64,000 nt of DNA, from positions 124,001 through 188,000 of the forward strand of contig NZ_JAPEIQ010000028.1 of the NCBI RefSeq assembly GCF_026041215.1, in the 5' to 3' direction. Shown here one piece after another: positions 1 through 64,000 of this stretch (positions are counted from its first letter, which is position 1; every line of letters begins with the position of its first letter). The position numbers were made by a program, and so were the translations under genes. The stretch comes from Hoyosella sp. YIM 151337. Its GTDB lineage: Bacteria; Actinomycetota; Actinomycetes; Mycobacteriales; Mycobacteriaceae. Under the pieces are notes generated by a model. That model was not told where the DNA came from. It saw only the letters and a program-made list of their open reading frames with translations, and searched no databases.

Positions 1-1274
1 TTGCTGGCGGGGTCGCCGTTCCGATGAACCCGCTGCTGAAGAACCGTGAAATCGCATATTATCTGGGTGATTCCGGTGCGAAGCTGGTGTTCGCATGGCA
101 CGCCGTTGCAGCGGAAGCCGAGGCTGGGGCTCTCGAGGCCCACGCCGGTGTTGTAAAGGTTGATGAGTCTTTCCTTTCGGATATTTCGGCCCCGCCGCTC
201 GCCGGCGTTGCTGACCGCGCCGAGGACGACACGGCCGTCATCCTCTACACCTCCGGCACGACCGGGCATCCTAAAGGCGCGGAACTCACGCACTTCAACC
301 TGCGCCGCAACGCTGATCGATTCGCGCGGGACTGGCTGAAACTTTCCGCGAACGACGTGGTTCTCGGATGCCTGCCGCTCTTCCACACGTTCGGTCAGAC
401 CGTATCGATGAACTGCACGCTGTTCAGCGGTGCGACACTCGTGCTGCTCCCCCGCTTCACTGGCGATCTCGCACTTCAGTCGATCCAGAAGGAGAAGGTG
501 ACGGTGTTCGCTGGCGTGCCGACGATGTACTCGGCGATGATCGAGGCGCCAGGCAGTGCGGATGCCGACGCGTCGACACTGCGTCTGTGCTGCTCTGGCG
601 GTGCAGCCCTCCCTCTCGACACGCTCACGTCGTTCGAAGGCAAGTTCCGCGCGGTGATCATCGAAGGATACGGACTTTCCGAAACGTCACCGGTGTGCTG
701 CTTCAACCCACCGGAGGGAGAGCGGAAGATCGGCTCCGTCGGACTCCCGCTCGACGGTGTGGAAATGCGCGTTATCAATGACGACGGTGCGACGCTCCCG
801 CCCGGCGAACTCGGTGAGATCTGCGTACGAGGCGAAAACGTGATGAAAGGCTACCTCGGCCGCCCCACGGCGACCGCCGAGGCATTCATCGACGGCTGGT
901 TCCGCACCGGCGACATCGGCAAGCAAGACGATGATGGGTACTTCTACATCGTCGACCGCAAGAAGTCGCTCATCATCCGCGGCGGCTACAACGTCTACCC
1001 GCGCGAGGTCGAAGAGGTGCTGTACGAGCACCCTGATGTCGTCGAGGCGGCTGTGATCGGAATTCCGCATGCAGCGCTCGGGGAAGAGGTCGGTGCCGCA
1101 ATCGCCGTACGCCCAGGGGCAACAGTCGACACCGCGGAAATTAGCGAATTTGTGAAAGCCCGTCTCGCCGCGTACAAGTATCCGCGCCAGGTGTGGGTGC
1201 TCGACGAACTGCCCAAGGGGCCTACCGGGAAAATCTTGCGCCGCGAGGTGCAGCCGCCCGCCAGCGCACGCTGA
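1..1274 (+). CDS. Acyl-CoA ligase (AMP-binding, FadD-like), 5'-truncated
   Basis: Adenylate-forming ligase that would activate a fatty or other carboxylic acid to acyl-AMP and then acyl-CoA. The window opens inside the gene: the frame is open from base 3 (AGGVAVPMNP), so the ATG at 24 is internal and the N-terminus is missing. Visible motifs are the phosphate-binding loop YTSGTTGHPKGAE (about 246-285), GYGLSETSP, GWFRTGDIG, the hinge DRKKSLIIRGGYNVYPRE and the C-terminal catalytic lysine motif PKGPTGKILRRE. It ends 39 bp before the PHA synthase on the same strand, so it probably feeds acyl-CoA into that operon. Substrate chain length cannot be read from sequence. Confidence 0.9.
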   Translation, partial: AGGVAVPMNPLLKNREIAYYLGDSGAKLVFAWHAVAAEAEAGALEAHAGVVKVDESFLSDISAPPLAGVADRAEDDTAVILYTSGTTGHPKGAELTHFNLRRNADRFARDWLKLSANDVVLGCLPLFHTFGQTVSMNCTLFSGATLVLLPRFTGDLALQSIQKEKVTVFAGVPTMYSAMIEAPGSADADASTLRLCCSGGAALPLDTLTSFEGKFRAVIIEGYGLSETSPVCCFNPPEGERKIGSVGLPLDGVEMRVINDDGATLPPGELGEICVRGENVMKGYLGRPTATAEAFIDGWFRTGDIGKQDDDGYFYIVDRKKSLIIRGGYNVYPREVEEVLYEHPDVVEAAVIGIPHAALGEEVGAAIAVRPGATVDTAEISEFVKARLAAYKYPRQVWVLDELPKGPTGKILRREVQPPASAR

Positions 1275-1313
1275 AACATATCGGGACATTCAGAGACTTC
1301 CAAGGATCCACAC

Positions 1314-3017
1314 ATGGTCACCATCAGCACACAAAGAATTGACGAGACCCTCGCCGAGGCCTCAGCTCCCATTGACATGCTGCTCACGAGCGCGGCCCGT
1401 GGGCAATGGCGGCGCTTTATCCCCGGCGCTTCCACCGTGAAACTCGGTGCGGCGATCGTCGAGAAGCCCAGCGTCATCGCGGATGAAGCGGTAAGCCTCG
1501 TCCGGGAACTCGCCCGCGCCGGCACCGGGAGGTCCGGTATCACCCCCGACAAGCGCGACCGCCGATTCAGCGATCCGGCCTGGTCATCGAACCCCTGGCT
1601 CCGAGCCATCCTCCAGGGATACCTCGCGGTTGACAAATCCGCACGCAGCGTTGTCAGCGAACTCGAACTGGACTGGCGTGATCGCGAACGAATCGAGTTC
1701 GCTCTCGAGAACCTCCTCGATGCCGCCGCACCGAGCAACCTACCCGGCATCAACCCCCTGTCGCTCAAAGCGCTGATCGACACGGGCGGACTGAGCGCGC
1801 TTCGTGGCGTGCGGAACTTTCTGCGGGATTTCGCGAAAGCACCGCGCGTGCCAGCGATGGTAGATACGTCAGGCTTCACGGTCGGCGTCAACATCGCAGC
1901 CACCGACGGCAGTGTTGTTTTGACAACACCCAGCTTCGAGTTGATCCAGTACCGTCCAGTCACCGACGAGGTGGGCACACTGCCGCTGTTGATCGTGCCG
2001 CCACTTATCAACAAGTACTACGTCGTCGACCTTGCGCCGGGCCGCAGTCTCGTCGAATACCTTGTCTCGCAGGGACAGCAGGTCTTCATCCTGTCATGGT
2101 TTAATCCCACCGCGGAACAGCGCGACTGGGGCATCGACGAGTACGCCAAGGCTGTGCTCCAGGCGCTCGCCGCCGTCCATGAGATCACGGGCACGGAAAA
2201 GGCACACACATTGGGGCTCTGCTCTGGAGGCGCGCTCCTCTCGATGGTTGCCGCGCATTTGGCCGCGACCGGGCAAGGCGACCGCATCGCCAGCCTGAGC
2301 CTCGGGGTCAATGTGCTCGATCAGTCTCGAGCGGGCCTGCAGGCAGCATTAACCAGTAAAGCGTCCGCGAAGGCGGCCATCAAGTACTCCGAGTCCAAGG
2401 GCTACCTCGACGGCGGTGCGCTGGCGGAAATGTTCGCGTGGATGCGCCCGAATGACCTGGTCTGGAGCTACTGGGTCAACAACTACCTCCAGGGCAAGGA
2501 TCCAGCGGCGTTTGACGTGCTGTTCTGGAACGCAGACACCACCCGGATGACCGCCGCACTGCACCGCGACTTCATTGAACTATTTCTCGACAACAGACTG
2601 ACTAAGCCAGGTGCCGCATCGCTGCTGGGCACTGGCATCGACCTGTCCGCAGTGAAGGCGGACTCGTACGTTGTCGCAGGGGTCGCCGACCACATCAGCC
2701 CGTGGCAGGCGTCGTACCGCAGCGCACGACTGCTTGGTGGTGACACCCGCTTCATCCTGTCCACTAGTGGACATATCGCCTGTATGGTCAATCCGCCCAG
2801 CAACCCCAAGGCGTCCTTCCGCGTCAACTCCGAGATGCGTGCGACGGCAGAGGATTGGCTCGACGGCAGCGAAAAGGTACGCGGCTCATGGTGGCCGGAC
2901 TACGCCACGTGGCTCGCCGACCGCAGCGAGGGGACCGTGCCCGCTCCACGCGTCCTCGGATCGGACCAGTACCCGGCAACGGTCCGTGCACCCGGCCAAT
3001 ACGTCTTCGAGTCATGA
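1314..3017 (+). CDS. phaC: Polyhydroxyalkanoate synthase (PhaC-like, alpha/beta hydrolase fold)
   Basis: 567-residue protein predicted to polymerise 3-hydroxyacyl-CoA into PHA. It has the synthase version of the lipase box, GLCSGG, with cysteine (C303) in place of serine. The triad is completed by Asp459 (VADHISPWQ) and His487 (SGHIACMVNPP). VPPLINKYYVVDL and the WFNPT segment are typical of the family, and the length fits single-subunit class I/II enzymes. Start ATG has AAGGA about 7 bp upstream. The stop overlaps the next ATG (ATGA), so translation of the following hydrolase is likely coupled. Whether it takes short- or medium-chain substrates is not visible; the ligase and dehydrogenase neighbours favour fatty-acid-derived monomers. 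Confidence 0.9.
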   Translation: MVTISTQRIDETLAEASAPIDMLLTSAARGQWRRFIPGASTVKLGAAIVEKPSVIADEAVSLVRELARAGTGRSGITPDKRDRRFSDPAWSSNPWLRAILQGYLAVDKSARSVVSELELDWRDRERIEFALENLLDAAAPSNLPGINPLSLKALIDTGGLSALRGVRNFLRDFAKAPRVPAMVDTSGFTVGVNIAATDGSVVLTTPSFELIQYRPVTDEVGTLPLLIVPPLINKYYVVDLAPGRSLVEYLVSQGQQVFILSWFNPTAEQRDWGIDEYAKAVLQALAAVHEITGTEKAHTLGLCSGGALLSMVAAHLAATGQGDRIASLSLGVNVLDQSRAGLQAALTSKASAKAAIKYSESKGYLDGGALAEMFAWMRPNDLVWSYWVNNYLQGKDPAAFDVLFWNADTTRMTAALHRDFIELFLDNRLTKPGAASLLGTGIDLSAVKADSYVVAGVADHISPWQASYRSARLLGGDTRFILSTSGHIACMVNPPSNPKASFRVNSEMRATAEDWLDGSEKVRGSWWPDYATWLADRSEGTVPAPRVLGSDQYPATVRAPGQYVFES

Positions 3018-3832
3018 GCGTACGCGGCAACTGGGTAACCGTGTGCGGGCAGCAAATCCGAGTCGAGGTCCGTTCAGCTGACGATGCGCACCAAGACCCG
3101 CCGCTCGTGCTGTGCAACGGCATCGGTGCAAGCTTGGAGACCTTCGACCCACTGGTAGCAGGGCTCGATTCGCGGCGCACGGTAGTCAGTTTCGACGTGC
3201 CCGGGGCGGGGCTCTCGCCCGCCCCCCGCCTCCCGTACACGTTTCCCATCCTCGCGCTCACTATTGCGCGGATGCTCACCCGACTGGGGTATCCCCGTTT
3301 TGATGTCCTCGGATACTCATGGGGCGGCGCGCTCGCACAGCAGTTGGCGTTTCAGTTTCCGCACCGCTGTGCTCGGGTGATACTGATGTGCACGGCAACT
3401 GGCATGCTGATGGTTCCCGCGAGACCAAAAGTGCTGTGGCACATGTCAACTCCGCGCCGCTACCGCGACCCTGACTATGCGGCGCAGGTTGCGCCGGTGA
3501 TTTACGGCGGAGCAGCCCGGCGGGACCTCGACGGGGTGCGCGAAGTGTTCGGCACGGTCGAAACCCGTGCGAGCCGCCGCGGCTACGCCTATCAGCTTCT
3601 CGCTGGTGCCGGCTGGACCAGCCTCCCGTTCTTGCCCTTGATTCGGCAGCCGGTCCTCGTCCTTGCCGGGGATGACGACCCCATCATTCCACTCGTCAAC
3701 GCACGGACAATGCGGCGCTTGCTGCCGCACGCAGAACTCTCCGTGTTTCCCGGAGGACACATCGATCCCCTCCTGCGCAGCGACGACATCGGTTCGCGCA
3801 TAGAGACCTTCCTTAATCACGAAAGGCACTGA
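3014..3832 (+). CDS. phaZ: Alpha/beta hydrolase, probable intracellular PHA depolymerase
   Basis: 272-residue alpha/beta hydrolase with nucleophile elbow GYSWGG (Ser102), an acidic residue in AGDDDPIIP and the C-terminal His in PGGHIDPL. The oxyanion region LCNGIGAS and the overall pattern resemble the intracellular medium-chain PHA depolymerase family, which lies next to phaC in other bacteria. The ATG at 3014 overlaps the phaC stop by 4 bp; the frame is open further upstream, but that extension would lie inside phaC. It ends 2 bp before the acyl-CoA dehydrogenase. The depolymerase assignment rests on family resemblance plus context; a general esterase is the alternative. Confidence 0.78.
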
Positions 3833-3834
3833 CC

Positions 3835-4995
3835 ATGGCAGGCGACCTCAACTTTGACCTCTTCACGCTCCGCGAAGAACACGACGAGCTCCGCTCCGCG
3901 ATCCGTTCACTCTGCGAGAAGGAAATTGCCCCGTATGCGGGAGATGTTGACGAGCACGAGCGGTACCCCGAAGAAGCGCTCAAGGCCTTGACGGCATCGG
4001 GCTTTAACGCGGTGCATGTGCCAGACGAGTATGACGGGCAAGGCGCCGATTCAGTCGCAGCATGCATCGTCGTCGAAGAGGTGGCGCGCGTGTGCGCATC
4101 ATCATCGCTGATACCCGGCGTGAACAAGCTGGGCACCATGGGGCTGATCCTCAACGGAAGCGAAGAATTGAAGAAACAGGTGCTGCCATCAATCGCGTCC
4201 GGTGAAGCGATGGCGTCGTATGCGCTATCCGAGCGCGAAGCCGGCTCAGATCCAGCGTCCATGCGCACCCGCGCCAAGGCTGACGGTGATGACTGGATTC
4301 TGAATGGTTCGAAGTGCTGGATCACTAACGGCGGCAAATCCAGCTGGTACACCGTGATGGCGGTGACGGATGCGGACAAAGGTGCCAACGGAATCTCGGC
4401 GTTTATGGTGCACAAAGACGATGACGGGTTCATCGTCGGTCCGAAGGAAAAGAAGCTCGGCATCAAGGGCTCGCCGACCGCGGAACTGTACTTTGAGAAC
4501 TGCCGCATCCCCGGCGACCGGATCATCGGCGAACCGGGTACCGGTTTCAAAACCGCGCTGGAAACCCTCGACCACACGCGCCCGACGATTGGTGCGCAGG
4601 CGGTGGGAATTGCTCAGGGCGCGCTGGACGCGGCGCTCGCATATGTGAAGGATCGTAAGCAGTTTGGGACGCCGATCAGCGGTTTCCAGGGTGTGCAGTT
4701 CATGCTCGCCGACATGGCGATGAAGCTCGAAGCCGCCCGTTTGATGGTGTACCACTCGGCTGCCCGTGCCGAACGGGGCGAGAAAGGGCTGGCTTTCATC
4801 GCGAGTGCGGCGAAATGCTTCGCATCCGACGTAGCGATGGACGTGACAACCGACGCGGTGCAATTGTTCGGCGGCGCTGGCTACACCCGGGACTTCCCCG
4901 TCGAACGGATGATGCGCGACGCCAAGATCACCCAAATCTACGAAGGCACCAACCAGATCCAGCGCGTCGTCATGGCACGCTCGCTCCTGCGCTAG
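3835..4995 (+). CDS. fadE25: Acyl-CoA dehydrogenase (FadE25-like)
   Basis: 386-residue FAD-dependent acyl-CoA dehydrogenase catalysing alpha,beta-desaturation of acyl-CoA, with electrons passing to ETF. Family signatures are [12 protein letters not shown] and WITNGG in the FAD/substrate region, DRKQFG, and the catalytic-base motif IYEGTNQIQ (Glu370). By recollection it is close to mycobacterial FadE25 along its whole length. It starts 2 bp after the hydrolase and is the last gene of the operon; a large imperfect palindrome follows the stop. Its electron acceptor is presumably encoded by etfAB near 60-61.6 kb. Chain-length preference is unknown. Confidence 0.93.
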
Positions 4996-5002
4996 GCGGC
5001 TT

Positions 5003-5098
5003 CGTCGCCCCCACCCGCGAATCCATCTACGGAGGTCAACGGAAACGGCCGATTTTTGGCAGTTGCAGATGACTTCCGCAGATGGATTTGGGGCGACG
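5003..5098. repeat. Imperfect palindromic repeat, copy A
   Basis: Left arm 5003-5040 and right arm 5069-5098 are imperfect inverted copies. Both contain CGTCGCCCC at the outer edge and AATCCATCT followed by a CGG(A)GTCA-like core inwards. The left core AATCCATCTACGGAGGTCAA followed by CGGAAAC recurs, in inverted orientation, in the repeat at 7655-7721. Copy A sits 7 bp after the fadE25 stop and could act as a 3' stabiliser or terminator, although there is no clean T-run. Sharing an arm with a second locus marks it as a dispersed element rather than a one-off hairpin. Confidence 0.7.
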
Positions 5099-5117
5099 GG
5101 GGTATTGCTCCGGGACC

Positions 5118-5147
5118 GATCGCGACCTATCGTTAAAGTATCGCGAT
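5118..5147. promoter_or_regulatory. Candidate operator/promoter of the padR gene
   Basis: ATCGCGA occurs at 5119-5125 and again at 5140-5146, where it lies in the palindrome ATCGCGAT. A third ATCG falls between them at 5129, giving spacing of about 10.5 bp, that is, one face of the helix. A -10-like hexamer TAAAGT (5134-5139) lies inside the array. PadR proteins often repress their own promoters, so this is a reasonable autoregulatory operator, but no binding data exist here. Confidence 0.45.
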
Positions 5148-5176
5148 TGGTTGAGTATCTGGTCGAGGTGATGGCG

Positions 5177-5773
5177 ATGCATGGTCGGCATTGTGGACCG
5201 CAAGGTTTCGGACCGTGGTTTATGTTCGGCGGTGGGCACCGCTCGTGGGGCGAGCCGGGCCGGGGCCACGGATCGTGGGGAGCCCCGCCATGGGCTCGCG
5301 GGCCAAAGGCACGGCGCGGCGATGTTCGGGCCGCGATTCTCGCTGTCCTGGCTGATCAGCCGTTGAACGGCTATCAAATCATTCAGGAGATTGCCGACCG
5401 TAGCGGCGGCATGTGGAAACCCAGTCCCGGCTCGGTGTACCCAACACTTCAGCAACTCGAGGACGAAGGGCTGGTCGTCGCCAAGGAGGACGGTGGCCGA
5501 AAAGTGTATCGACTGACTGCAGAAGGTGAGGAGTATGTCGAGACTAACTCCAGCGAGGTCGGTGCGCCGTTTGAGGCGATGTCATCGTCTGCTGCCGGAG
5601 GTGACGATCTCAAGTTGCAGCCGCTGATCGGCCAGACAGCCGCGGCGCTTTGGCAGGTGCTGGCTACGGGGACGCCGGACCAGCAGGCTCGTGCGCGCCA
5701 AGTGCTGGCCGACACGAGGCGGAAGCTTTACGGCATCCTCGCCGACGGAGATGATGCGACCGGGGAGGCGTGA
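5177..5773 (+). CDS. PadR-family transcriptional regulator
   Basis: About 198 residues. A Gly/Trp/His-rich N-terminal stretch (GPWFMFGGGHRSWG) precedes a PadR winged helix: RAAILAVLADQPLNGYQIIQEI, then the PSPGSVYPTLQQLEDEGLV recognition region and RKVYRLTAEGEEYV wing. A C-terminal helical segment fits the dimerisation part. ATG 5177 was chosen because GAGG lies 8 bp upstream; ATG 5171 is possible, and the frame is open to 5063, inside the palindrome. The stop is 2 bp before the ATG of a DUF1707 membrane protein, a common pairing in actinobacteria in which the small membrane protein is the likely target. The ligand is unknown. Confidence 0.88.
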   Translation: MHGRHCGPQGFGPWFMFGGGHRSWGEPGRGHGSWGAPPWARGPKARRGDVRAAILAVLADQPLNGYQIIQEIADRSGGMWKPSPGSVYPTLQQLEDEGLVVAKEDGGRKVYRLTAEGEEYVETNSSEVGAPFEAMSSSAAGGDDLKLQPLIGQTAAALWQVLATGTPDQQARARQVLADTRRKLYGILADGDDATGEA

Positions 5774-5775
5774 CG

Positions 5776-6234
5776 ATGACCGAGGTTGCGCTGCGGGTCG
5801 GTGACGCTGAACGGGAATCCGCAGTTTCTGCGCTTGGGGTGCATCTTGCGGCCGGGCGCATTTCGCTCGAGGAATTCGACGAACGGGCAGGGCGCGCGTG
5901 GGCGGCACAATACAGCGCTGATCTTGCGGACCTCTTCAGCGATTTGCCCCCGCCGCAGGGGTTGGCCGCCGCTCCCCGCTCCCAGTCGCGAGGACGGCAA
6001 CGGCCGAGACGCTCACTCTTCCCGGCCGTGCCGATTGCCATCGCACTCGTTGTCATTCTCGCGAACGCGGCGCCGTGGCTTCTGCTCGCGCTTCTTATGC
6101 TGTGGCTTCTCGGTTCGTTCCACACAGGGCACCCGCTGCGCAGGCAGCGGCGTGCCTCACCGACGCTTCGTGGCCTGCCGACAGGAGCGCACCACCTGGG
6201 CTTATGCAGATTCAGCCAATATGGGCGCGTTTAG
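5776..6234 (+). CDS. DUF1707 (SHOCT-like) membrane protein
   Basis: 152 residues. Residues 3-60 match the DUF1707 pattern (LRVGDAERESAVSALGVHLA, then GRISLEEFDERAGRAWAA and LADLFSDLP). A basic linker (RSQSRGRQRPRRS) and a hydrophobic block of about 38 residues follow, enough for one or two membrane passes. ATG 5776 is preferred over GTG 5770 because GGGGAGG is 7 bp upstream of it. The gene follows padR directly. The last 30 residues (after HPLRRQRR) look unlike a normal family C-terminus and overlap the convergent DUF4262 gene by 33 bp, so the 3' end may be a recent extension. Function unknown. Confidence 0.78.
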   Translation: MTEVALRVGDAERESAVSALGVHLAAGRISLEEFDERAGRAWAAQYSADLADLFSDLPPPQGLAAAPRSQSRGRQRPRRSLFPAVPIAIALVVILANAAPWLLLALLMLWLLGSFHTGHPLRRQRRASPTLRGLPTGAHHLGLCRFSQYGRV

Positions 6235-7581
6235 TACCTCCTCCAGGCCAGGGAGCGCATCGGCGAGTGGGGCGGCAAACTCGCGGACTTGCTGAGTAGT
6301 GAGGCGCGCTCGTTCACACAGCACGGCCGTCAAGCAGCACAGCAGATCGTTGATTGGCTCCGCCATGACTGGTCCGGAAGCTGCGAGTGTAGCCAGGTAC
6401 GAGTCTTCCACTAGCAGGTGCGGGGGCGGGCACGCGCGACGACCGGTCACGGCGAGGCCCCTGAGCAGTGCGACCGTCGCGGACTCACACTGACTGTCCC
6501 AGGCCTTCAGCAGAAGGTGCGCAGATTCGGCATCGATGCGCTCAACGAGATCCCTCACCACGCTGATCACATGTGCTGGGGCACGCCATCGGTCGTCTGT
6601 GATGAATAAGGGCCTCCCCGCCGCCGCATTCCACGGGCCAAACGCCGCGAGCGTCGTATCGTCGTCAAGCCGATCGGCCACGGTTGCTGCGACCAACATG
6701 GCTGAGATAGCTTGCGTCAGCTGCCTCGATGCCCCGTGCCATGTCGTTGGGTCATCGAACAGGCCGGCTCGCTTGAGAGTTCGCTGCCACAAACGCGGGC
6801 GTTCGTGGAGTGCGCCCACTAATTGATTCGCCAGGTGCTCGGCGTTCCACGCGGCGGGCATCCGGCTCACCAACCGCGCTTGTGTGTAGGACACCCCCAG
6901 CACCAGCTTCGGCCCAAAGCAGGTGTCCGCGTCGATGCTTGCGATGAGCAGTGCAGCCAGTTCTTCCGGCGAGGCCTTGGCTACGGCATAGGCGTAGGCG
7001 CGAACCAGGGGCGTCATTGGCCCGAATTCACCAGTGTGCGAGAACGAGTCGCGCTTTTCCGGCCTGCGAACGCTCATGATGCTGCGGCGGTTCGGGGGCA
7101 CCGCCGACAGTACGCACGCCACTTCGCCGCGCCACCGTGGCAATTCGCTTCGTGGGAGATCCGCAAGCGGAGACGGAGCAGCGCTGACAAGGGTCGCCTC
7201 GAACGGGATGACCCAGCTTCCGGGATCGACGCCATACGCCTCGACCTCGTACGGGTCTACCGGCGCGCCGGGCGTGAACACCACTGTGGTTGCACCCGCG
7301 TCGAAACTCTCGCTGATGGGTTGGCCTACAACGAGTTTGCCCTCGATCAAGCTCCGCGCGAAGCGGTTGAGCTGTGCCGTACAGTCCCTCGCACTGAAAT
7401 ACCATGGCGCTTCGCATGGCTCCTGTTCTGGAGCCGCGCGCATAAACAGTTCAGGATGCCCAGACTGTGCCAGCCCGACCGTATACGCGAATGCCCCGTC
7501 ATGGCGGTCGGGGTCATACACATACTGCACAGCCCAGCAAACTTCATTCTCAACGCCCCCACAACCCGAATCTTCGAACAT
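6202..7581 (-). CDS. DUF4262 protein with unassigned C-terminal half
   Basis: 459 residues. The N-terminal 130 or so residues resemble DUF4262 (DGAFAYTVGLAQSGHPELFM, then LIEGKLVVGQPI and ATTVVFTPGAPVDPYEVEAYG). The remaining roughly 300 residues are Ala/Leu-rich and mostly helical in appearance, and I recognise no domain there. The start is set by a strong GAGGAGGGG 5 bp upstream of the ATG at 7581; a longer open frame to 7707 would run into the palindrome. Monocistronic and convergent with the DUF1707 gene. No catalytic motif is obvious, so no function is assigned. Confidence 0.7.
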   Translation of the reverse strand: MFEDSGCGGVENEVCWAVQYVYDPDRHDGAFAYTVGLAQSGHPELFMRAAPEQEPCEAPWYFSARDCTAQLNRFARSLIEGKLVVGQPISESFDAGATTVVFTPGAPVDPYEVEAYGVDPGSWVIPFEATLVSAAPSPLADLPRSELPRWRGEVACVLSAVPPNRRSIMSVRRPEKRDSFSHTGEFGPMTPLVRAYAYAVAKASPEELAALLIASIDADTCFGPKLVLGVSYTQARLVSRMPAAWNAEHLANQLVGALHERPRLWQRTLKRAGLFDDPTTWHGASRQLTQAISAMLVAATVADRLDDDTTLAAFGPWNAAAGRPLFITDDRWRAPAHVISVVRDLVERIDAESAHLLLKAWDSQCESATVALLRGLAVTGRRACPPPHLLVEDSYLATLAASGPVMAEPINDLLCCLTAVLCERARLTTQQVREFAAPLADALPGLEEVLNAPILAESA

Positions 7582-7654
7582 GTGTTCCCCTCCTCGTTGT
7601 ATGCCGAAGAGTAGCGGAACCGTACGACAATTGCCGAGGCCCGGACGAAACCGA

Positions 7655-7721
7655 CTATGGGGGTCAACGAAAACCTGGTTTTCACCGGTGTTTCCGTTGA
7701 CCCCCATAGATGGATTTGGGG
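7655..7721. repeat. Near-perfect hairpin, copy B of the palindromic repeat
   Basis: Arms CTATGGGGGTCAACGAAAAC (7655-7674) and GTTTCCGTTGACCCCCATAG (7690-7709) pair over 20 bp with one mismatch around a 15-nt loop. The right arm plus its flank ATGGATTTGGGG (to 7721) is an inverted match to the left core of copy A at 5020-5046. It lies between the helicase stop and the DUF4262 start, both read leftward, so it may terminate or protect the helicase transcript. Confidence 0.75.
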
Positions 7722-7736
7722 AAGGAAGGTGGCCGC

Positions 7737-9080
7737 TTAGGCGCTTCGCACAGCCCTCCGGTGCGGCCGCCCCGGGCGCTTCGAAGAACCGGCTGTACGG
7801 CTCCGGGAGGCACTGGCGCGAGGTGCGCGAGCCCCGTTTCCACGGCTGTTAAGACCCGCGCGTTCCTGCTGGGGCGCAGGCGCGACGTGCGGGGCGACCT
7901 CACCGACGAGTTCGGCGACCGACGCGTCGCGCGCGGAGTTGAGCTTCTGCGGGACCGCTGAAATATCTGCTGCGCGAAGCACCTTCGTGAGATCCCGGCG
8001 CTGATCGGGCAGCACGATTGTGACTACGTCACCAGCGCGCCCGGCGCGCGCGGTGCGTCCCGAACGGTGCAGGTAGGCTTTGTGCTCCGTCGGAGGATCC
8101 ACGTGCACCACGAGTTCAACGTGGTCGACGTGCACGCCGCGCGCGGCTACGTCCGTCGCTACGAGGACCCGAACGCTGCCTTCGCCGAAGGCAGCGAGGT
8201 TGCGGTCACGCTGCGCCTGAGAAAGGTTGCCGTGCAGATCAACCGCCGGGATACCCTCAACAGTGAGTTGCTTTGCGAGTCGCTTAGCGTGGTGCTTGGT
8301 GCGCATGAAAAGGATGCGGCGCCCGGTCCCCGACGCGAGCGTGCGCACGAGTTCCTTCTTATGGTCGGGCGTCGAGACTTCCAGGATGTGGTGCGACATC
8401 GCGGGAACCGGGGATGTCGCTTCGTCAATCGAGTGCCGCGTCGGGTTATTCAGGAAGCGAGTGACGAGCTTATCCACGCCATTGTCTAGGGTCGCAGAGA
8501 ACAGTAACCGCTGACCGCCCCGGGGCGTCGCGGCGAGCAACCTGGTAACCGCGGGCAAGAAGCCGAGGTCGGCCATGTGGTCGGCTTCGTCGAGTACCGC
8601 GATTTCGATGTCATCGAGAGTAACGAAGCCTTGCTTGATGAGGTCTTCGAGGCGTCCGGGGCAGGCCACGACGATGTCCGCGCCAGCCTTCAGTGCGGCC
8701 ACCTGGGAATTCTGCCGGACACCGCCGAAGATGGTCGTTGTCGTGAGACCACATGCCCGGGCAATCGGCGCGAGGACGGCAGCGATTTGGGTAGCGAGTT
8801 CACGCGTGGGGGCGAGCACAAGGCCACGCGGGCGGCCTGGACGGCGCGTACTGCGACCGCCTGTCGCGGCAAGTCGGGCGACAAGCGGGATCGAAAAAGC
8901 CAATGTCTTGCCGGAGCCGGTCTTACCACGGCCGAGCAAGTCACGTCCCGCAAGTGAATCGGGCAGCGTCTCCGCCTGGATCGGGAAGGCTGTGCTTTTG
9001 CCGTCGCGGGCGAGCGCGCCGACGATCGGTGCGGGCACGCCAAGGTCTGAAAATTTCGGTGGAACGGGTGTGGTGGTCAC
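7737..9080 (-). CDS. rhlE: DEAD-box RNA helicase (RhlE-like)
   Basis: 447-residue ATP-dependent RNA helicase. In order: the Q-motif region (PKFSDLGVPAPIVGAL, FPIQAETLP), Walker A GRGKTGSGKT (50-59), PTRELA, DEAD (164-167), SAT in LLFSATL, and in the second RecA domain VLVATDVAARGVHVD and HRSGRTARAG. A short basic tail (SASRSRTAGSSKRPGRPHRR) probably adds RNA affinity. GTG 9080 is chosen because GAAAGG lies 6-9 bp upstream; the frame is open to 9137 without better support. Standalone gene, probably involved in RNA structure remodelling or cold adaptation. Confidence 0.92.
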   Translation of the reverse strand: MTTTPVPPKFSDLGVPAPIVGALARDGKSTAFPIQAETLPDSLAGRDLLGRGKTGSGKTLAFSIPLVARLAATGGRSTRRPGRPRGLVLAPTRELATQIAAVLAPIARACGLTTTTIFGGVRQNSQVAALKAGADIVVACPGRLEDLIKQGFVTLDDIEIAVLDEADHMADLGFLPAVTRLLAATPRGGQRLLFSATLDNGVDKLVTRFLNNPTRHSIDEATSPVPAMSHHILEVSTPDHKKELVRTLASGTGRRILFMRTKHHAKRLAKQLTVEGIPAVDLHGNLSQAQRDRNLAAFGEGSVRVLVATDVAARGVHVDHVELVVHVDPPTEHKAYLHRSGRTARAGRAGDVVTIVLPDQRRDLTKVLRAADISAVPQKLNSARDASVAELVGEVAPHVAPAPQQERAGLNSRGNGARAPRASASRSRTAGSSKRPGRPHRRAVRSA

Positions 9081-9365
9081 GTGGTGCCTTTCAATGGCAT
9101 CGGTCGCCCCGCGCATGCCGATACTAGAGCTATGCAACGCTAGCGGGAGCGGTGAGTGGCGAACACGCCTGTCAGCGCATCCGTTCGCCGCATGAGAGTC
9201 GTCAACCGGGCCACACTGCGAAGGTCACCTGGACGAGAGGAAGCAATCTACGACGCATGCGGCACTCACACTGAGCACCGCTTTCGCACAGAACCCTACC
9301 TGATCACGGATCAGTTTGCCGTTCCGCACGTCACACCGCAGCTGCCGTTATCTCAACAGCACAGT

Positions 9366-10580
9366 TCAGCGCCGCTTTTTCGGTTTCAGCTCGGCCAGCG
9401 CGGTCCGCAGTCCGCGACGGCGGCCGGTCTCTGGGTCGACTGCAACCCAGCCAAGTGCCTTCGCAGCTTTGAACCGCAGCTCAGATGCCGTTTCGGGTGC
9501 GTCATCAGATGTTGCGCGCAGCATGCGGTCGGGCAGTGCGAGTTTCAGGATGGTGCGTTGAGTCAGCAGGAACTGCGTGAGAAGTGGAGCTGTTGTGTAT
9601 GGCAGGTCATATTTGTCGCAGAGCTCTCGCACACGGACCGATATCTCCGCACACCTGTTGCTCGGAAGATCGGGGAACAAGTGATGCTCGATCTGATAGC
9701 ACAGATTGCCGCTCAGGAACGCCATCGCGGGCCCAGCGTTGAAGTTTGCGGTACCGAGCATCTGACGCAGATACCAATGCCCGGGTGACTCGTTCTCTAA
9801 GTCGTCCAAGGCGAACTTCTCGGCACCATCCGGGAAGTGCCCACAAGAAATCACGAGATGCGCCCAAATGTTCCGCACCAGGTTGGCAGTGGCATTCGCC
9901 GCCAGGGTGCGGCGCCACCGGCGCCCGCTCAGAACCGGAAAGAGTACGTAGTCTTTGGCGAGTTGACGCAGCACCTTACGCCGGAAAACGGCGACCTCCG
10001 CGCGATCTGGGTGCTTCGCCGTCTTATCGAAGTACAAGTCATGTAGCGCGATACCCCACTCGAATCCAGCCGCGAGCAAGAGATTCTGAAGCGGCTGAAT
10101 CAGATGGATGGGCTTCCACGGCTGGTCGCGCGTCACCCGCATCACGCCGAACCCCACGTCATCATCGAGGTCGACCACATTCGTGTACTTGTGGTGGGTG
10201 ACGTTGTGCGCACGCTTCCAATGTGAAGCCGGGCCAGCGATATCCCATTCCCACGAAGCCGAGTGAATCTCGGGATCGTTCATCCAGTCCCACTGACCAT
10301 GCAGGACGTTGTGACCGATCTCCATATTCTCGATGATCTTCGCGAGCGCCAGTGCCGCCGTCCCCGCCAGCCAGCCCCCGCGGCCGGAGCTAGCGATCAG
10401 CCAGGCCCGAGCGGACGCGTCGAGGATACGCTGCAATCGGATTGTGCGGATGATGTAGTTCGCATCCGCACCACCAAGAGAATCTTCGACATCGCGACGG
10501 ATCGCATCGAGTTCGTGTCCGAGCGCTTCGATATCAGAATCGCTGAGATGCGCGTACTCAGCAATGTCCGAAATAGCCAT
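9366..10580 (-). CDS. desA3: Membrane acyl-CoA desaturase (DesA3-like)
   Basis: 404-residue integral-membrane, di-iron fatty acid desaturase. The three histidine clusters are present: H90-NVL-H94, H125-NVT-HH130 and QIEHH (296-300), with NMEIGHNVLHGQWDWMNDPEIH closely resembling mycobacterial DesA3, which makes oleoyl-CoA from stearoyl-CoA. The C-terminus ends in basic KPKKRR. No ferredoxin reductase partner is adjacent, unlike the mycobacterial arrangement. The 285 bp between this stop and the helicase start hold no gene that I can support, only the helicase promoter region. Confidence 0.92.
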   Translation of the reverse strand: MAISDIAEYAHLSDSDIEALGHELDAIRRDVEDSLGGADANYIIRTIRLQRILDASARAWLIASSGRGGWLAGTAALALAKIIENMEIGHNVLHGQWDWMNDPEIHSASWEWDIAGPASHWKRAHNVTHHKYTNVVDLDDDVGFGVMRVTRDQPWKPIHLIQPLQNLLLAAGFEWGIALHDLYFDKTAKHPDRAEVAVFRRKVLRQLAKDYVLFPVLSGRRWRRTLAANATANLVRNIWAHLVISCGHFPDGAEKFALDDLENESPGHWYLRQMLGTANFNAGPAMAFLSGNLCYQIEHHLFPDLPSNRCAEISVRVRELCDKYDLPYTTAPLLTQFLLTQRTILKLALPDRMLRATSDDAPETASELRFKAAKALGWVAVDPETGRRRGLRTALAELKPKKRR

Positions 10581-10741
10581 GTGGGTCCTTCATCCTAACG
10601 GGGTCGCTGCTGTGGGCGAGCCGCAAGGCACCGATGCAATGCGCGAGTGTGCAGACAACGGGGCCGGGACCCCAATGCCGCCGGCCCAGGTTAAACCCTA
10701 CGCCGCTGTCGGCCCGAGCGCGAGCCTGCGGCAGTGCTGGG

Positions 10742-11749
10742 TCACGGTGCTTTCCAGCTCGTCCAGCCGCCAGGGCGGCGCGGTTCGCCGTCGACGACCA
10801 CGCCTGGCCCGGTGTCCGCCGCAGTGTCCACGTGGCCTATCAGGCGCCAGCCCACTGGCAGTTGCTCACCTGGCGGGAACGTGCCCGCGAAAGCGTGGTC
10901 CTCACCACCGTCGAGCACCCAATCAGCAGCGCTTGCGCCGCACAGCGCAGCTACTTCCTGCACGGGCTCCGGGCTGCCGAGGGCGCGAGAATCAATGCTG
11001 ATCCGGACGCCTGAGGCGGCAGCGATGTGACCGAGGTCGGACACCAGCCCATCGGACGTGTCGATCATCGCGGTCGCGAGACTTGCCGCCGCAAGCCCGA
11101 CGCTGTAAGGCGGGCGCGGCGCGCGATGGACCGACAGACATTCGGCCGCGGCGGCGGTCCGCGCCGTGACGCCGCGGCTCAGCAGCGTGTAGCCGGCCAC
11201 CGAGTACCCGGTCGCACCGGCGAGGGCAACGACGTCACCGGGCCGTGCCCCGCTGCGCAGCACAGCGCGGCGACCATGCAGATCGCCCAGCGCTGTCACG
11301 GAAAGCGTGACGCCCGGCGCCTGGACGAGGTCGCCGCCGCTAATTCCGGCACCGACACAGGCTGCCTCCTCCCAGAGCCCCTCGTTCAGCGCGTCAGTGA
11401 AGGCGATTCCGGTATTGGGCGGGCAGCCCAGTGCGACGAGGAAGGTCACAGGACTCGCGCCCATCGCAACGAGATCCGCGGCATTCTGTGCGACCGCTTT
11501 TCGTCCGATGTCGTGCGGCGAAGACCAGTCAATACGGAAGTGACGCCCCTCAATGAGCATGTCGACCGATGCGACCACGACACCACCGCTGACGGCTACG
11601 AGCGCAGCGTCGTCTCCGGGGCCGAGCAGCGTCGAATCCGGCTGCCTCCGGCCCGCGGTGATCCGGCTGATGACGCCGAACTCCCCCGTATCCTGCACAG
11701 TGGCCGCGTGCGCAGCGTGCGGATGGTCTTCGCTTGAGGCTGTGCTCAC
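10742..11749 (-). CDS. thiL: Thiamine-monophosphate kinase
   Basis: 335 residues. Phosphorylates thiamine monophosphate to thiamine diphosphate, the last step of the pathway. Visible are the N-terminal GEFGVI, the metal/ATP motif LGPGDDAALV, NAADLVAMGA, ISGGDLVQAPG and the C-terminal IDTSDGLVSDLGHIA, all typical of ThiL in the PurM/AIR synthase fold. Start is GTG 11749, the first codon after a -10-like TACTCT at a distance of 6 nt, so the mRNA is probably leaderless; the upstream open frame has no family similarity. Divergent from the DUF3515 gene. Confidence 0.92.
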   Translation of the reverse strand: MSTASSEDHPHAAHAATVQDTGEFGVISRITAGRRQPDSTLLGPGDDAALVAVSGGVVVASVDMLIEGRHFRIDWSSPHDIGRKAVAQNAADLVAMGASPVTFLVALGCPPNTGIAFTDALNEGLWEEAACVGAGISGGDLVQAPGVTLSVTALGDLHGRRAVLRSGARPGDVVALAGATGYSVAGYTLLSRGVTARTAAAAECLSVHRAPRPPYSVGLAAASLATAMIDTSDGLVSDLGHIAAASGVRISIDSRALGSPEPVQEVAALCGASAADWVLDGGEDHAFAGTFPPGEQLPVGWRLIGHVDTAADTGPGVVVDGEPRRPGGWTSWKAP

Positions 11750-11808
11750 CCGACTAGAGTACGGTGACGGCCGGTTCCACAACGACGAGCTACCGATAAT
11801 GAGGTGTT
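11750..11808. promoter_or_regulatory. Divergent promoter region thiL / DUF3515
   Basis: 59 bp between two GTG starts. Leftward, TACTCT (complement of 11756-11761) ends 6 nt before the thiL GTG. Rightward, GATAAT (11795-11800) ends 8 nt before the DUF3515 GTG. Both positions place transcription starts at or within a couple of nucleotides of the start codons. Confidence 0.55.
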
Positions 11809-12363
11809 GTGAGCGAAACACAGCCCGAACGCCGTTCCCCGGCGTTGATCGCCACTGCGATCGCCCTGCCCCTCGCACTGATCACAGGGCTGATCGTGGC
11901 TGCGGTCGTGATGCAGCGCAATCTCGATGCCGAACCTGTCATCCTCGCGGAGGTTCCTGCCCCCGCTGCCAATTCGGACGAATGCACAACGCTGCTTGCG
12001 GCGCTGCCTGAGGAACTTGGTGATCTCGAACGTGCGGACATCGTCGACCCTGCCCCCGCTGGTGCAGCGGCATGGCGGACGGCGGGAACGCTCGATGATC
12101 CCGTCGTGCTGCGGTGCGGCCTCGAACGCCCGCTCGATTTCGATCAGGCAGCCGCGCTGCAACTAGTAAATGACGTGCAGTGGTTCCAGGTCTCAGGTGA
12201 AGCGATGGGCCTCGATTCGAGCACCTGGTACGTGGTCGATCGCAGTGTGTACCTCGCGCTGACACTGCCGGACGGCACCGGTCCGACTCCGTTGCAGGTC
12301 ATTTCTGACACGATCACCGAGAATCTTCCGCAGCAGGCGATCGATCCGGCACCGATCAACTGA
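11809..12363 (+). CDS. DUF3515 membrane-anchored protein
   Basis: 184 residues. A basic N-terminus is followed by one transmembrane helix (about 11-35, SPALIATAIALPLALITGLI), then an extracytoplasmic domain with ECTTLLAALPEELGDL, a second Cys in VVLRCGLERP and WYVVDRSVYLALTLP, matching actinobacterial DUF3515. The two cysteines could form a disulfide outside the membrane (inference). It sits between thiL and ddl as in mycobacteria and ends 4 bp from the convergent ddl. Function not established. Confidence 0.85.
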   Translation: MSETQPERRSPALIATAIALPLALITGLIVAAVVMQRNLDAEPVILAEVPAPAANSDECTTLLAALPEELGDLERADIVDPAPAGAAAWRTAGTLDDPVVLRCGLERPLDFDQAAALQLVNDVQWFQVSGEAMGLDSSTWYVVDRSVYLALTLPDGTGPTPLQVISDTITENLPQQAIDPAPIN

Positions 12364-12367
12364 GACG

Positions 12368-13495
12368 TCAGCGCAGGCCCGTGCCACGGGCAAGGGCGGT
12401 GTCGATCAGTGTGGAGATGAGCTGCTGATACTCGACACCCGTCGCTGCCCACACCCTGGGGTACAACGAGATCGACGTGAAGCCGGGCATCGTATTGACC
12501 TCGTTGATCACCGGCCCGTCGTCTGTGACGAAGAAGTCAACGCGAGCAAGCCCCTGACAGTCGAGTGCGGCGAACGCCGCGACGCTCAGGCGCTGAATCT
12601 CCTTGGTGACTGCTTCGTCGAGTTGCGCGGGGACATCGAATTCCGTGATGTCGTTGATGTATTTGGTTTCGAAGTCATAGAAACCGTTGCTGTCGCTGTC
12701 AGGCAGCCGGATTTCCGCGACAACGCTCGCTTCTACCCGGCCGTCGGGGAACTCGAGCACGCCGCACTCGACTTCCCGTCCTTTGACGCCGGCTTCGACG
12801 ATGACCTTGGGATCGAACCGGCGGGCTTCGGCAATGGCCGCATCGAGCTCATCCCACGAGGTGATCCGCGAGATTCCAATGGACGAGCCGCCGCGGGCGG
12901 GCTTCACGAAGGCTGGCAAGTCAAGGTAGTCGCGCTGCGCCTCGGTGAGGGTCGCCATCCGCGGGCGCAATACGATTTGCCGTCCCACCGGCAGGCCTTC
13001 CGCGGCGAGCAGTTTCTTGGTGAATTCTTTGTCCATCCCGCCAGCGCTGGCGAGGACCCCGGCACCAACGTACGGTACGCCTGCGAGCTCGAGCAGACCC
13101 TGGATTGTGCCATCCTCACCGTACGGACCATGCAGGATTGGGAAGGCGACGTCTACCGAGGCGAGTTCACGCCCCGCCTCGTCACCTTCCATCGCGATGA
13201 GCGACCCGCGGCGGGCCGGTGACGCAGAGAAGGCGAGTTCGTCACCGTCCTGAGCTACCTCTGGCAGCGGCTCACCAGCCGTGATGACGAGCTTGGCTGG
13301 GTCGGTGACACCTTTCACCCAGGCCCCGTCCGGAGTGATCCCGATCGGAACAACGTCGAACCGTTCCTTGTCGATATGCCGGAGCACGCTTCCCGCAGAG
13401 ACGCAGGAGACAGCATGCTCGCTGCTGCGGCCTCCGAACACGACAGCTACCCGAATTCGTTCACTCGTCACCCCAGAGACGCTACCTGTCCGCAC
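12368..13495 (-). CDS. ddl: D-alanine--D-alanine ligase
   Basis: 375 residues. ATP-grasp ligase making D-Ala-D-Ala for peptidoglycan. Signatures are [19 protein letters not shown] at the N-terminus, [24 protein letters not shown], the ATP-grasp [10 protein letters not shown], and the metal-binding [25 protein letters not shown] 13495 has GGAG 5 bp upstream; an alternative GTG at 13471 would drop eight residues with weaker support. It follows gpsA by 29 bp on the same strand, so the two are probably co-transcribed. Confidence 0.95.
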
Positions 13496-13524
13496 GCTGG
13501 CTCCGTACTCGTGTGCCGGTTGTG

Positions 13525-14523
13525 TTACTCAGGTTTCATTCTGCGGCCCAGGAGCTGCTGCACCGCATCGAGCACTTCCTGACCTTCGTGGCACACCTGA
13601 TGCACTGCATTGGTAAGCGGCATTTCAACGCCATAGCTGTTGGCGAGCGCCCGAACAGAGGTGCAGGACTTGACGCCTTCCGCAACTTGACCATGCGTGG
13701 CGGCCTGGGCCTCTGCGATGGATCCGCCGCGGCCGAGCGCCTCGCCAAAACTGCGGTTTCGCGACAGCGGTGAGGTGCATGTGGCGACGAGATCACCAAC
13801 GCCCGCCAGTCCAGCCAGGGTCGCAGGGTTGGCGCCCAGCGCGACGCCCAGCCGGGTGATCTCAGCGAGACCGCGCGTGATGATCGACGCGATCGTGTTG
13901 ATGCCAAGGCCAACCCCGGCTGCCATTCCGCACGCGAGCGCAATAACGTTCTTGCACGCTCCGCCGATTTCACAGCCAATCACGTCGGCGTTCGTGTAAG
14001 GCCGGAAATACATTGTGTGACAAGCTTTTTGCAAAGCGATCGCGCGTGCCGAATCCGGACACGCGATGACGGTTGCGGCGGGCTGACTTTCAGCGATCTC
14101 GCGCGCAAGATTGGGGCCGGACAGCACCGCTACCCGCGACGCATCGGCTTTCGTCACTTGTGTGACCACCTGGCTCATCCGGAGCAGCGAGTCGACCTCA
14201 ATTCCTTTGGCGAGGCTCATCAGCGTCGCGTCGGACGGAAGCATGGTTTTCCAGGCTTCCAGGTTCGAGCGAAGCGATTGTGAGGGAACAGCCAGCACGA
14301 CGATATCGGCGTCGCGCAGCGCTTCGGCTGGATCAGCGGTCGCGTGCAGCCGCTCCGGCAGGATGATGCCGCGCAGATAGTCCCGGTTCTCATTGCGCTG
14401 CTCAATGCATTCGGCGAGTTCCGCACGCCGTGCCCACATCATCACGTCTGTGCCCGCATCGGCCAGCACCTTGGCATACGCAGTACCCCACGACCCCGAA
14501 CCCATCACTGCCGCTTTTGTCAA
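13525..14523 (-). CDS. gpsA: Glycerol-3-phosphate dehydrogenase [NAD(P)+]
   Basis: 332 residues. Reduces dihydroxyacetone phosphate to sn-glycerol-3-phosphate for phospholipid synthesis. N-terminal Rossmann motif [10 protein letters not shown], then [21 protein letters not shown], and the substrate/catalytic lysine region [34 protein letters not shown] is the standard C-terminal signature. First gene of the gpsA-ddl unit, divergent from cofC. Confidence 0.96.
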
Positions 14524-14650
14524 GGTGATCTACCTCCGATGTTCGTGGCCGGCCGGCTGACGTCACTCTGCTCCGCATTCTGCCAGTCCCCCGCGCCCGC
14601 GGCAGGGCAACGCGGTGCCGATACGTTCAGTCTCGGCTTATTGTGGTGCA

Positions 14651-15388
14651 GTGAGAGCCGCACGGATCCTGATACCGGTGAAGCCTTTCGCCACCGCGAA
14701 ATCGCGGCTCAGTCCTGCGTTCAGTCCGGCGACACGAACCCAGCTTGCGATCTCCATGCTGCGGGACACGCTCACCGCGGTGAAAGCCTGCACGGACGTC
14801 GCGGCTGTGACGCTTGTCGGAGACCCTGCGGAATTGGGCGACATCGCCGCCGAACATGGGGCGGCGCTCGTTGATGAATCGGCGCTGTCCCTGCCGGACC
14901 TCGCGAGTCCGCGACCGGCATCCCACGGCGCTGCCGGGCCCGCCACGCTGGCGGATGCGCGGCTCAACGCGGTGCTGCGCGCCGCCGCAGCAGAACTTCA
15001 CACGCACGAACCACACACCCCCGTTGGGGTTGTGCACGCGGATTTGCCGGCTCTGACGCCGTCCGCTCTCCACGATGCTCTCGCGATCATGTTCGACGCG
15101 CACGCTCTCACGTTTGTCGCCGACCGGCACGGCGATGGCACGACGGCGCTTTTCGCGCCAGACGTGACGACATTGCGCCCTCAGTTCGGTGCGGGGTCAG
15201 CGCGCAGGCACCGCGACGCGGGCGCATTCGCTGCCGAACATGACAACCTCGCCGGACTTCGCCTTGACGTCGACACCCCCGCCGACCTTGCCGATGTGCT
15301 TGAGTACGGCGCCGGGGCCTGGACACGGGCGGCCGCGGATGAGTTGTCGCACGCGGCAGCCTTTACCAGCAATACACGCAATGTTTAA
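14651..15388 (+). CDS. cofC: Phospholactate/phosphoenolpyruvate guanylyltransferase (F420 synthesis)
   Basis: 245 residues; FbiD in mycobacterial nomenclature. Transfers GMP from GTP to phosphoenolpyruvate or 2-phospholactate, the early step of coenzyme F420 synthesis. Nucleotidyltransferase pattern: ILIPVKPFATAKSRLSPAFS at the N-terminus, GVVHADLPALTP in the metal site, DRHGDGTTALFA and LDVDTPADLADV. GTG 14651 is chosen because homologues begin at this point and a -10-like TATTGT (14639-14644) ends 6 nt upstream, suggesting a leaderless mRNA. Other F420 genes are not in the window. Confidence 0.9.
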   Translation: MRAARILIPVKPFATAKSRLSPAFSPATRTQLAISMLRDTLTAVKACTDVAAVTLVGDPAELGDIAAEHGAALVDESALSLPDLASPRPASHGAAGPATLADARLNAVLRAAAAELHTHEPHTPVGVVHADLPALTPSALHDALAIMFDAHALTFVADRHGDGTTALFAPDVTTLRPQFGAGSARRHRDAGAFAAEHDNLAGLRLDVDTPADLADVLEYGAGAWTRAAADELSHAAAFTSNTRNV

Positions 15389-15442
15389 AGCTCTGATGCC
15401 ACACCGGCTTGCCGTCTCGCCACAATTTGGAATGATCGAAGT

Positions 15443-17662
15443 GTGAACGACCGCGAAAGTCTCAGCGAGCCCAGCGGCGGCTCCGTGACGGTAACGAACA
15501 ATGAGCAGATCGTTGAAGGCAGTGATGCCGGACTCAACGGCAGTTCCGCCGACGGGCCCGTACACGTGATTCCGTCCGCGCCTCCCGCCGCGACCCAGGA
15601 GGTGCCCGCGGCTGAAGCACTTCCCGAAGATCGTTACCTCAACCGGGAACTGAGCTGGCTGGATTTCAATTCACGCGTGCTGAGTTTGGCTGAGGACAGT
15701 TCGATCCCTTTGCTTGAGCGTGCGAAGTTCCTCGCTATCTTCGCGTCGAACCTCGACGAGTTCTACATGGTTCGCGTCGCCGGACTCAAGCGGCGCGATG
15801 AGACTGGCCTTTCCGTTCGTTCCGCGGATGGGCTTTCGCCGCGCGAGCAGCTCTCGCTGGTCGCCAAACGGACGCAAGAACTCGCTGAGAAGCACGCTCG
15901 CGTCTTTCTTGATCAGGTGCGTCCCGGGCTCGCGGCGGAGGGCATTTCGATCATCTCGTGGTCCGAATTGGCGGAGGCCGACCGTACCGAACAATCACGG
16001 TACTTCCACGAGCAAGTCTTTCCCGTGCTCACGCCCCTGGCGGTCGATCCTGCACACCCGTTCCCCTACATCAGCGGACTGAGCCTCAATCTTGCTGTCA
16101 CGGTTCGTGACCGCGCCGGCGGAACCCACTTCGCACGCGTCAAGGTTCCGGACAATGTCGCGCGGTTCGTGCGGGTTCCTCAGGGCGAAGGCAACGGCGT
16201 CGGCTTCCTCCCCATGGAGGAACTCATCGCCGCGCACCTCGACGTGCTGTTCCATGGCATGGATGTCGTCGAACATCACGCATTCCGGGTCACTCGCAAC
16301 GCGGACTTCGAAGTGGAAGAAGACCGGGACGAGGACTTGCTACAGGCGCTTGAGCGTGAGCTTGCACGCCGCCGCTTCGGTTCACCGGTGCGGCTCGAAG
16401 TCTCTGACGACATGACCGAGCACATGCTCGACTTGCTGTTGCGTGAGCTTGATGTCAATCCCGCTGATGTCGTGCACGTTCCCGGTTTGCTCGATCTATC
16501 GAGCCTTTGGCAGGTGTACAGCGTTGACCGGGCCGGACTGAAGGACAAGCCGTTTGTGCCCGCGACACATCCGGCGTTCGGCGAGCGTGAGACGCCCAAG
16601 AGCGTGTTCTCAACCCTCCGTGATGGGGACGTTCTTGTGCACCACCCCTACGACTCGTTTTCAACGAGCGTGCAGCGCTTCGTCGAACAGGCCGCCGCCG
16701 ACCCCAATGTGCTCGCGATCAAACAGACTCTGTACCGCACCTCTGGTGACTCCCCGATCATCAACGCACTGATCGATGCGGCGGAGGCCGGCAAACAAGT
16801 AGTCGCCCTGGTTGAAATCAAAGCCCGGTTCGATGAGCAGGCGAACATCAAATGGGCACGCAAGCTCGAGCAGGCAGGCGTGCATGTGGTGTACGGCCTC
16901 GTCGGCCTCAAAACACACTGCAAAACGTGTCTTGTGGTGCGGCGCGAAGGCTCCACGATTCGCCGCTATTGTCACATCGGCACTGGCAACTACAACCCGA
17001 AGACAGCGCGCCTGTACGAAGATGTCGGGTTGCTCACCGCTGCGCCAGATATCGGCGCGGATCTCACCGACCTGTTCAACTCGCTGACGGGCTACTCTCG
17101 AGTTGAGCAGTACCGGACGCTGCTCGTCGCGCCGACCGGAATCCGTTCGGGGATTCTGCAGCGCATCGACGACGAGATCGCCCACCATCGGGCGGGGCGC
17201 ACCGCGCGCATCCGGCTCAAGGCCAACGCACTGGTGGACGAGCAGATCATCGACGGGCTCTACAAGGCCTCGCAAGCGGGCGTGCCCGTTGAGATTGTGG
17301 TGCGAGGTATCTGCGCACTGAAACCCGGCGTCCCGGGGCTCAGTGAAACGATTCACGTTCGTTCCATTCTCGGCAGGTTCCTGGAGCACTCCCGGATCTT
17401 CCATTTCGCGGGGTGCAACGAATTCTGGTTCGGCAGCGCTGACATGATGCACCGCAATCTTGATCGGCGCGTGGAAGTTCTGGTGCGCGTGCGTGACCCC
17501 AAGGTCACCAACCAGCTGAACGACCTTTTCGAATCGGCGCTCGACCCCACAACGCGGTGCTGGATTCTGCAGCCCGACGGAAACTGGATCGCTGCGCCCG
17601 CGGACGGTGAACAGGTCCGCGACCACCAGACCGAGCTGATCCGCCGTCATCAGGCGCAGTGA
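15443..17662 (+). CDS. ppk: Polyphosphate kinase 1
   Basis: 739 residues. Reversibly transfers the ATP gamma-phosphate to polyphosphate. Family features: [16 protein letters not shown] at the start of the N domain, [27 protein letters not shown], the phospho-acceptor histidine in [10 protein letters not shown] (His492), [19 protein letters not shown] and the second active-site His in [10 protein letters not shown]. The first 65 residues are low-complexity and outside the conserved core. Start GTG 15443. mutT1 follows 13 bp later, as in M. tuberculosis. Confidence 0.96.
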
Positions 17663-17675
17663 GGGCGTCGGACTG

Positions 17676-18596
17676 ATGAGTTCGGTGTCGACAAAACAGA
17701 GCAACTCCAGCGTCCTCGCCGCGGGCGCGGTGCTCTGGCGCCACAACCCCGATGTTCGCGGCGGCCTCGAAGTTGCCGTCATTCACCGGCCACGCTACGA
17801 CGACTGGTCGCTGCCGAAAGGAAAGCTCGACGCCGGTGAAACGCCAGTCGTTGCAGCGGCACGCGAGATAACCGAAGAGACAGGCTTCTCGTGCAGGCTG
17901 GGCCGCCACCTCATCCGTGTGTCGTATCCACTAACGGACGGGCGGCGCAAGGAGGTCGACTACTGGGCCGCTGAGGCTCTCACCGGTACATTCATTCCTA
18001 ACCACGAAGTTGACGAATTGGTGTGGGCGCCGCTGCACAAAGCATCATCGAAGGTGACCTACGACCTCGACCGCCGGGTACTGAAGAAGTTCGCTGAATT
18101 CGCCGCCGCGGACGTGACGACGCTGCTCGTCGTCCGTCACGGCAAGGCCGGCCGCCGGGGAGACTACCCGGAGGATGACAACCTGCGCCCGTTGGACGCA
18201 CAGGGGCGGGCACAGGCCGAAGCGCTGGTTCCGCATCTCCTCGCCTACGGCGTCACAGATTTGCACGCCACAGACCGCACTCGCTGTGTTGAAACCCTAG
18301 TTCCCACGGCCGATGAGGTCGGAACCGATGTTGTGCGCGAGCCAGCCTTCTCCGAGGAGGAGTACACACGTGATCCCAAGGCTGCGCACAAACGGCTGCT
18401 AGAGATATCCCGCCAGCCGGGCGTGCATGCAATCTGCAGCCAAGGCGGCGTCATTCCAGGGCTGCTTGATTGGCTCGCACGTCGCAGCGCTGTCGCACTG
18501 CCTCCGGCCAAGAACCGTAAGGGCAGCCTGTGGGCGCTCACCATGCTCGACGGCCGATTATTGACCGCCGACTATCTGGAATCCCCGCTGGCCTAG
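17676..18596 (+). CDS. mutT1: Nudix hydrolase fused to histidine phosphatase (MutT1-type)
   Basis: 306 residues, two domains. Residues 10-140 are a Nudix domain with a full Nudix box (GKLDAGETPVVAAAREITEETGF region, about 49-71). Residues 148-300 are a phosphoglycerate-mutase/SixA-like histidine phosphatase with LLVVRHGKAGRRGDY. Mycobacterial MutT1 of this layout removes 8-oxo-dGTP and diadenosine polyphosphates. Likely co-transcribed with ppk. A 10-bp perfect hairpin lies 18 bp after the stop. Confidence 0.93.
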   Translation: MSSVSTKQSNSSVLAAGAVLWRHNPDVRGGLEVAVIHRPRYDDWSLPKGKLDAGETPVVAAAREITEETGFSCRLGRHLIRVSYPLTDGRRKEVDYWAAEALTGTFIPNHEVDELVWAPLHKASSKVTYDLDRRVLKKFAEFAAADVTTLLVVRHGKAGRRGDYPEDDNLRPLDAQGRAQAEALVPHLLAYGVTDLHATDRTRCVETLVPTADEVGTDVVREPAFSEEEYTRDPKAAHKRLLEISRQPGVHAICSQGGVIPGLLDWLARRSAVALPPAKNRKGSLWALTMLDGRLLTADYLESPLA

Positions 18597-18614
18597 GCCG
18601 CACCGCAGATACAA

Positions 18615-18648
18615 CATTGGTACCCCTGCGGGATCAGAGGTACCAATG
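18615..18648. terminator. Hairpin between convergent mutT1 and hupB
   Basis: Perfect 10-bp inverted repeat CATTGGTACC (18615-18624) / GGTACCAATG (18639-18648) with a 14-nt loop. There is no strong T-run on either side, so it may be a Rho-assisted or transcript-end structure serving both genes. Confidence 0.6.
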
Positions 18649-18739
18649 AGGGACTATTTGGCCAGTCCGGCAGCAATCATGCCCGTGACGCAAGGCAGAT
18701 CGCTAGCCCGATAGATTGTTCTGCGTCAGTGGCGTGCAG

Positions 18740-19690
18740 CTATGACTCGGACCCGCTGGACGCGTCTGAGCCTGAAGCACCGCGCCGCGTTCGCGTCGAC
18801 TTGGCAGCGGTCGTCTTCTTCGCAGCGCTCGACTTCGCGGCCGTGGTCTTCTTCGCCGCCGTGGTCTTCTTCGCCGCCGTGGTCTTCTTCGCTGCGGTGG
18901 TCTTCGCGGCAGTTGACTTCGCGGCAGTCGATTTGGCGGCGGTGGACTTCTTGGCCGCCGTGGTCTTCTTCGCGGCCGTGCTCTTCGCCGGTGACGCGGC
19001 AGTCTTCTTCGCAGCAGTCGACTTCGCAGCCGTCGACTTCGCAGCCGTCGACTTCGCAGCCGTCGACTTCGCGGCAGTCGACTTCGCGGCAGTCGACTTC
19101 GCGGCGGTCGACTTCTTCGCGGCAGTGGTTCTTGCGGCCGGAGCCTTCTTTGCTGCCGTGGTCTTTGCCGCAGTCTTCTTCGCAGCCGTCGACTTCGCAG
19201 CCGTCGACTTGGCCGCAGTCGTCTTCTTCGCGGCTGACTTGGCTGGCGCTTTCGCTGCGCCGGTTCCGGATTCGGCCGCGGCGGCCACCGCCTTGGACGC
19301 CCGGCGCGGGGCCTTGGCGACAGTCGAGCGTGCCGCACGCGGAGGCGCCTTCTCCTCCGCGGCAGTCGCACCAGCACCGCGCTTGACCGCGGGTCCTTCC
19401 GCCGGCAGTTCCGACGCGCCCGCGATGAGGGCCTTGAACTGTGCACCGGGCCGGAAGGACGGCACCTTGGTGGGTTCCACCCGGACGGTGTCACCGGTGC
19501 GGGGGTTCCGCGCCACCCGCGCTGCGCGCGCTCGCTGCTCGAAAACCCCAAATCCGGTGATAGTCACGCTTTTTCCAGCGTGTACCGCACGCACAATCAG
19601 GTCGACGATCGTTTCAACCGCCTGTGAAGCACTCCGCCGATCCGTCCCCAGCTTCTGGGTGAGGGCATCGACGAGATCCGCTTTGTTCAT
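18740..19690 (-). CDS. hupB: Histone-like DNA-binding protein HupB with very long Lys/Ala tail
   Basis: 316 residues. Residues 1-90 are a classic HU domain ([42 protein letters not shown]). The remaining roughly 215 residues are a basic, disordered tail. Its last part, about 145 residues, consists almost wholly of four- to six-residue units such as STAAK and TTAAKK, about 25 of them, broken by APAAR and TAASPAK. M. tuberculosis HupB has the same design at about 214 residues in total, so this tail is much longer. ATG 19690 has GAGG 6 bp upstream. The coding DNA is correspondingly repetitive at 18800-19250. Binds and compacts DNA; lysines in such tails are acetylated or methylated in mycobacteria. 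Confidence 0.95.
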
Positions 19691-19825
19691 GGATAGCCTC
19701 CGCACAATGTGGGCCCCAGTCGGACCGGCCAAAAGTCACACGGCAAACCCGTGATTACCAAGAGTGTATGTGCCACGGCAAATCTCGTGTGCCCACTTGG
19801 CAGAATTTAGTCCCTAATGTGGAAA

Positions 19826-20431
19826 TTAATTCTGCGCTGGCACCGGAAGCGTTTTAGGTTTCCATGCCGGACGCCGCCGCTCGAAATCAGCGATCTCATC
19901 CGCGTGGCGCAGGGTTAGGCCAATATCATCGAGACCTTCGAGCAACCGCCAGCGCGTGTAGTCATCAATTGTGAAGGGCACCACAAGAGTTCCGGCACTG
20001 ACCGTCTTCGTCTCGAGATCGACGGTCACGTCCAGGCCCGGTTGCTCCTCTAGCGCTTTCCACAGCAACTCGACATTAGACTGCTCAACCTCAGCTGCTA
20101 GCAGGCCTTGCTTGCCCGCATTGCCCCGGAAGATGTCAGCAAATCTCGATGAGATCACAGCCCGGAAGCCGTAATCAGACAGCGCCCAAACGGCATGTTC
20201 CCGGGAGGAGCCAGTCCCGAAATCTGGACCAGCCACGAGAACGGACCCGCGGTCATACGGCGGCACATTCAAAATGAAGTTCGCATCATTTCGCCACGCA
20301 GCAAACAGACCGTCCTCGAAGCCGGTCCTCGTTACCCGCTTGAGATAGACCGCGGGAATGATCTGATCGGTGTCGACATTAGATCGGCGCAGCGGTACGC
20401 CGATACCGGTGTGAGTAGAAAAGGCTTCCAT
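19826..20431 (-). CDS. leuD: 3-isopropylmalate dehydratase small subunit
   Basis: 201 residues. Partners LeuC to isomerise 2-isopropylmalate to 3-isopropylmalate in leucine synthesis. Swivelling-domain motifs: [55 protein letters not shown] and the C-terminal [19 protein letters not shown]. It follows leuC by 30 bp. The 135 bp between its stop and the hupB start hold the hupB promoter region, including two direct copies of CACGGCAAA at 19739 and 19774. Confidence 0.96.
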
Positions 20432-20461
20432 GGTTTCGTCCTCAGGTCTCGGTGCGAAGGG

Positions 20462-21919
20462 TCAGTCGAGGTCGGCGGGCGCGGCAAATGTCCCTTTGAC
20501 CGCGGTGGCAGCTGCGACGAGCGGTGACACAAGGTGGGTACGGCCACCTTTTCCCTGGCGCCCTTCGAAGTTGCGGTTCGATGTGGACGCACACCGCTCA
20601 CCCGGAGCGAGCTGGTCTGGGTTCATGCCCAGGCACATTGAACAGCCTGCGCTTCGCCATTCCGCACCGGCTTCCTCGAAGATCGCCCCAAGCCCTTCGG
20701 CTTCAGCCTGCGCGCGTACCCGCATCGATCCGGGCACAACGAGCATCCTCACTCCCTGCGCTACCTTGCGGCCCTTCAGAACGCTTGCTGCGGCTCGCAA
20801 GTCCTCGATCCGCCCATTGGTGCATGAACCTATGAAAACTGCGTCCACGGCGATGTCACGGACGGGTGTGCCCGGCGTGAGGTCCATGTACTCGAGCGCC
20901 TTGTGCGCTGCTTGCTTGGCGGCTTCGTCACCGAACATTTCGGGGTCCGGGATCGAGTCGCCGAGCGGAATGCCCTGCCCCGGGTTCGTCCCCCATGTCA
21001 CGAACGGCGTGAGAGCCGACGCGTCGATGTACACCTCGTGGTCGAAGACCGCGCCCTCATCAGTCTTGAGTCCCTCCCATGAGGCGAGCGCCGCCTCCCA
21101 GTCAGCACCCTGGGGTGCATGCGGGCGGCCCTTGATGAAGTCGTAGGTGGTCTGGTCGGGCGCGATCATGCCAGCGCGTGCGCCTGCTTCGATCGACATG
21201 TTGCAGATCGTCATCCGGGCTTCCATGGAGAGCGCACGGATGGCCTCGCCGCGGTATTCGAGCACGTACCCCTGACCGCCACCAGTACCGATCTTCGCGA
21301 TCACGGCGAGGATGATGTCCTTGCTCGTCACGCCAGCCGGGAGCTTTCCGTCGACGTTGATCGCCATTGTTTTGAAGGGACGCAACGGCAACGTTTGCGT
21401 CGCGAGCACATGCTCGACTTCAGATGTGCCGATTCCCATCGCGATCGATCCGAACGCGCCGTGGGTGGAGGTATGACTGTCGCCACAGACCACAGTCATT
21501 CCAGGCTGCGTCAGTCCGAGTTGAGGGCCGACGACATGGACGATGCCCTGCTCGATGTCACCCATAGGGTGCAGGCGGACACCGAAGTCTTCGCAGTTGC
21601 GGCGCAGGGTCTCGACCTGAGTGCGCGACACAACGTCAGCAATGGGCTTGTCGATGCCCACCGTCGGCACATTGTGGTCTTCCGTCGCGATCGTGAGATC
21701 TGGGCGGCGCACCTTACGCCCGGCCAGTCGCAGACCATCAAAAGCCTGGGGGCTCGTCACCTCGTGCACGAGGTGGAGATCGATGTAAATCAGGTCGGGC
21801 TCACGTGCGGCACCCTCACCTGATCCGCGCACGACGACGTGCTGTTCCCACACCTTTTCAGCCAGGGTGCGGGGACGCTGCTCCGTTGCCGCACCACTTA
21901 CCGGAGATTCGCTTGCCAT
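20462..21919 (-). CDS. leuC: 3-isopropylmalate dehydratase large subunit
   Basis: 485 residues; aconitase-family [4Fe-4S] enzyme. Cluster cysteines lie in [10 protein letters not shown] and in [26 protein letters not shown] and [16 protein letters not shown] are hallmark motifs. The start region reads ATG AGG ATG AGA ATG; the third ATG (21919) is chosen because AGGA lies about 5 bp upstream, but either earlier ATG adds only 2-4 residues. First gene of leuCD; divergent from an IclR regulator that probably controls it. Confidence 0.95.
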
Positions 21920-22059
21920 TCTCATCCTCATTCCAGAGGATCCGCGGCCGGAATTTGATGGGCTGGCCGGTCCGCCGATCCACCGATCTCATTCTCGCTG
22001 GAGGCGGTTGTTTGTCGCCACCACTAGAATCTCAGCATTCGGAACGTTAATATCGTCTT
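21920..22059. promoter_or_regulatory. leuCD / iclR divergent control region
   Basis: 140 bp between leuC and the IclR gene. It contains the inverted repeat GAAT-N6-ATTC at 22027-22040, just upstream of TTCGGAACGTTAA. TAATAT (22048-22053) ends 6 nt before the iclR GTG and is a good leaderless -10. LtbR of Corynebacterium and NdgR of Streptomyces, IclR proteins at the same locus, bind in this interval, so an operator here is expected; the exact site is inferred. Confidence 0.5.
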
Positions 22060-22761
22060 GTGAGACAGTCTAGCGGTATTGGCGTCCTGGACAAAGCGGT
22101 GGCCGTTCTTCATGCGGTTGCAGCGGATCCTTGCACACTGAGCGCCCTATGTGAACGCACCGGCCTGCCCCGCGCTACCGCGCACCGGCTCGCCGTCGGC
22201 CTGGAAGTGCACCGGCTCCTCGCCCGCGATACCAAAGGCCAGTGGGTGCCGGGGCCCGCTCTCGGTGAACTCGCCGCCTCAGCGGGCGACACACTCATCG
22301 ACGCAGCGTCGTTCGTGCTCCCGCGGCTGCGCGAAATCACCGGCGAAAGTGTGCAGATCTATCGCCGCGAGGGCATCGAGCGCGTGTGCGTGGCCGCTAT
22401 GGAGCCGCCGACCGGCCTGCGCGATACCGTACTCGTCGGCGCACGACTGCCTATGACCGCAGGCTCCGGCGCCAAGGTCCTGCTCGCCTGGGCCGACATC
22501 GCTACACAGCGCGCTGTCCTGCCCGAAGCGTCGTTCAGTGAGCGAGTGCTGATCGAGGTGCGCCGGCGCGGCTGGGCGCAGAGCATCGCGGAACGCGAAT
22601 CCGGTGTCGCAAGCGTGGCCGCCCCGATTCGCGACGCGACTGGAACGGTCATTGCCGCAATCTCCGTGTCCGGCCCAATCGACCGAATGGGGCGCAAACC
22701 CGGCGCCCGCTGGGCGGCCGACCTCCTCGCCGCCGCGGACGCGATCCAGAAACGCCTCTGA
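22060..22761 (+). CDS. IclR-family regulator (LtbR/NdgR-like)
   Basis: 233 residues. N-terminal winged helix (GIGVLDKAVAVLHAVAADP, LPRATAHRLAVGLEVHRLLARD) and C-terminal ligand-binding domain (LPRLREITGESVQIYRR, SGAKVLLAW, GVASVAAPIRDATGTVIAAISVSGP). Divergent placement next to leuCD is the conserved position of LtbR (C. glutamicum) and NdgR (Streptomyces), regulators of leucine and other amino-acid genes. GTG start directly downstream of a -10 box suggests leaderless expression. A strong bidirectional hairpin follows the stop. Confidence 0.9.
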   Translation: MRQSSGIGVLDKAVAVLHAVAADPCTLSALCERTGLPRATAHRLAVGLEVHRLLARDTKGQWVPGPALGELAASAGDTLIDAASFVLPRLREITGESVQIYRREGIERVCVAAMEPPTGLRDTVLVGARLPMTAGSGAKVLLAWADIATQRAVLPEASFSERVLIEVRRRGWAQSIAERESGVASVAAPIRDATGTVIAAISVSGPIDRMGRKPGARWAADLLAAADAIQKRL

Positions 22762-22772
22762 GAGGTGCCTAT

Positions 22773-22811
22773 ACGAACGGCCCCCACCTCAGCGAGGTGG
22801 GGGCCGTTCGT
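22773..22811. terminator. Perfect 18-bp bidirectional hairpin
   Basis: ACGAACGGCCCCCACCTC (22773-22790), loop AGC, then the exact complement to 22811. It lies 11 bp after the IclR stop and 2 bp beyond the 3' end of tRNA-Glu, so it can end transcription from both sides. It lacks a long T-run. Confidence 0.8.
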
Positions 22812-22813
22812 TG

Positions 22814-22886
22814 TAGCCCCGACGGGATTTGAACCCGCGCTACCGCCTTGAGAGGGCGGCGTCCTAGGCCGCTAGACGACGGGGCC
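22814..22886 (-). tRNA. tRNA-Glu (anticodon CTC)
   Basis: 73-nt cloverleaf read on the minus strand. Acceptor GGCCCCG pairs with CGGGGCT (one G-U at position 1), discriminator A. The anticodon stem CCGCC/GGCGG holds the loop CTCTCAA, anticodon CTC (GAG codons). T-loop TTCGAAT is intact. No CCA is encoded. Downstream of tRNA-Gln in the same direction, close to gltX. Confidence 0.95.
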
Positions 22887-22896
22887 AGGATTGGCT

Positions 22897-22947
22897 GAAG
22901 CCAGTGGCTTCCACCATGAGCCCGGAGGCTCAGCCAGCTTAGCTGGC
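22897..22947. repeat. Three tandem hairpins in the tRNA-Gln/tRNA-Glu spacer
   Basis: Three short perfect inverted repeats follow one another: GAAGCCA-G-TGGCTTC (22897-22911), GAGCC-CGGA-GGCTC (22918-22931) and GCCAGC-TTA-GCTGGC (22933-22947). They fill half of the 98-nt spacer between the two tRNAs. They may guide processing of a joint precursor; no tRNA-like cloverleaf can be folded from them by eye. Confidence 0.6.
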
Positions 22948-22984
22948 CAGGGCGATCCTGCAAAATCGCGTACTCACCCTGCTG

Positions 22985-23056
22985 CTGGGGTACCAGGACT
23001 CGAACCTAGAATGGCTGAACCAGAATCAGCTGTGTTGCCAATTACACCATACCCCA
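22985..23056 (-). tRNA. tRNA-Gln (anticodon CTG)
   Basis: 72-nt cloverleaf on the minus strand: acceptor TGGGGTA/TACCCCA, discriminator G, anticodon stem GCTGA/TCAGC with loop TTCTGGT (anticodon CTG, CAG codons), T-loop TTCGAGT. In bacteria without GlnRS this tRNA is first charged with Glu by GltX and then amidated by GatCAB, both encoded in this window. Confidence 0.95.
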
Positions 23057-23151
23057 CTGCCCTGGCACCGATTCTCCGCGAACGGAGCACCAGCGCCTCA
23101 GGCCGGAGAACAGGTTAGCAAACCCACTCCCGATATTTCCAAACGTAGAGG

Positions 23152-24630
23152 TCAGGCGAGATTCTCACGAGCCGCGCGGAGGCGCGCAAGCGTTCGTTCC
23201 CGGCCAAGCAACTCCAGCGACTCGAACAGCGGCGGGCTGATATGAGAGCCCGTCACAGCCACCCGTACCGGGCCAAACGCCAGGCGCGGCTTCAAGCCCA
23301 TCCCGTCGATAAGCGCCGCTTTAAGCGTCTCCTCGATGCCCCCTGCGGCCCACTCCGCCAGTTCGCCGAGCGCGCCGATAGCAGCGTCAAGCACGGCAGC
23401 GGATTCGGGTTTGAGATTCTTCGCGGCCGCGGCCGGGTCGACTGCGAATTCCGCGTCAGGCACGTACAGGAACTTCAGCAAACCCCACGCGTCTCCAAGC
23501 ACCACGATCCGCGTTTGCACGAGTTCCGCAGCCACCGCGAAGTCAGCGTCGCGGATATCCCGCGGCAAGTCATGGTGCGACTCGAGATACGTCCGCAAGC
23601 GCGCCGCGAAGTCCGCGGGCTCGAGGAGCCGAATATGCTCCGCGTTGATCGCATCCGCTTTCTTCTGATCGAAGCGGGCGGGGTTCGCTGAGACATCGGA
23701 GATCTCAAACGCAGCAACCATCTCGCCGAGCGTGAAGATATCTCGGTCGCCGGAGATGCCCCAGCCGAGCAGCGCGAGATAGTTGAGCAGGCCTTCCGGT
23801 ATGAATCCACGGTCGCGGTGCAGGAAGAGATTCGACTGAGGATCGCGCTTGGAAAGCTTCTTATTGCCGTCCCCCATCACGTACGGCAGGTGGCCGAATT
23901 GCGGCACCGTGTCGGCGACACCGATCCGGATCAGTGCCTCATACAGCGCGATCTGACGAGGCGTCGACGAAAGCAAATCCTCGCCGCGCAGCACGTGTGT
24001 GATTTTCATCGCCGCATCGTCAACCGGATTCACGAGTGTGTAGAGGGGATCACCGCTCCCCCGCGTGAGCGCGAAGTCGGGCACAGTGCCTGCCTTGAAC
24101 GAGATCTCACCGCGAACGAGGTCGTGCCACGTGAGATCGTGATCGGGCATGCGCAGGCGAATAACAGGCCGGCGGCCATCCGCGCGAAAGGTGGCGCGCT
24201 GCTCTTCTGTGAGACTGCGATCGAAGTTGTCGTAACCGAGTTTGGGGTCACGCCCAGCGGCCCGATGGCGCGCCTCAACCTCGTCGGGAGTCGAGTAGGA
24301 CTCGTACGCTTCCCCTGCCGCGAGCAGCTTCTCGACCACTTCGAGGTGGAAGTCACGACGTTGCGACTGCCGATAAGGGCCAAAAGGTCCCCCGACTTCG
24401 GGTCCTTCATCCCAATTCAGCCCAAGCCAGCCCAGCGCGTCGAGCAGTGCGTTGTAGGACTCTTCGCTGTCGCGCGCCGCATCAGTGTCCTCGATGCGAA
24501 AGACGAATGTGCCTCCGTGGTGCCGCGCGAAGACCCAGTTGAAAAGGGCCGTCCGGATCAGCCCGACATGTGGGGTGCCGGTCGGTGACGGACAGAAGCG
24601 GACGCGGACAGGGTTTTCTGCTGTGCTCAT
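23152..24630 (-). CDS. gltX: Glutamate--tRNA ligase
   Basis: 492 residues, class I synthetase. N-terminal [16 protein letters not shown] carries the HIGH-type motif HVGL (21-24); the KMSKS-type motif is KLSKR in [29 protein letters not shown] is typical. With gatCAB present and no glnS seen here, it is probably the non-discriminating type that also charges tRNA-Gln. The two tRNA genes lie about 100 bp downstream in the same direction. Starts 28 bp after the FAH-family gene upstream, so they probably share a transcript. Confidence 0.96.
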
Positions 24631-24658
24631 TACTCACTTCATGTTCTGCGACGAAAGT

Positions 24659-25444
24659 TCAGGATTCACGGTCGACTGCCGGATTGGACAGCGTACCGAT
24701 GCCCTCGACAGTTACGGAAACAGTCTGACCGGCCTGCACCTGACCAACTCCCTCAGGGGTGCCAGTCAGGATGACGTCGCCGGGCAGCAGCGTCATGACG
24801 CGCGACACCCACTCGACAAGATCGGGGATCGAGTGAATCAGCATTGACGTGCGGCTATCCTGCACGACAGTGCCGTTGATTTCAGTGGTAAGCCGCACAT
24901 CACTGGGATCGATCTGTGTATCGATCCATGGGCCAAGCGGGCAGAAGGTGTCGAAGCCCTTCGCTCGGGTCCACTGGCCGTCTGCACGCTGAAGGTCCCG
25001 TGCAGTGACGTCGTTCGCGATGGTATAGCCGAGAATCACATCCCGAGCGCGGGCGGCGGGAACGTCTTTGCAAGGCCGCCCGATCACGACCGCAAGTTCA
25101 CCTTCGTAGTGGACTTCTTGCGAGGAGCGGGGCAGTTGTATGGGCACGCCGGGGCCGATTATCGAGGTCGATGGTTTCATGAAGATCACCGGCTGAGCGG
25201 GCGCTTCACCGCCCATTTCGGCCGCATGGGCCGCGTAATTCTTGCCGACGCAAACCACTTTGCTCGACAAGATCGGAGCGAGCAGCCGCACGTCAGAAAG
25301 TTTCCATGATCTTCCAGTGAAAGTTGGGGTGCCGAAGGGGTGCTCGGCTATCTCTCGCACGGTCGCATCTGGGGAGTCTGGCGTATCGCCATCTACCGCC
25401 ACGAATGCAACTCCATCAGGGCTCGCAACTCGACCAAGACGCAT
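24659..25444 (-). CDS. Fumarylacetoacetate hydrolase-family protein
   Basis: 261 residues. C-terminal FAH fold: KVVCVGKNYAAHAAEMG, FMKPSTSIIGPG, the metal ligands in VHYEGELAVVIGR (E-x-E type) and GYTIANDVTARDLQ, then GDVILTGTPEGVG. Members hydrolyse or isomerise/decarboxylate beta-diketo or oxo-acid compounds; the substrate is not evident. ATG 25444 begins the family-like sequence; the open frame continues far upstream only because it is antisense to the MFS gene. No good Shine-Dalgarno is seen. Same position as Rv2993c beside gltX. Confidence 0.88.
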   Translation of the reverse strand: MRLGRVASPDGVAFVAVDGDTPDSPDATVREIAEHPFGTPTFTGRSWKLSDVRLLAPILSSKVVCVGKNYAAHAAEMGGEAPAQPVIFMKPSTSIIGPGVPIQLPRSSQEVHYEGELAVVIGRPCKDVPAARARDVILGYTIANDVTARDLQRADGQWTRAKGFDTFCPLGPWIDTQIDPSDVRLTTEINGTVVQDSRTSMLIHSIPDLVEWVSRVMTLLPGDVILTGTPEGVGQVQAGQTVSVTVEGIGTLSNPAVDRES

Positions 25445-25582
25445 GGTGACGAGCCTAGCGGGTGCAGTTACTTTCCCCACTCCCGCACTCGCACCGCCCC
25501 TGTCAGGCCGCCTGTCGGCTAGAGTAGTGACCACTATGCAAGACAGTTCTCTTATTATGTGAGATGCACTCGGGGAGGTGCT

Positions 25583-26830
25583 ATGGCCCCACTGGCTCAA
25601 CCGCAAACACAGCGCCATCGGCGCGCGCGGCCGTGGCTGATCCTGCTGATCAGCACCCTTGCCCAATCCGCATCCGCAGTCGCGATCGCGAGCGGCGCAT
25701 TCCTCATCCCGGCGCTCAGCGATCCAGCGGGCGAATACCGTCTGTCCCTCGCAGCCGCAGGCACCATCGCCGCGATGACAACAGCCGGGCTCATGCTCAC
25801 ACTCGTACTCTGGGGCACCCTGGTTGACCGTGCCGGCGAGCGCATCACTCTGCTGCTTGGGCTCGGCACCGGTTGCGTCACGATGTTCCTGCCCCTGACA
25901 TATCGAGCGATAACCGGTGACGGGATAGAACACGCGGGGCCCACAGTGCTTGCGGCCATCCTGCTGGCAGGTGGTATGGCAGCCGGAAGCTCGAACGCCG
26001 CCAGCGGTCGCCTGGTCATCGGCTGGTTCCCGGCGAACCGGCGCGGGACCGCAATGGGGTTCCGGCAGATGGCACAACCACTCGGCGTCGCCGCCGCTGC
26101 TGTGTCCATACCTGTGATCGCCCAGCACCAAGGAGTCGCTGCGGCGCTGGCTGTCCCAGCGACTTTCGCCCTGCTCGCCGTCATCGCCACCGCGCTGTTT
26201 GTCATCGACCCACCACGACCGGCGGTCACCGCACCTGAGTTCACCACGCTGCGTCAGCACCCGTACTCACGCAGCACCGGCCTGCTGCGAGTGCACCTCG
26301 TCGCTGTTTTGCTCGTTATCCCCCAGTTCACGATATGGAGCTTCTCTTTGGTGTGGCTGATGTCAGAGCGCCACTGGACAGCGTTCGCCGCCGGGATGTT
26401 CGTCGGGTGCATCCAGGTACTGGGCGCCGCCGGCCGTCTCGCCGCCGGAGCATTGTCGGACCGCATCGGCAGCCGCACAAAACCGATCCGGATCATCGCC
26501 GTCCTCGCCGCTATCACCATGGGAGGCCTTGCTCTCGCTGACCTTCACGACCTCACCCTCGCTATCGTGCTGCTCGCAGCGGCTGGGGTCATCACAGTGG
26601 CGGATAACGGAGTCGCTTTCACCGCGGCCGCCGAGATCGCGGGACCGTTCTGGGGCGGCCGGGTCCTGAGCATCCACAACACAGCACAAAACGCGGTGGC
26701 TGCGGCGGTGCCGCCCGTTTTCGGAGCCGCGATCACCGGACTCGGTTTTCCTGCCACCTTCGCGATCGCCGCAGCTTTCGCTGTCCTCGCGGCTCCCGTT
26801 GTGCCGCCGTCGATTGGAACGCGGTCCTGA
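25583..26830 (+). CDS. MFS transporter
   Basis: 415 residues with about 12 hydrophobic segments. The first helix starts at WLILLISTLAQS and a conserved loop VDRAGERITLLLGLG follows helices 1-2 (motif-A-like); LSDRIGSRTKPIRIIAV repeats it in the second half. ATG 25583 is preferred over GTG 25559 because GGGGAGG lies 4-5 bp upstream. Divergent from the FAH gene; the intergene carries a small palindrome TAGTG-AC-CACTA (25525-25536). Substrate unknown; Rv2994 is the positional equivalent. Confidence 0.87.
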   Translation: MAPLAQPQTQRHRRARPWLILLISTLAQSASAVAIASGAFLIPALSDPAGEYRLSLAAAGTIAAMTTAGLMLTLVLWGTLVDRAGERITLLLGLGTGCVTMFLPLTYRAITGDGIEHAGPTVLAAILLAGGMAAGSSNAASGRLVIGWFPANRRGTAMGFRQMAQPLGVAAAAVSIPVIAQHQGVAAALAVPATFALLAVIATALFVIDPPRPAVTAPEFTTLRQHPYSRSTGLLRVHLVAVLLVIPQFTIWSFSLVWLMSERHWTAFAAGMFVGCIQVLGAAGRLAAGALSDRIGSRTKPIRIIAVLAAITMGGLALADLHDLTLAIVLLAAAGVITVADNGVAFTAAAEIAGPFWGGRVLSIHNTAQNAVAAAVPPVFGAAITGLGFPATFAIAAAFAVLAAPVVPPSIGTRS

Positions 26831-26853
26831 CCACTGAAGACGCGCACCCAGCC

Positions 26854-26912
26854 GCACGAGAAACGGGACAGGCTCACGGTTAATTGTCGTGAACCTGTCC
26901 CGTTTCTCGTGC
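26854..26912. terminator. Long bidirectional hairpin, MFS gene / leuB
   Basis: GCACGAGAAACGGGACAGG (26854-26872) pairs perfectly with 26894-26912; after one mismatch the stem continues TCACG/CGTGA. It sits between the convergent MFS gene and leuB. Its outer stem closely resembles the hairpin at 36905-36959. Confidence 0.85.
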
Positions 26913-26920
26913 TTGTGGCG

Positions 26921-27937
26921 CTAGCTCAGAGCCCCCGCGATCCGGTCGCCGATTTCGCTCGTCTTGACCGTGGCACCCGGCTCGCGTGCCGCCAGATCGG
27001 CGGCGACAGCCGCATCAATCCGCTCAGCCGCCGCCGCGTCACCGGCGTGCGCCATAAGCAGCCCCACCGAAAGAATGGCTGCAGTGGGGTCTGCTTTCTG
27101 CTGTCCCGCAATGTCTGGTGCACTGCCATGTACAGGCTCGAACATGCTCGGATTAGCCCGGCTCGCATCGATATTGCCGCTCGCTGCCAGCCCGATGCCG
27201 CCCGTGACCGCCGCGGCGAGATCGGTGATGATATCGCCGAACAGGTTGTCCGTGACGATCACATCGAACCGCTCGGGGTCGGTGACCAGGTGGATCGTTG
27301 TCGCGTCCACGTGCTGGTAAGCGACCTCGACCTCCGGGTACTCCGCGGCTACCGCGTCGACTGTGCGCGACCACAGTGCGCCCGCGAACGACAGCACGTT
27401 GGTCTTGTGCACCAGAGTCAAATGCTTGCGGCGCGTCATCGCCAGGTCGAATGCGTAGCGCACCACCCGTTCGATGCCGAAGCGGGTGTTCACGCTCACC
27501 TCTGTCGCGACTTCCTGAGCTGAGCCTTGGCGCAGCACACCGCCGTTTCCGATGTAAGGCCCCTCCGTGCCCTCGCGAACAACGACGACGTCGATCGGCT
27601 TGCCCCCAGCGAGCGGCCCCGCGACTCCCGTGTACAGCTTCGAGGGGCGCAAGTTGACGTGGTGGTCAAGTGCGAAACGCAGTTTCAGCAGCAGCCCCCG
27701 CTCAAGCAGGCCCGGCTGCACGGACGGATCACCGATCGCCCCGAGGAGAATCGCATCGTGCGCGCGCACTTCTTCGAGTACTGATTCCGGCAGAATTTCA
27801 CCGGTCGCGTTGTAGCGCCGCGCACCCAGATCGAACTCAGTGGCTTCAGCGCCCGGCGCAACCACACGGAGCACCTTCAATGCTTCCGCGATAACTTCCT
27901 GGCCGATTCCGTCGCCAGGGATGACTGCGAGTTTCAT
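26921..27937 (-). CDS. leuB: 3-isopropylmalate dehydrogenase
   Basis: 338 residues. NAD-dependent oxidative decarboxylation of 3-isopropylmalate. [59 protein letters not shown] and [20 protein letters not shown] are standard. ATG 27937 has AAAGGA 5 bp upstream; the upstream open extension is rejected. It follows serA by 57 bp in the same direction and may be co-transcribed. It is separated from leuCD by about 5 kb. Confidence 0.96.
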
Positions 27938-27994
27938 TACGTCCTTTCCGGACGTGCCGCCCACACGAGAGCGGCACGCGTCGCTGAAGTGTCG

Positions 27995-29590
27995 TCAGTC
28001 GAGGATGACAACGTCGATGCTCGACGCAGCCACACCCGTCGCGATCGAGTCGAGCACTTCTTGCGGGACAGCGCGATCGATACGAAGGATGATCGTCGCG
28101 CGGTCGCCTTCGGTGTCCTGGCTCAACTGGGCCGCGAGGATGTTGATCCCGGCCTCGCCAAGACGCATACCGATCTTGCCGAGCGCGCCCGGCTGATCCT
28201 GGTAGTGGATCAGCAGGTTGATGCCTTCGGCACGCATATCGAAGTTGCGGCCGTTGATGTTCACGATCTTCTCGACCTGCGCAGGACCGGTCAGCGTGCC
28301 AGCCACGTTCACGACCTCACCGCTCGCGAGCACCACGCGGACGTCGACCATGCTCCGGTGGTTAGGGCTTTCCGCGCTTGTCGACACCTCGGCCTGGACG
28401 CCACGCTCTTCAGCAATCGCGGGTGCGTTGACGAAAGTGACTGAATCGTCGATCACAGCGGAGAACAGGCCGCGCATCGCAGCGAGTTCAAGAACGCCCA
28501 CTTCCTCGCTGGCAAGCTCACCGCGGACATCGACGACTATGCTCGCCGGCCGCTCCGGCGACAGGATTCCAGCGAGCACACCGAGCTTGCGCACGATCTC
28601 GAGCCACGGCGCGACCTCTTCACCGACAGCACCGCCCGCGACGTTCACCGCGTCAGGTACGAACTCCCCGGCGAGGGCGAGCCGCACACTCTTGGCGACA
28701 TCGGTGCCAGCACGGTCCTGAGCTTCCGACGTCGACGCGCCCAAGTGCGGCGTGACCACGACCTGAGGGAGATCGAAAAGCGGGCTATCGGTGCATGGCT
28801 CAGTCGCGAAGACGTCGAGGCCTGCCGCGCCGACCTGACCGCTCCGCACCGCGTCAGCGAGCGCGTTCTCATCAATGAGACCGCCGCGGGCGGCGTTGAC
28901 AATGATCACGCCCTTTTTGGTGCGGGCGAGTTCTGCAGCGCCGATGAGGCCCTTTGTTTCCGGCGTTTTCGGCAGGTGAATCGAGATGATTTCGGCGCGC
29001 TCAAGCAGCTCGTCGAGGGTTACGAGCTCGATCCCGAGCTGTCCCGCGCGGGCCGGCGAAACGTAGGGGTCGTACGCAATGACGTTCGTCTCGAAGGCAG
29101 CGATTCGCTGCGCGAACAGCTGGCCGATGCGACCGAGGCCGACGACGCCGACAGTCTTGTCGAAAATCTCGGTCCCGTTGAAGCTGCTGCGTTTCCACTC
29201 ACGGCCGCGGAGCGTGAGATCCGCTGCCGGAACCTGCCGCGCAGTCGCCATGAGCAGCGCAAGCGCATGCTCGGCAGCGCTGTGGATGTTGGAGGTCGGT
29301 GCGTTGACGACCATGACACCACGCGCGGTAGCTGCCGGAACGTTGACGTTGTCCAGCCCCACACCGGCGCGGGCAACAATCTTGAGTTTCGGCGCTGCTG
29401 CGAGTACTTCCTCATCAACCGTCGTCGCCGAGCGCACGAGCAGCGCATCCGCGTCAGCGACAGCTTCGAGTAGTGCCGGCTTGTTCGGGCCATCTACCCA
29501 GCGGACCTCGACGTCGCCGCCAAGCGCATCGACGGTGGACGGCGCGAGCTTGTCCGCGATAAGAACTACCGGACGGCCTGATGGTGTCAC
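27995..29590 (-). CDS. serA: D-3-phosphoglycerate dehydrogenase (long, ACT-containing form)
   Basis: 531 residues. First step of serine synthesis. N-terminal substrate/NAD core with VGVVGLGRIGQLFAQR, HLPKTPETKGLIG and VTPHLGASTSEAQ, an intervening domain typical of the long type-1 enzymes, then a C-terminal ACT domain (NLLIHYQDQPGALGKIGMRL) that senses serine. GTG 29590 has GGAGAG about 7 bp upstream. Roughly 290 bp separate it from the divergent protease gene; promoters for both must lie there, but I see no strong motif. Confidence 0.95.
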   Translation of the reverse strand: MTPSGRPVVLIADKLAPSTVDALGGDVEVRWVDGPNKPALLEAVADADALLVRSATTVDEEVLAAAPKLKIVARAGVGLDNVNVPAATARGVMVVNAPTSNIHSAAEHALALLMATARQVPAADLTLRGREWKRSSFNGTEIFDKTVGVVGLGRIGQLFAQRIAAFETNVIAYDPYVSPARAGQLGIELVTLDELLERAEIISIHLPKTPETKGLIGAAELARTKKGVIIVNAARGGLIDENALADAVRSGQVGAAGLDVFATEPCTDSPLFDLPQVVVTPHLGASTSEAQDRAGTDVAKSVRLALAGEFVPDAVNVAGGAVGEEVAPWLEIVRKLGVLAGILSPERPASIVVDVRGELASEEVGVLELAAMRGLFSAVIDDSVTFVNAPAIAEERGVQAEVSTSAESPNHRSMVDVRVVLASGEVVNVAGTLTGPAQVEKIVNINGRNFDMRAEGINLLIHYQDQPGALGKIGMRLGEAGINILAAQLSQDTEGDRATIILRIDRAVPQEVLDSIATGVAASSIDVVILD

Positions 29591-29881
29591 GTGCGAACTC
29601 TCCTCATTCCGATGCTCTAAAAGTCTCGATATTCTGGCGCGTGCTGACCGCGTGGGCGGTCGCGGAGTGCGCGCTGACCGCAGATAGCCTAGTCTGCGCC
29701 CCTAACACATTCCACACCGCGGCCTCCGATCTCACATTCCGGAAGCCGCGAAAACTACTTAGCCAACCAATCACAACTGCATATCGATCCGGTCACGTAC
29801 GCTCAGCCTGTGACAGTTGACACGCCGCTCGCAAACGGACGCACAGTCCCGGCGGCCAGGCAGGAAATGAGGGGTGGCTGG

Positions 29882-30532
29882 ATGAAACGGTTTCTCATTG
29901 TGAGTATCGCCGTAATAGCCGCGCTGTTCGCAGGTCTTCCGGCCGCACAAGCTCAGCAGGTTCGTGCCGATCTCGGGGGCGGGTCCGGAATCGTCGTCGG
30001 CGGCGACTTTTTGTGCACGCTGACGACCATTGGCTATGACAACGCCGGCCGCCTGGTCGGGTTTACCGCGGCGCACTGCGGCGGCCCTGGCTCCACTGTC
30101 ACCGCAGAAGCGAACCCAGCAGCAGGTGTCGTGGGGACAATCGCCCGTACCAATGGTGCCCTCGACTACGCGGTGATCCAGTTCGATCCGGCGCGCGTGA
30201 ACCCGGTCCGCAGTGTTGGGCCGACCACCATCACCGGCACTGGAGCTCCCGCGCAGTTCTCCGAGTGGGTATGCAAGCAAGGACGTTCCACCGGCCACAC
30301 TTGTGGATTTTCGGTCTACGTCGACCCGGTATTCAACGAGACGTGGGGGCTGGTCTGTGTGTCGGAAGGCGATTCCGGCGGACCGGTGACGCGTGGCACC
30401 ACACTTGTCGGCATGGTGAGCGCGTACTTCCTCGTGCCGTGTATCGGACCGAAGATCTCCATCAACATGGAAGCTGTCGTTGCCGACGCATCTGCCGCGG
30501 GCGGCCCCGGCGCCGGGTTCCGTCCGGTCTGA
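29882..30532 (+). CDS. Secreted chymotrypsin-like serine protease (S1 family)
   Basis: 216 residues. Signal peptide of about 24 residues (KRFLIVSIAVIAALFAG, cleavage after AQA). The triad is complete: His65 in FTAAHCGG, Asp95 in ALDYAVIQF, Ser165 in EGDSGGPV. Cysteine pairs (C45/C66, C131/C141, C159 and a late Cys) suit disulfides of a streptogrisin-like exported enzyme. ATG 29882 is chosen for the signal peptide and GAGGGGTGG just upstream. No pro-domain is visible, unlike streptogrisins. It lies between serA and ilvC, where the mycobacterial region has unrelated genes, so it is an insertion relative to that order. Confidence 0.88.
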   Translation: MKRFLIVSIAVIAALFAGLPAAQAQQVRADLGGGSGIVVGGDFLCTLTTIGYDNAGRLVGFTAAHCGGPGSTVTAEANPAAGVVGTIARTNGALDYAVIQFDPARVNPVRSVGPTTITGTGAPAQFSEWVCKQGRSTGHTCGFSVYVDPVFNETWGLVCVSEGDSGGPVTRGTTLVGMVSAYFLVPCIGPKISINMEAVVADASAAGGPGAGFRPV

Positions 30533-30547
30533 TCGCAGTCTCACCGC

Positions 30548-30583
30548 AAACGGGGCGCCTCTCCGCTGAGAGGCGCCCCGTTT
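30548..30583. terminator. Bidirectional hairpin, protease / ilvC
   Basis: AAACGGGGCGCCTCTC (30548-30563), loop CGCT, exact complement to 30583. The A/T ends give a short U-run in either direction. Convergent protease and ilvC stops flank it. Confidence 0.9.
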
Positions 30584-30592
30584 CAGGTCTGA

Positions 30593-32218
<1,626 letters not shown>

Positions 32219-32222
<4 letters not shown>

Positions 32223-34234
32223 TTGCTGTCGTCCCCTTCTGAACTCTGCTGCGCCCGGTGTGCGACAGCCTGATCTTCGGTCTGCATGACGCTCTGGATC
32301 CTCGCGGGCGAGTCATCTGCGGACTCGTCCTCATCGAAGAGCGGCCGAATGCCGCGGGCTGCCATGATCTCCGTGTTACTGGTGCCGGCCGCGACCATTG
32401 GCCACACCTGAGCATCGGCCCCAACGATGAAGTCGATGACGACTGGGCGGTCGTTGATCTCCTGCGCCTTCTTGATGGCCGGGATCACATCTTCTTCCTT
32501 GTCGACGCGAATACCGACGCATCCGAGGGCCTCGGACAGCTTCACGAAGTCCGGGATGCGCAGCGAGTGCGTGGAGAGGTCCGTGTTCGAGTAGCGCTCC
32601 TCGTAGAACAGGTTCTGCCATTGCCGGACCATGCCGAGGTTGCCGTTGTTGATGAGGGCCACCTTGATCGGGACGCCTTCGATCGCGCAAGTAGCAAGTT
32701 CTTGGTTGGTCATCTGGAAGCAGCCGTCACCGTCGATCGCCCAGACCTCGGTGTCGGGGACACCCATCTTCGCGCCCATCGCGGCGGGAACCGAATACCC
32801 CATCGTTCCAAGTCCACCGGAGTTCAGCCAGGTCCGCGGCTTTTCGTACTTGATGAACTGGGCAGCCCACATCTGGTGCTGACCCACGCCTGCCACATAG
32901 ACCGCGTCGGGCCCAGCGAGCCGGCCAAGCTGCTCGATAACGTACTCAGGCGAGAGCGACCCATCGCTTTGCGGCCCGTAGCTCAGCGGATACGTGTTGC
33001 GGACACCGTTGAGGTAGCTCCACCACTCGGCGATGTCCGGAATACGCCCGGTCTCACGGTCCGTGCCGATCGCCTCAGTCAGTTCGATGATCACTTCACG
33101 GCAGTCACCGACGATCGGCACATCCGCGTGCCGGTTCTTGCCGATCTCCGCCGGGTCGATGTCGGCGTGGATGATCTTGGCTTCCGGCGCGAACGTGTCG
33201 AGCTTGCCAGTCACCCGGTCATCGAATCGGGCGCCAAGGGTGATGAGGAGGTCACTGCGCTGCAGCGCCGCAACCGCGGCAACTGTCCCGTGCATACCGG
33301 GCATGCCGAGGTTGAGTTCGTGACTATCAGGGAACGCGCCACGTGCCATCAGTGTGGTGACCACCGGGATTCCGGTGAGCTCGGCAAGCCGCAGCAACTG
33401 CTCGGACGCCTCTGCTTTGAGCACGCCGCCGCCGACGTACAGGACGGGGCGCCGCGACGCAGCGATCAGCCGGGCCGCCTCACGGACCTGCTTGCCGTGC
33501 GGTTTCGTAACGGGACGGTAGCCCGGCAAACGCATTTCCGGGGGCCACACGAAGTGCATCTCGCCCTGGAGGACATCTTTGGGAATGTCGACGAGGACCG
33601 GGCCGGGACGCCCGGTAGAGGCGAGATAGAACGCTTCCGCAATGGCTCGCGGGATGTCGTCACCCTCGGTGACGAGGAAGTTGTGCTTGGTGATCGGCAT
33701 GGTGATGCCAGAAATATCGGCTTCCTGGAAGCCGTCGGTGCCGATCAGCGGTCGTCCAACCTGACCGGTAATCGCCACCATGGGCACTGAGTCCATATAC
33801 GCATCCGCCAGAGGCGTCACGAGGTTCGTCGCACCAGGCCCGGAGGTGGCGATACACACACCGACCTTTCCGGTGGCTTGCGCGTAACCGGTGGCTGCGT
33901 GACCCGCACCTTGCTCATGGCGGACGAGGACGTGACGGACCTTCCGCGAATCGAGCATCGGGTCGTAAACGGGCAGGATCGCGCCGCCAGGAATGCCGAA
34001 TACGACATCAGCGTGGAGTTCCTCAAGCGACCGTACGACCGCCTGCGCGCCGGTCATGCGTTCTGGGGCGCCCGGGCGGGTCGTCGGCAAACTAGCCGGC
34101 GTCGCTCCTGCTCCGGTCTCGGTGCGCTGCCCACTCTGCTGGGCACCGCTAGCCTCGTGATGCCGTGCGGACCCATGTCCGGCGGCGTGTCCTGGCTGCG
34201 GGCCTGGCGTTGGCCGTGCTGTCGGTGCACTCAC
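32219..34234 (-). CDS. ilvB: Acetolactate synthase large subunit
   Basis: 671 residues; ThDP-, FAD- and Mg-dependent carboligase, first common step of Val/Ile synthesis. The first ~60 residues are a Pro/Ala/Gly-rich extension. Then come [14 protein letters not shown], the catalytic Glu in [14 protein letters not shown], a FAD-binding middle domain, and the ThDP motif [32 protein letters not shown] 34234 has GAGGAA 6 bp upstream; the longer frame to 34312 would enter the attenuator. Expression is predicted to be controlled by the leader at 34314-34469. Confidence 0.96.
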
Positions 34235-34313
34235 TGCAAGTTCCTCTTGTCGATTCCGGCGATCCTCGGTTCGTGCCGTGGTCTGGATCACTCCATATGC
34301 TACTGCGGGCACG

Positions 34314-34350
34314 AAAAAACCCCCGCTCGCAGGTTTCTGCGGAACGAGGG
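34314..34350 (-). terminator. ilvB attenuator terminator
   Basis: Read leftward, CCCTCGTTCCGC pairs with GCGAGCGGGGG (11 bp, two G-U pairs and one bulge) across an 8-nt loop and is followed at once by TTTTTT (34319-34314). A textbook intrinsic terminator inside the ilvB leader, 79 bp before the ilvB start and 34 bp after the leader-peptide stop. Confidence 0.88.
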
Positions 34351-34384
34351 TGCGCGTCGTGCTGGCGGATACGTTGAAACCGGC

Positions 34385-34432
34385 TCAGGCGACGACGCGC
34401 TGACCGATTACGAGTACCGCGGTTATGTTCAC
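34385..34432 (-). CDS. ilvL: ilvB leader peptide
   Basis: 16 codons, GTG to TGA, encoding MNITAVLVIGQRVVA. Seven of fifteen residues are Ile, Val or Leu, the amino acids made by the operon. C. glutamicum and Streptomyces ilvB leaders encode similarly short, BCAA-rich peptides. There is no Shine-Dalgarno; the GTG lies 7 nt after a -10 box, so translation would be leaderless. Ribosome stalling here when BCAA-tRNAs are uncharged would favour an antiterminator and let transcription enter ilvB. Confidence 0.82.
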   Translation of the reverse strand: MNITAVLVIGQRVVA

Positions 34433-34439
34433 GCGACCG

Positions 34440-34469
34440 ACGCTAATGAAAACCTGCTCCTGGCGTCAA
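34440..34469 (-). promoter_or_regulatory. ilvBNC promoter
   Basis: Minus-strand -35 TTGACG (34469-34464), 18-bp spacer, -10 TAGCGT (34445-34440). The start site would fall at or next to the leader-peptide GTG at 34432. The 310 bp between ilvB and cfp6 hold this promoter, the leader peptide, the attenuator and the cfp6 promoter. Confidence 0.6.
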
Positions 34470-34544
34470 TCTGATACATCCGCGGATCCCACATTTCGGG
34501 ATACCTGGACGGGGGTGTTTGAGCCGGGATGCAAGTATGGAGAG

Positions 34545-34988
34545 GTGTCCGAAGCAAACTCAGTACAGCCAGCGCAACCCGACGGCCAACTCCCACGGCA
34601 GAAACCGGATGAGGTGACCATTCGCATCTCACGGCTGACGTTGCTCGGTGTTCTCCTTCTTGCCGTCTGTGTCGCTGTCCCGGCCGTTGCCCAGCCCATC
34701 CTGTTCGGATGGCTCGGCGCAGTCCCGATTGCGCTCGCAGTATGGATCTTGCGAGTCCGTACCAGGGTATCCGAGTCCGGCCTCGAAGTGCGAAACATGC
34801 GCGGTTCACGCCACATTTCGTGGAATGACATCAAGGGACTAACTTTCCCCAAACACCGGTCAGCGCGCGCCGAACTCCGCGACGGCGGTGCAGTCACCCT
34901 GCCTGCCGTCGCGATCACAGATATCCATAAAATCAGCCCGCTGAGCGGTGGGCGCATTCCCGACCTGAGTGCCGCCGCGCACGAATAG
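34545..34988 (+). CDS. cfp6: Cfp6-like PH-domain membrane protein
   Basis: 147 residues. Two hydrophobic segments (LTLLGVLLLAVCVAVPAV and FGWLGAVPIALAVWIL) are followed by a small PH-like domain (SGLEVRNMRGSRHISWNDI, RAELRDGGAVTLPAVAITD, GGRIPDL), the arrangement of mycobacterial Cfp6 (Rv3004), which also neighbours ilvB. GTG 34545 lies 6 nt after AAGTAT and is probably leaderless; GTG 34614 is an alternative that would remove about 23 polar residues. Function unknown. Confidence 0.82.
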   Translation: MSEANSVQPAQPDGQLPRQKPDEVTIRISRLTLLGVLLLAVCVAVPAVAQPILFGWLGAVPIALAVWILRVRTRVSESGLEVRNMRGSRHISWNDIKGLTFPKHRSARAELRDGGAVTLPAVAITDIHKISPLSGGRIPDLSAAAHE

Positions 34989-35049
34989 TCGCGGGAACCG
35001 CCCAGCCACCACCCATTCCCATTGTTTCTGAACGAGGTATCCGCAGCCC

Positions 35050-36891
35050 ATGCCGCCCTTGAGATCCCGCACCACCACCGTCGGCCGGAATGCCGCCGGT
35101 GCACGCGCCCTGTGGCGCGCCACCGGTATGACCGACTCCGACTTCGGAAAGCCGATCGTGGCGATCGCCAACTCCTACACCCAGTTCGTCCCCGGACATG
35201 TGCATCTGAAGAACCTCGGCGAAATCGTCGCTGAGGCTGTCCGAGAGGCCGGGGGCGTGCCGCGCGAATTCCACACCATCGCTGTCGATGACGGCATCGC
35301 GATGGGCCACGGCGGAATGCTCTACTCGCTTCCAAGCCGTGAAATCATCGCCGACTCGGTCGAATACATGGCCAACGCGCACACTGCGGATGCGCTCGTC
35401 TGCATCTCCAACTGCGACAAGATCACGCCCGGGATGCTGAACGCCGCGATGCGGCTGAACATCCCGGCCGTTTTCGTTTCGGGCGGCCCGATGGAGGCAG
35501 GCAAGGCGGTCGTCGTCGACGGCGTCGCACATGCCCCGACCGATCTGGTGACCGCCATCTCCGCGAGCGCCAACTTCGCGGTGGATGACAGCGGTCTCGA
35601 CGAGGTCGAACGTTCCGCGTGCCCGACCTGTGGCTCTTGTTCTGGCATGTTCACCGCAAACTCCATGAACTGCCTGACTGAGGCACTCGGTCTTGCCCTC
35701 CCCGGCAACGGCTCGACGCTCGCGACCCACGCGTTCCGCCGCGACCTCTTCAGCCGCGCCGGGAAAATCATCGTGGAAGCCGCGACCCGCTACTACCGCG
35801 ACGATGACGACTCGGTGCTTCCGCGCAACATCGCCACCAAGACAGCATTCGAAAACGCGATGGCGCTCGACGTCGCAATGGGCGGCTCGACGAACACCGT
35901 GCTGCACATTCTCGCGGCCGCGCAGGAAGGCGAGATCGAGTTCACCCTCGACGACATCGACGCCATCAGCAGGCGCGTGCCCTGCCTGGCCAAGGTCTCC
36001 CCCAACTCGGACTATCACATGGAAGATGTGCACCGGGCCGGCGGGATTCCTGCGATCCTCGGTGAACTGCGCCGCGGCGGACTCCTCGATGACACGGTCA
36101 CCACCGTCCACACCCCGACGATGGCGCAGTGCCTGGACAGCTGGGACATTCGTTCGCCCGAGGCCACCGCGGAAGCGAAGCACCTCTTCCTCGCGGCACC
36201 AGGTGGTGTCCGCACGACCCAACCGTTCTCCACGTCAAATGTCTGGGCGTCCGCCGACCTCGACGCAGCAAACGGTTGCATCCGCGACGTGAGCCACGCC
36301 TACACGAAAGATGGCGGTCTTGCCGTGCTGCGCGGCAATCTCGCGCCAGATGGCGCTGTGATCAAAACCGCCGGTATCGACGAGTCCCTCTGGCACTTTC
36401 AGGGCCCGGCGCGCGTAGTCGAGAGCCAGGAAGAAGCTGTGAGCGTGATCCTGCAGCGCCAGATCCAGCCGGGGGACGTCCTCGTTGTCCGCTACGAAGG
36501 CCCCGCTGGCGGACCAGGCATGCAGGAGATGCTGCACCCCACCGCCTTCCTTAAAGGTGCGGGTCTTGGGGCGAAGTGTGCGCTCATCACCGATGGGCGA
36601 TTCTCCGGCGGCACATCGGGACTCTCCGTCGGCCACATGTCCCCGGAAGCCGCGGCAGGCGGCGCCATCGGGCTCGTGGAAGACGGCGATCAGATTCTCA
36701 TCGACGTGCCGAACCGCGCGCTGACCGTGCTCGTCGACGACGAGGTGCTTGCCGAGCGGCGCGCGAAAATGGACGCGTCCGAACGCCCATGGCAGCCGCG
36801 TGAGCGGCAGCGCTCAGTGACAACGGCGCTTCGCGCGTACGCTGCGCTCGCAACGTCGGCCGACCGTGGCGCGGTTCGAGAAGTCAGGTAG
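35050..36891 (+). CDS. ilvD: Dihydroxy-acid dehydratase
   Basis: 613 residues. Third step of Val/Ile synthesis; Fe-S and Mg-dependent dehydratase. Cluster ligands are visible in [10 protein letters not shown] and [39 protein letters not shown] and [12 protein letters not shown] are family hallmarks. Shine-Dalgarno is weak (GAGG about 12 bp upstream). It reads away from ilvBNC with cfp6 between, so it has its own or the cfp6 promoter. It completes ilvB-N-C-D in one region. Confidence 0.96.
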
Positions 36892-36904
36892 CCGCGCCCA
36901 GAAT

Positions 36905-36959
36905 CACGAGAAAAGGGACAAACGCACGAGTAAAACCCGTGCGTTTGTCCCTTTTCGTG
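36905..36959. terminator. Long bidirectional hairpin, ilvD / DoxX gene
   Basis: Left arm 36905-36928 (outer part CACGAGAAAAGGGACAAACG) and right arm 36938-36959 pair over 22 bp with a 2-nt bulge; the loop is 9 nt. It serves the convergent ilvD and doxX genes. The outer stem matches that of the hairpin at 26854-26912 at 14 of about 17 positions. Confidence 0.88.
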
Positions 36960-36970
36960 TGAACGTCAGA

Positions 36971-38116
36971 TCAGATTTGGCCTGACAGGAAAACCCATGC
37001 GCACACACCGCCGGCGATACCCAGCACAAGTAGCACGCTTGAACCCCAGCGCGGGCGCGTCGACCAGCCAGCGCTGCGCTCGAAACTGATGCGCCCCGGG
37101 CCCGTGAGCGCAAGCACCGCGGCGGCTACCGCGAGGACGAACGCCACTTCAAGCTCCGGCGTGCCCAGCCCCTGCAGCCCCGGATCGGCAGACTGCTGTG
37201 CCAGCCAGACGTTGATAAGGGCGGCAACAGCGACTGCGGCACCGACTGGTGTTGCCAGGCCGAGGAGCAGGAGCAGCCCGCCGCCAATCTGCGCGCTGAT
37301 CACCGCGATCGCGACGATGCCTGGCGACTGATAACCAGCATCAGCAAATAGTGTTTCCAGTCCCTGTATGCCGAGCCCATCCGCGAGCCCCAGAAGGTGA
37401 CGGAGGCCATCAGCAATCAGGGCGCCACCCACAAGCAGCCGCAGAACGAGAAGCCCGAACTCGAGCGTGCCGCGCCCCTCCCGCACCGGTTGCGCCGGCG
37501 CAACCGCCATGGGCTCACGCTGCATATCGTCTTGTGCAGCGTAGGCCGGTGCGGCGGGAGCACCCCACTGATCACTCTCACCGAACGCCTGCTGGGCGGA
37601 GTATGAGCCCGTGCCCGAACTGTACGAACCGAAGCTCATCTCCTCTGGCCTTTCGAGTATTTCGGTTTGGCTGCTGTATGCCTGGGGCGCGGCTGTGCTC
37701 TGAGTGTCCTGCACGGGGATCTGCTCGGTTGCCTCAGACTCGCGCAGCCGCAGATCGTCATCATCGACGAGCGGGGTGTACCCCTCCGTTGCCGATGGCC
37801 GGGGCGGGCGGCCGCGTGTGACTTGAGAGCTGTACTGCGCTTGCCACGGGACCGGCTGCGTGGATGCATCCACATCAGAGCTGCCCCCCGTGCCGCTGAC
37901 TGACCAGGCCAGCCCAGGCGATGTCGTGTCATCACGCTCGCCCCCGGCATCAGAGATAGTGGGCATCGCTTCGGTAGCGGGGCCCGAATCAGCGCCCGGG
38001 TCTGAACTGGCACCGCTGGCAGGAATCTCCTCGGTGTTTTGGTCAAAGGGACTAGGCGCGCTCGCCGCCCCCTCATGCGGCTGCGCGCCGCTGACGTCAT
38101 CACGCTTGTCGGTCAT
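36971..38116 (-). CDS. DoxX-family membrane protein with long disordered N-terminus
   Basis: 381 residues. The first ~215 are acidic, Ser/Ala/Gln/Pro-rich and apparently disordered (SGAQPHEGAASAPSP, TEQIPVQDTQST). The C-terminal ~165 hold four hydrophobic segments of the DoxX fold (GLLVLRLLVGGALIADGLRHLLGL, ISAQIGGGLLLLLGLATPVGA, LEVAFVLAVAAAVLALTGPG, SSVLLVLGIAGGVCAWVFL). Rv3005c at the same locus is a DoxX protein reported to join a membrane oxidoreductase complex with superoxide dismutase, so a redox-stress role is plausible. ATG 38116 shares a 92-bp divergent promoter region with the lipoprotein gene. Confidence 0.85.
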   Translation of the reverse strand: MTDKRDDVSGAQPHEGAASAPSPFDQNTEEIPASGASSDPGADSGPATEAMPTISDAGGERDDTTSPGLAWSVSGTGGSSDVDASTQPVPWQAQYSSQVTRGRPPRPSATEGYTPLVDDDDLRLRESEATEQIPVQDTQSTAAPQAYSSQTEILERPEEMSFGSYSSGTGSYSAQQAFGESDQWGAPAAPAYAAQDDMQREPMAVAPAQPVREGRGTLEFGLLVLRLLVGGALIADGLRHLLGLADGLGIQGLETLFADAGYQSPGIVAIAVISAQIGGGLLLLLGLATPVGAAVAVAALINVWLAQQSADPGLQGLGTPELEVAFVLAVAAAVLALTGPGRISFERSAGWSTRPRWGSSVLLVLGIAGGVCAWVFLSGQI

Positions 38117-38208
38117 GGTCACAAGGGTAGGTCCGCAAGGGGTCCAGATGCCGGTAAGCAAGACGCGCGCCACGGAAGGCCGGCGTGTTTTCGGTTACGT
38201 TGGGTGTC

Positions 38209-39390
38209 ATGTCAGTTGCACGGCCGGGCTCAGCACGCTCGGCGGCTCCGCCCGCCTCCCGCAGAACTGGGGTACGTCTTGCACGTCTCACCGCGGCAGG
38301 ACTGCTGAGCACCGTCATCCTCACCGGATGCGCGCGCTTCGATGATTCTCTCGCCTCTCCGTTCGAACCAGAACCCACGGCCGGGAACTTCGCGGAACTG
38401 AATCCGCCCGAAGGACGCGAAACCCCAACCCGCCAAGAGGACGAGCCACCGCCAGAGGGACCCTGTGTGGACCCTGACCCCGCCGTAGTCGCAACCTGCC
38501 TCGAACCCACGTCAGGTCTGGCCGTGCTGCCCGCCGGGGGTGCGGCCCTCGTGGCAGAACGTCCCACGGGCCGGATTTTCACGGTCGCACCGGAAACGGA
38601 GCCCCAAGAGTTCGCGCAGATCGACGTCGACGGCAGTGGCGATGGCGGTCTGCTGGACATCGCCTTATCCCCCACCTATTTCGAAGACCGGCTGATCTTC
38701 GCCTACATCTCGACGCCCACTGACAACCGCATCGTGCGGCTCGCACCGGGCGACACGCCGCGCCCCGTCCTGACCGGGATCCCCAAAGGCGCAAGCGGAA
38801 ACGGCGCTTCGATTACATTCGACGCCGCAGGTGCGCTACTCATACGCACCGGGGACGCGGGTGACCCGGCTGCCGCGACAGATCCCGCTTCCCTCGCAGG
38901 CAAGATTCTCCGCCTCGCCAACCCCTCACCTGCCGCCCTCGGACAGCCAGAAGTCGCCGCTTCGGGACTCACCGGCGGCGGTGGTGTTTGCATCGACCCG
39001 GTCACGGGCACCCTTTACACGACGGATCGCACTCCCGGGGGCGACCGCCTGGTACGGGTTGCTGAAGATGGAACTCTCGAGCCACTGTGGGTCTGGAGTG
39101 ATTCACCTGGCACCGCGCACTGCGCAGCGCTCGACAATGAAGTCGCGGTTGCTCTGGTAGGTGGCGAAGCCATCAGCTTTGTCGAAATCAGCGGGGAGAC
39201 CCGAGCGGTTACGGGGGACCCCGTGTTCGCCGTCGAAGGCCGCTATGGGCAGGTTTACGGTGCCGCCCGCGGCCCGGAAGGCGAAGTGTGGGCCGGGACC
39301 GTCAACAGGGCGACTGGCGAACCGGTAGACAGCGACGACCGCGTATTTATCATTCCGCCGGATGGTGGCGGCGGCATCAGTCCCGACTAA
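38209..39390 (+). CDS. lppZ: LppZ-like lipoprotein, beta-propeller (PQQ sugar dehydrogenase-like)
   Basis: 393 residues. A long basic N-region leads to a lipobox (LLSTVILTGC), giving lipid attachment at Cys about 41. A Pro/Glu-rich linker follows, then a six-bladed-propeller-type region (SGLAVLPAGGAALVAERPTGRIF, LLDIALSPTYFEDRLIFAYI, GKILRLANPSP, VCIDPVTGTLYTTDR) of the glucose/sorbosone dehydrogenase superfamily. Catalytic and PQQ residues cannot be verified by eye. ATG 38209 lies 7 nt after TACGTT, so expression is near-leaderless. Positional equivalent of Rv3006 (LppZ); 11 bp upstream of the next gene. Confidence 0.85.
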   Translation: MSVARPGSARSAAPPASRRTGVRLARLTAAGLLSTVILTGCARFDDSLASPFEPEPTAGNFAELNPPEGRETPTRQEDEPPPEGPCVDPDPAVVATCLEPTSGLAVLPAGGAALVAERPTGRIFTVAPETEPQEFAQIDVDGSGDGGLLDIALSPTYFEDRLIFAYISTPTDNRIVRLAPGDTPRPVLTGIPKGASGNGASITFDAAGALLIRTGDAGDPAAATDPASLAGKILRLANPSPAALGQPEVAASGLTGGGGVCIDPVTGTLYTTDRTPGGDRLVRVAEDGTLEPLWVWSDSPGTAHCAALDNEVAVALVGGEAISFVEISGETRAVTGDPVFAVEGRYGQVYGAARGPEGEVWAGTVNRATGEPVDSDDRVFIIPPDGGGGISPD

Positions 39391-39401
39391 GGAGGTCGGA
39401 C

Positions 39402-40085
39402 ATGAAACTCCCTGAACTCACTCAGGTACCTGGTATTCCCGAGTCAGCCATTACCGATCAGCTCATCACCACCCTGCCGGCCTTGGCGGCTGGTGCACCC
39501 TGGACGTGCCGGGCGCGCGCCGTCCTGTGGCTGGGGCGGGGCGGCAAAGCCGCCACCGCCGCGTTGGCCCCGGCAGTCGCCAAGCAGGCAACCGCACTGA
39601 GCGTCGTCGGCGGCATGGTGCACTATGAGCACACGCCGGTGGGGCCGTATGACGAGGTTTTCGGCGCCGTAGCGTTCCGCCAGGGCCGTCGACTCTCTGC
39701 CAGCGTGCCCTTTATCGCAGTCAATTCCGCAGTGAGCCTGGTCGGTGGCCGAAGCAACTGGTCACTGCCCAAGACGCTCGCGCAGTTCGAGGGGGAACCC
39801 GCGCCCGGGCGCACTATGACCGCTTCGCGTGACGACTGGAGTGTGCGCGCAGCAACCCGTGCGACAGGCCCGGCCGTGCCGATCACCATCAGCCGTCCGA
39901 TCACCCAAGAGTGGCCCGGTGGCGCGGTGCGAATGGCCACTCTGCGGGCACGAGGACGCGGCCGTCCCGCACTGGTGACCGTCGACGTGGATGCGGAACC
40001 AACCCTGTCAAGCTGGCTCCGCTCTGGCCGTCATCTCGGCATCGCGTTTGACACAATTAGATTCACGCTTGCCGCTCCCCTGTAG
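39402..40085 (+). CDS. Acetoacetate decarboxylase-fold protein
   Basis: 227 residues. The central part (MVHYEHTPVGPYDEVFGAVAF, SVPFIAVNSAVSLVGGRSNWSLPKTLAQFEGE) follows the acetoacetate decarboxylase superfamily pattern, where the Pro-Tyr-x-Glu strand and the Asn-Trp-x-Leu-Pro-Lys segment line the pocket. The lysine in WSLPK could be the Schiff-base residue, but this is not proven. ATG 39402 has AAGGAGG 7 bp upstream, immediately after the lppZ stop. Convergent with gatB, 3 bp apart, so no terminator fits between them. Confidence 0.65.
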   Translation: MKLPELTQVPGIPESAITDQLITTLPALAAGAPWTCRARAVLWLGRGGKAATAALAPAVAKQATALSVVGGMVHYEHTPVGPYDEVFGAVAFRQGRRLSASVPFIAVNSAVSLVGGRSNWSLPKTLAQFEGEPAPGRTMTASRDDWSVRAATRATGPAVPITISRPITQEWPGGAVRMATLRARGRGRPALVTVDVDAEPTLSSWLRSGRHLGIAFDTIRFTLAAPL

Positions 40086-40088
40086 GAA

Positions 40089-41627
40089 CTATTGTCCGCA
40101 CGCTTCGAGGACAAGCTCTTTCACACGCGCAGGATCGGCCTGGCCCTTGGTGGCCTTCATCACTGCGCCGACAAGAGCCCCAGCGGCCTGGACTTTGCCA
40201 CCCTTGATTTTCTCCACGACACCCGGGTTCGCGGCGATCGCGTCGGCGACTGCCTGCTGCAGCACGGAGTCGTCCCTGACGATTTCCAGTCCGCGAGCGG
40301 TCATCACGGTTTCCGGATCGCCCTCGCCAGCGAGCACCCCATCGATGACCTCACGTGCCAGCTTGTTCGTGAGTTTGCCGCTGCTCACAAGGTCCGCAAC
40401 CTTCGCGACGTGCTCGGGTGTGATAGCGAGCTGAGCAAGAGTCACACCCTCCGCGTTGGCCTTCTGCGTCAGATACGACACCCACCATGATCGTGCAGCG
40501 TCAGACGGCGCACCTGCCTCGATCGTCGCTGTGATCAATTCGAGCGCGCCCGCGTTGATAATGTCGCGCATCACCTCGTCAGAGACGCCCCACTCAGCCT
40601 GGATACGTGCACGGCGCAGCCACGGGAGTTCTGGCAGCGTCGCACGCAACTCCTCAATCCATTGCGCATCCGGCTCCACTGGTTGCAAGTCTGGGTCTGG
40701 GAAGTACCGGTAGTCCTCCGCGGTTTCCTTGCGCCGTCCGGGGCTCGTGGTGCCGTCGGTTTCCTGGAAGTGCCGCGTCTCCTGGACAATTTCAGCACCA
40801 GCGAGGAGCACCGCGGCTTGTCGCCGCATCTCGTAACGCACCGCAGTCTCGACACTCTTCAGCGAGTTCACGTTTTTGGTTTCGGTTCGGGTACCGAATT
40901 CACTCGCCCCAATCGGCATGAGCGAAACGTTCGCGTCGCAGCGCAGCGAACCCTGATCCATACGCACGTCAGACACGTCGAGCGCCTTGAGCAGATCCCG
41001 CAGCGCGCCGACGTAGGCACGTGCTACTTCCGGCGCCTGCGAACCTGCACCTTCGATCGGTTTGCTCACGATCTCAATGAGCGGCACACCAGCCCGGTTG
41101 TAGTCCAGCAATGAATGCGTTGCACCCTCGATACGGCCGGTGCTACTGCCGACGTGGAGTAGCTTCCCCGTGTCTTCCTCCATGTGAGCACGTTCGATTC
41201 CCACGCGGAACGTCTCACCGTCGTCGAGGACGACGTCGAGGTAACCATCGAACGCGATCGGCTCTTCGTACTGCGAGATCTGGTAGTTCTTCGGCTGGTC
41301 GGGATAGAAATAGTTCTTCCGCGCGAATTGACTCCACGGCGCGATTGAGCAGTTTAGCGCGAGCCCAATCCGTATCGCGGATTCGACGGCTGCCTTGTTA
41401 ACCACTGGCAGCGCACCGGGAAGGCCCAGGCACACCGGGCAGACTTGTGTGTTGGGTTCCGCGCCGAACGTTGTGGGGCACGGGCAAAACATCTTCGTCG
41501 CGGTGTGCAATTCAACGTGGACCTCCATACCGAGCACTGGCTCGAAGTGCTCGAGGACCTCGTCGTAGTCAAGCGGTTCCACAGTCTGTCCGTTTCGGGA
41601 AGCGTCGATCCGGGGGCTGGCAGTCAT
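40089..41627 (-). CDS. gatB: Asp-tRNA(Asn)/Glu-tRNA(Gln) amidotransferase subunit B
   Basis: 512 residues. Binds the mischarged tRNA and activates it with [22 protein letters not shown] and [19 protein letters not shown] carry the zinc cysteines; [33 protein letters not shown] and [19 protein letters not shown] are hallmark segments. A C-terminal YqeY-like tail follows. ATG 41627 starts inside the 3' spacer of pfkA; the longer open frame lies antisense. Separated from gatCA by pfkA and an inserted transporter unit. Confidence 0.95.
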
Positions 41628-41649
41628 GGTTGGAAAGTCTATGCGAGTT

Positions 41650-42681
41650 TCAGCCGAAGAACGCCGCTGCCTCCTCGTACCGGTTTTGCGGGACGACCTT
41701 GAGATGATCGACAGCGTCCGCGAGTGATACGAGCTCGATCTCGCTGCCGCGCAGCGCCACCATTTTCCCGTGCGCCCCCGCGTGCGCCGCGACACTCGCG
41801 TTGATACCGAAACGGGTGGCGAGCACCCGGTCGTACGCGGTTGGCGTGCCGCCGCGCTGGACGTGACCAAGTACCGTGGTGCGCACCTCTTTGCCGATCC
41901 GCTGTTCGATCTCGACGGCAAGTTGTTGCGCGACACCGGTGAACCGTTTGTGACCGAACTCGTCCACACCACCTTCGCGCAGTGTCATCGAATCGGGCTT
42001 CGGTTCAGCACCTTCCGCGACGACACAGATGAAATGGCTGTCCCCGCGCTGAAAGCGGCGCTTCATCATCGCGCACACTTCCTCGACGTCGAACGGCTGC
42101 TCGGGAATCAGGGTGAGGTGCGCGCCAGCAGCCAGCCCGGCATGCAGCGCGATCCAGCCCGCGTGGCGCCCCATGACTTCGACGAGCATGACACGCTGAT
42201 GCGACTCGGCTGTGGTGTGCAACCGGTCAATCGCCTCGGTCGCGATCGCGAGTGCCGTGTTGAACCCGAAGGTGTAGTCGGTGCACGCGATGTCGTTGTC
42301 GATGGTTTTAGGAACCCCCACGATGGGGACCTCGGATTCGGACAGCCAATGGGCCGCGGTCAGCGTCCCTTCGCCCCCGATTGGTATCAACACATCGATG
42401 CCGTTGTTGTCGAGCGTCCGCTTGATTTGATCAAGGCCAGCGCGCAGGACCTCCGGGTTCACCCGCGCAGTACCGAGTATCGTTCCGCCGCGAGCAAGTA
42501 TGGAGTCGACACGGTCGTCGTACCGCAACTGCTCCTTGCGGTCTTCCAGCAAGCCACGCCAGCCGTCACGAAACCCCACCACTGTGCTGCCATACCGAAT
42601 TTCACTGGTGCGCACGACCGCACGAATCACCGCGTTAAGGCCGGGGCAGTCACCGCCGCCCGTCAAAACTCCTATCCGCAT
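41650..42681 (-). CDS. pfkA: 6-phosphofructokinase
   Basis: 343 residues. Phosphorylates fructose 6-phosphate. N-terminal [31 protein letters not shown] and [18 protein letters not shown], then [20 protein letters not shown] and [15 protein letters not shown]. The donor-site pair is Gly (GGEGT) with Lys (PKTID), the combination seen in actinobacterial ATP-dependent group III enzymes; pyrophosphate-dependent forms have Asp at the first position. GGAGGG lies about 5 bp upstream of ATG 42681. gatB starts 22 bp after the stop. Confidence 0.94.
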
Positions 42682-42794
42682 GCCACCCTCCGGCTACCGC
42701 TACTAGCAAGAAATCAGCCACAACAGCTACTGACCTTACGGGAATTCCGGGCGCGCCGAGCGCTGCGGTGCCGACAAGATGCACCAAACCTCTC

Positions 42795-42806
42795 TCACAT
42801 TTGTGA
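42795..42806. promoter_or_regulatory. Candidate operator upstream of the SLC13 transporter
   Basis: Palindrome TCACA-TT-TGTGA about 100 bp before the transporter ATG, in the 221-bp interval divergent from pfkA. It could bind the DcuR/CitB-type regulator encoded downstream or another factor; the 2-bp centre does not fit the CRP consensus spacing. Nothing else stands out in this interval. Confidence 0.3.
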
Positions 42807-42902
42807 TCGCGACCATTAAGACCACAACAGCGACAGCGCCCCGTGATGGCTGACACATTCAAAACACTACGTAAGCGACGTCACGTTTCGGAGGTGTCGA
42901 TA

Positions 42903-44510
42903 ATGACCGCAACGCTGAAGCAGGCCGAGGCGAAAGCCACGGCTTCGGCGGGACAACGACCAGGGGCTGATGAGTCCCTCTTACCCCAGGGGCGGCTGTG
43001 GTTTGGCCGCATCTTGGGCCCCGCGCTAGGCCTCGCCGCGTTCCTGCTGATTCCGGCTGACGATGCGCTGTCGAGCAGCGCCCGCATCACTGCCGCGGTC
43101 GCAATCACTGTAGCGGTCTGGTGGATGACCGAAGCGCTGCCACTCCCAGTTACTTCCCTGGTACCGATCGTCGCTTTCCCCACCCTCGGTGTGCTCCAGC
43201 TATCGGAAGCCACCGCTCCGTACGCGTCGCCCACGGTGTTCCTTTTCATGGGCGGTTTCATCATCGCGCTGGCGATGCAGAAATGGAACTTGCACAAACG
43301 CATCGCGCTGATCGTGATGCGCATGGTGGGCACAAAGCCCCGTCAGCTCATCCTTGGCGTGATGATCGCGACCGCATTCTTGTCAATGTGGGTGAGCAAC
43401 ACCGCGACCACGTTGATGATGCTTCCGATCGGTATCAGTGTGCTCGCGCTCGTCGCTGCAAAGAAGGGCGCTGGCGCGGACGACTCTGCCGACGGGCCCG
43501 TGTCGAACATGTTCGCAGACAAAGACACCAAGAACTTCGCCACCTGCCTCATGCTTTCCATCGCATTCGCGGCGACGATCGGCGGTCTGGCCACACTCAT
43601 CGGCAGCCCGCCGAACCTGATTCTCGCCGGCTTCATCGAAGAGACCTATGAAGGCATCTCCATCAGCTTCGCGGACTGGATGAAGGTGGGCGTACCGCTC
43701 GCGGTCGTTTTCCTTTTTATCGCATGGGTTCTGCTCACCCGCGTCATCTACCCCACGAGACTGTCGAACATTGTGGGCGGTGACGACATCCTCCAGCGCG
43801 AACTCGACAAACTCGGCCCGATTTCGCGTGCCGAACTGATCGTTCTCGCTGTGTTCGCCTCCGCAGCCACTCTGTGGGTCTTCCGCACTCCGCTGACCGA
43901 ATGGGAGGCGCTGACAAGCCGGGCACCGTTCGTCGAGAATCTCGACGACGCCACCATCGCTATCGCCGCAGCGATCGCTTTGTTCGTCATCCCCGCTTCC
44001 GTCAAGGACGGCCGCGCCATGATGACGATGGACTGGAAGACCGCCCAGACCGGCATCCCGTGGGGTGTGCTTCTCCTGTTCGGTGGCGGCCTGAGCCTCG
44101 CGAAGGCTGTGCAGGACACCGGGCTGAGCACCTACATCGGCACCCAGGTCAGCGGCTTCGGGGTGCTCCCCACCGTGCTGATGATCGCCGCGGTGTGCTT
44201 GCTGATCCTCGCCCTCACTGAACTCACCAGCAACACGGCCACTGCCGCTACGTTCCTGCCCGTCCTCGGCGGTGTGGCGCTCGGTATCGGTATCGACCCG
44301 ATGCTCCTGCTGGTGCCCGCAGCGTTCGCCGCGACATGCAGCTTCATGCTCCCCGTCGGTACCCCGCCGAACGCGATCGTCTTCGGATCGGGCTACGTGA
44401 CAATGGGGCAGATGGTGCGGGCCGGGGTGTGGCTCAACCTCATCGGTGTCGTCCTGATCACCGGCGCGGTACTGCTGCTCGGCGGCTGGGGCATGGGTAT
44501 CACCCTCTAA
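42903..44510 (+). CDS. SLC13/DASS-family anion:sodium symporter
   Basis: 535 residues with 11 or more hydrophobic segments. Both substrate/sodium-site Ser-Asn-Thr motifs are present (MWVSNTATTLMMLPI and LTELTSNTATAATFLP), each followed later by a hairpin-tip motif (IGSPPNLI and VGTPPNAIV), as in dicarboxylate carriers of the VcINDY/SdcS type. Likely substrates are succinate, malate or fumarate. ATG 42903 has GGAGGTG 7-8 bp upstream and is preferred over the GTG at 42843. The two-component genes follow 39 bp later, an arrangement that usually means substrate-induced uptake. Confidence 0.92.
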   Translation: MTATLKQAEAKATASAGQRPGADESLLPQGRLWFGRILGPALGLAAFLLIPADDALSSSARITAAVAITVAVWWMTEALPLPVTSLVPIVAFPTLGVLQLSEATAPYASPTVFLFMGGFIIALAMQKWNLHKRIALIVMRMVGTKPRQLILGVMIATAFLSMWVSNTATTLMMLPIGISVLALVAAKKGAGADDSADGPVSNMFADKDTKNFATCLMLSIAFAATIGGLATLIGSPPNLILAGFIEETYEGISISFADWMKVGVPLAVVFLFIAWVLLTRVIYPTRLSNIVGGDDILQRELDKLGPISRAELIVLAVFASAATLWVFRTPLTEWEALTSRAPFVENLDDATIAIAAAIALFVIPASVKDGRAMMTMDWKTAQTGIPWGVLLLFGGGLSLAKAVQDTGLSTYIGTQVSGFGVLPTVLMIAAVCLLILALTELTSNTATAATFLPVLGGVALGIGIDPMLLLVPAAFAATCSFMLPVGTPPNAIVFGSGYVTMGQMVRAGVWLNLIGVVLITGAVLLLGGWGMGITL

Positions 44511-44549
44511 GCACCGCTCACGGCCAACGTGATCTGGAAGACTTGCAGA

Positions 44550-46175
44550 ATGCGACGACCGCTCAGCCTGGCACAGCAATTATTTGCTCTGCAGCTGGCG
44601 GTCGTCGTACTGCTGATTGCCGGGGCAGGCGTCCTGGCCTACTTCGACGCTCGGCGGATCAGCGAGGCCGCCGCCGAGCGGCGCGTCCTCACGCTCGCAT
44701 CGGCACTCGCTGAACTTCCCGACGTCCACAATGCTCTGCAGGCAGCTGACCCCGCGGCGGAGTTGCAGCCGCTAGCGCAGTCGGTCGCGAACGCCACCGC
44801 GAGCGACTTCATTGTTTTCATGGCAACCGACAGGACCCGGTATTCACATCCAAATGCGAGCCTCATCGGTCAGCCGTATATCGGGACCATTGACGGCGCT
44901 CTCGAGGGGGGTGTCGTGACGGAAACCTACGAGGGCACGCTGGGGCCGTCCGTGCGTGCTGTTGTTCCGATCCGGGACGCGGACGACAACGTCACCGCGC
45001 TCGTGTCGATCGGGGTACTGCAGTACCACGTGGGTCGTGAGGTTCGTGAACGACTCACTCTTCTCGCGGTGGCAGCGGCCGGTGCGCTCCTCATCTCCGC
45101 CGGAGGTACCCTCCTCATCAGTCGTCGTTTGAGCCGCCAAACGCTGGGACTCGGGCCGGCTGAAATCACCCGCATGTACGAGCAGCACGACGCGGTGCTG
45201 CGCGCAGTGCGTGAAGGTCTGCTGATCGTCGATACGCAGGGGTGCCTCGTTCTCGCCAACGACGAAGCGCGCAGATTGCTGGAACTTCCTGCGGCTGCGG
45301 TAGACCAGAATGTCCGCGGTCTCAACGTCGAAGAGCCACTGCGCTCCTGGCTCGCTACCGGAGAAACACTTGTGGACCGCCTTGTCGTGTACCGCGATCG
45401 GGTGTTGGTGGTCAACAGCGAACCCGCAGTAAAGGACGCTCGCGTGCTCGGCACCGTCACCACGCTGCGTGACCACACCGAGCTCGAGACACTCACCGGT
45501 GAACTCGACTCTGCTCGCGGCTTCGCCGAAGCGCTGCGCGCTCAGGCACATGAAGCAGCGAACCGTTTGCACACCGTCGTCACCATGATCGAACTGGGTC
45601 AGCCTGACAAAGCAGTGGAGTTTGCCACCGTCGAACTGCAGGCGGCACAGCAACTCACGGATCGCGTCGTCGGCGCCGTCGAGGAACCCGCCCTTGCCGC
45701 CCTGCTGCTCAGCAAAGCCGCACAGGCACATGAAAAGGGTGTCGAGCTGGTTATCACCGAGGAAACCGAGGTAACCGCACTGTCTGACATCGGCACTGGC
45801 ATGTCGCCGCGTGAGATCGTCACGGTGGTAGGCAATCTCGTCGACAATGCCATCGACGCGGCGGTCGCCGCCCCACCTCCCCGGCAAGTCGTCTTAGCCG
45901 CTTACACGGACCACACTGGTTTCTGGCTTTCCGTGACGGACACCGGCAGTGGACTGCCGCCTGGCGACAGCGAGAATATCTTTGTGCGCGGCTGGTCAAC
46001 AAAAACCACGGATGCTCCCCATGGACGCGGGCTCGGTCTCGCCCTCGTCAAACAGATAGTGACACGGCATCATGGCACGATCGACGCCTACCCAGGCGAC
46101 AGCGCTGTGAGTTCCGACGGCCCCAGCCCTGGGGCAACGTTCCAGATACATATTCCGCTGCGGAGTGAGGCATGA
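44550..46175 (+). CDS. Sensor histidine kinase (DcuS/CitA type)
   Basis: 541 residues. TM1 about 10-31, an extracytoplasmic PDC/Cache-like sensor (about 32-168; RYSHPNASLIGQPYIGTIDGAL is the typical ligand-loop region), TM2 about 169-191, a PAS domain (about 208-313), and a kinase core with phospho-acceptor His334 in AHEAANRLHTVVTMIELG. The ATPase has VGNLVDNAIDAA, DTGSGLP and GRGLGLALVKQ. CitA/DcuS kinases sense C4- or C6-carboxylates outside the cell, which fits the upstream transporter. The start could also be GTG 44529. Overlaps the regulator gene by 4 bp. Confidence 0.93.
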   Translation: MRRPLSLAQQLFALQLAVVVLLIAGAGVLAYFDARRISEAAAERRVLTLASALAELPDVHNALQAADPAAELQPLAQSVANATASDFIVFMATDRTRYSHPNASLIGQPYIGTIDGALEGGVVTETYEGTLGPSVRAVVPIRDADDNVTALVSIGVLQYHVGREVRERLTLLAVAAAGALLISAGGTLLISRRLSRQTLGLGPAEITRMYEQHDAVLRAVREGLLIVDTQGCLVLANDEARRLLELPAAAVDQNVRGLNVEEPLRSWLATGETLVDRLVVYRDRVLVVNSEPAVKDARVLGTVTTLRDHTELETLTGELDSARGFAEALRAQAHEAANRLHTVVTMIELGQPDKAVEFATVELQAAQQLTDRVVGAVEEPALAALLLSKAAQAHEKGVELVITEETEVTALSDIGTGMSPREIVTVVGNLVDNAIDAAVAAPPPRQVVLAAYTDHTGFWLSVTDTGSGLPPGDSENIFVRGWSTKTTDAPHGRGLGLALVKQIVTRHHGTIDAYPGDSAVSSDGPSPGATFQIHIPLRSEA

Positions 46176-46855
46176 TCAGGACTCTCATCGTCGAAGACGA
46201 TGCGCTCATCGCAGAAGCCCACGCACAGTACCTCGCCAGAGTTCCCGGCTTTGTAGTCGCGGGAGTCGTGGAGAGCGGCGCAAAGGCATGGGAATTCCTC
46301 AAGAACAACGAGACGGACCTCGTGCTGCTGGACTTTTATCTGCCGGACATGACTGGTGTCGACGTCTGCCGCGGCATCCGCGCCCGCGGACACCTCGTCG
46401 ACATCATCGCGATCACCTCCGCCCGCGACGCTCACATTGTCCGGTCAGTCGTCGCCTACGGGGTCATCCACTACCTGCTGAAACCATTCACTTTCGCGAG
46501 CTTCAAAGCGAAACTCGAAAGCTACCGCGAGTTCCGGGACCACCTCCCCCACGCTGGAAGGGATGCCGCCCAGCAGGACGTCGACCGCGCGCTCGGCGCA
46601 CTGCGCGGCGGGCTTACCATCCCGCCTCCGAAGGGCCTGAGCGAATCCACGCTGACCACCGTGGTCGACGCGCTTCGCACCCATTCCGGGGCCGGTATCT
46701 CGGCGAGCGAACTTGCCGACGAACTCGGCATGGCGCGAGTCACCACGCGCCGCTACCTCGAGCATTTAGTGGAACAGAACGTCGCGGAGCGCACTCCACG
46801 CTATGGAACGCAGGGGCGCCCCGAGATGATCTACAGTTGGCGCCCCCGCAAATAG
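46172..46855 (+). CDS. Response regulator (DcuR/CitB type)
   Basis: 227 residues. Receiver domain with acidic pocket EDD (8-10), phospho-acceptor Asp54 (LLDFYLPD), switch Thr in AITSARD and Lys in LLKPFTF. The C-terminal helix-turn-helix (GISASELADELGMARVTTRRYLEHLVEQ) and the terminal GRPEMIYSW match the CitB/DcuR output domain. ATGA overlap with the kinase gene shows co-translation. The stop is 1 bp from the convergent gatA stop. Confidence 0.94.
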   Translation: MIRTLIVEDDALIAEAHAQYLARVPGFVVAGVVESGAKAWEFLKNNETDLVLLDFYLPDMTGVDVCRGIRARGHLVDIIAITSARDAHIVRSVVAYGVIHYLLKPFTFASFKAKLESYREFRDHLPHAGRDAAQQDVDRALGALRGGLTIPPPKGLSESTLTTVVDALRTHSGAGISASELADELGMARVTTRRYLEHLVEQNVAERTPRYGTQGRPEMIYSWRPRK

Positions 46856-46856
46856 C

Positions 46857-48341
46857 CTAAAGCGCGGTCGGCAGGTCGCCGCGTGCCGCCTCGTACGCCG
46901 CGCCGACCCGATAAAGCCGCTCGTCCGCGAGAGCTGGCGCCATGATTTGAAGTCCTACCGGCAGCTCGTCATCGGGTGACAGCCCCGCTGGCACGGACAT
47001 GGCGCAGTGACCCGCGAGATTTGTTGGCAGCGTGCACAAGTCGGAGAGATACATCGCAAGCGGATCGTCAACCTTCTCGCCCAGCTTCCACGCGGTAAAT
47101 GGACTGGTCGGTGCGACGAGCACGTCCACCTTCTCGTATGCCGCCTCGAAATCACGCGCGATCAGTGTGCGGACTTTCAGTGCCTGACCGTAGTAGGCGT
47201 CGTAGTATCCGGCCGACAGAGCGTAGGTGCCGATCATGATGCGGCGCTTCACTTCCTTGCCGAAGCCTGCGGCACGCGTTTCGGCCATCACCTGTTCGGC
47301 GCTGCGCGTGCCGTCATGACCGGTGCGCAGTCCATAGCGCATCGCGTCGAACCGCGCGAGGTTCGATGACACCTCGCTGGGCAAGATCAGGTAGTAAGCG
47401 GCGAGGGCATAGCTGAAATGCGGGCACGACACTTCGACGATCTCGGCACCGAGACCACGCAGGGTTTCCACAGCCTTGTCGAACGTGCTCAGTACACCAG
47501 ACTGGTACGAATCGGAGTGCAATTCCTTGACCACGCCAATGCGTACGCCGGCAAGTCCACCTTCTGCACCCTCCTTCGCAGCTTGCACGACGGGGCGCAC
47601 AGCCGCGTCTATCGAGGTCGAATCGCGCGGATCGTGCCCAGCAATCACCTCGTGCAGCAGCGCCGTGTCGAGGACGGTACGTGCACAGGGGCCGCCCTGG
47701 TCCAGTGAGGACGCGCACGCCACGAGGCCATACCTCGAGACGGTGCCATAGGTGGGTTTCACGCCTACGGTGGACGTCATCGCGGCGGGCTGCCTGATCG
47801 AGCCACCAGTATCGGTACCGATGGCCAGCGGAGCTTCGAATGCGGCGAGCGCAGCTGCCGAGCCACCGCCGGAGCCGCCGGGGATGCGCTGTTCACCCCA
47901 AGGGTTCAATGTTGGCCCGTACGCGGAGTTCTCCGTCGACGAGCCCATCGCGAACTCATCCATGTTCGTTTTTCCCAGGATGGGAATGCCCGCAGCCCGC
48001 AATCGGCCAGTCAAGGTTGCGTCGTAGGGCGGCACCCAGCCTTCGAGAATTTTCGATGCGCACGTCGTCGGCATGTCCGACGTGGTGAAAACGTCCTTCA
48101 GCGCGATCGGGACGCCAGCCAGCGGAGATGCTGGCGCGTCACCGCGAGCGACCGCGGCGTCGACCTCCCGTGCCGCCGTCAGCGCGGCCTCGTCAGCAAC
48201 ATGCAGGAACGCGTTGTACTTCTCGTCAACGTCACGAATCCGGTCGAGGTGAGCTTGCGTGATTTCTGTCGCAGACACTTCGCGTGTCCGGATCTTGCCG
48301 GCGAGCGTGGCAGCCGACAGCCTGATCAGTTCTTCGCTCAC
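46857..48341 (-). CDS. gatA: Asp/Glu-tRNA amidotransferase subunit A
   Basis: 494 residues; amidase-signature glutaminase that delivers ammonia to GatB. The Ser-cisSer-Lys triad is intact: Lys82 (PIALKDVFT), Ser157 ([11 protein letters not shown]) and Ser181 ([11 protein letters not shown]). [23 protein letters not shown] and [17 protein letters not shown] are GatA-typical. The start overlaps the gatC stop by 4 bp. Confidence 0.96.
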
Positions 48342-48637
48342 TGCTCTTCTCCCAGGATCTGCGGCACCGCGAAACGGTTATCGTCGACCTCTGGCGCGCC
48401 CGACAGCGCCTGTTCCTGCGTCAGGCCCGGTTCTATAACGTCGTCGCGCCACGTGTTCGCGGTGGCCGCGGGATGCGCTGTCGCCGGGACATCGTTCGCC
48501 GCCACCTCAGCAACAGCTTTGACGTGGTTGAGGATCGAGTCGAGCTGGCCGGCGAACTCGTCGAGTTCCGCGTCGGTCAGCGCGAGCCGAGACAACCGGG
48601 CGAGGTGTGCAACCTCATCGCGGGAGATGGCAGGCAC
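48338..48637 (-). CDS. gatC: Asp/Glu-tRNA amidotransferase subunit C
   Basis: 99 residues. Stabilises GatA-GatB by wrapping around both. [33 protein letters not shown] is the conserved N-terminal helix pair, and the C-terminal LRDD-like segment appears as [16 protein letters not shown]. Promoter must lie in the 82 bp before it. Confidence 0.95.
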
Positions 48638-48719
48638 TGCTACAGGCCCCTTTCGAAGGGAATTCGCGAAGTTGACCCGCTAAGCCTAGCCCGAGCGCCG
48701 TCACGCTCTCATCCCCCGC

Positions 48720-49337
48720 CTATTCCTCAGGAGCCATCATCGACTGCCACAGTTGCACTGCCACGTTCACCAGGGCATCAGGCTCCGCATCCAAGTCGTC
48801 CCCAAGCCAGTCGGTGATCAGCTGGTGGAGACCACCCACGAAGGCTGTCGCTGCCATACGGGTTTCCGCCCTGCTGCGCTCACTCAACGCAACGACTGCC
48901 TGCGATTCCCGCTCAGCGAGTAACACGAACTGCTGCATGAGCTGACTGCGGCGCTCACGTGTGGCTGGGAAAGAGTACGCCTCGATCATCGCGACCACGC
49001 CCTTGCGCGGATCGTCGACCAGCAGCTGCACATACGCCGTCAAAGCAGCGTGGATCCGTTCGCGCGCTGTCCCCTCAGACACTTCGAGGGCCGTGGTGGA
49101 CGCCGCCGCGATCTCGAATGCGATCGAGTCAACGAGAGCAGTCAAGGCGTCATCAAGGCAGGTGAAATGCTCGTAGAAGTACCGCTCAGAAAGCCCCGCG
49201 CGAGTGCAGATCTTGGTCATGGTCACCGCAGGGTCCTCTGACCACACCTCGAGAGCGGCGGCGAGCAGCCGCGCACGCCGTTCTGCCCGCCGTTCCGCAG
49301 CGCTTTGACCGCGGTAGGTGCCGTTCTTCACCGCCAT
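48720..49337 (-). CDS. TetR-family regulator
   Basis: 205 residues. N-terminal helix-turn-helix (RRARLLAAALEVW, TMTKICTRAGLSERYFYEHFTCLDDALTALV) and a divergent helical ligand domain ending in AFVGGLHQLITDWLGDDLDAEPDALV. Divergent from a P450 gene with 56 bp between starts, so it very probably represses that gene and itself. Rv3058c/Rv3059 (TetR/CYP136) form a similar pair in M. tuberculosis at another position. Confidence 0.92.
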   Translation of the reverse strand: MAVKNGTYRGQSAAERRAERRARLLAAALEVWSEDPAVTMTKICTRAGLSERYFYEHFTCLDDALTALVDSIAFEIAAASTTALEVSEGTARERIHAALTAYVQLLVDDPRKGVVAMIEAYSFPATRERRSQLMQQFVLLAERESQAVVALSERSRAETRMAATAFVGGLHQLITDWLGDDLDAEPDALVNVAVQLWQSMMAPEE

Positions 49338-49344
49338 GCGTTGA

Positions 49345-49355
49345 TTCTGACAGAA
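49345..49355. promoter_or_regulatory. Candidate TetR operator
   Basis: TTCTG-A-CAGAA palindrome in the 56-bp divergent interval. A second partial copy, TTGACAGAGCAT, lies nearer to the P450 start (49373-49384), and CATATT at 49369-49374 could be the P450 -10. Confidence 0.4.
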
Positions 49356-49393
49356 GAGCCTTTCAAAGCATATTGACAGAGCATCCTTCTTGA

Positions 49394-50764
49394 ATGACGA
49401 TGACAGCTGTGACCCGAATTACGTCGCCGTCCGTCGCTAACGCCGGCACTCCGGCGCCCTACCAGACCGGACTGCCCTGGATCGGCCAGACGCTTCGATA
49501 CGCGCACGACCCACTGAGGTTCATGCAGCGCACGCTCGATCGGCATGGACCGGTCAGCGAAATGACCTTCCTGGGCAAACGCTGGACAACGCTGATCGGT
49601 CCCGACGCCTGCGAGGCAGCATTCCGCAACGCGGACAAAGCACTCGCCAGCGGGCCTGGCTGGGGTGAACTCGTCGGCCCGTTCTTCAACCGGGGACTCA
49701 TGCTGCTCGACTTCGCGGAGCACCACCAGCACCGCCGCATCATGCAAGGCGCCTTCACCCGCGATCGCCTGGGCGGATACACCCGCGCGCTGCAAGCACC
49801 AATACGAAGCGCAGTTGATTCCTGGCCGGTCCACCGACAGTTCGAGGCTTATCCCGCTATCAAGACCGCAACCCTGGACATCGCGACACAGGTGTTCATG
49901 GGCGCCGCAACACACGCAAACCAGCCAGGAGAACTCGATCGGTTGAACCGGGCGTTCATCGACTGTGTTCAGGCCGCCACCGCACTCGTGCGGCGGGACC
50001 TGCCCCGCACACGGTGGCGCCGCGCCGTTCGGGGCCGTCGAGAACTTGAGATCTTTCTGAGCCGCGCCGTCGATGGGAGGCGGCAGGCCGAAGGCGACGA
50101 CCTGCTCTCAGTGCTTTGTCAGCTCCGCGACGACGACGGACGGAGCTTCAGTGACGACGCCATCGTCAACCATATGATCTTCCTGCTCATGGCGGCGCAT
50201 GACACCTCGACGAGTACCGCGACCACGATGATCCAGTTACTTGGGCAGCATCCCGAGTGGCAGGAACGTTGCCGAGCCGAAGCGATGCGCTTGCCCGAGC
50301 ACATCACACTCGACGACCTGGATACCACCGTCGACCTCGACCTCGCCATGCGCGAGGCGCTGCGGATCGTTCCGCCCGTGCCGGTCGTCGCGAGGTACAC
50401 CGTCAAGGAAACCAGCATTCTTGGCGTACGAATCCCCGCTGACCGCCTTGTTGTTGTGATGCTGCACCTCAACCATCACCTTCCCGATCTCTGGACCGAG
50501 CCGCACCGTTTCGACCCAGAACGGTTCGGGAAGGACCGCCGCGAGGATGCGCGTCACCGTCACGCGTGGGACCCATTCGGCGGCGGTGTCCATAAATGCC
50601 TCGGAATGTTCTTCGCCAAAGCTGAGGTGCTGTCACTGATGGTTCAGTTGCTGCGCGCCCGGCGCTGGTCCATCGACCCGGCCTACAAGGCGCCCCTGTC
50701 CTACGTCTCGCTGCCCTTCCCAAAGGACGGAATGCCGATAGTTCTCGAGCCTGTGCGCCGGTAA
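49394..50764 (+). CDS. Cytochrome P450 (CYP136-like)
   Basis: 456-residue soluble P450. I-helix AAHDTSTST, K-helix EALR (E-x-x-R), PERF-like DPERFGKDR, and the heme loop WDPFGGGVHKCLGMFFAK with Cys402 as axial ligand. The N-terminal GLPWIGQTLRYAHDPLRFMQ and the FGGGVHKCLG heme loop resemble CYP51/CYP136-type enzymes more than the usual FGxGxHxCLG actinobacterial class. Redox partners are not adjacent. Substrate unknown; control by the neighbouring TetR protein is likely. Confidence 0.9.
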   Translation: MTMTAVTRITSPSVANAGTPAPYQTGLPWIGQTLRYAHDPLRFMQRTLDRHGPVSEMTFLGKRWTTLIGPDACEAAFRNADKALASGPGWGELVGPFFNRGLMLLDFAEHHQHRRIMQGAFTRDRLGGYTRALQAPIRSAVDSWPVHRQFEAYPAIKTATLDIATQVFMGAATHANQPGELDRLNRAFIDCVQAATALVRRDLPRTRWRRAVRGRRELEIFLSRAVDGRRQAEGDDLLSVLCQLRDDDGRSFSDDAIVNHMIFLLMAAHDTSTSTATTMIQLLGQHPEWQERCRAEAMRLPEHITLDDLDTTVDLDLAMREALRIVPPVPVVARYTVKETSILGVRIPADRLVVVMLHLNHHLPDLWTEPHRFDPERFGKDRREDARHRHAWDPFGGGVHKCLGMFFAKAEVLSLMVQLLRARRWSIDPAYKAPLSYVSLPFPKDGMPIVLEPVRR

Positions 50765-50907
50765 CGGCGACATCGTGTGAACGGCATGTGACAACTTGCG
50801 AGCGCGCGCGACGGGCAGGTTTCGTCACGGTGCACGCAGCCGGACAGACGCACCCAAAGGTGCGAGGATAGCTGCAGGGTATGTGTGGTTGAAAGGGGCG
50901 TCGTTAA

Positions 50908-51558
50908 ATGTCGTATCTGCTGCGGGTCCAGCTTCCGGATCGCCCGGGAAGTCTGGGTGCCCTGGCACTCGCGCTTGGTTCCGTGGGGGCGGACATCATT
51001 TCGCTCGACGTAGTGGAACGCACGCCCGACCATGCCGTCGACGACCTGGTAGTCGAGATGGCACCGGGTTCGCTGCCGGACACGCTGATCACAGCTGCGG
51101 AGAAACTCGAGGGTGTGCGTGTCGACTCGATCCGGCCGTACGCGGACATCCTGGACACACATCGTGAACTCGAACTCATCGACCAGGTCGCCATGGCGAG
51201 CAGCGACCGGATCCAGGTTCTCGTTGACGGCGCACCGAGCGTGCTTCGGGTGGGCTGGGCGAGTGTCGTCGCGGCAGGCCCACACGGGCCGTACCTCGTC
51301 GCGGCGAGTTCGGGCGCACCTGAAACGCGGCCGGGACAGCTGCCGTGGATGCCGCTGAAGAAACCCTTGCTGCTCGACACAGAGGCGGATTGGGTACCAG
51401 AGCCGTGGCGGGACATGGCGATTTCCCTAGCCGCAGCGCCGCTGGGCCAGAAGGACATGGCTCTCGTACTCGGGCGACCGGGCGGCCCGGAGTTCCGGCC
51501 CTCAGAAGTCGCGCGCCTCGGCTACCTGGCCGGAATCATCGGCACCATCCTGTTGTGA
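50908..51558 (+). CDS. ACT-domain protein (Rv3013-like)
   Basis: 216 residues. N-terminal ACT domain (YLLRVQLPDRPGSLGALALALGSVGADIISLDVVE) suggests amino-acid binding. The second half (RIQVLVDGAPSVLRVGWASV, LVLGRPGGPEFRPSEVARLGYLAGI) is conserved in actinobacterial homologues but unassigned. Start ATG has GAAAGGGG about 10 bp upstream. It sits between gatC and ligA as in mycobacteria. Its last 57 bp overlap the convergent GNAT gene. Role unknown, perhaps regulatory. Confidence 0.85.
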   Translation: MSYLLRVQLPDRPGSLGALALALGSVGADIISLDVVERTPDHAVDDLVVEMAPGSLPDTLITAAEKLEGVRVDSIRPYADILDTHRELELIDQVAMASSDRIQVLVDGAPSVLRVGWASVVAAGPHGPYLVAASSGAPETRPGQLPWMPLKKPLLLDTEADWVPEPWRDMAISLAAAPLGQKDMALVLGRPGGPEFRPSEVARLGYLAGIIGTILL

Positions 51559-52035
51559 TTTCAGTGGGAGTGTGAGGACACTGATGACCCGGTGCCACCG
51601 CCGCGCCGGGTCTTCCGAGAAACCGAGCCGCTCGTACATGCGTCTGGCCTCGACCATCACATCCATTGTCGAAAGAACCACTCGCTGCAGGCCGCGCTTG
51701 CGTGCCTCCGCGATTCCGTAGTTGACGAGGGCGGTGCCTACGCCCAGCCGTCGCGCATTGGCACTGACGGCGATCATGCGAAACTCCAATTCCCCCGGTC
51801 GCGCAATATCTGCGTAGGGTGTGCCATGTTCGACCATCGTGAGGGAGCCGAGCACCTTCCCGTCGCGTTCGGCAAGCACGATAGTCGCGGCGCTCGCGCG
51901 GTGTTCGGTATCCGCGAGAATCGCGAAATAGTCATCGTCCGGACGGATGTACGGCCGGTACGACTCGACAGTGATCAGCGACACTGCTGCGTAATCGGCC
52001 GGTGTGATCTCTCGGATGACAACTGGACCGGCCAC
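51502..52035 (-). CDS. GNAT-family N-acetyltransferase
   Basis: 177 residues. Acetyl-CoA-binding motif A is RMIAVSANARRLGVGTALVNYGI; REITPADYAAVSLITVESYRPY begins the fold and RMYERLGFSEDPARRWHRV ends it. GTG 52035 abuts the ligA stop (TAG then GTG), so it is co-transcribed with ligA. The acceptor substrate is not evident. The C-terminal ~20 residues (SQQDGADDSGQVAEARDF) overlap the ACT gene and look non-conserved. Confidence 0.88.
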   Translation of the reverse strand: MAGPVVIREITPADYAAVSLITVESYRPYIRPDDDYFAILADTEHRASAATIVLAERDGKVLGSLTMVEHGTPYADIARPGELEFRMIAVSANARRLGVGTALVNYGIAEARKRGLQRVVLSTMDVMVEARRMYERLGFSEDPARRWHRVISVLTLPLKSQQDGADDSGQVAEARDF

Positions 52036-54135
<2,100 letters not shown>

Positions 54136-54174
54136 TTAGCGCAGCACACCGACAGAAAACACGAGAGACAGCGG

Positions 54175-54420
54175 CTAAAGGACCGACACGACCGCGACCA
54201 CGAGAGTGACAAGCAACGGAAGCCCGAAAAGGAGCGCAAAAACGACCAGTAGACGCCGGTTGCGCGCCGTGCCCGTCGGCATGGGATACAGCTTCCCAAC
54301 TGGCCCGAGATCCGGATACCGCTCGCCCAGCACCCCCTCGTTAGCGTTCAGCGGTTCACCCGCGGCACGACCGGGGAGAACATCAGGGAATCGCGGGTCG
54401 GACTCGCTGTGAGCAGACAT
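54175..54420 (-). CDS. Small single-pass membrane protein, hypothetical
   Basis: 81 residues. A polar, Pro/Gly-rich N-terminal 53 residues (FPDVLPGRAAGEPLNANEGVL) is followed by one C-terminal helix (RLLVVFALLFGLPLLVTLVVAVVSVL), a tail-anchored-looking topology. ATG 54420, 9 bp after the MetE-like stop and in the same direction as ligA, so it is probably part of the mnmA-to-ligA transcript. No family recognised. Confidence 0.65.
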   Translation of the reverse strand: MSAHSESDPRFPDVLPGRAAGEPLNANEGVLGERYPDLGPVGKLYPMPTGTARNRRLLVVFALLFGLPLLVTLVVAVVSVL

Positions 54421-54429
54421 GAGCGCCCC

Positions 54430-55452
54430 TCAGCGTGCTTCCTGCAGTTGCTCCGCTACCTCACGCGTGAGACGCGTCACGTGCTGAGCAGCACGCACAG
54501 ATACACCGGCCAGCCCGCATTCCGGCGAGATTCCCGCACGCTGAACCAGCCCTGCCGGAGCAAATCCTGCCGCCGAACCGAGCGCGAGCACTCGCTCGGC
54601 TAACTGCGCCGCCGAAGTCCCAGCGCGTTCCCCGCCGACCGGGACAACACCGAACACCACCGTGCGCCCGCTGTCCAGAAATTCCGCACATCCCTCGATG
54701 AACTCTCGGTCAACTGCCCGGCCCGCATCGGCCAAGGGAACGTTCACGGCGCTTACTGGCAGCGCTGAAAGCAGGCTCCAGGGAATGGAGTGTGAACATA
54801 CATGCACCATTGCCGACGCGCATGCCCCTGCGACGACACTGAGGAGGCCCTCAGCCTCCGCGGCTGGGGGCGTGCGCGCCGGCTGCAGCACACTAACCCC
54901 CCGGATTTCACCGTGCAGCGCGGCAGAAAGCCGAGGCTCATCTATCTGGACCACGATCGGAACGCCGAGCCGCCGGGTCAGTTCGGCGACAGCGCGCGTC
55001 ACGCCTTCGGCAAGCGACTCCGCGACGTCGCGCGTTGCACCCTTGTCATCGAGCGCAGGGTGCCCGTTGACGAGTTCCAGGCTAGCCGCCAGCGTCACTG
55101 GTCCCGTGATCTGGATTTTCACGGCCCGCACATGTGCCCGGTGGTTCCCGCGTTCCCAATGTTCCTCGAACGCGTCGATGTCGCGCTGCATGAGCTCTCT
55201 CGCACGCCGCCACAACGCTCCGGGCCTAGTACTCAACCGGTAGCCTGATGGCGAAACGTCCACCGGTAGGTCGACCAGCATTGCCGCGGTGCGCCCGATC
55301 ATGTCCGCGCCGGCGCCGCGTGCTGGGAGTTCCGGCAGATACGGCAGCCCGCCTGCGCCGCCTAGCTCGCCGAGCACCACCGCAGCCGGAACGAGCGGAT
55401 CAACGCCTGGCCAGGAGCCGACTCCCGTGGCAGTCAGGGCAAACACGCTCAC
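54430..55452 (-). CDS. Short MetE-like (cobalamin-independent methionine synthase C-domain) protein
   Basis: 340 residues, against about 750 for full MetE, and corresponding only to the catalytic C-terminal barrel. GVGSWPG begins it, [17 protein letters not shown] and [15 protein letters not shown] follow. The zinc ligands seem kept: His-x-Cys in MVHVCSHSI and a later Cys in [11 protein letters not shown]. The folate-binding N-half is absent, so the methyl donor is uncertain. GTG start overlaps the mnmA stop (GTGA). Rv3015c is the positional counterpart. Confidence 0.82.
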
Positions 55453-56576
55453 CGCGCGTCCGCGCTCGCCGGCTCGTCTTGCAGTGCAGCACCCGGCGCC
55501 GCGCTGGTGTCAGCGATGGCACCACTGCCCAACACGATGTCTCCGCAGGGGTCTTCTCGGTAGAGCACGGCGGCCTGTCCCCTTGCTACACCGGTCAGCG
55601 GCCGCAACAGCCTGATCCACATGCCATCGCCATGGGGTTCGGCAACCGCAGGGGCGAGACCCCCGTGCGCGCGGACCTGAACAACGCACTCGACCGGGCC
55701 GTCCGGAACCTTGCCCGATGTCCACACCGCATTACTGGTGAAGATTCCCCACACTTCGAGGTCCGCCGCAGAACCTACGGTGACTGTGGACGTTTCGGGG
55801 TCAATGCTTGTGACGTAACGCGGTTTCCCATCCGCGGCCGGCCCGGGCAGCCCGAGCCCCTTGCGCTGGCCAATCGTGAAGCCGTGAACGCCATCGTGCT
55901 GCGCGAGTTCCGCGCCCGTCGCGGCGTCGACAACCTTCCCGGGCAGCACGCCGATACGAGCGCCAAGAAACGCCTGCGTATTACCCGACGGGATGAAGCA
56001 AATGTCATGGCTGTCCGGCTTAGCTGCCACAGCAAGGCCGAGCCGCGCCGCCTCCTCACGTATCTTGGGCTTCGGTGTGTCACCGACCGGAAACATCGCC
56101 CGAGATAACTGTTCGGCGGTCAGCACCGCGAGCACATATGACTGGTCCTTGTCGGCATCCACAGCCCGCCGCAGCACACCGTCGTCTAATTGCGCGTAGT
56201 GCCCCGTCACCACCGCATCAAACCCCAGTGCATAAGCTCGCTCAGCGAGCGCGGAGAACTTGATCTTCTCGTTGCACCGGAGGCACGGGTTCGGGGTTTC
56301 GCCCGCAGCGTAAGACGCGACGAAATCGTCGATGACGTCCTCTTTGAACTTGTCCGCGAAATCCCACACGTAGAACGGGATGCCGAGCACATCAGCAGCA
56401 CGGCGCGCATCTCCTGCGTCCTCACGCGAACAGCACCCGCGCGACCCTGTCCGCAAGGCGCCAGGCGCAGTCGACAGCGCAAGGTGCACCCCCACCACGT
56501 CGTGACCCGCGGCGACAGCGCGCGCCGCGGCAACCGCTGAATCCACTCCGCCACTCATCGCGGCCAGAACACGCAC
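55449..56576 (-). CDS. mnmA: tRNA-specific 2-thiouridylase
   Basis: 375 residues. Makes s2U34 in tRNA-Lys, -Glu and -Gln. PP-loop [10 protein letters not shown] for ATP, catalytic Cys in [15 protein letters not shown] and the persulfide Cys in [21 protein letters not shown] and the C-terminal beta-barrel segment complete it. Directly follows the cysteine desulfurase (2 bp), its likely sulfur source. Confidence 0.96.
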
Positions 56577-56578
56577 TT

Positions 56579-57787
56579 TTACCCCCTCTCCGAGACCCCA
56601 GCGCTGGCTAATCCCGCCGCGCGAGCCCGGTCAATAACACTCGGCAACGCCTCTAGTACACGATCAACGTCCGCGTCCGATGAGGTATGCCCGAAAGAAA
56701 ACCGTAGTGAGCCCCGCGCGATGGCTGGATCCATGCCCATAGCGACCAGCACGTGGCTCGCCCGCGCCACGCCTGCTGTGCATGCCGATCCGGTGGAACA
56801 CTCGATGCCCTGCGCATCGAGAAGCATCAGCAGCGAATCACCCTCGCAACCGGGGAAAGTCACATTGAGCAAACCGGGCAGCCGGGCCCCGGCCACCGGC
56901 CCATTGACCTGCGCATCCGGCGCCAGGCCAAGGATGCCAGCAACGAGCCGGTCTCTCAGACGCTCGAGGTGCGCGACCATCTCCCCCCGCTCCCGCCCCA
57001 CCGCACGCAACGCCGCCGCTAAGCCTGCGGCGGCGGGCGCGTCCGGGGTACCCGAGCGCACGTCTCGCTCATGGCCGCCGCCGTGCAGCAGCGGCGAGCA
57101 CGCAACGTCGCGACCAAGGAGCAGCGCGCCGATTCCGTGCGGTCCCCCGAGCTTGTGCGCAGCGATACTCAGCGCGGACAGCCCACTCGTACCGAAATCC
57201 ACCGCGAGCGGTCCCGCTGCTTGCACCCCGTCGCTGTGCATGGGCACCCCCGCCGCGCGGCAGATTTGCGCCAGCTCGGCAATGGGGTTTACCGCACCGA
57301 CCTCGTTATTCGCCCACATCACAGTTACCAGGGCGACGTCGAGTGGGCTTTCCGCCAGAGCTTCGCGCAGGTCGCCGGGATCGACAGCACCGTCCCGTGT
57401 GACAGGAAGCCACGTGATCTGAGCGCCCTGTTCCCTGGCGAGCCACTCAACGGCATCCAATACTGCATGATGCTCAACGCTGCTCACGATCACCCGCGTC
57501 CGCCGCGGATCGGCCGCTCGCCGAGCCCAAAAGATGCCTTTGACGGCCAGGTTGTCGCTCTCTGTGCCCCCAGAAGTGAAGATGACCTCTGACGGCCGGG
57601 CGCCCAGTGACTCGGCTATCGATTCTCGCGATTCTTCTACGAGCCGGCGCGCGGCACGGCCGGAACCATGCAGCGAGGCAGCGTTTCCCGTGTGGCCGTA
57701 CGCAGCAGTCATCGCCTCGAGCGCGGTCGGCAGCAGCGGTGTCGCAGCGGCGTGATCGAGGTATACCGGGTGTGGTCGCGAAGTCAT
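56579..57787 (-). CDS. iscS: Cysteine desulfurase (IscS/NifS-like)
   Basis: 402 residues, PLP-dependent. [12 protein letters not shown] start, [14 protein letters not shown], His106-His107 in [12 protein letters not shown] Lys212 in [14 protein letters not shown] and the persulfide Cys336 in STGSACTAG. Supplies sulfur from cysteine, here most likely for MnmA. ATG 57787 begins the family sequence; a -10-like TATCCT lies 10 nt upstream. No iscU or iscA follows, so a dedicated tRNA-thiolation role is favoured. Confidence 0.94.
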
Positions 57788-57875
57788 GGCGTTAGCCAGG
57801 ATAGTCGCGCACCCCACCCAATACCGAATGCCGGAAGTCAGCTCGCGGCCCACTGCCGCCCAAGCGGTCGAAGTC

Positions 57876-58763
57876 TCACGCGACGACGGGATCGGGAGAG
57901 AAGAAGCCGCTCCAGTTCAGTGCCGTGGAATCAGCATGTCGCAGCCGGGCTTCACACCTGGCCGCGAGCGTTTTGCGATCGCCAAGCGGTGGCTCGTATG
58001 GGAGCAATGTCACCTCGACGCTCGCGTCGCGCATCCGCAGTATCCGCATAAGCGAGTCCCCAAGCCCGTCCTCTCCGACGAAGCACGGTGCGGTACTGAT
58101 CTCACCGTCGGCGTCGCGGTACCGGATGTGCACAGGTGAGACCACGGCGCCGGAATCGAACGCGGCCTGAAAGAAGGCCGGCCGCATCTTTCCCCATGAG
58201 CGGCCGCACCAGGTCGTCCCCTCAGGGAACACCGCGATGCGCTTGCCCAGGGACAGCAGCTCAGCAACCTGCTCGACCGCCGCAGGGAGGCTGCGCAGTT
58301 GCTCACGCGCAACCGGAACCGTGCGTCCCCACTTCGCGAGCCAGCCCACCCCGGGCCAGGTCAGCAGATCGGCCCGGGCCACAAACGAACTCGGCGCTAC
58401 CGCAGATATCGCGAACGGGTCGAGCCAGGAGATGTGGTTCGCCACCACCAGCACGCCGCGATTGTCGTGCGGAACCTCACCGCGATTGTCCTTCACGACG
58501 ACCCGGATTCCGAGACTCGACAACAGCATTCGCGCGAACGCACGCTGAAGCAGCTCGCGCCGCGCGGGGGGCAGTGTCTGCTGCAGGGAGAACAGCACCG
58601 GCGCGGCGGCGAGCACGCCGGCCGCGCGGGTCATTCGCGAGGCGCGCCTGACGCGACTCAGTCCGGTGCTGGACGCGGGTATACACCCGCTTCCGCACGG
58701 ACTGACCGGCATCCACGCGTGGTGAGGAGAGACCAGGAAGTGATAGTGATCTTGGTTTACCAC
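57876..58763 (-). CDS. 1-acyl-sn-glycerol-3-phosphate acyltransferase-like protein (PlsC family)
   Basis: 295 residues. Acyltransferase block I NHISWLDP (H-x4-D), block II region [11 protein letters not shown], block III FPEGTTW, block IV-like VVSPVHIRY. One hydrophobic segment ([13 protein letters not shown]) precedes the catalytic part. GTG 58763 has GCAGGG about 8 bp upstream and lies 4 bp after the GNAT stop; ATG 58712 would remove 17 non-conserved residues. The adjoining OlsB-like GNAT suggests the two act in one acyl-lipid pathway, as OlsB/OlsA do for ornithine lipids (inference). Confidence 0.87.
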
Positions 58764-58767
58764 GGTG

Positions 58768-59610
58768 TCACCCTGCGAGCACTGGTACGTGCAGCGTGGC
58801 GGCGCGCAGTCTTTCCAGATAGCGCGCGTTCGCCTGCCGTACCCCTAGTACAGCGACAAAATCCGCCACACCGAAGTCCGGATCGTAGGCCGGTTCGCCG
58901 CACACCCGAGCGCCGAGCCTCAGGTAACCGCGCAGCAGGGGTGGAATGTCTGCGCGCTGCGGCGGCTCGATCTCATCGAGCGACTTTCCGTCGAGAATTA
59001 CCGGGCGCAGCGGTCGCGCGTCCATCGGCGCTGGGCAACGGTAGCGAGCATGCAGAGCGTCTCGCACGCCGCGCGCGTTGGCGCCGGGAGTCTCATCAGG
59101 ATGTGTCCGGATCGGGACTGACACGCAACCGAGCACCCATTCGTTGCCTGTGAGTGTCAGATAGTGCAGGATGCCGGACCACATCAGGCTCAGCACAGCC
59201 CCGTTCCGATGGTCGGGGTGCACACACGCCCGGCCCATTTCCACTGTCGAGGAGAGAATGGTGCCGAACCCCGACAGGGCGAACTCCGTGGCCGTGTAAT
59301 AGCCGCCGGCGGCGGCTGCAGCTGTGGGTGGAAGCATGCGGTAACAGCCGATGATGGCCCCGCTCGCGTCCTCACGGACGAGAAGGTGGTCGCAGTAGTC
59401 GTCGAAGCGATCGGCATCTCGGCCGTCCTCGCCGATCGAGTCGCTGAACCCGGGTTCGGAACGGAAGACGTCGTACCGGAGTTCCTGCACTGCCCGAACG
59501 TCCGAGCGATCGGTGGACAGCAGCAGCGAGTAGCGCGGCGCAGCCAGGGAAGCATCCGCCTTGTCGACTGGTACGGCCGGAGCCGGTATCAGCACCGAAG
59601 AAGTCGTCAT
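58768..59610 (-). CDS. OlsB-like GNAT N-acyltransferase
   Basis: 280 residues. Resembles the acyl-ACP-using GNAT/autoinducer-synthase-type fold: ELRYDVFRSEPGF, DRFDDYCDHLLVREDASGAIIGCYRML, VEMGRACVHPDHRNGAVLSLMWSGI. DYCDHLLV and the GRACVHPDHR core are typical of ornithine-lipid OlsB and hemolysin-like N-acyltransferases. Paired with the PlsC-like gene. Ornithine lipid synthesis is a hypothesis; Rv3027c is the positional equivalent. Confidence 0.82.
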   Translation of the reverse strand: MTTSSVLIPAPAVPVDKADASLAAPRYSLLLSTDRSDVRAVQELRYDVFRSEPGFSDSIGEDGRDADRFDDYCDHLLVREDASGAIIGCYRMLPPTAAAAAGGYYTATEFALSGFGTILSSTVEMGRACVHPDHRNGAVLSLMWSGILHYLTLTGNEWVLGCVSVPIRTHPDETPGANARGVRDALHARYRCPAPMDARPLRPVILDGKSLDEIEPPQRADIPPLLRGYLRLGARVCGEPAYDPDFGVADFVAVLGVRQANARYLERLRAATLHVPVLAG

Positions 59611-59773
59611 GTCTGGGTGTCTACCGAGCCTGATCGGCGATCTGGCGTCTCGGAAGTGACGGTGCTGTGCCAGATCGGTGAACGTTTAGTCCCCGATGAC
59701 ACAGCGCCGATCAGCACCCAAAAACAGCCCTACAAGAACATGAACACCGGGCGAACTGGCTGCCGATACACCA

Positions 59774-59804
59774 ACGGGGCCCCGGCAGATAGCCGGAGCC
59801 CCGT
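59774..59804 (-). terminator. Hairpin after etfA
   Basis: ACGGGGC ... GCCCCGT with the inner stem CCGGC-AGATA-GCCGG. It is 45 bp past the etfA stop in the 239 bp before the GNAT start, so it probably ends etfBA. No long U-run. Confidence 0.65.
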
Positions 59805-59849
59805 CTGACTGAGTGAGCCGGGCCGAATGCAGCGCATTCAGCCGTGCTT

Positions 59850-60809
59850 TCAGCCCTTGTGCTTTTTGATCGCTTCCGTGAGCTGCGGAGCGACATTGAA
59901 GAGGTCGCCGACGATGCCGTAATCCGCGATTTCGAAGATCGGAGCCTCTTCGTCCTTGTTCACGGCGATGATCGTCTTCGACGTCTGCATGCCGGCCCGG
60001 TGCTGGATAGCGCCAGAAATGCCGAGCGCAACGTACAGATTCGGAGAGACCGTCTTACCCGTCTGACCGACCTGGAACTGCCCCGGGTAGTAGCCCGAGT
60101 CCACCGCGGCGCGGGAAGCACCGACAGCTGCTCCGAGCGAGTCGGCGAGTTCTTCGACGACCGAGAACTTCTCGGCGCTGCCGACACCACGTCCGCCGGA
60201 GACCACGATGGTGGCTTCCGTCAGTTCCGGACGGTCACCCGCGACGACCGGGTCGCGCTTGGTGATGCGGGCGACAGCTTCTTCCTGAGCGGGAACCTCA
60301 ACGGTGACCTGCTCGCCCGCGCCGGCCTGCGCCTCGGCTTCGACCGCACCGGGCCGCACGCTGATGACGGGCAACCGCCCTTCCGCAGCCTTGGCGTCGA
60401 CATTCCACGCACCACCGAAGACTGAATGCAAGGCGGTGCCATCTGCCTGGACGTCCGTGACGTCGGCGAGCAGCGCGCCGTCAAGCTGAGCAGCGAGCCG
60501 GCCGGATACTTCCTTGCCTTCAATCGTCGCGGCGGTGATGACGGCAGCCGGCGACGCCTGCTCGACGAGGGCAGCGAGAACGTCGACCTTCGGGGTGATG
60601 AGGACGCTTTCGATGTCATCGGATTCCGCGACGTAGATCTTTTCGGCACCAGCGGCCTTGAGATCGTCGATAAGCGCGGCCGCACCGCCAGGCGCAGCGG
60701 TGACGACGGCGGACGGCTCGCCGAGACGGCGAGCAGCGGTGAGGAGCTCGCTGGTGACCTTCTTCAGTGCACCCTCAGCGTGCTCTACCAGCACAAGTAC
60801 TTCTGCCAT
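59850..60809 (-). CDS. etfA: Electron transfer flavoprotein alpha subunit
   Basis: 319 residues. Carries FAD and passes electrons from acyl-CoA dehydrogenases towards the respiratory chain. The C-terminal FAD domain is complete: [59 protein letters not shown], and [23 protein letters not shown]. Starts 47 bp after etfB. Confidence 0.97.
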
Positions 60810-60856
60810 TGGTTACAACTCCTTATTGGTGCTGTCTGGTGATTGAGGGTCAGAGA

Positions 60857-61642
60857 TCAGACGATCTTCTGCGCGATGAGGTACTTGGCGATCGCATTGC
60901 CGCCGTCGCCTTCGTCGGCAACCTTCTCACCAGCGGTACGCGGCGGTTTCGGTGTCGCACCTGTCACCGTGGTCGCTGCGTTCGAGACACCCGCGACGTC
61001 GGCCTCAACACCCAGATCCGCCAGGGTGAGGGTTTCGATCGGCTTCTTCTTCGCGGCCATGATGCCCTTGAAGGACGGGAAGCGTGGCTCGTTGATCTTC
61101 TCGTTGACGCTCACGATGGCCGGGAGCGGCGCCTCGAGGGTGAACACACCTTCGTCGGTCTCACGCTCAGCGGTGGCCTTATCGCCCTCGATTTCGAGCT
61201 TGCGCACATGCGTCAGCTGCGGAATTCCGAGGTAGTAGGAGATCATCGCGGGGACTGCGCCCACGCGGCCGTCTGTGGCCTCATTGCCGGTGATCACGAG
61301 CTCGGTGCCCTCAACGGTGCCGAGCGCCGCAGCGAGGATGTACGCAGTCTGTACTGCGTCGGAGCCATGCAGCGCGGGATCGTTGATGTGAATGGCCTTG
61401 TCCGCACCCATAGAGAGAGCCTTGCGGATCGCGTCGGTTGCCCGATCCGGACCTGCACAGACCACGGTGACCTCACCGCCGTGCTTCTCCTTGATGAGCA
61501 GCGCCTCTTCAACCGCGCGCTCGTTGATCTCGTCGAGTACGGGATCTGCGGAATCGCGGTCGAGGGTGAAATCATCTTCCCTCAATTTGCGCTCTGACCA
61601 GGTGTCAGGGACCTGCTTGATCAAGACGACTACATTTGTCAT
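60857..61642 (-). CDS. etfB: Electron transfer flavoprotein beta subunit
   Basis: 261 residues. Partner of EtfA; binds AMP. VVVLIKQVPDT start, LDEINERAVEEALLIKEKHGGEVTVVCAGP, GSDAVQTAYILAAAL and the beta-subunit signature VRKLEIEGDKATAERETDEG with LPAIVSVNEKINEPRFPSFKGIMAAKKK. First gene of etfBA; GGAGG is about 12 bp upstream. Divergent from the methyltransferase gene. Confidence 0.97.
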   Translation of the reverse strand: MTNVVVLIKQVPDTWSERKLREDDFTLDRDSADPVLDEINERAVEEALLIKEKHGGEVTVVCAGPDRATDAIRKALSMGADKAIHINDPALHGSDAVQTAYILAAALGTVEGTELVITGNEATDGRVGAVPAMISYYLGIPQLTHVRKLEIEGDKATAERETDEGVFTLEAPLPAIVSVNEKINEPRFPSFKGIMAAKKKPIETLTLADLGVEADVAGVSNAATTVTGATPKPPRTAGEKVADEGDGGNAIAKYLIAQKIV

Positions 61643-61734
61643 GGGTCTTACTTGACCTCCTGCGAGTGGTGGATATTCCGGTTCCGGTAACTCTTCGGCC
61701 TTCGCGTCAAACGAGGACCACTACCCACACCTAT

Positions 61735-61750
61735 GTTACCGGCGAGTAAC
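61735..61750. promoter_or_regulatory. Candidate operator over the etfBA promoter
   Basis: GTTAC-CGGCGA-GTAAC inverted repeat. It overlaps a minus-strand -10-like TAACAT (complement of 61733-61738), which would start etfBA about 85 nt upstream of etfB. The placement suits a repressor, perhaps a fatty-acid-responsive TetR protein, but the factor is unknown. Confidence 0.45.
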
Positions 61751-61865
61751 TTATGTGCAAGTATCAAGGTGAACATACTCTATTGCTTACGAACATGGCA
61801 GTACCGGCTTCGCGAAGATGCCCCAGAATTCTGGAGTTCGCCCACTATGGTCGTAGGCTGCCTTG

Positions 61866-62669
61866 GTGACTGAATTCACCGGCACAGCAACTGGCACGCA
61901 TGTAAGCGGCTTTGAAACCAGTTCTACTGACGGGCATCTGCCACTCACTGGCGAGCGGACGGTCCCCGGAATCGCGGAGGAGAACTACTGGTTCCGCCGT
62001 CACGAAATCGTCTATCTCGATATGCTCGCACGCTGCACCGGCAAGGTAGTCGTCGACGCGGGTTTCGGGGAAGGTTACGGCGCCGCACTTCTCGCGAGCA
62101 CCGCGAGCGCTGTGATCGGTCTCGACTACGACCAGCAAGCAGCCGAACATGCCAGTCGCCGATACCCGGAGATCACTACCGTGCGGTCGAACCTCGCCGC
62201 ACTCCCACTCGCTGACGCATCCGTTGATGTCGTCGTGAATTTCCAGGTGATCGAACATCTTTGGGACCAGTTGCAGTTCATCAAGGAGTGCCACCGAGTG
62301 CTTCGCCCTGGCGGCCAACTACTGATCTCGACACCAAATCGGATCACGTTCTCGCCTGGTCGTGACACTCCGCTGAACCCCTTCCATACCCGCGAACTCA
62401 ACGCCGCCGAACTCACCGAACTTCTCACCGATGGGGCCCTCCGCGTCGACGTGATGACAGGGGTCCACCACGGACACCGGCTCAAGGAACTCGACGCCCG
62501 GTACGGTGGCTCACTCATCGACGAGCAACTCAAACATGCGCTCGCCGGTGACCCGTGGCCGCCAGAGCTGAGCGCCGACGTCGCAGGCGTCACGGCGCAC
62601 GATTTCATCATCGACGAAGCCGGCATTGATGCGAGTCTTGATCTCGTTGCCATTGCCGTCAAAGCGTGA
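61866..62669 (+). CDS. SAM-dependent methyltransferase (Rv3030-like)
   Basis: 267 residues, class I methyltransferase. Motif I VVVDAGFGEGYGAALL, acidic residue in VIGLDYD, motif III NFQVIEHLWDQLQFI and LRPGGQLLISTPN. GTG 61866 lies 6 nt after TAGGCT, suggesting a leaderless mRNA; TTG 61863 is possible. Next to a GH57 enzyme, the same pair that opens the mycobacterial methylglucose-lipopolysaccharide cluster, so sugar O-methylation is the best guess. Confidence 0.85.
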   Translation: MTEFTGTATGTHVSGFETSSTDGHLPLTGERTVPGIAEENYWFRRHEIVYLDMLARCTGKVVVDAGFGEGYGAALLASTASAVIGLDYDQQAAEHASRRYPEITTVRSNLAALPLADASVDVVVNFQVIEHLWDQLQFIKECHRVLRPGGQLLISTPNRITFSPGRDTPLNPFHTRELNAAELTELLTDGALRVDVMTGVHHGHRLKELDARYGGSLIDEQLKHALAGDPWPPELSADVAGVTAHDFIIDEAGIDASLDLVAIAVKA

Positions 62670-62683
62670 ATCAGCGAGGCATT

Positions 62684-64000
62684 GTGAATTCGCTCACGGT
62701 GACCGCACGACATACTGACTCGGCACCTGGAATGTTCTGTCTCGTCCTCCACAGCCACCTGCCGTGGCTTGCCCACCATGGCCGCTGGCCGGTCGGTGAA
62801 GAGTGGCTGTATCAGTCGTGGGCCGCGACTTACCAGCCGGTCTTGCGTGTGCTGCGCCGCCTCGCGGAGGAAGGGCGCGAAAACCTCCTAACACTCGGCG
62901 TAACCCCCGTACTCGCCGCGCAACTCGATGATCCCTACACGGTGGCAGGGATGCACGACTGGCTCGGTAATTGGCAGTTGCGCAGCCATGAAGCAGCGCT
63001 CACACCGCGCCGAGGCCAGTCCGGCAGCGCTGCGACCGCACCCGCAGCGCTGCGCGAGCTGGGCGCCCGTGAACACCGTGCCTCTGCGGCGGCGCTGGCG
63101 GACTTCGAACAACATTGGCGGCACGGGGGCGCGGGCCTCATCAGAGCGCTCAGCGATTCCGGCGCGGTCGAACTGCTCGGCGGCCCGCTCACGCACCCCT
63201 TTCAACCGCTCCTCGATCCCAACCTGCGGGCATTCGCGCTGCAACAGGGACTCGCCGACGCGAAGCAGCGGTTTGGCCAGCGTCCCACCGGAATCTGGGC
63301 ACCGGAGTGCGCGTACACACCCGGGCTGGAAACGCTCTACCAGCAAAGCGGCGTCACGCATTTTCTCGTCGACGGCCCCAGCCTCCGCGGCGATACGAGC
63401 CTCGGACGCCCCGTTGGCGCGTCCAATGTGGTCGCATTCGGGCGTGACCTCAGTGTCAGCTATCGCGTGTGGTCACCCAAGTCGGGCTACCCCGGGCACC
63501 GTGACTATCGCGACTTTCACAGTTACCACCACGCAACTGGACTCAAGCCTGCGCGCGTCACCAGCAAGCACACCCCGCCTGAACGCAAGTCCCCCTACGA
63601 CCCAGATCGAGCCGCTGCCGCGCTCTCCGAACACGCTGACGACTTCATCGCAACCGTGCGCGCCCGGCTTACCGAGGAGGCCGCCCGGATCGGCCGTCCG
63701 GCAGTCGTCGTTGCCGCATTTGACACCGAACTATTCGGACACTGGTGGCATGAGGGTCCGGACTGGCTTGAACTCGTGCTGCGCCGGATGCCTGAAGCTG
63801 GCATCACCGTAGGTACCCTTCGGGATGCGAAAAACCAGGGATATGTTGGCAGTGCGACGCCGATACCCGACTCCTCGTGGGGATCGGGCAAGGACTGGCG
63901 CGTGTGGGCTGGTCATGGTGTGCAGGATCTCGTTCAGCTGAACGCTGAAGTCGCCGACCTGGCCATTACCGCCGTGTGCAAGCGGCGGGAGCAGATCCCC
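62684..64000 (+). CDS. GH57 1,4-alpha-glucan branching enzyme, 3'-truncated
   Basis: The first 439 residues are present; the frame is still open at the window end. GH57 conserved regions: LVLHSHLPWLAHHGRWPVGEEWL, the nucleophile Glu208 in GIWAPECAY and the acid/base Asp347 in AAFDTELFGHWWHEGP. GTG 62684 has GCGAGG 4-5 bp upstream and follows the methyltransferase stop by 14 bp. In mycobacteria the Rv3031 counterpart branches alpha-glucan for MGLP. The cluster should continue with a glycosyltransferase beyond the window. Confidence 0.92.
   Translation, partial: MNSLTVTARHTDSAPGMFCLVLHSHLPWLAHHGRWPVGEEWLYQSWAATYQPVLRVLRRLAEEGRENLLTLGVTPVLAAQLDDPYTVAGMHDWLGNWQLRSHEAALTPRRGQSGSAATAPAALRELGAREHRASAAALADFEQHWRHGGAGLIRALSDSGAVELLGGPLTHPFQPLLDPNLRAFALQQGLADAKQRFGQRPTGIWAPECAYTPGLETLYQQSGVTHFLVDGPSLRGDTSLGRPVGASNVVAFGRDLSVSYRVWSPKSGYPGHRDYRDFHSYHHATGLKPARVTSKHTPPERKSPYDPDRAAAALSEHADDFIATVRARLTEEAARIGRPAVVVAAFDTELFGHWWHEGPDWLELVLRRMPEAGITVGTLRDAKNQGYVGSATPIPDSSWGSGKDWRVWAGHGVQDLVQLNAEVADLAITAVCKRREQIP

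Follow-up and report, generated by a model that had tools for sequence, protein, structure and literature searches.

The two near-palindromes at 5020–5088 and 7648–7716 of the window (the whole 64,000-nt stretch of Hoyosella sp. YIM 151337 DNA analysed here) are members of a dispersed family of intergenic elements, F1, of which we list 36 full-length copies in the window genome (4.91 Mb), 22 in Hoyosella altamirensis and 34 in H. subflava; counts that may be lower limits, only part of the first-look candidates having been scored. Most copies lie close to a stop codon and, where the same site is compared between two sister species, their sequence boxes are conserved in situ and changes in their arms compensated. 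We read F1 as a static, genus-specific family whose members would act as two-way hairpins at gene 3′ ends, separating transcription units and/or protecting the ends of mRNAs, part of the family predating the split of the three Hoyosella species and now being inherited in place; taken jointly, and judged from sequence, we give this reading a probability of about one half.

Both units are 69 nt in length and carry the same conserved boxes: copy 1 (5020–5088) scores 77.3 bits against our covariance model (E 1.2e-15) and copy 2 (7648–7716), which matches better on the minus strand, 65.7 bits (E 1.2e-12). A preliminary description of this DNA had pointed to a palindrome at 5003–5098 that shares an arm, inverted, with a second locus, each lying just after a stop codon, and in these respects it was accurate. 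The arms of the first palindrome (5015–5050 and 5058–5093, 36 nt) are 78% complementary and those of the second (7648–7674 and 7690–7716, 27 nt) 85%, whilst the arm common to both (5015–5046 and, inverted, 7690–7721; 32 nt) agrees at 88%. The interval 5003–5098 amounts to the 69-nt core of copy 1 together with its C-rich and G-rich shoulders, which we place at 5007–5019 and 5089–5101 respectively. Predicted RNA folds are strong for both copies: −35.4 kcal/mol (z −7.7) for the first and −43.2 kcal/mol (z −9.0) for the second.

An acyl-CoA dehydrogenase gene (3835–4995, plus strand) has its stop codon 24 nt upstream of copy 1, and a gene for a PadR-type regulator (5222–5773, plus strand; start uncertain) follows the element. 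The stop codon of a DEAD-box helicase gene (7737–9116, minus strand) is 20 nt away from copy 2, which lies on the 5′ side of a minus-strand gene with a borderline DUF4262 match (6202–7584), the start of which is uncertain, its longest reading passing through the element. Copy 2 is actually located between two minus-strand genes, and was booked as convergent by the gene caller because the DUF4262-like ORF had been run through it. Elsewhere in the window, an Rfam scan at gathering thresholds returned two tRNAs only. Directly behind a tRNA-Glu gene (22813–22886, minus strand) there is a perfect hairpin at 22773–22811, probably the tRNA-Glu terminator.

The preliminary description had also proposed a dispersed, lineage-specific family, and this is borne out: far from being the only two copies in their genome, the window pair belongs to a set found throughout three genomes of one genus, with no clear copy elsewhere in what was searched. 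Allowing up to three mismatches, the 20-nt core gave 34 matches in the window genome against none for a reversed control which, together with the copies listed, rules out a chance pair of repeats. Twenty-four copies were aligned to build the covariance model, and the model was then used to list copies; a 37th match in the window genome (C5:228954), partial and representing another palindrome, is excluded from all counts. In H. subflava, all 34 copies are on the chromosome contig. Among 58 relatives outside the genus, 57 gave no match at E 0.001 and one gave a single weak match (5.8e-4); among 397 genomes drawn from the order, searched with strict filters and few candidates scored per genome, only the window's own gave a match at E 1e-4. 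Across 80 named loci, the model matched only the Hoyosella locus (NZ_JACHWS010000002.1, H. altamirensis DSM 45258). The exact 69-nt pattern found nothing in a collection of genome contigs, a search that carries no information, most H. altamirensis copies being 68 nt and records near the window's genome perhaps being missing; and, at the sensitivity of such short queries, neither a phage collection (copy 1) nor a plasmid collection (copy 2) returned a match. In searches of open-licence papers, the titles and abstracts listed describe no such family for Hoyosella, and the main text of the H. subflava DQS3-9A1 genome paper contains neither ‘repeat’ nor ‘palindrom’ (PMC3743902). F1 fits a previously undescribed family of a known kind, that of intergenic stem-loop repeats.

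Reading inwards, the consensus comprises a C-rich shoulder (~13 nt), a position that is mostly A/G, the A box AATCCATCT, six variable bases, the B box GTCA, four to five variable bases, the C box AAC and a loop region of 15–16 nt, followed by the mirror image and a G-rich shoulder; copy 1 follows this layout with five bases between B and C and a 15-nt loop region. The shoulders are a bias of composition with hardly any pair-specific covariation: family-wide, C makes up on average 57% of the 13 nt preceding the core at tandem sites, 50% at convergent and 48% at divergent ones, and G 50–52% of the 13 nt that follow it. The arms, on the other hand, covary among copies, with 59 cells changed on both sides against 36.1 in shuffled alignments (0/500 shuffles as high), a figure to be taken with the reservation that kin sequences can beat shuffles without structure, and for which the sister-species comparison given below is the better test. 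Considered position by position, z reaches at least 2 in one of two length classes at 5, 6, 7, 9, 10, 13, 14, 15, 18 and 21, as well as at 26 and 33; the classes used here and for column composition hold 87 of the 92 copies.

Lengths range from 67 to 71 nt overall, with a clear difference between species: 69 nt is found in 33 of 36 window-genome copies and 68 nt in 18 of 22 from H. altamirensis and 23 of 34 from H. subflava. The B–C spacer differs likewise; it measures 5 nt in 65/72 window-genome arms and 4 nt in 40/68 H. subflava and 24/44 H. altamirensis arms, a difference also seen at orthologous sites. Many copies have one arm of each type (9/34 in H. subflava), so the change in length proceeds arm by arm; replacement of one subfamily by another was rejected as its cause on the same ground.

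Gene contexts were assigned with a simple codon-usage gene caller, applied around the 92 copies of the three genomes, and comprise 42 convergent, 37 tandem and 13 divergent sites. In 75 of the 92 the copy lies within 36 nt of a stop codon or overlaps one; the other 17 have no called stop within this distance, some of them through faults in gene calling. As a reference, a 400-kb sample of H. subflava contains 182 gaps of 60 bases or more (92 tandem, 31 convergent and 59 divergent), against which F1 in this species is enriched in convergent gaps (15/34 versus 31/182, p = 0.001) and depleted in divergent ones (4/34 versus 59/182, p = 0.014). At the 31 of 37 tandem sites that are clean, the copy is nearer the upstream stop in 29 and the downstream start in two, with distances from −33 to 36 nt to the former and from −20 to 636 to the latter; these distance lists omit the six tandem and two of the 42 convergent sites (copy 2 among the latter) at which the element is overlapped by a called ORF. 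Intergenic hairpins other than F1 also often lie 10–40 nt behind stops in the stretches sampled. Copies tend to cluster, with 8, 4 and 9 neighbour gaps of less than 3 kb in the three genomes where 0.76, 0.29 and 0.70 are expected; clustered copies often flank one gene on both sides, and close neighbours are no more alike than others (mean 0.725).

Copies are widely shared between species. Counterparts at the matching end of an orthologous gene in another species were found for 22/22 copies from H. altamirensis, 25/34 from H. subflava and 17/36 from the window genome; calls for which one shared neighbouring gene sufficed, and of which one of the 25 in H. subflava rests on a paralogue. The copy 1 site is common to all three species, the acyl-CoA dehydrogenase orthologues of both relatives having an F1 copy at the same end; the gene neighbours differ among all three. 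PadR, DUF1707, DUF4262-like and helicase genes separate the acyl-CoA dehydrogenase gene from a desaturase gene in the window (5100–9380); in H. subflava (C3:3249096-3249212) these four do not stand there and an F1 element sits between dehydrogenase and desaturase; in H. altamirensis the two genes are ~12 kb apart. In a second case, two genes that are convergent and share one F1 element in H. altamirensis (C3:864892) and H. subflava (C3:991897) stand apart from each other in the window genome, where each has an F1 copy of its own at the 3′ end (C38:45082 and C14:255812). Such differences had prompted the idea of a rearrangement hot spot, which was dropped: in a 400-kb comparison, 10/10 evaluable element-flanked gene pairs were still adjacent versus 228/242 others, two further element sites lacking an orthologue of one flanking gene in the stretches compared.

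Twelve of the 34 H. subflava copies have no H. altamirensis partner (the acyl-CoA dehydrogenase paralogue pair not being counted as one), and at seven of these twelve the empty place was aligned. Clear one-armed remnants are seen opposite copies 953964, 2979840 and 4602737 and a weak one opposite 4666626; at 4350250 the element, which is present in the window genome too, is sharply absent from H. altamirensis; and opposite 4447167 and 4600416 the alignments are unreadable. Where presence/absence differences between the two sister species are readable, they have the appearance of deletions. Within any one genome the identity between copies does not exceed 84%, so that there are no recent copies, and flanking direct repeats occur at 12/92 sites, the level of shuffled flanks (12.5), with no consistent excess for repeats of 2–9 nt adjoining the copies or of at least 6 nt within 30 nt of them. 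The ‘MITE-like’ mobility and target duplications envisaged in the preliminary description find no support here, and an active MITE with recent insertions strikes us as most improbable: it would account for dispersed palindromes and for the 19 of 36 window-genome copies without a detected partner in the two relatives, most of which cannot be separated as gain or loss, but it sits badly with the sharing of every H. altamirensis copy, with remnants at lost sites and with the absence of both near-identical copies and flanking repeats. Nine of those 19 were queried; the orthologous place was located in one or both relatives for seven and not found for two. Directly behind the seven located stops there is no F1 copy; at two of them another palindrome occupies this position, and for C19:141087 an F1 copy of H. 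subflava lies ~0.85 kb further on (2788399).

What has happened to the shared copies since the sister species separated can be followed in 22 orthologous H. subflava/H. altamirensis pairs, a 23rd (<70% identity, the acyl-CoA dehydrogenase paralogue) being omitted. Box positions are identical at 347/396 for A, 168/176 for B and 116/132 for C, compared with 219/264 for the six-base spacers, 141/190 for the inner spacers, 266/344 for the loop, 500/660 for the nearest 15 flanking bases and 1607/1980 for bases 16–60, which run into coding sequence; boxes together (631/704) exceed inner spacers, loop and nearest flank (907/1194) with p = 3.5e-14. Of 17 double changes in the outer 19 arm pairs, 12 keep Watson–Crick pairing (shuffled mean 4.5, maximum 11 in 2000). 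Single changes are also common, 31 breaking a pair and 28 making one, and near the loop (positions 20–27) pairing is kept in just 1/10 double changes, i.e. without compensation. Conserved boxes taken together with compensated arms suggest that the hairpin is under selection between the sister species; repair templated by the opposite arm could also yield paired changes, but would not by itself explain conservation of the boxes.

These observations also bear on whether it is double-stranded DNA that is read. By analogy with what has been proposed for enterobacterial BIMEs, a dimeric or multimeric protein (gyrase, a nucleoid protein or another) might bind the symmetric boxes where transcription units end, for which one could cite their dyad symmetry and nearly fixed spacing, the near invariance of GTCA, shoulders that are symmetric in composition and hardly in pairing, and the preference for convergent gaps. 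Against this, the compensated arm changes are better explained by pairing within a strand, or by arm-templated repair, than by a duplex site on its own, and no candidate protein is known, those looked at being of the Y1 transposase family only. We regard a duplex site as a rather unlikely explanation, albeit a serious one.

Resemblance to REPs is closest in position. REPs are outlined in PMC3733652 as extragenic palindromes that tend to lie near 3′ ends, chiefly where the flanking genes are convergent or unidirectional; F1, too, is dispersed, extragenic and located near 3′ ends of convergent or unidirectional genes (75/92 with a stop within 36 nt; 13/92 divergent), and its inverted conserved arms around a variable spacer recall the plan of REPINs as set out in PMC8049555. 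It differs in its unit of 67–71 nt and 22–36 copies, as opposed to 20–40 bp in high copy number, and in showing no sign of current copying. An unpaired GTAG/CGTC end tag was not found in the 92 copies with their flanks or in the column composition of 87, the ends being C-rich, then A/G, then AATCC. Matches to the RAYT family (PF01797) number five in the window genome, one (partial) in H. subflava and none in H. altamirensis, and none of these six comes closer than 20 kb to an F1 site on our list; on this basis, membership of a RAYT-driven REP family was rejected. The ‘REP-like’ label of the preliminary description consequently stands for palindromy and place, and falls for end tag and associated transposase. 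In the text available, PMC3733652 reports none of its tagged superfamilies from Actinobacteria, a word that its main text does not contain, whilst the RepRanger survey gives REP counts for three Actinomycetota, according to PMC12306157.

An unlikely, if likewise serious, alternative is that F1 is the decaying relic of a mobile REPIN-like family, its inverted recognition arms once copied by an ancestral transposase that has since been lost and its 3′ placement reflecting tolerated insertions only. The REPIN-like plan, the one-armed remnants in H. altamirensis and the excess of copies within 3 kb of each other would all suit such an origin, as would the niche shared with REPs; given that this niche is identical (PMC3733652), both relic and duplex site have to be taken seriously. 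Yet a functionless relic would not be expected to conserve its boxes and co-change its arms in place after the sister species had split; H. altamirensis gave no Y1 transposase match and the other two genomes none in the vicinity of the F1 sites listed; copies close to one another show no added similarity; and lone half-sites are few, 14 of 118 pattern matches lying outside F1 sites and 104 within palindromes.

The scarcity of lone half-sites also disfavours DNA-uptake words. Inverted DUS pairs (the Hin-1, Nem-4 and Pam-1 families) are sequence-conserved hairpins that have been suggested to be terminators, as noted in PMC2267715, but DUS are abundant single words, whereas F1 half-boxes occur mostly in palindromes and in tens of copies. 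F1 is otherwise of the kind collected in the same source, namely an intergenic sequence family with one shared predicted stem-loop. The survey took in 40 genomes of 2008 and, in the text available, names no Hoyosella; to it F1 adds orthology, loss and constraint in situ. An integron attC reading was considered and set aside.

In GC-rich bacteria with few T-tract terminators, the way in which genes end is not firmly established. Canonical intrinsic terminators have a T-run after a G+C-rich hairpin, and behind the 37 tandem copies no 8-base window holds 5 T; a terminator scan of 3800–9200 reported three places, where 3.8 would be expected by chance; one of the three is a small stem within the copy 2 loop. 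I-shaped intrinsic terminators have no T-run and consist of a strong hairpin just behind the stop codon. F1 resembles these in its strong hairpin near the stop and its missing T-run, but terminators need no shared sequence, whereas F1 boxes are common to copies across unrelated genes. The labels ‘I-shape’ and ‘L-shape’ are those named in PMC8355165.

Our preferred reading, that of a 3′-end hairpin, would operate as follows. A copy transcribed at the 3′ end of a gene would fold into a strong hairpin whichever strand is read; lacking a T-run and working in both directions, this hairpin may stop transcription, or isolate it, between neighbouring and often convergent genes, and may also guard the end of the mRNA. 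From conservation of the boxes we infer that some factor probably reads their sequence as well as the fold. In favour of this reading are the closeness to stops and the enrichment in convergent gaps, the conserved boxes and compensated arms, the stable folds, the palindromes of other kinds behind the stop at two orthologous places that lack F1, and the convergent setting of most F2 places (see below). Several points stand against it: a pure terminator would not need conserved boxes, ending the adjacent gene is not an obvious job for the 13 divergent copies, 17 of the 92 have no called stop within 36 nt, no T-run follows the hairpin, pairing near the loop is not compensated, and copies get lost, 12 of 34 in H. 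subflava having no H. altamirensis partner. Furthermore, since mobile REPs have the same 3′ placement (PMC3733652), place alone is no proof of termination. If correct, F1 would be an instance of a static REP-like family kept under selection with no transposase at hand; and, with dozens of palindromic 3′ ends of conserved sequence in one genus, some common to several species and others lost naturally, genes that carry the element can be paired with counterparts that lack it.

A second palindrome family, F2, is unrelated to F1 and occupies the same kind of place. The window has two copies, at 26854–26912 and 36904–36962, both in convergent intergenic sites and with arms CACGAGAAACGGGACA. The 23 accepted places in the three genomes, counted in stretches around pattern matches only and including one that is doubtful (C41:85709), divide into 15 convergent, five tandem and three divergent. 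Measured between outer arm ends, F2 is 57 nt long in 12/14 places of the window genome and 58 nt in 9/9 of the relatives; its total length shifts by 1 nt between the same genomes in which the B–C spacer of F1 differs. It is conceivable, although we consider it decidedly doubtful, that Hoyosella has a dedicated system for reading 3′-end sequences, with a trans-acting factor for the boxes of F1 and perhaps for F2, and that the spacing of both shifted genome-wide along with this factor.

Further palindromes were encountered in passing. H. subflava contains a third, as two identical 68-nt copies (C3:2841923-2841990 and 2842928-2842995) separated by ~1 kb, with a called stop codon at distances of 7 and 4 nt. 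A fourth (GTCGTGTGCA.GTTCGTGCA) is present 8 nt behind the stop in both H. altamirensis (C2:575583-575640) and H. subflava (C3:219304-219361), at the place that corresponds to the window-genome F1 copy C3:61841. Our filter retained 34 intergenic hairpins from named loci totalling 862 kb, the majority of these loci belonging to related genera. Genus-specific families of 3′ palindromes may be common in the order, a possibility hinted at by repeated-looking palindromes in Rhodococcoides and Mycolicibacterium: judged by eye, such palindromes recur in two Rhodococcus/Rhodococcoides loci (L057, L060) and two Mycolicibacterium loci (L075, L084), where they lie mostly behind stops, for example CGTGAATGGTCCATTCACG and CGGAATAGCATTCC.
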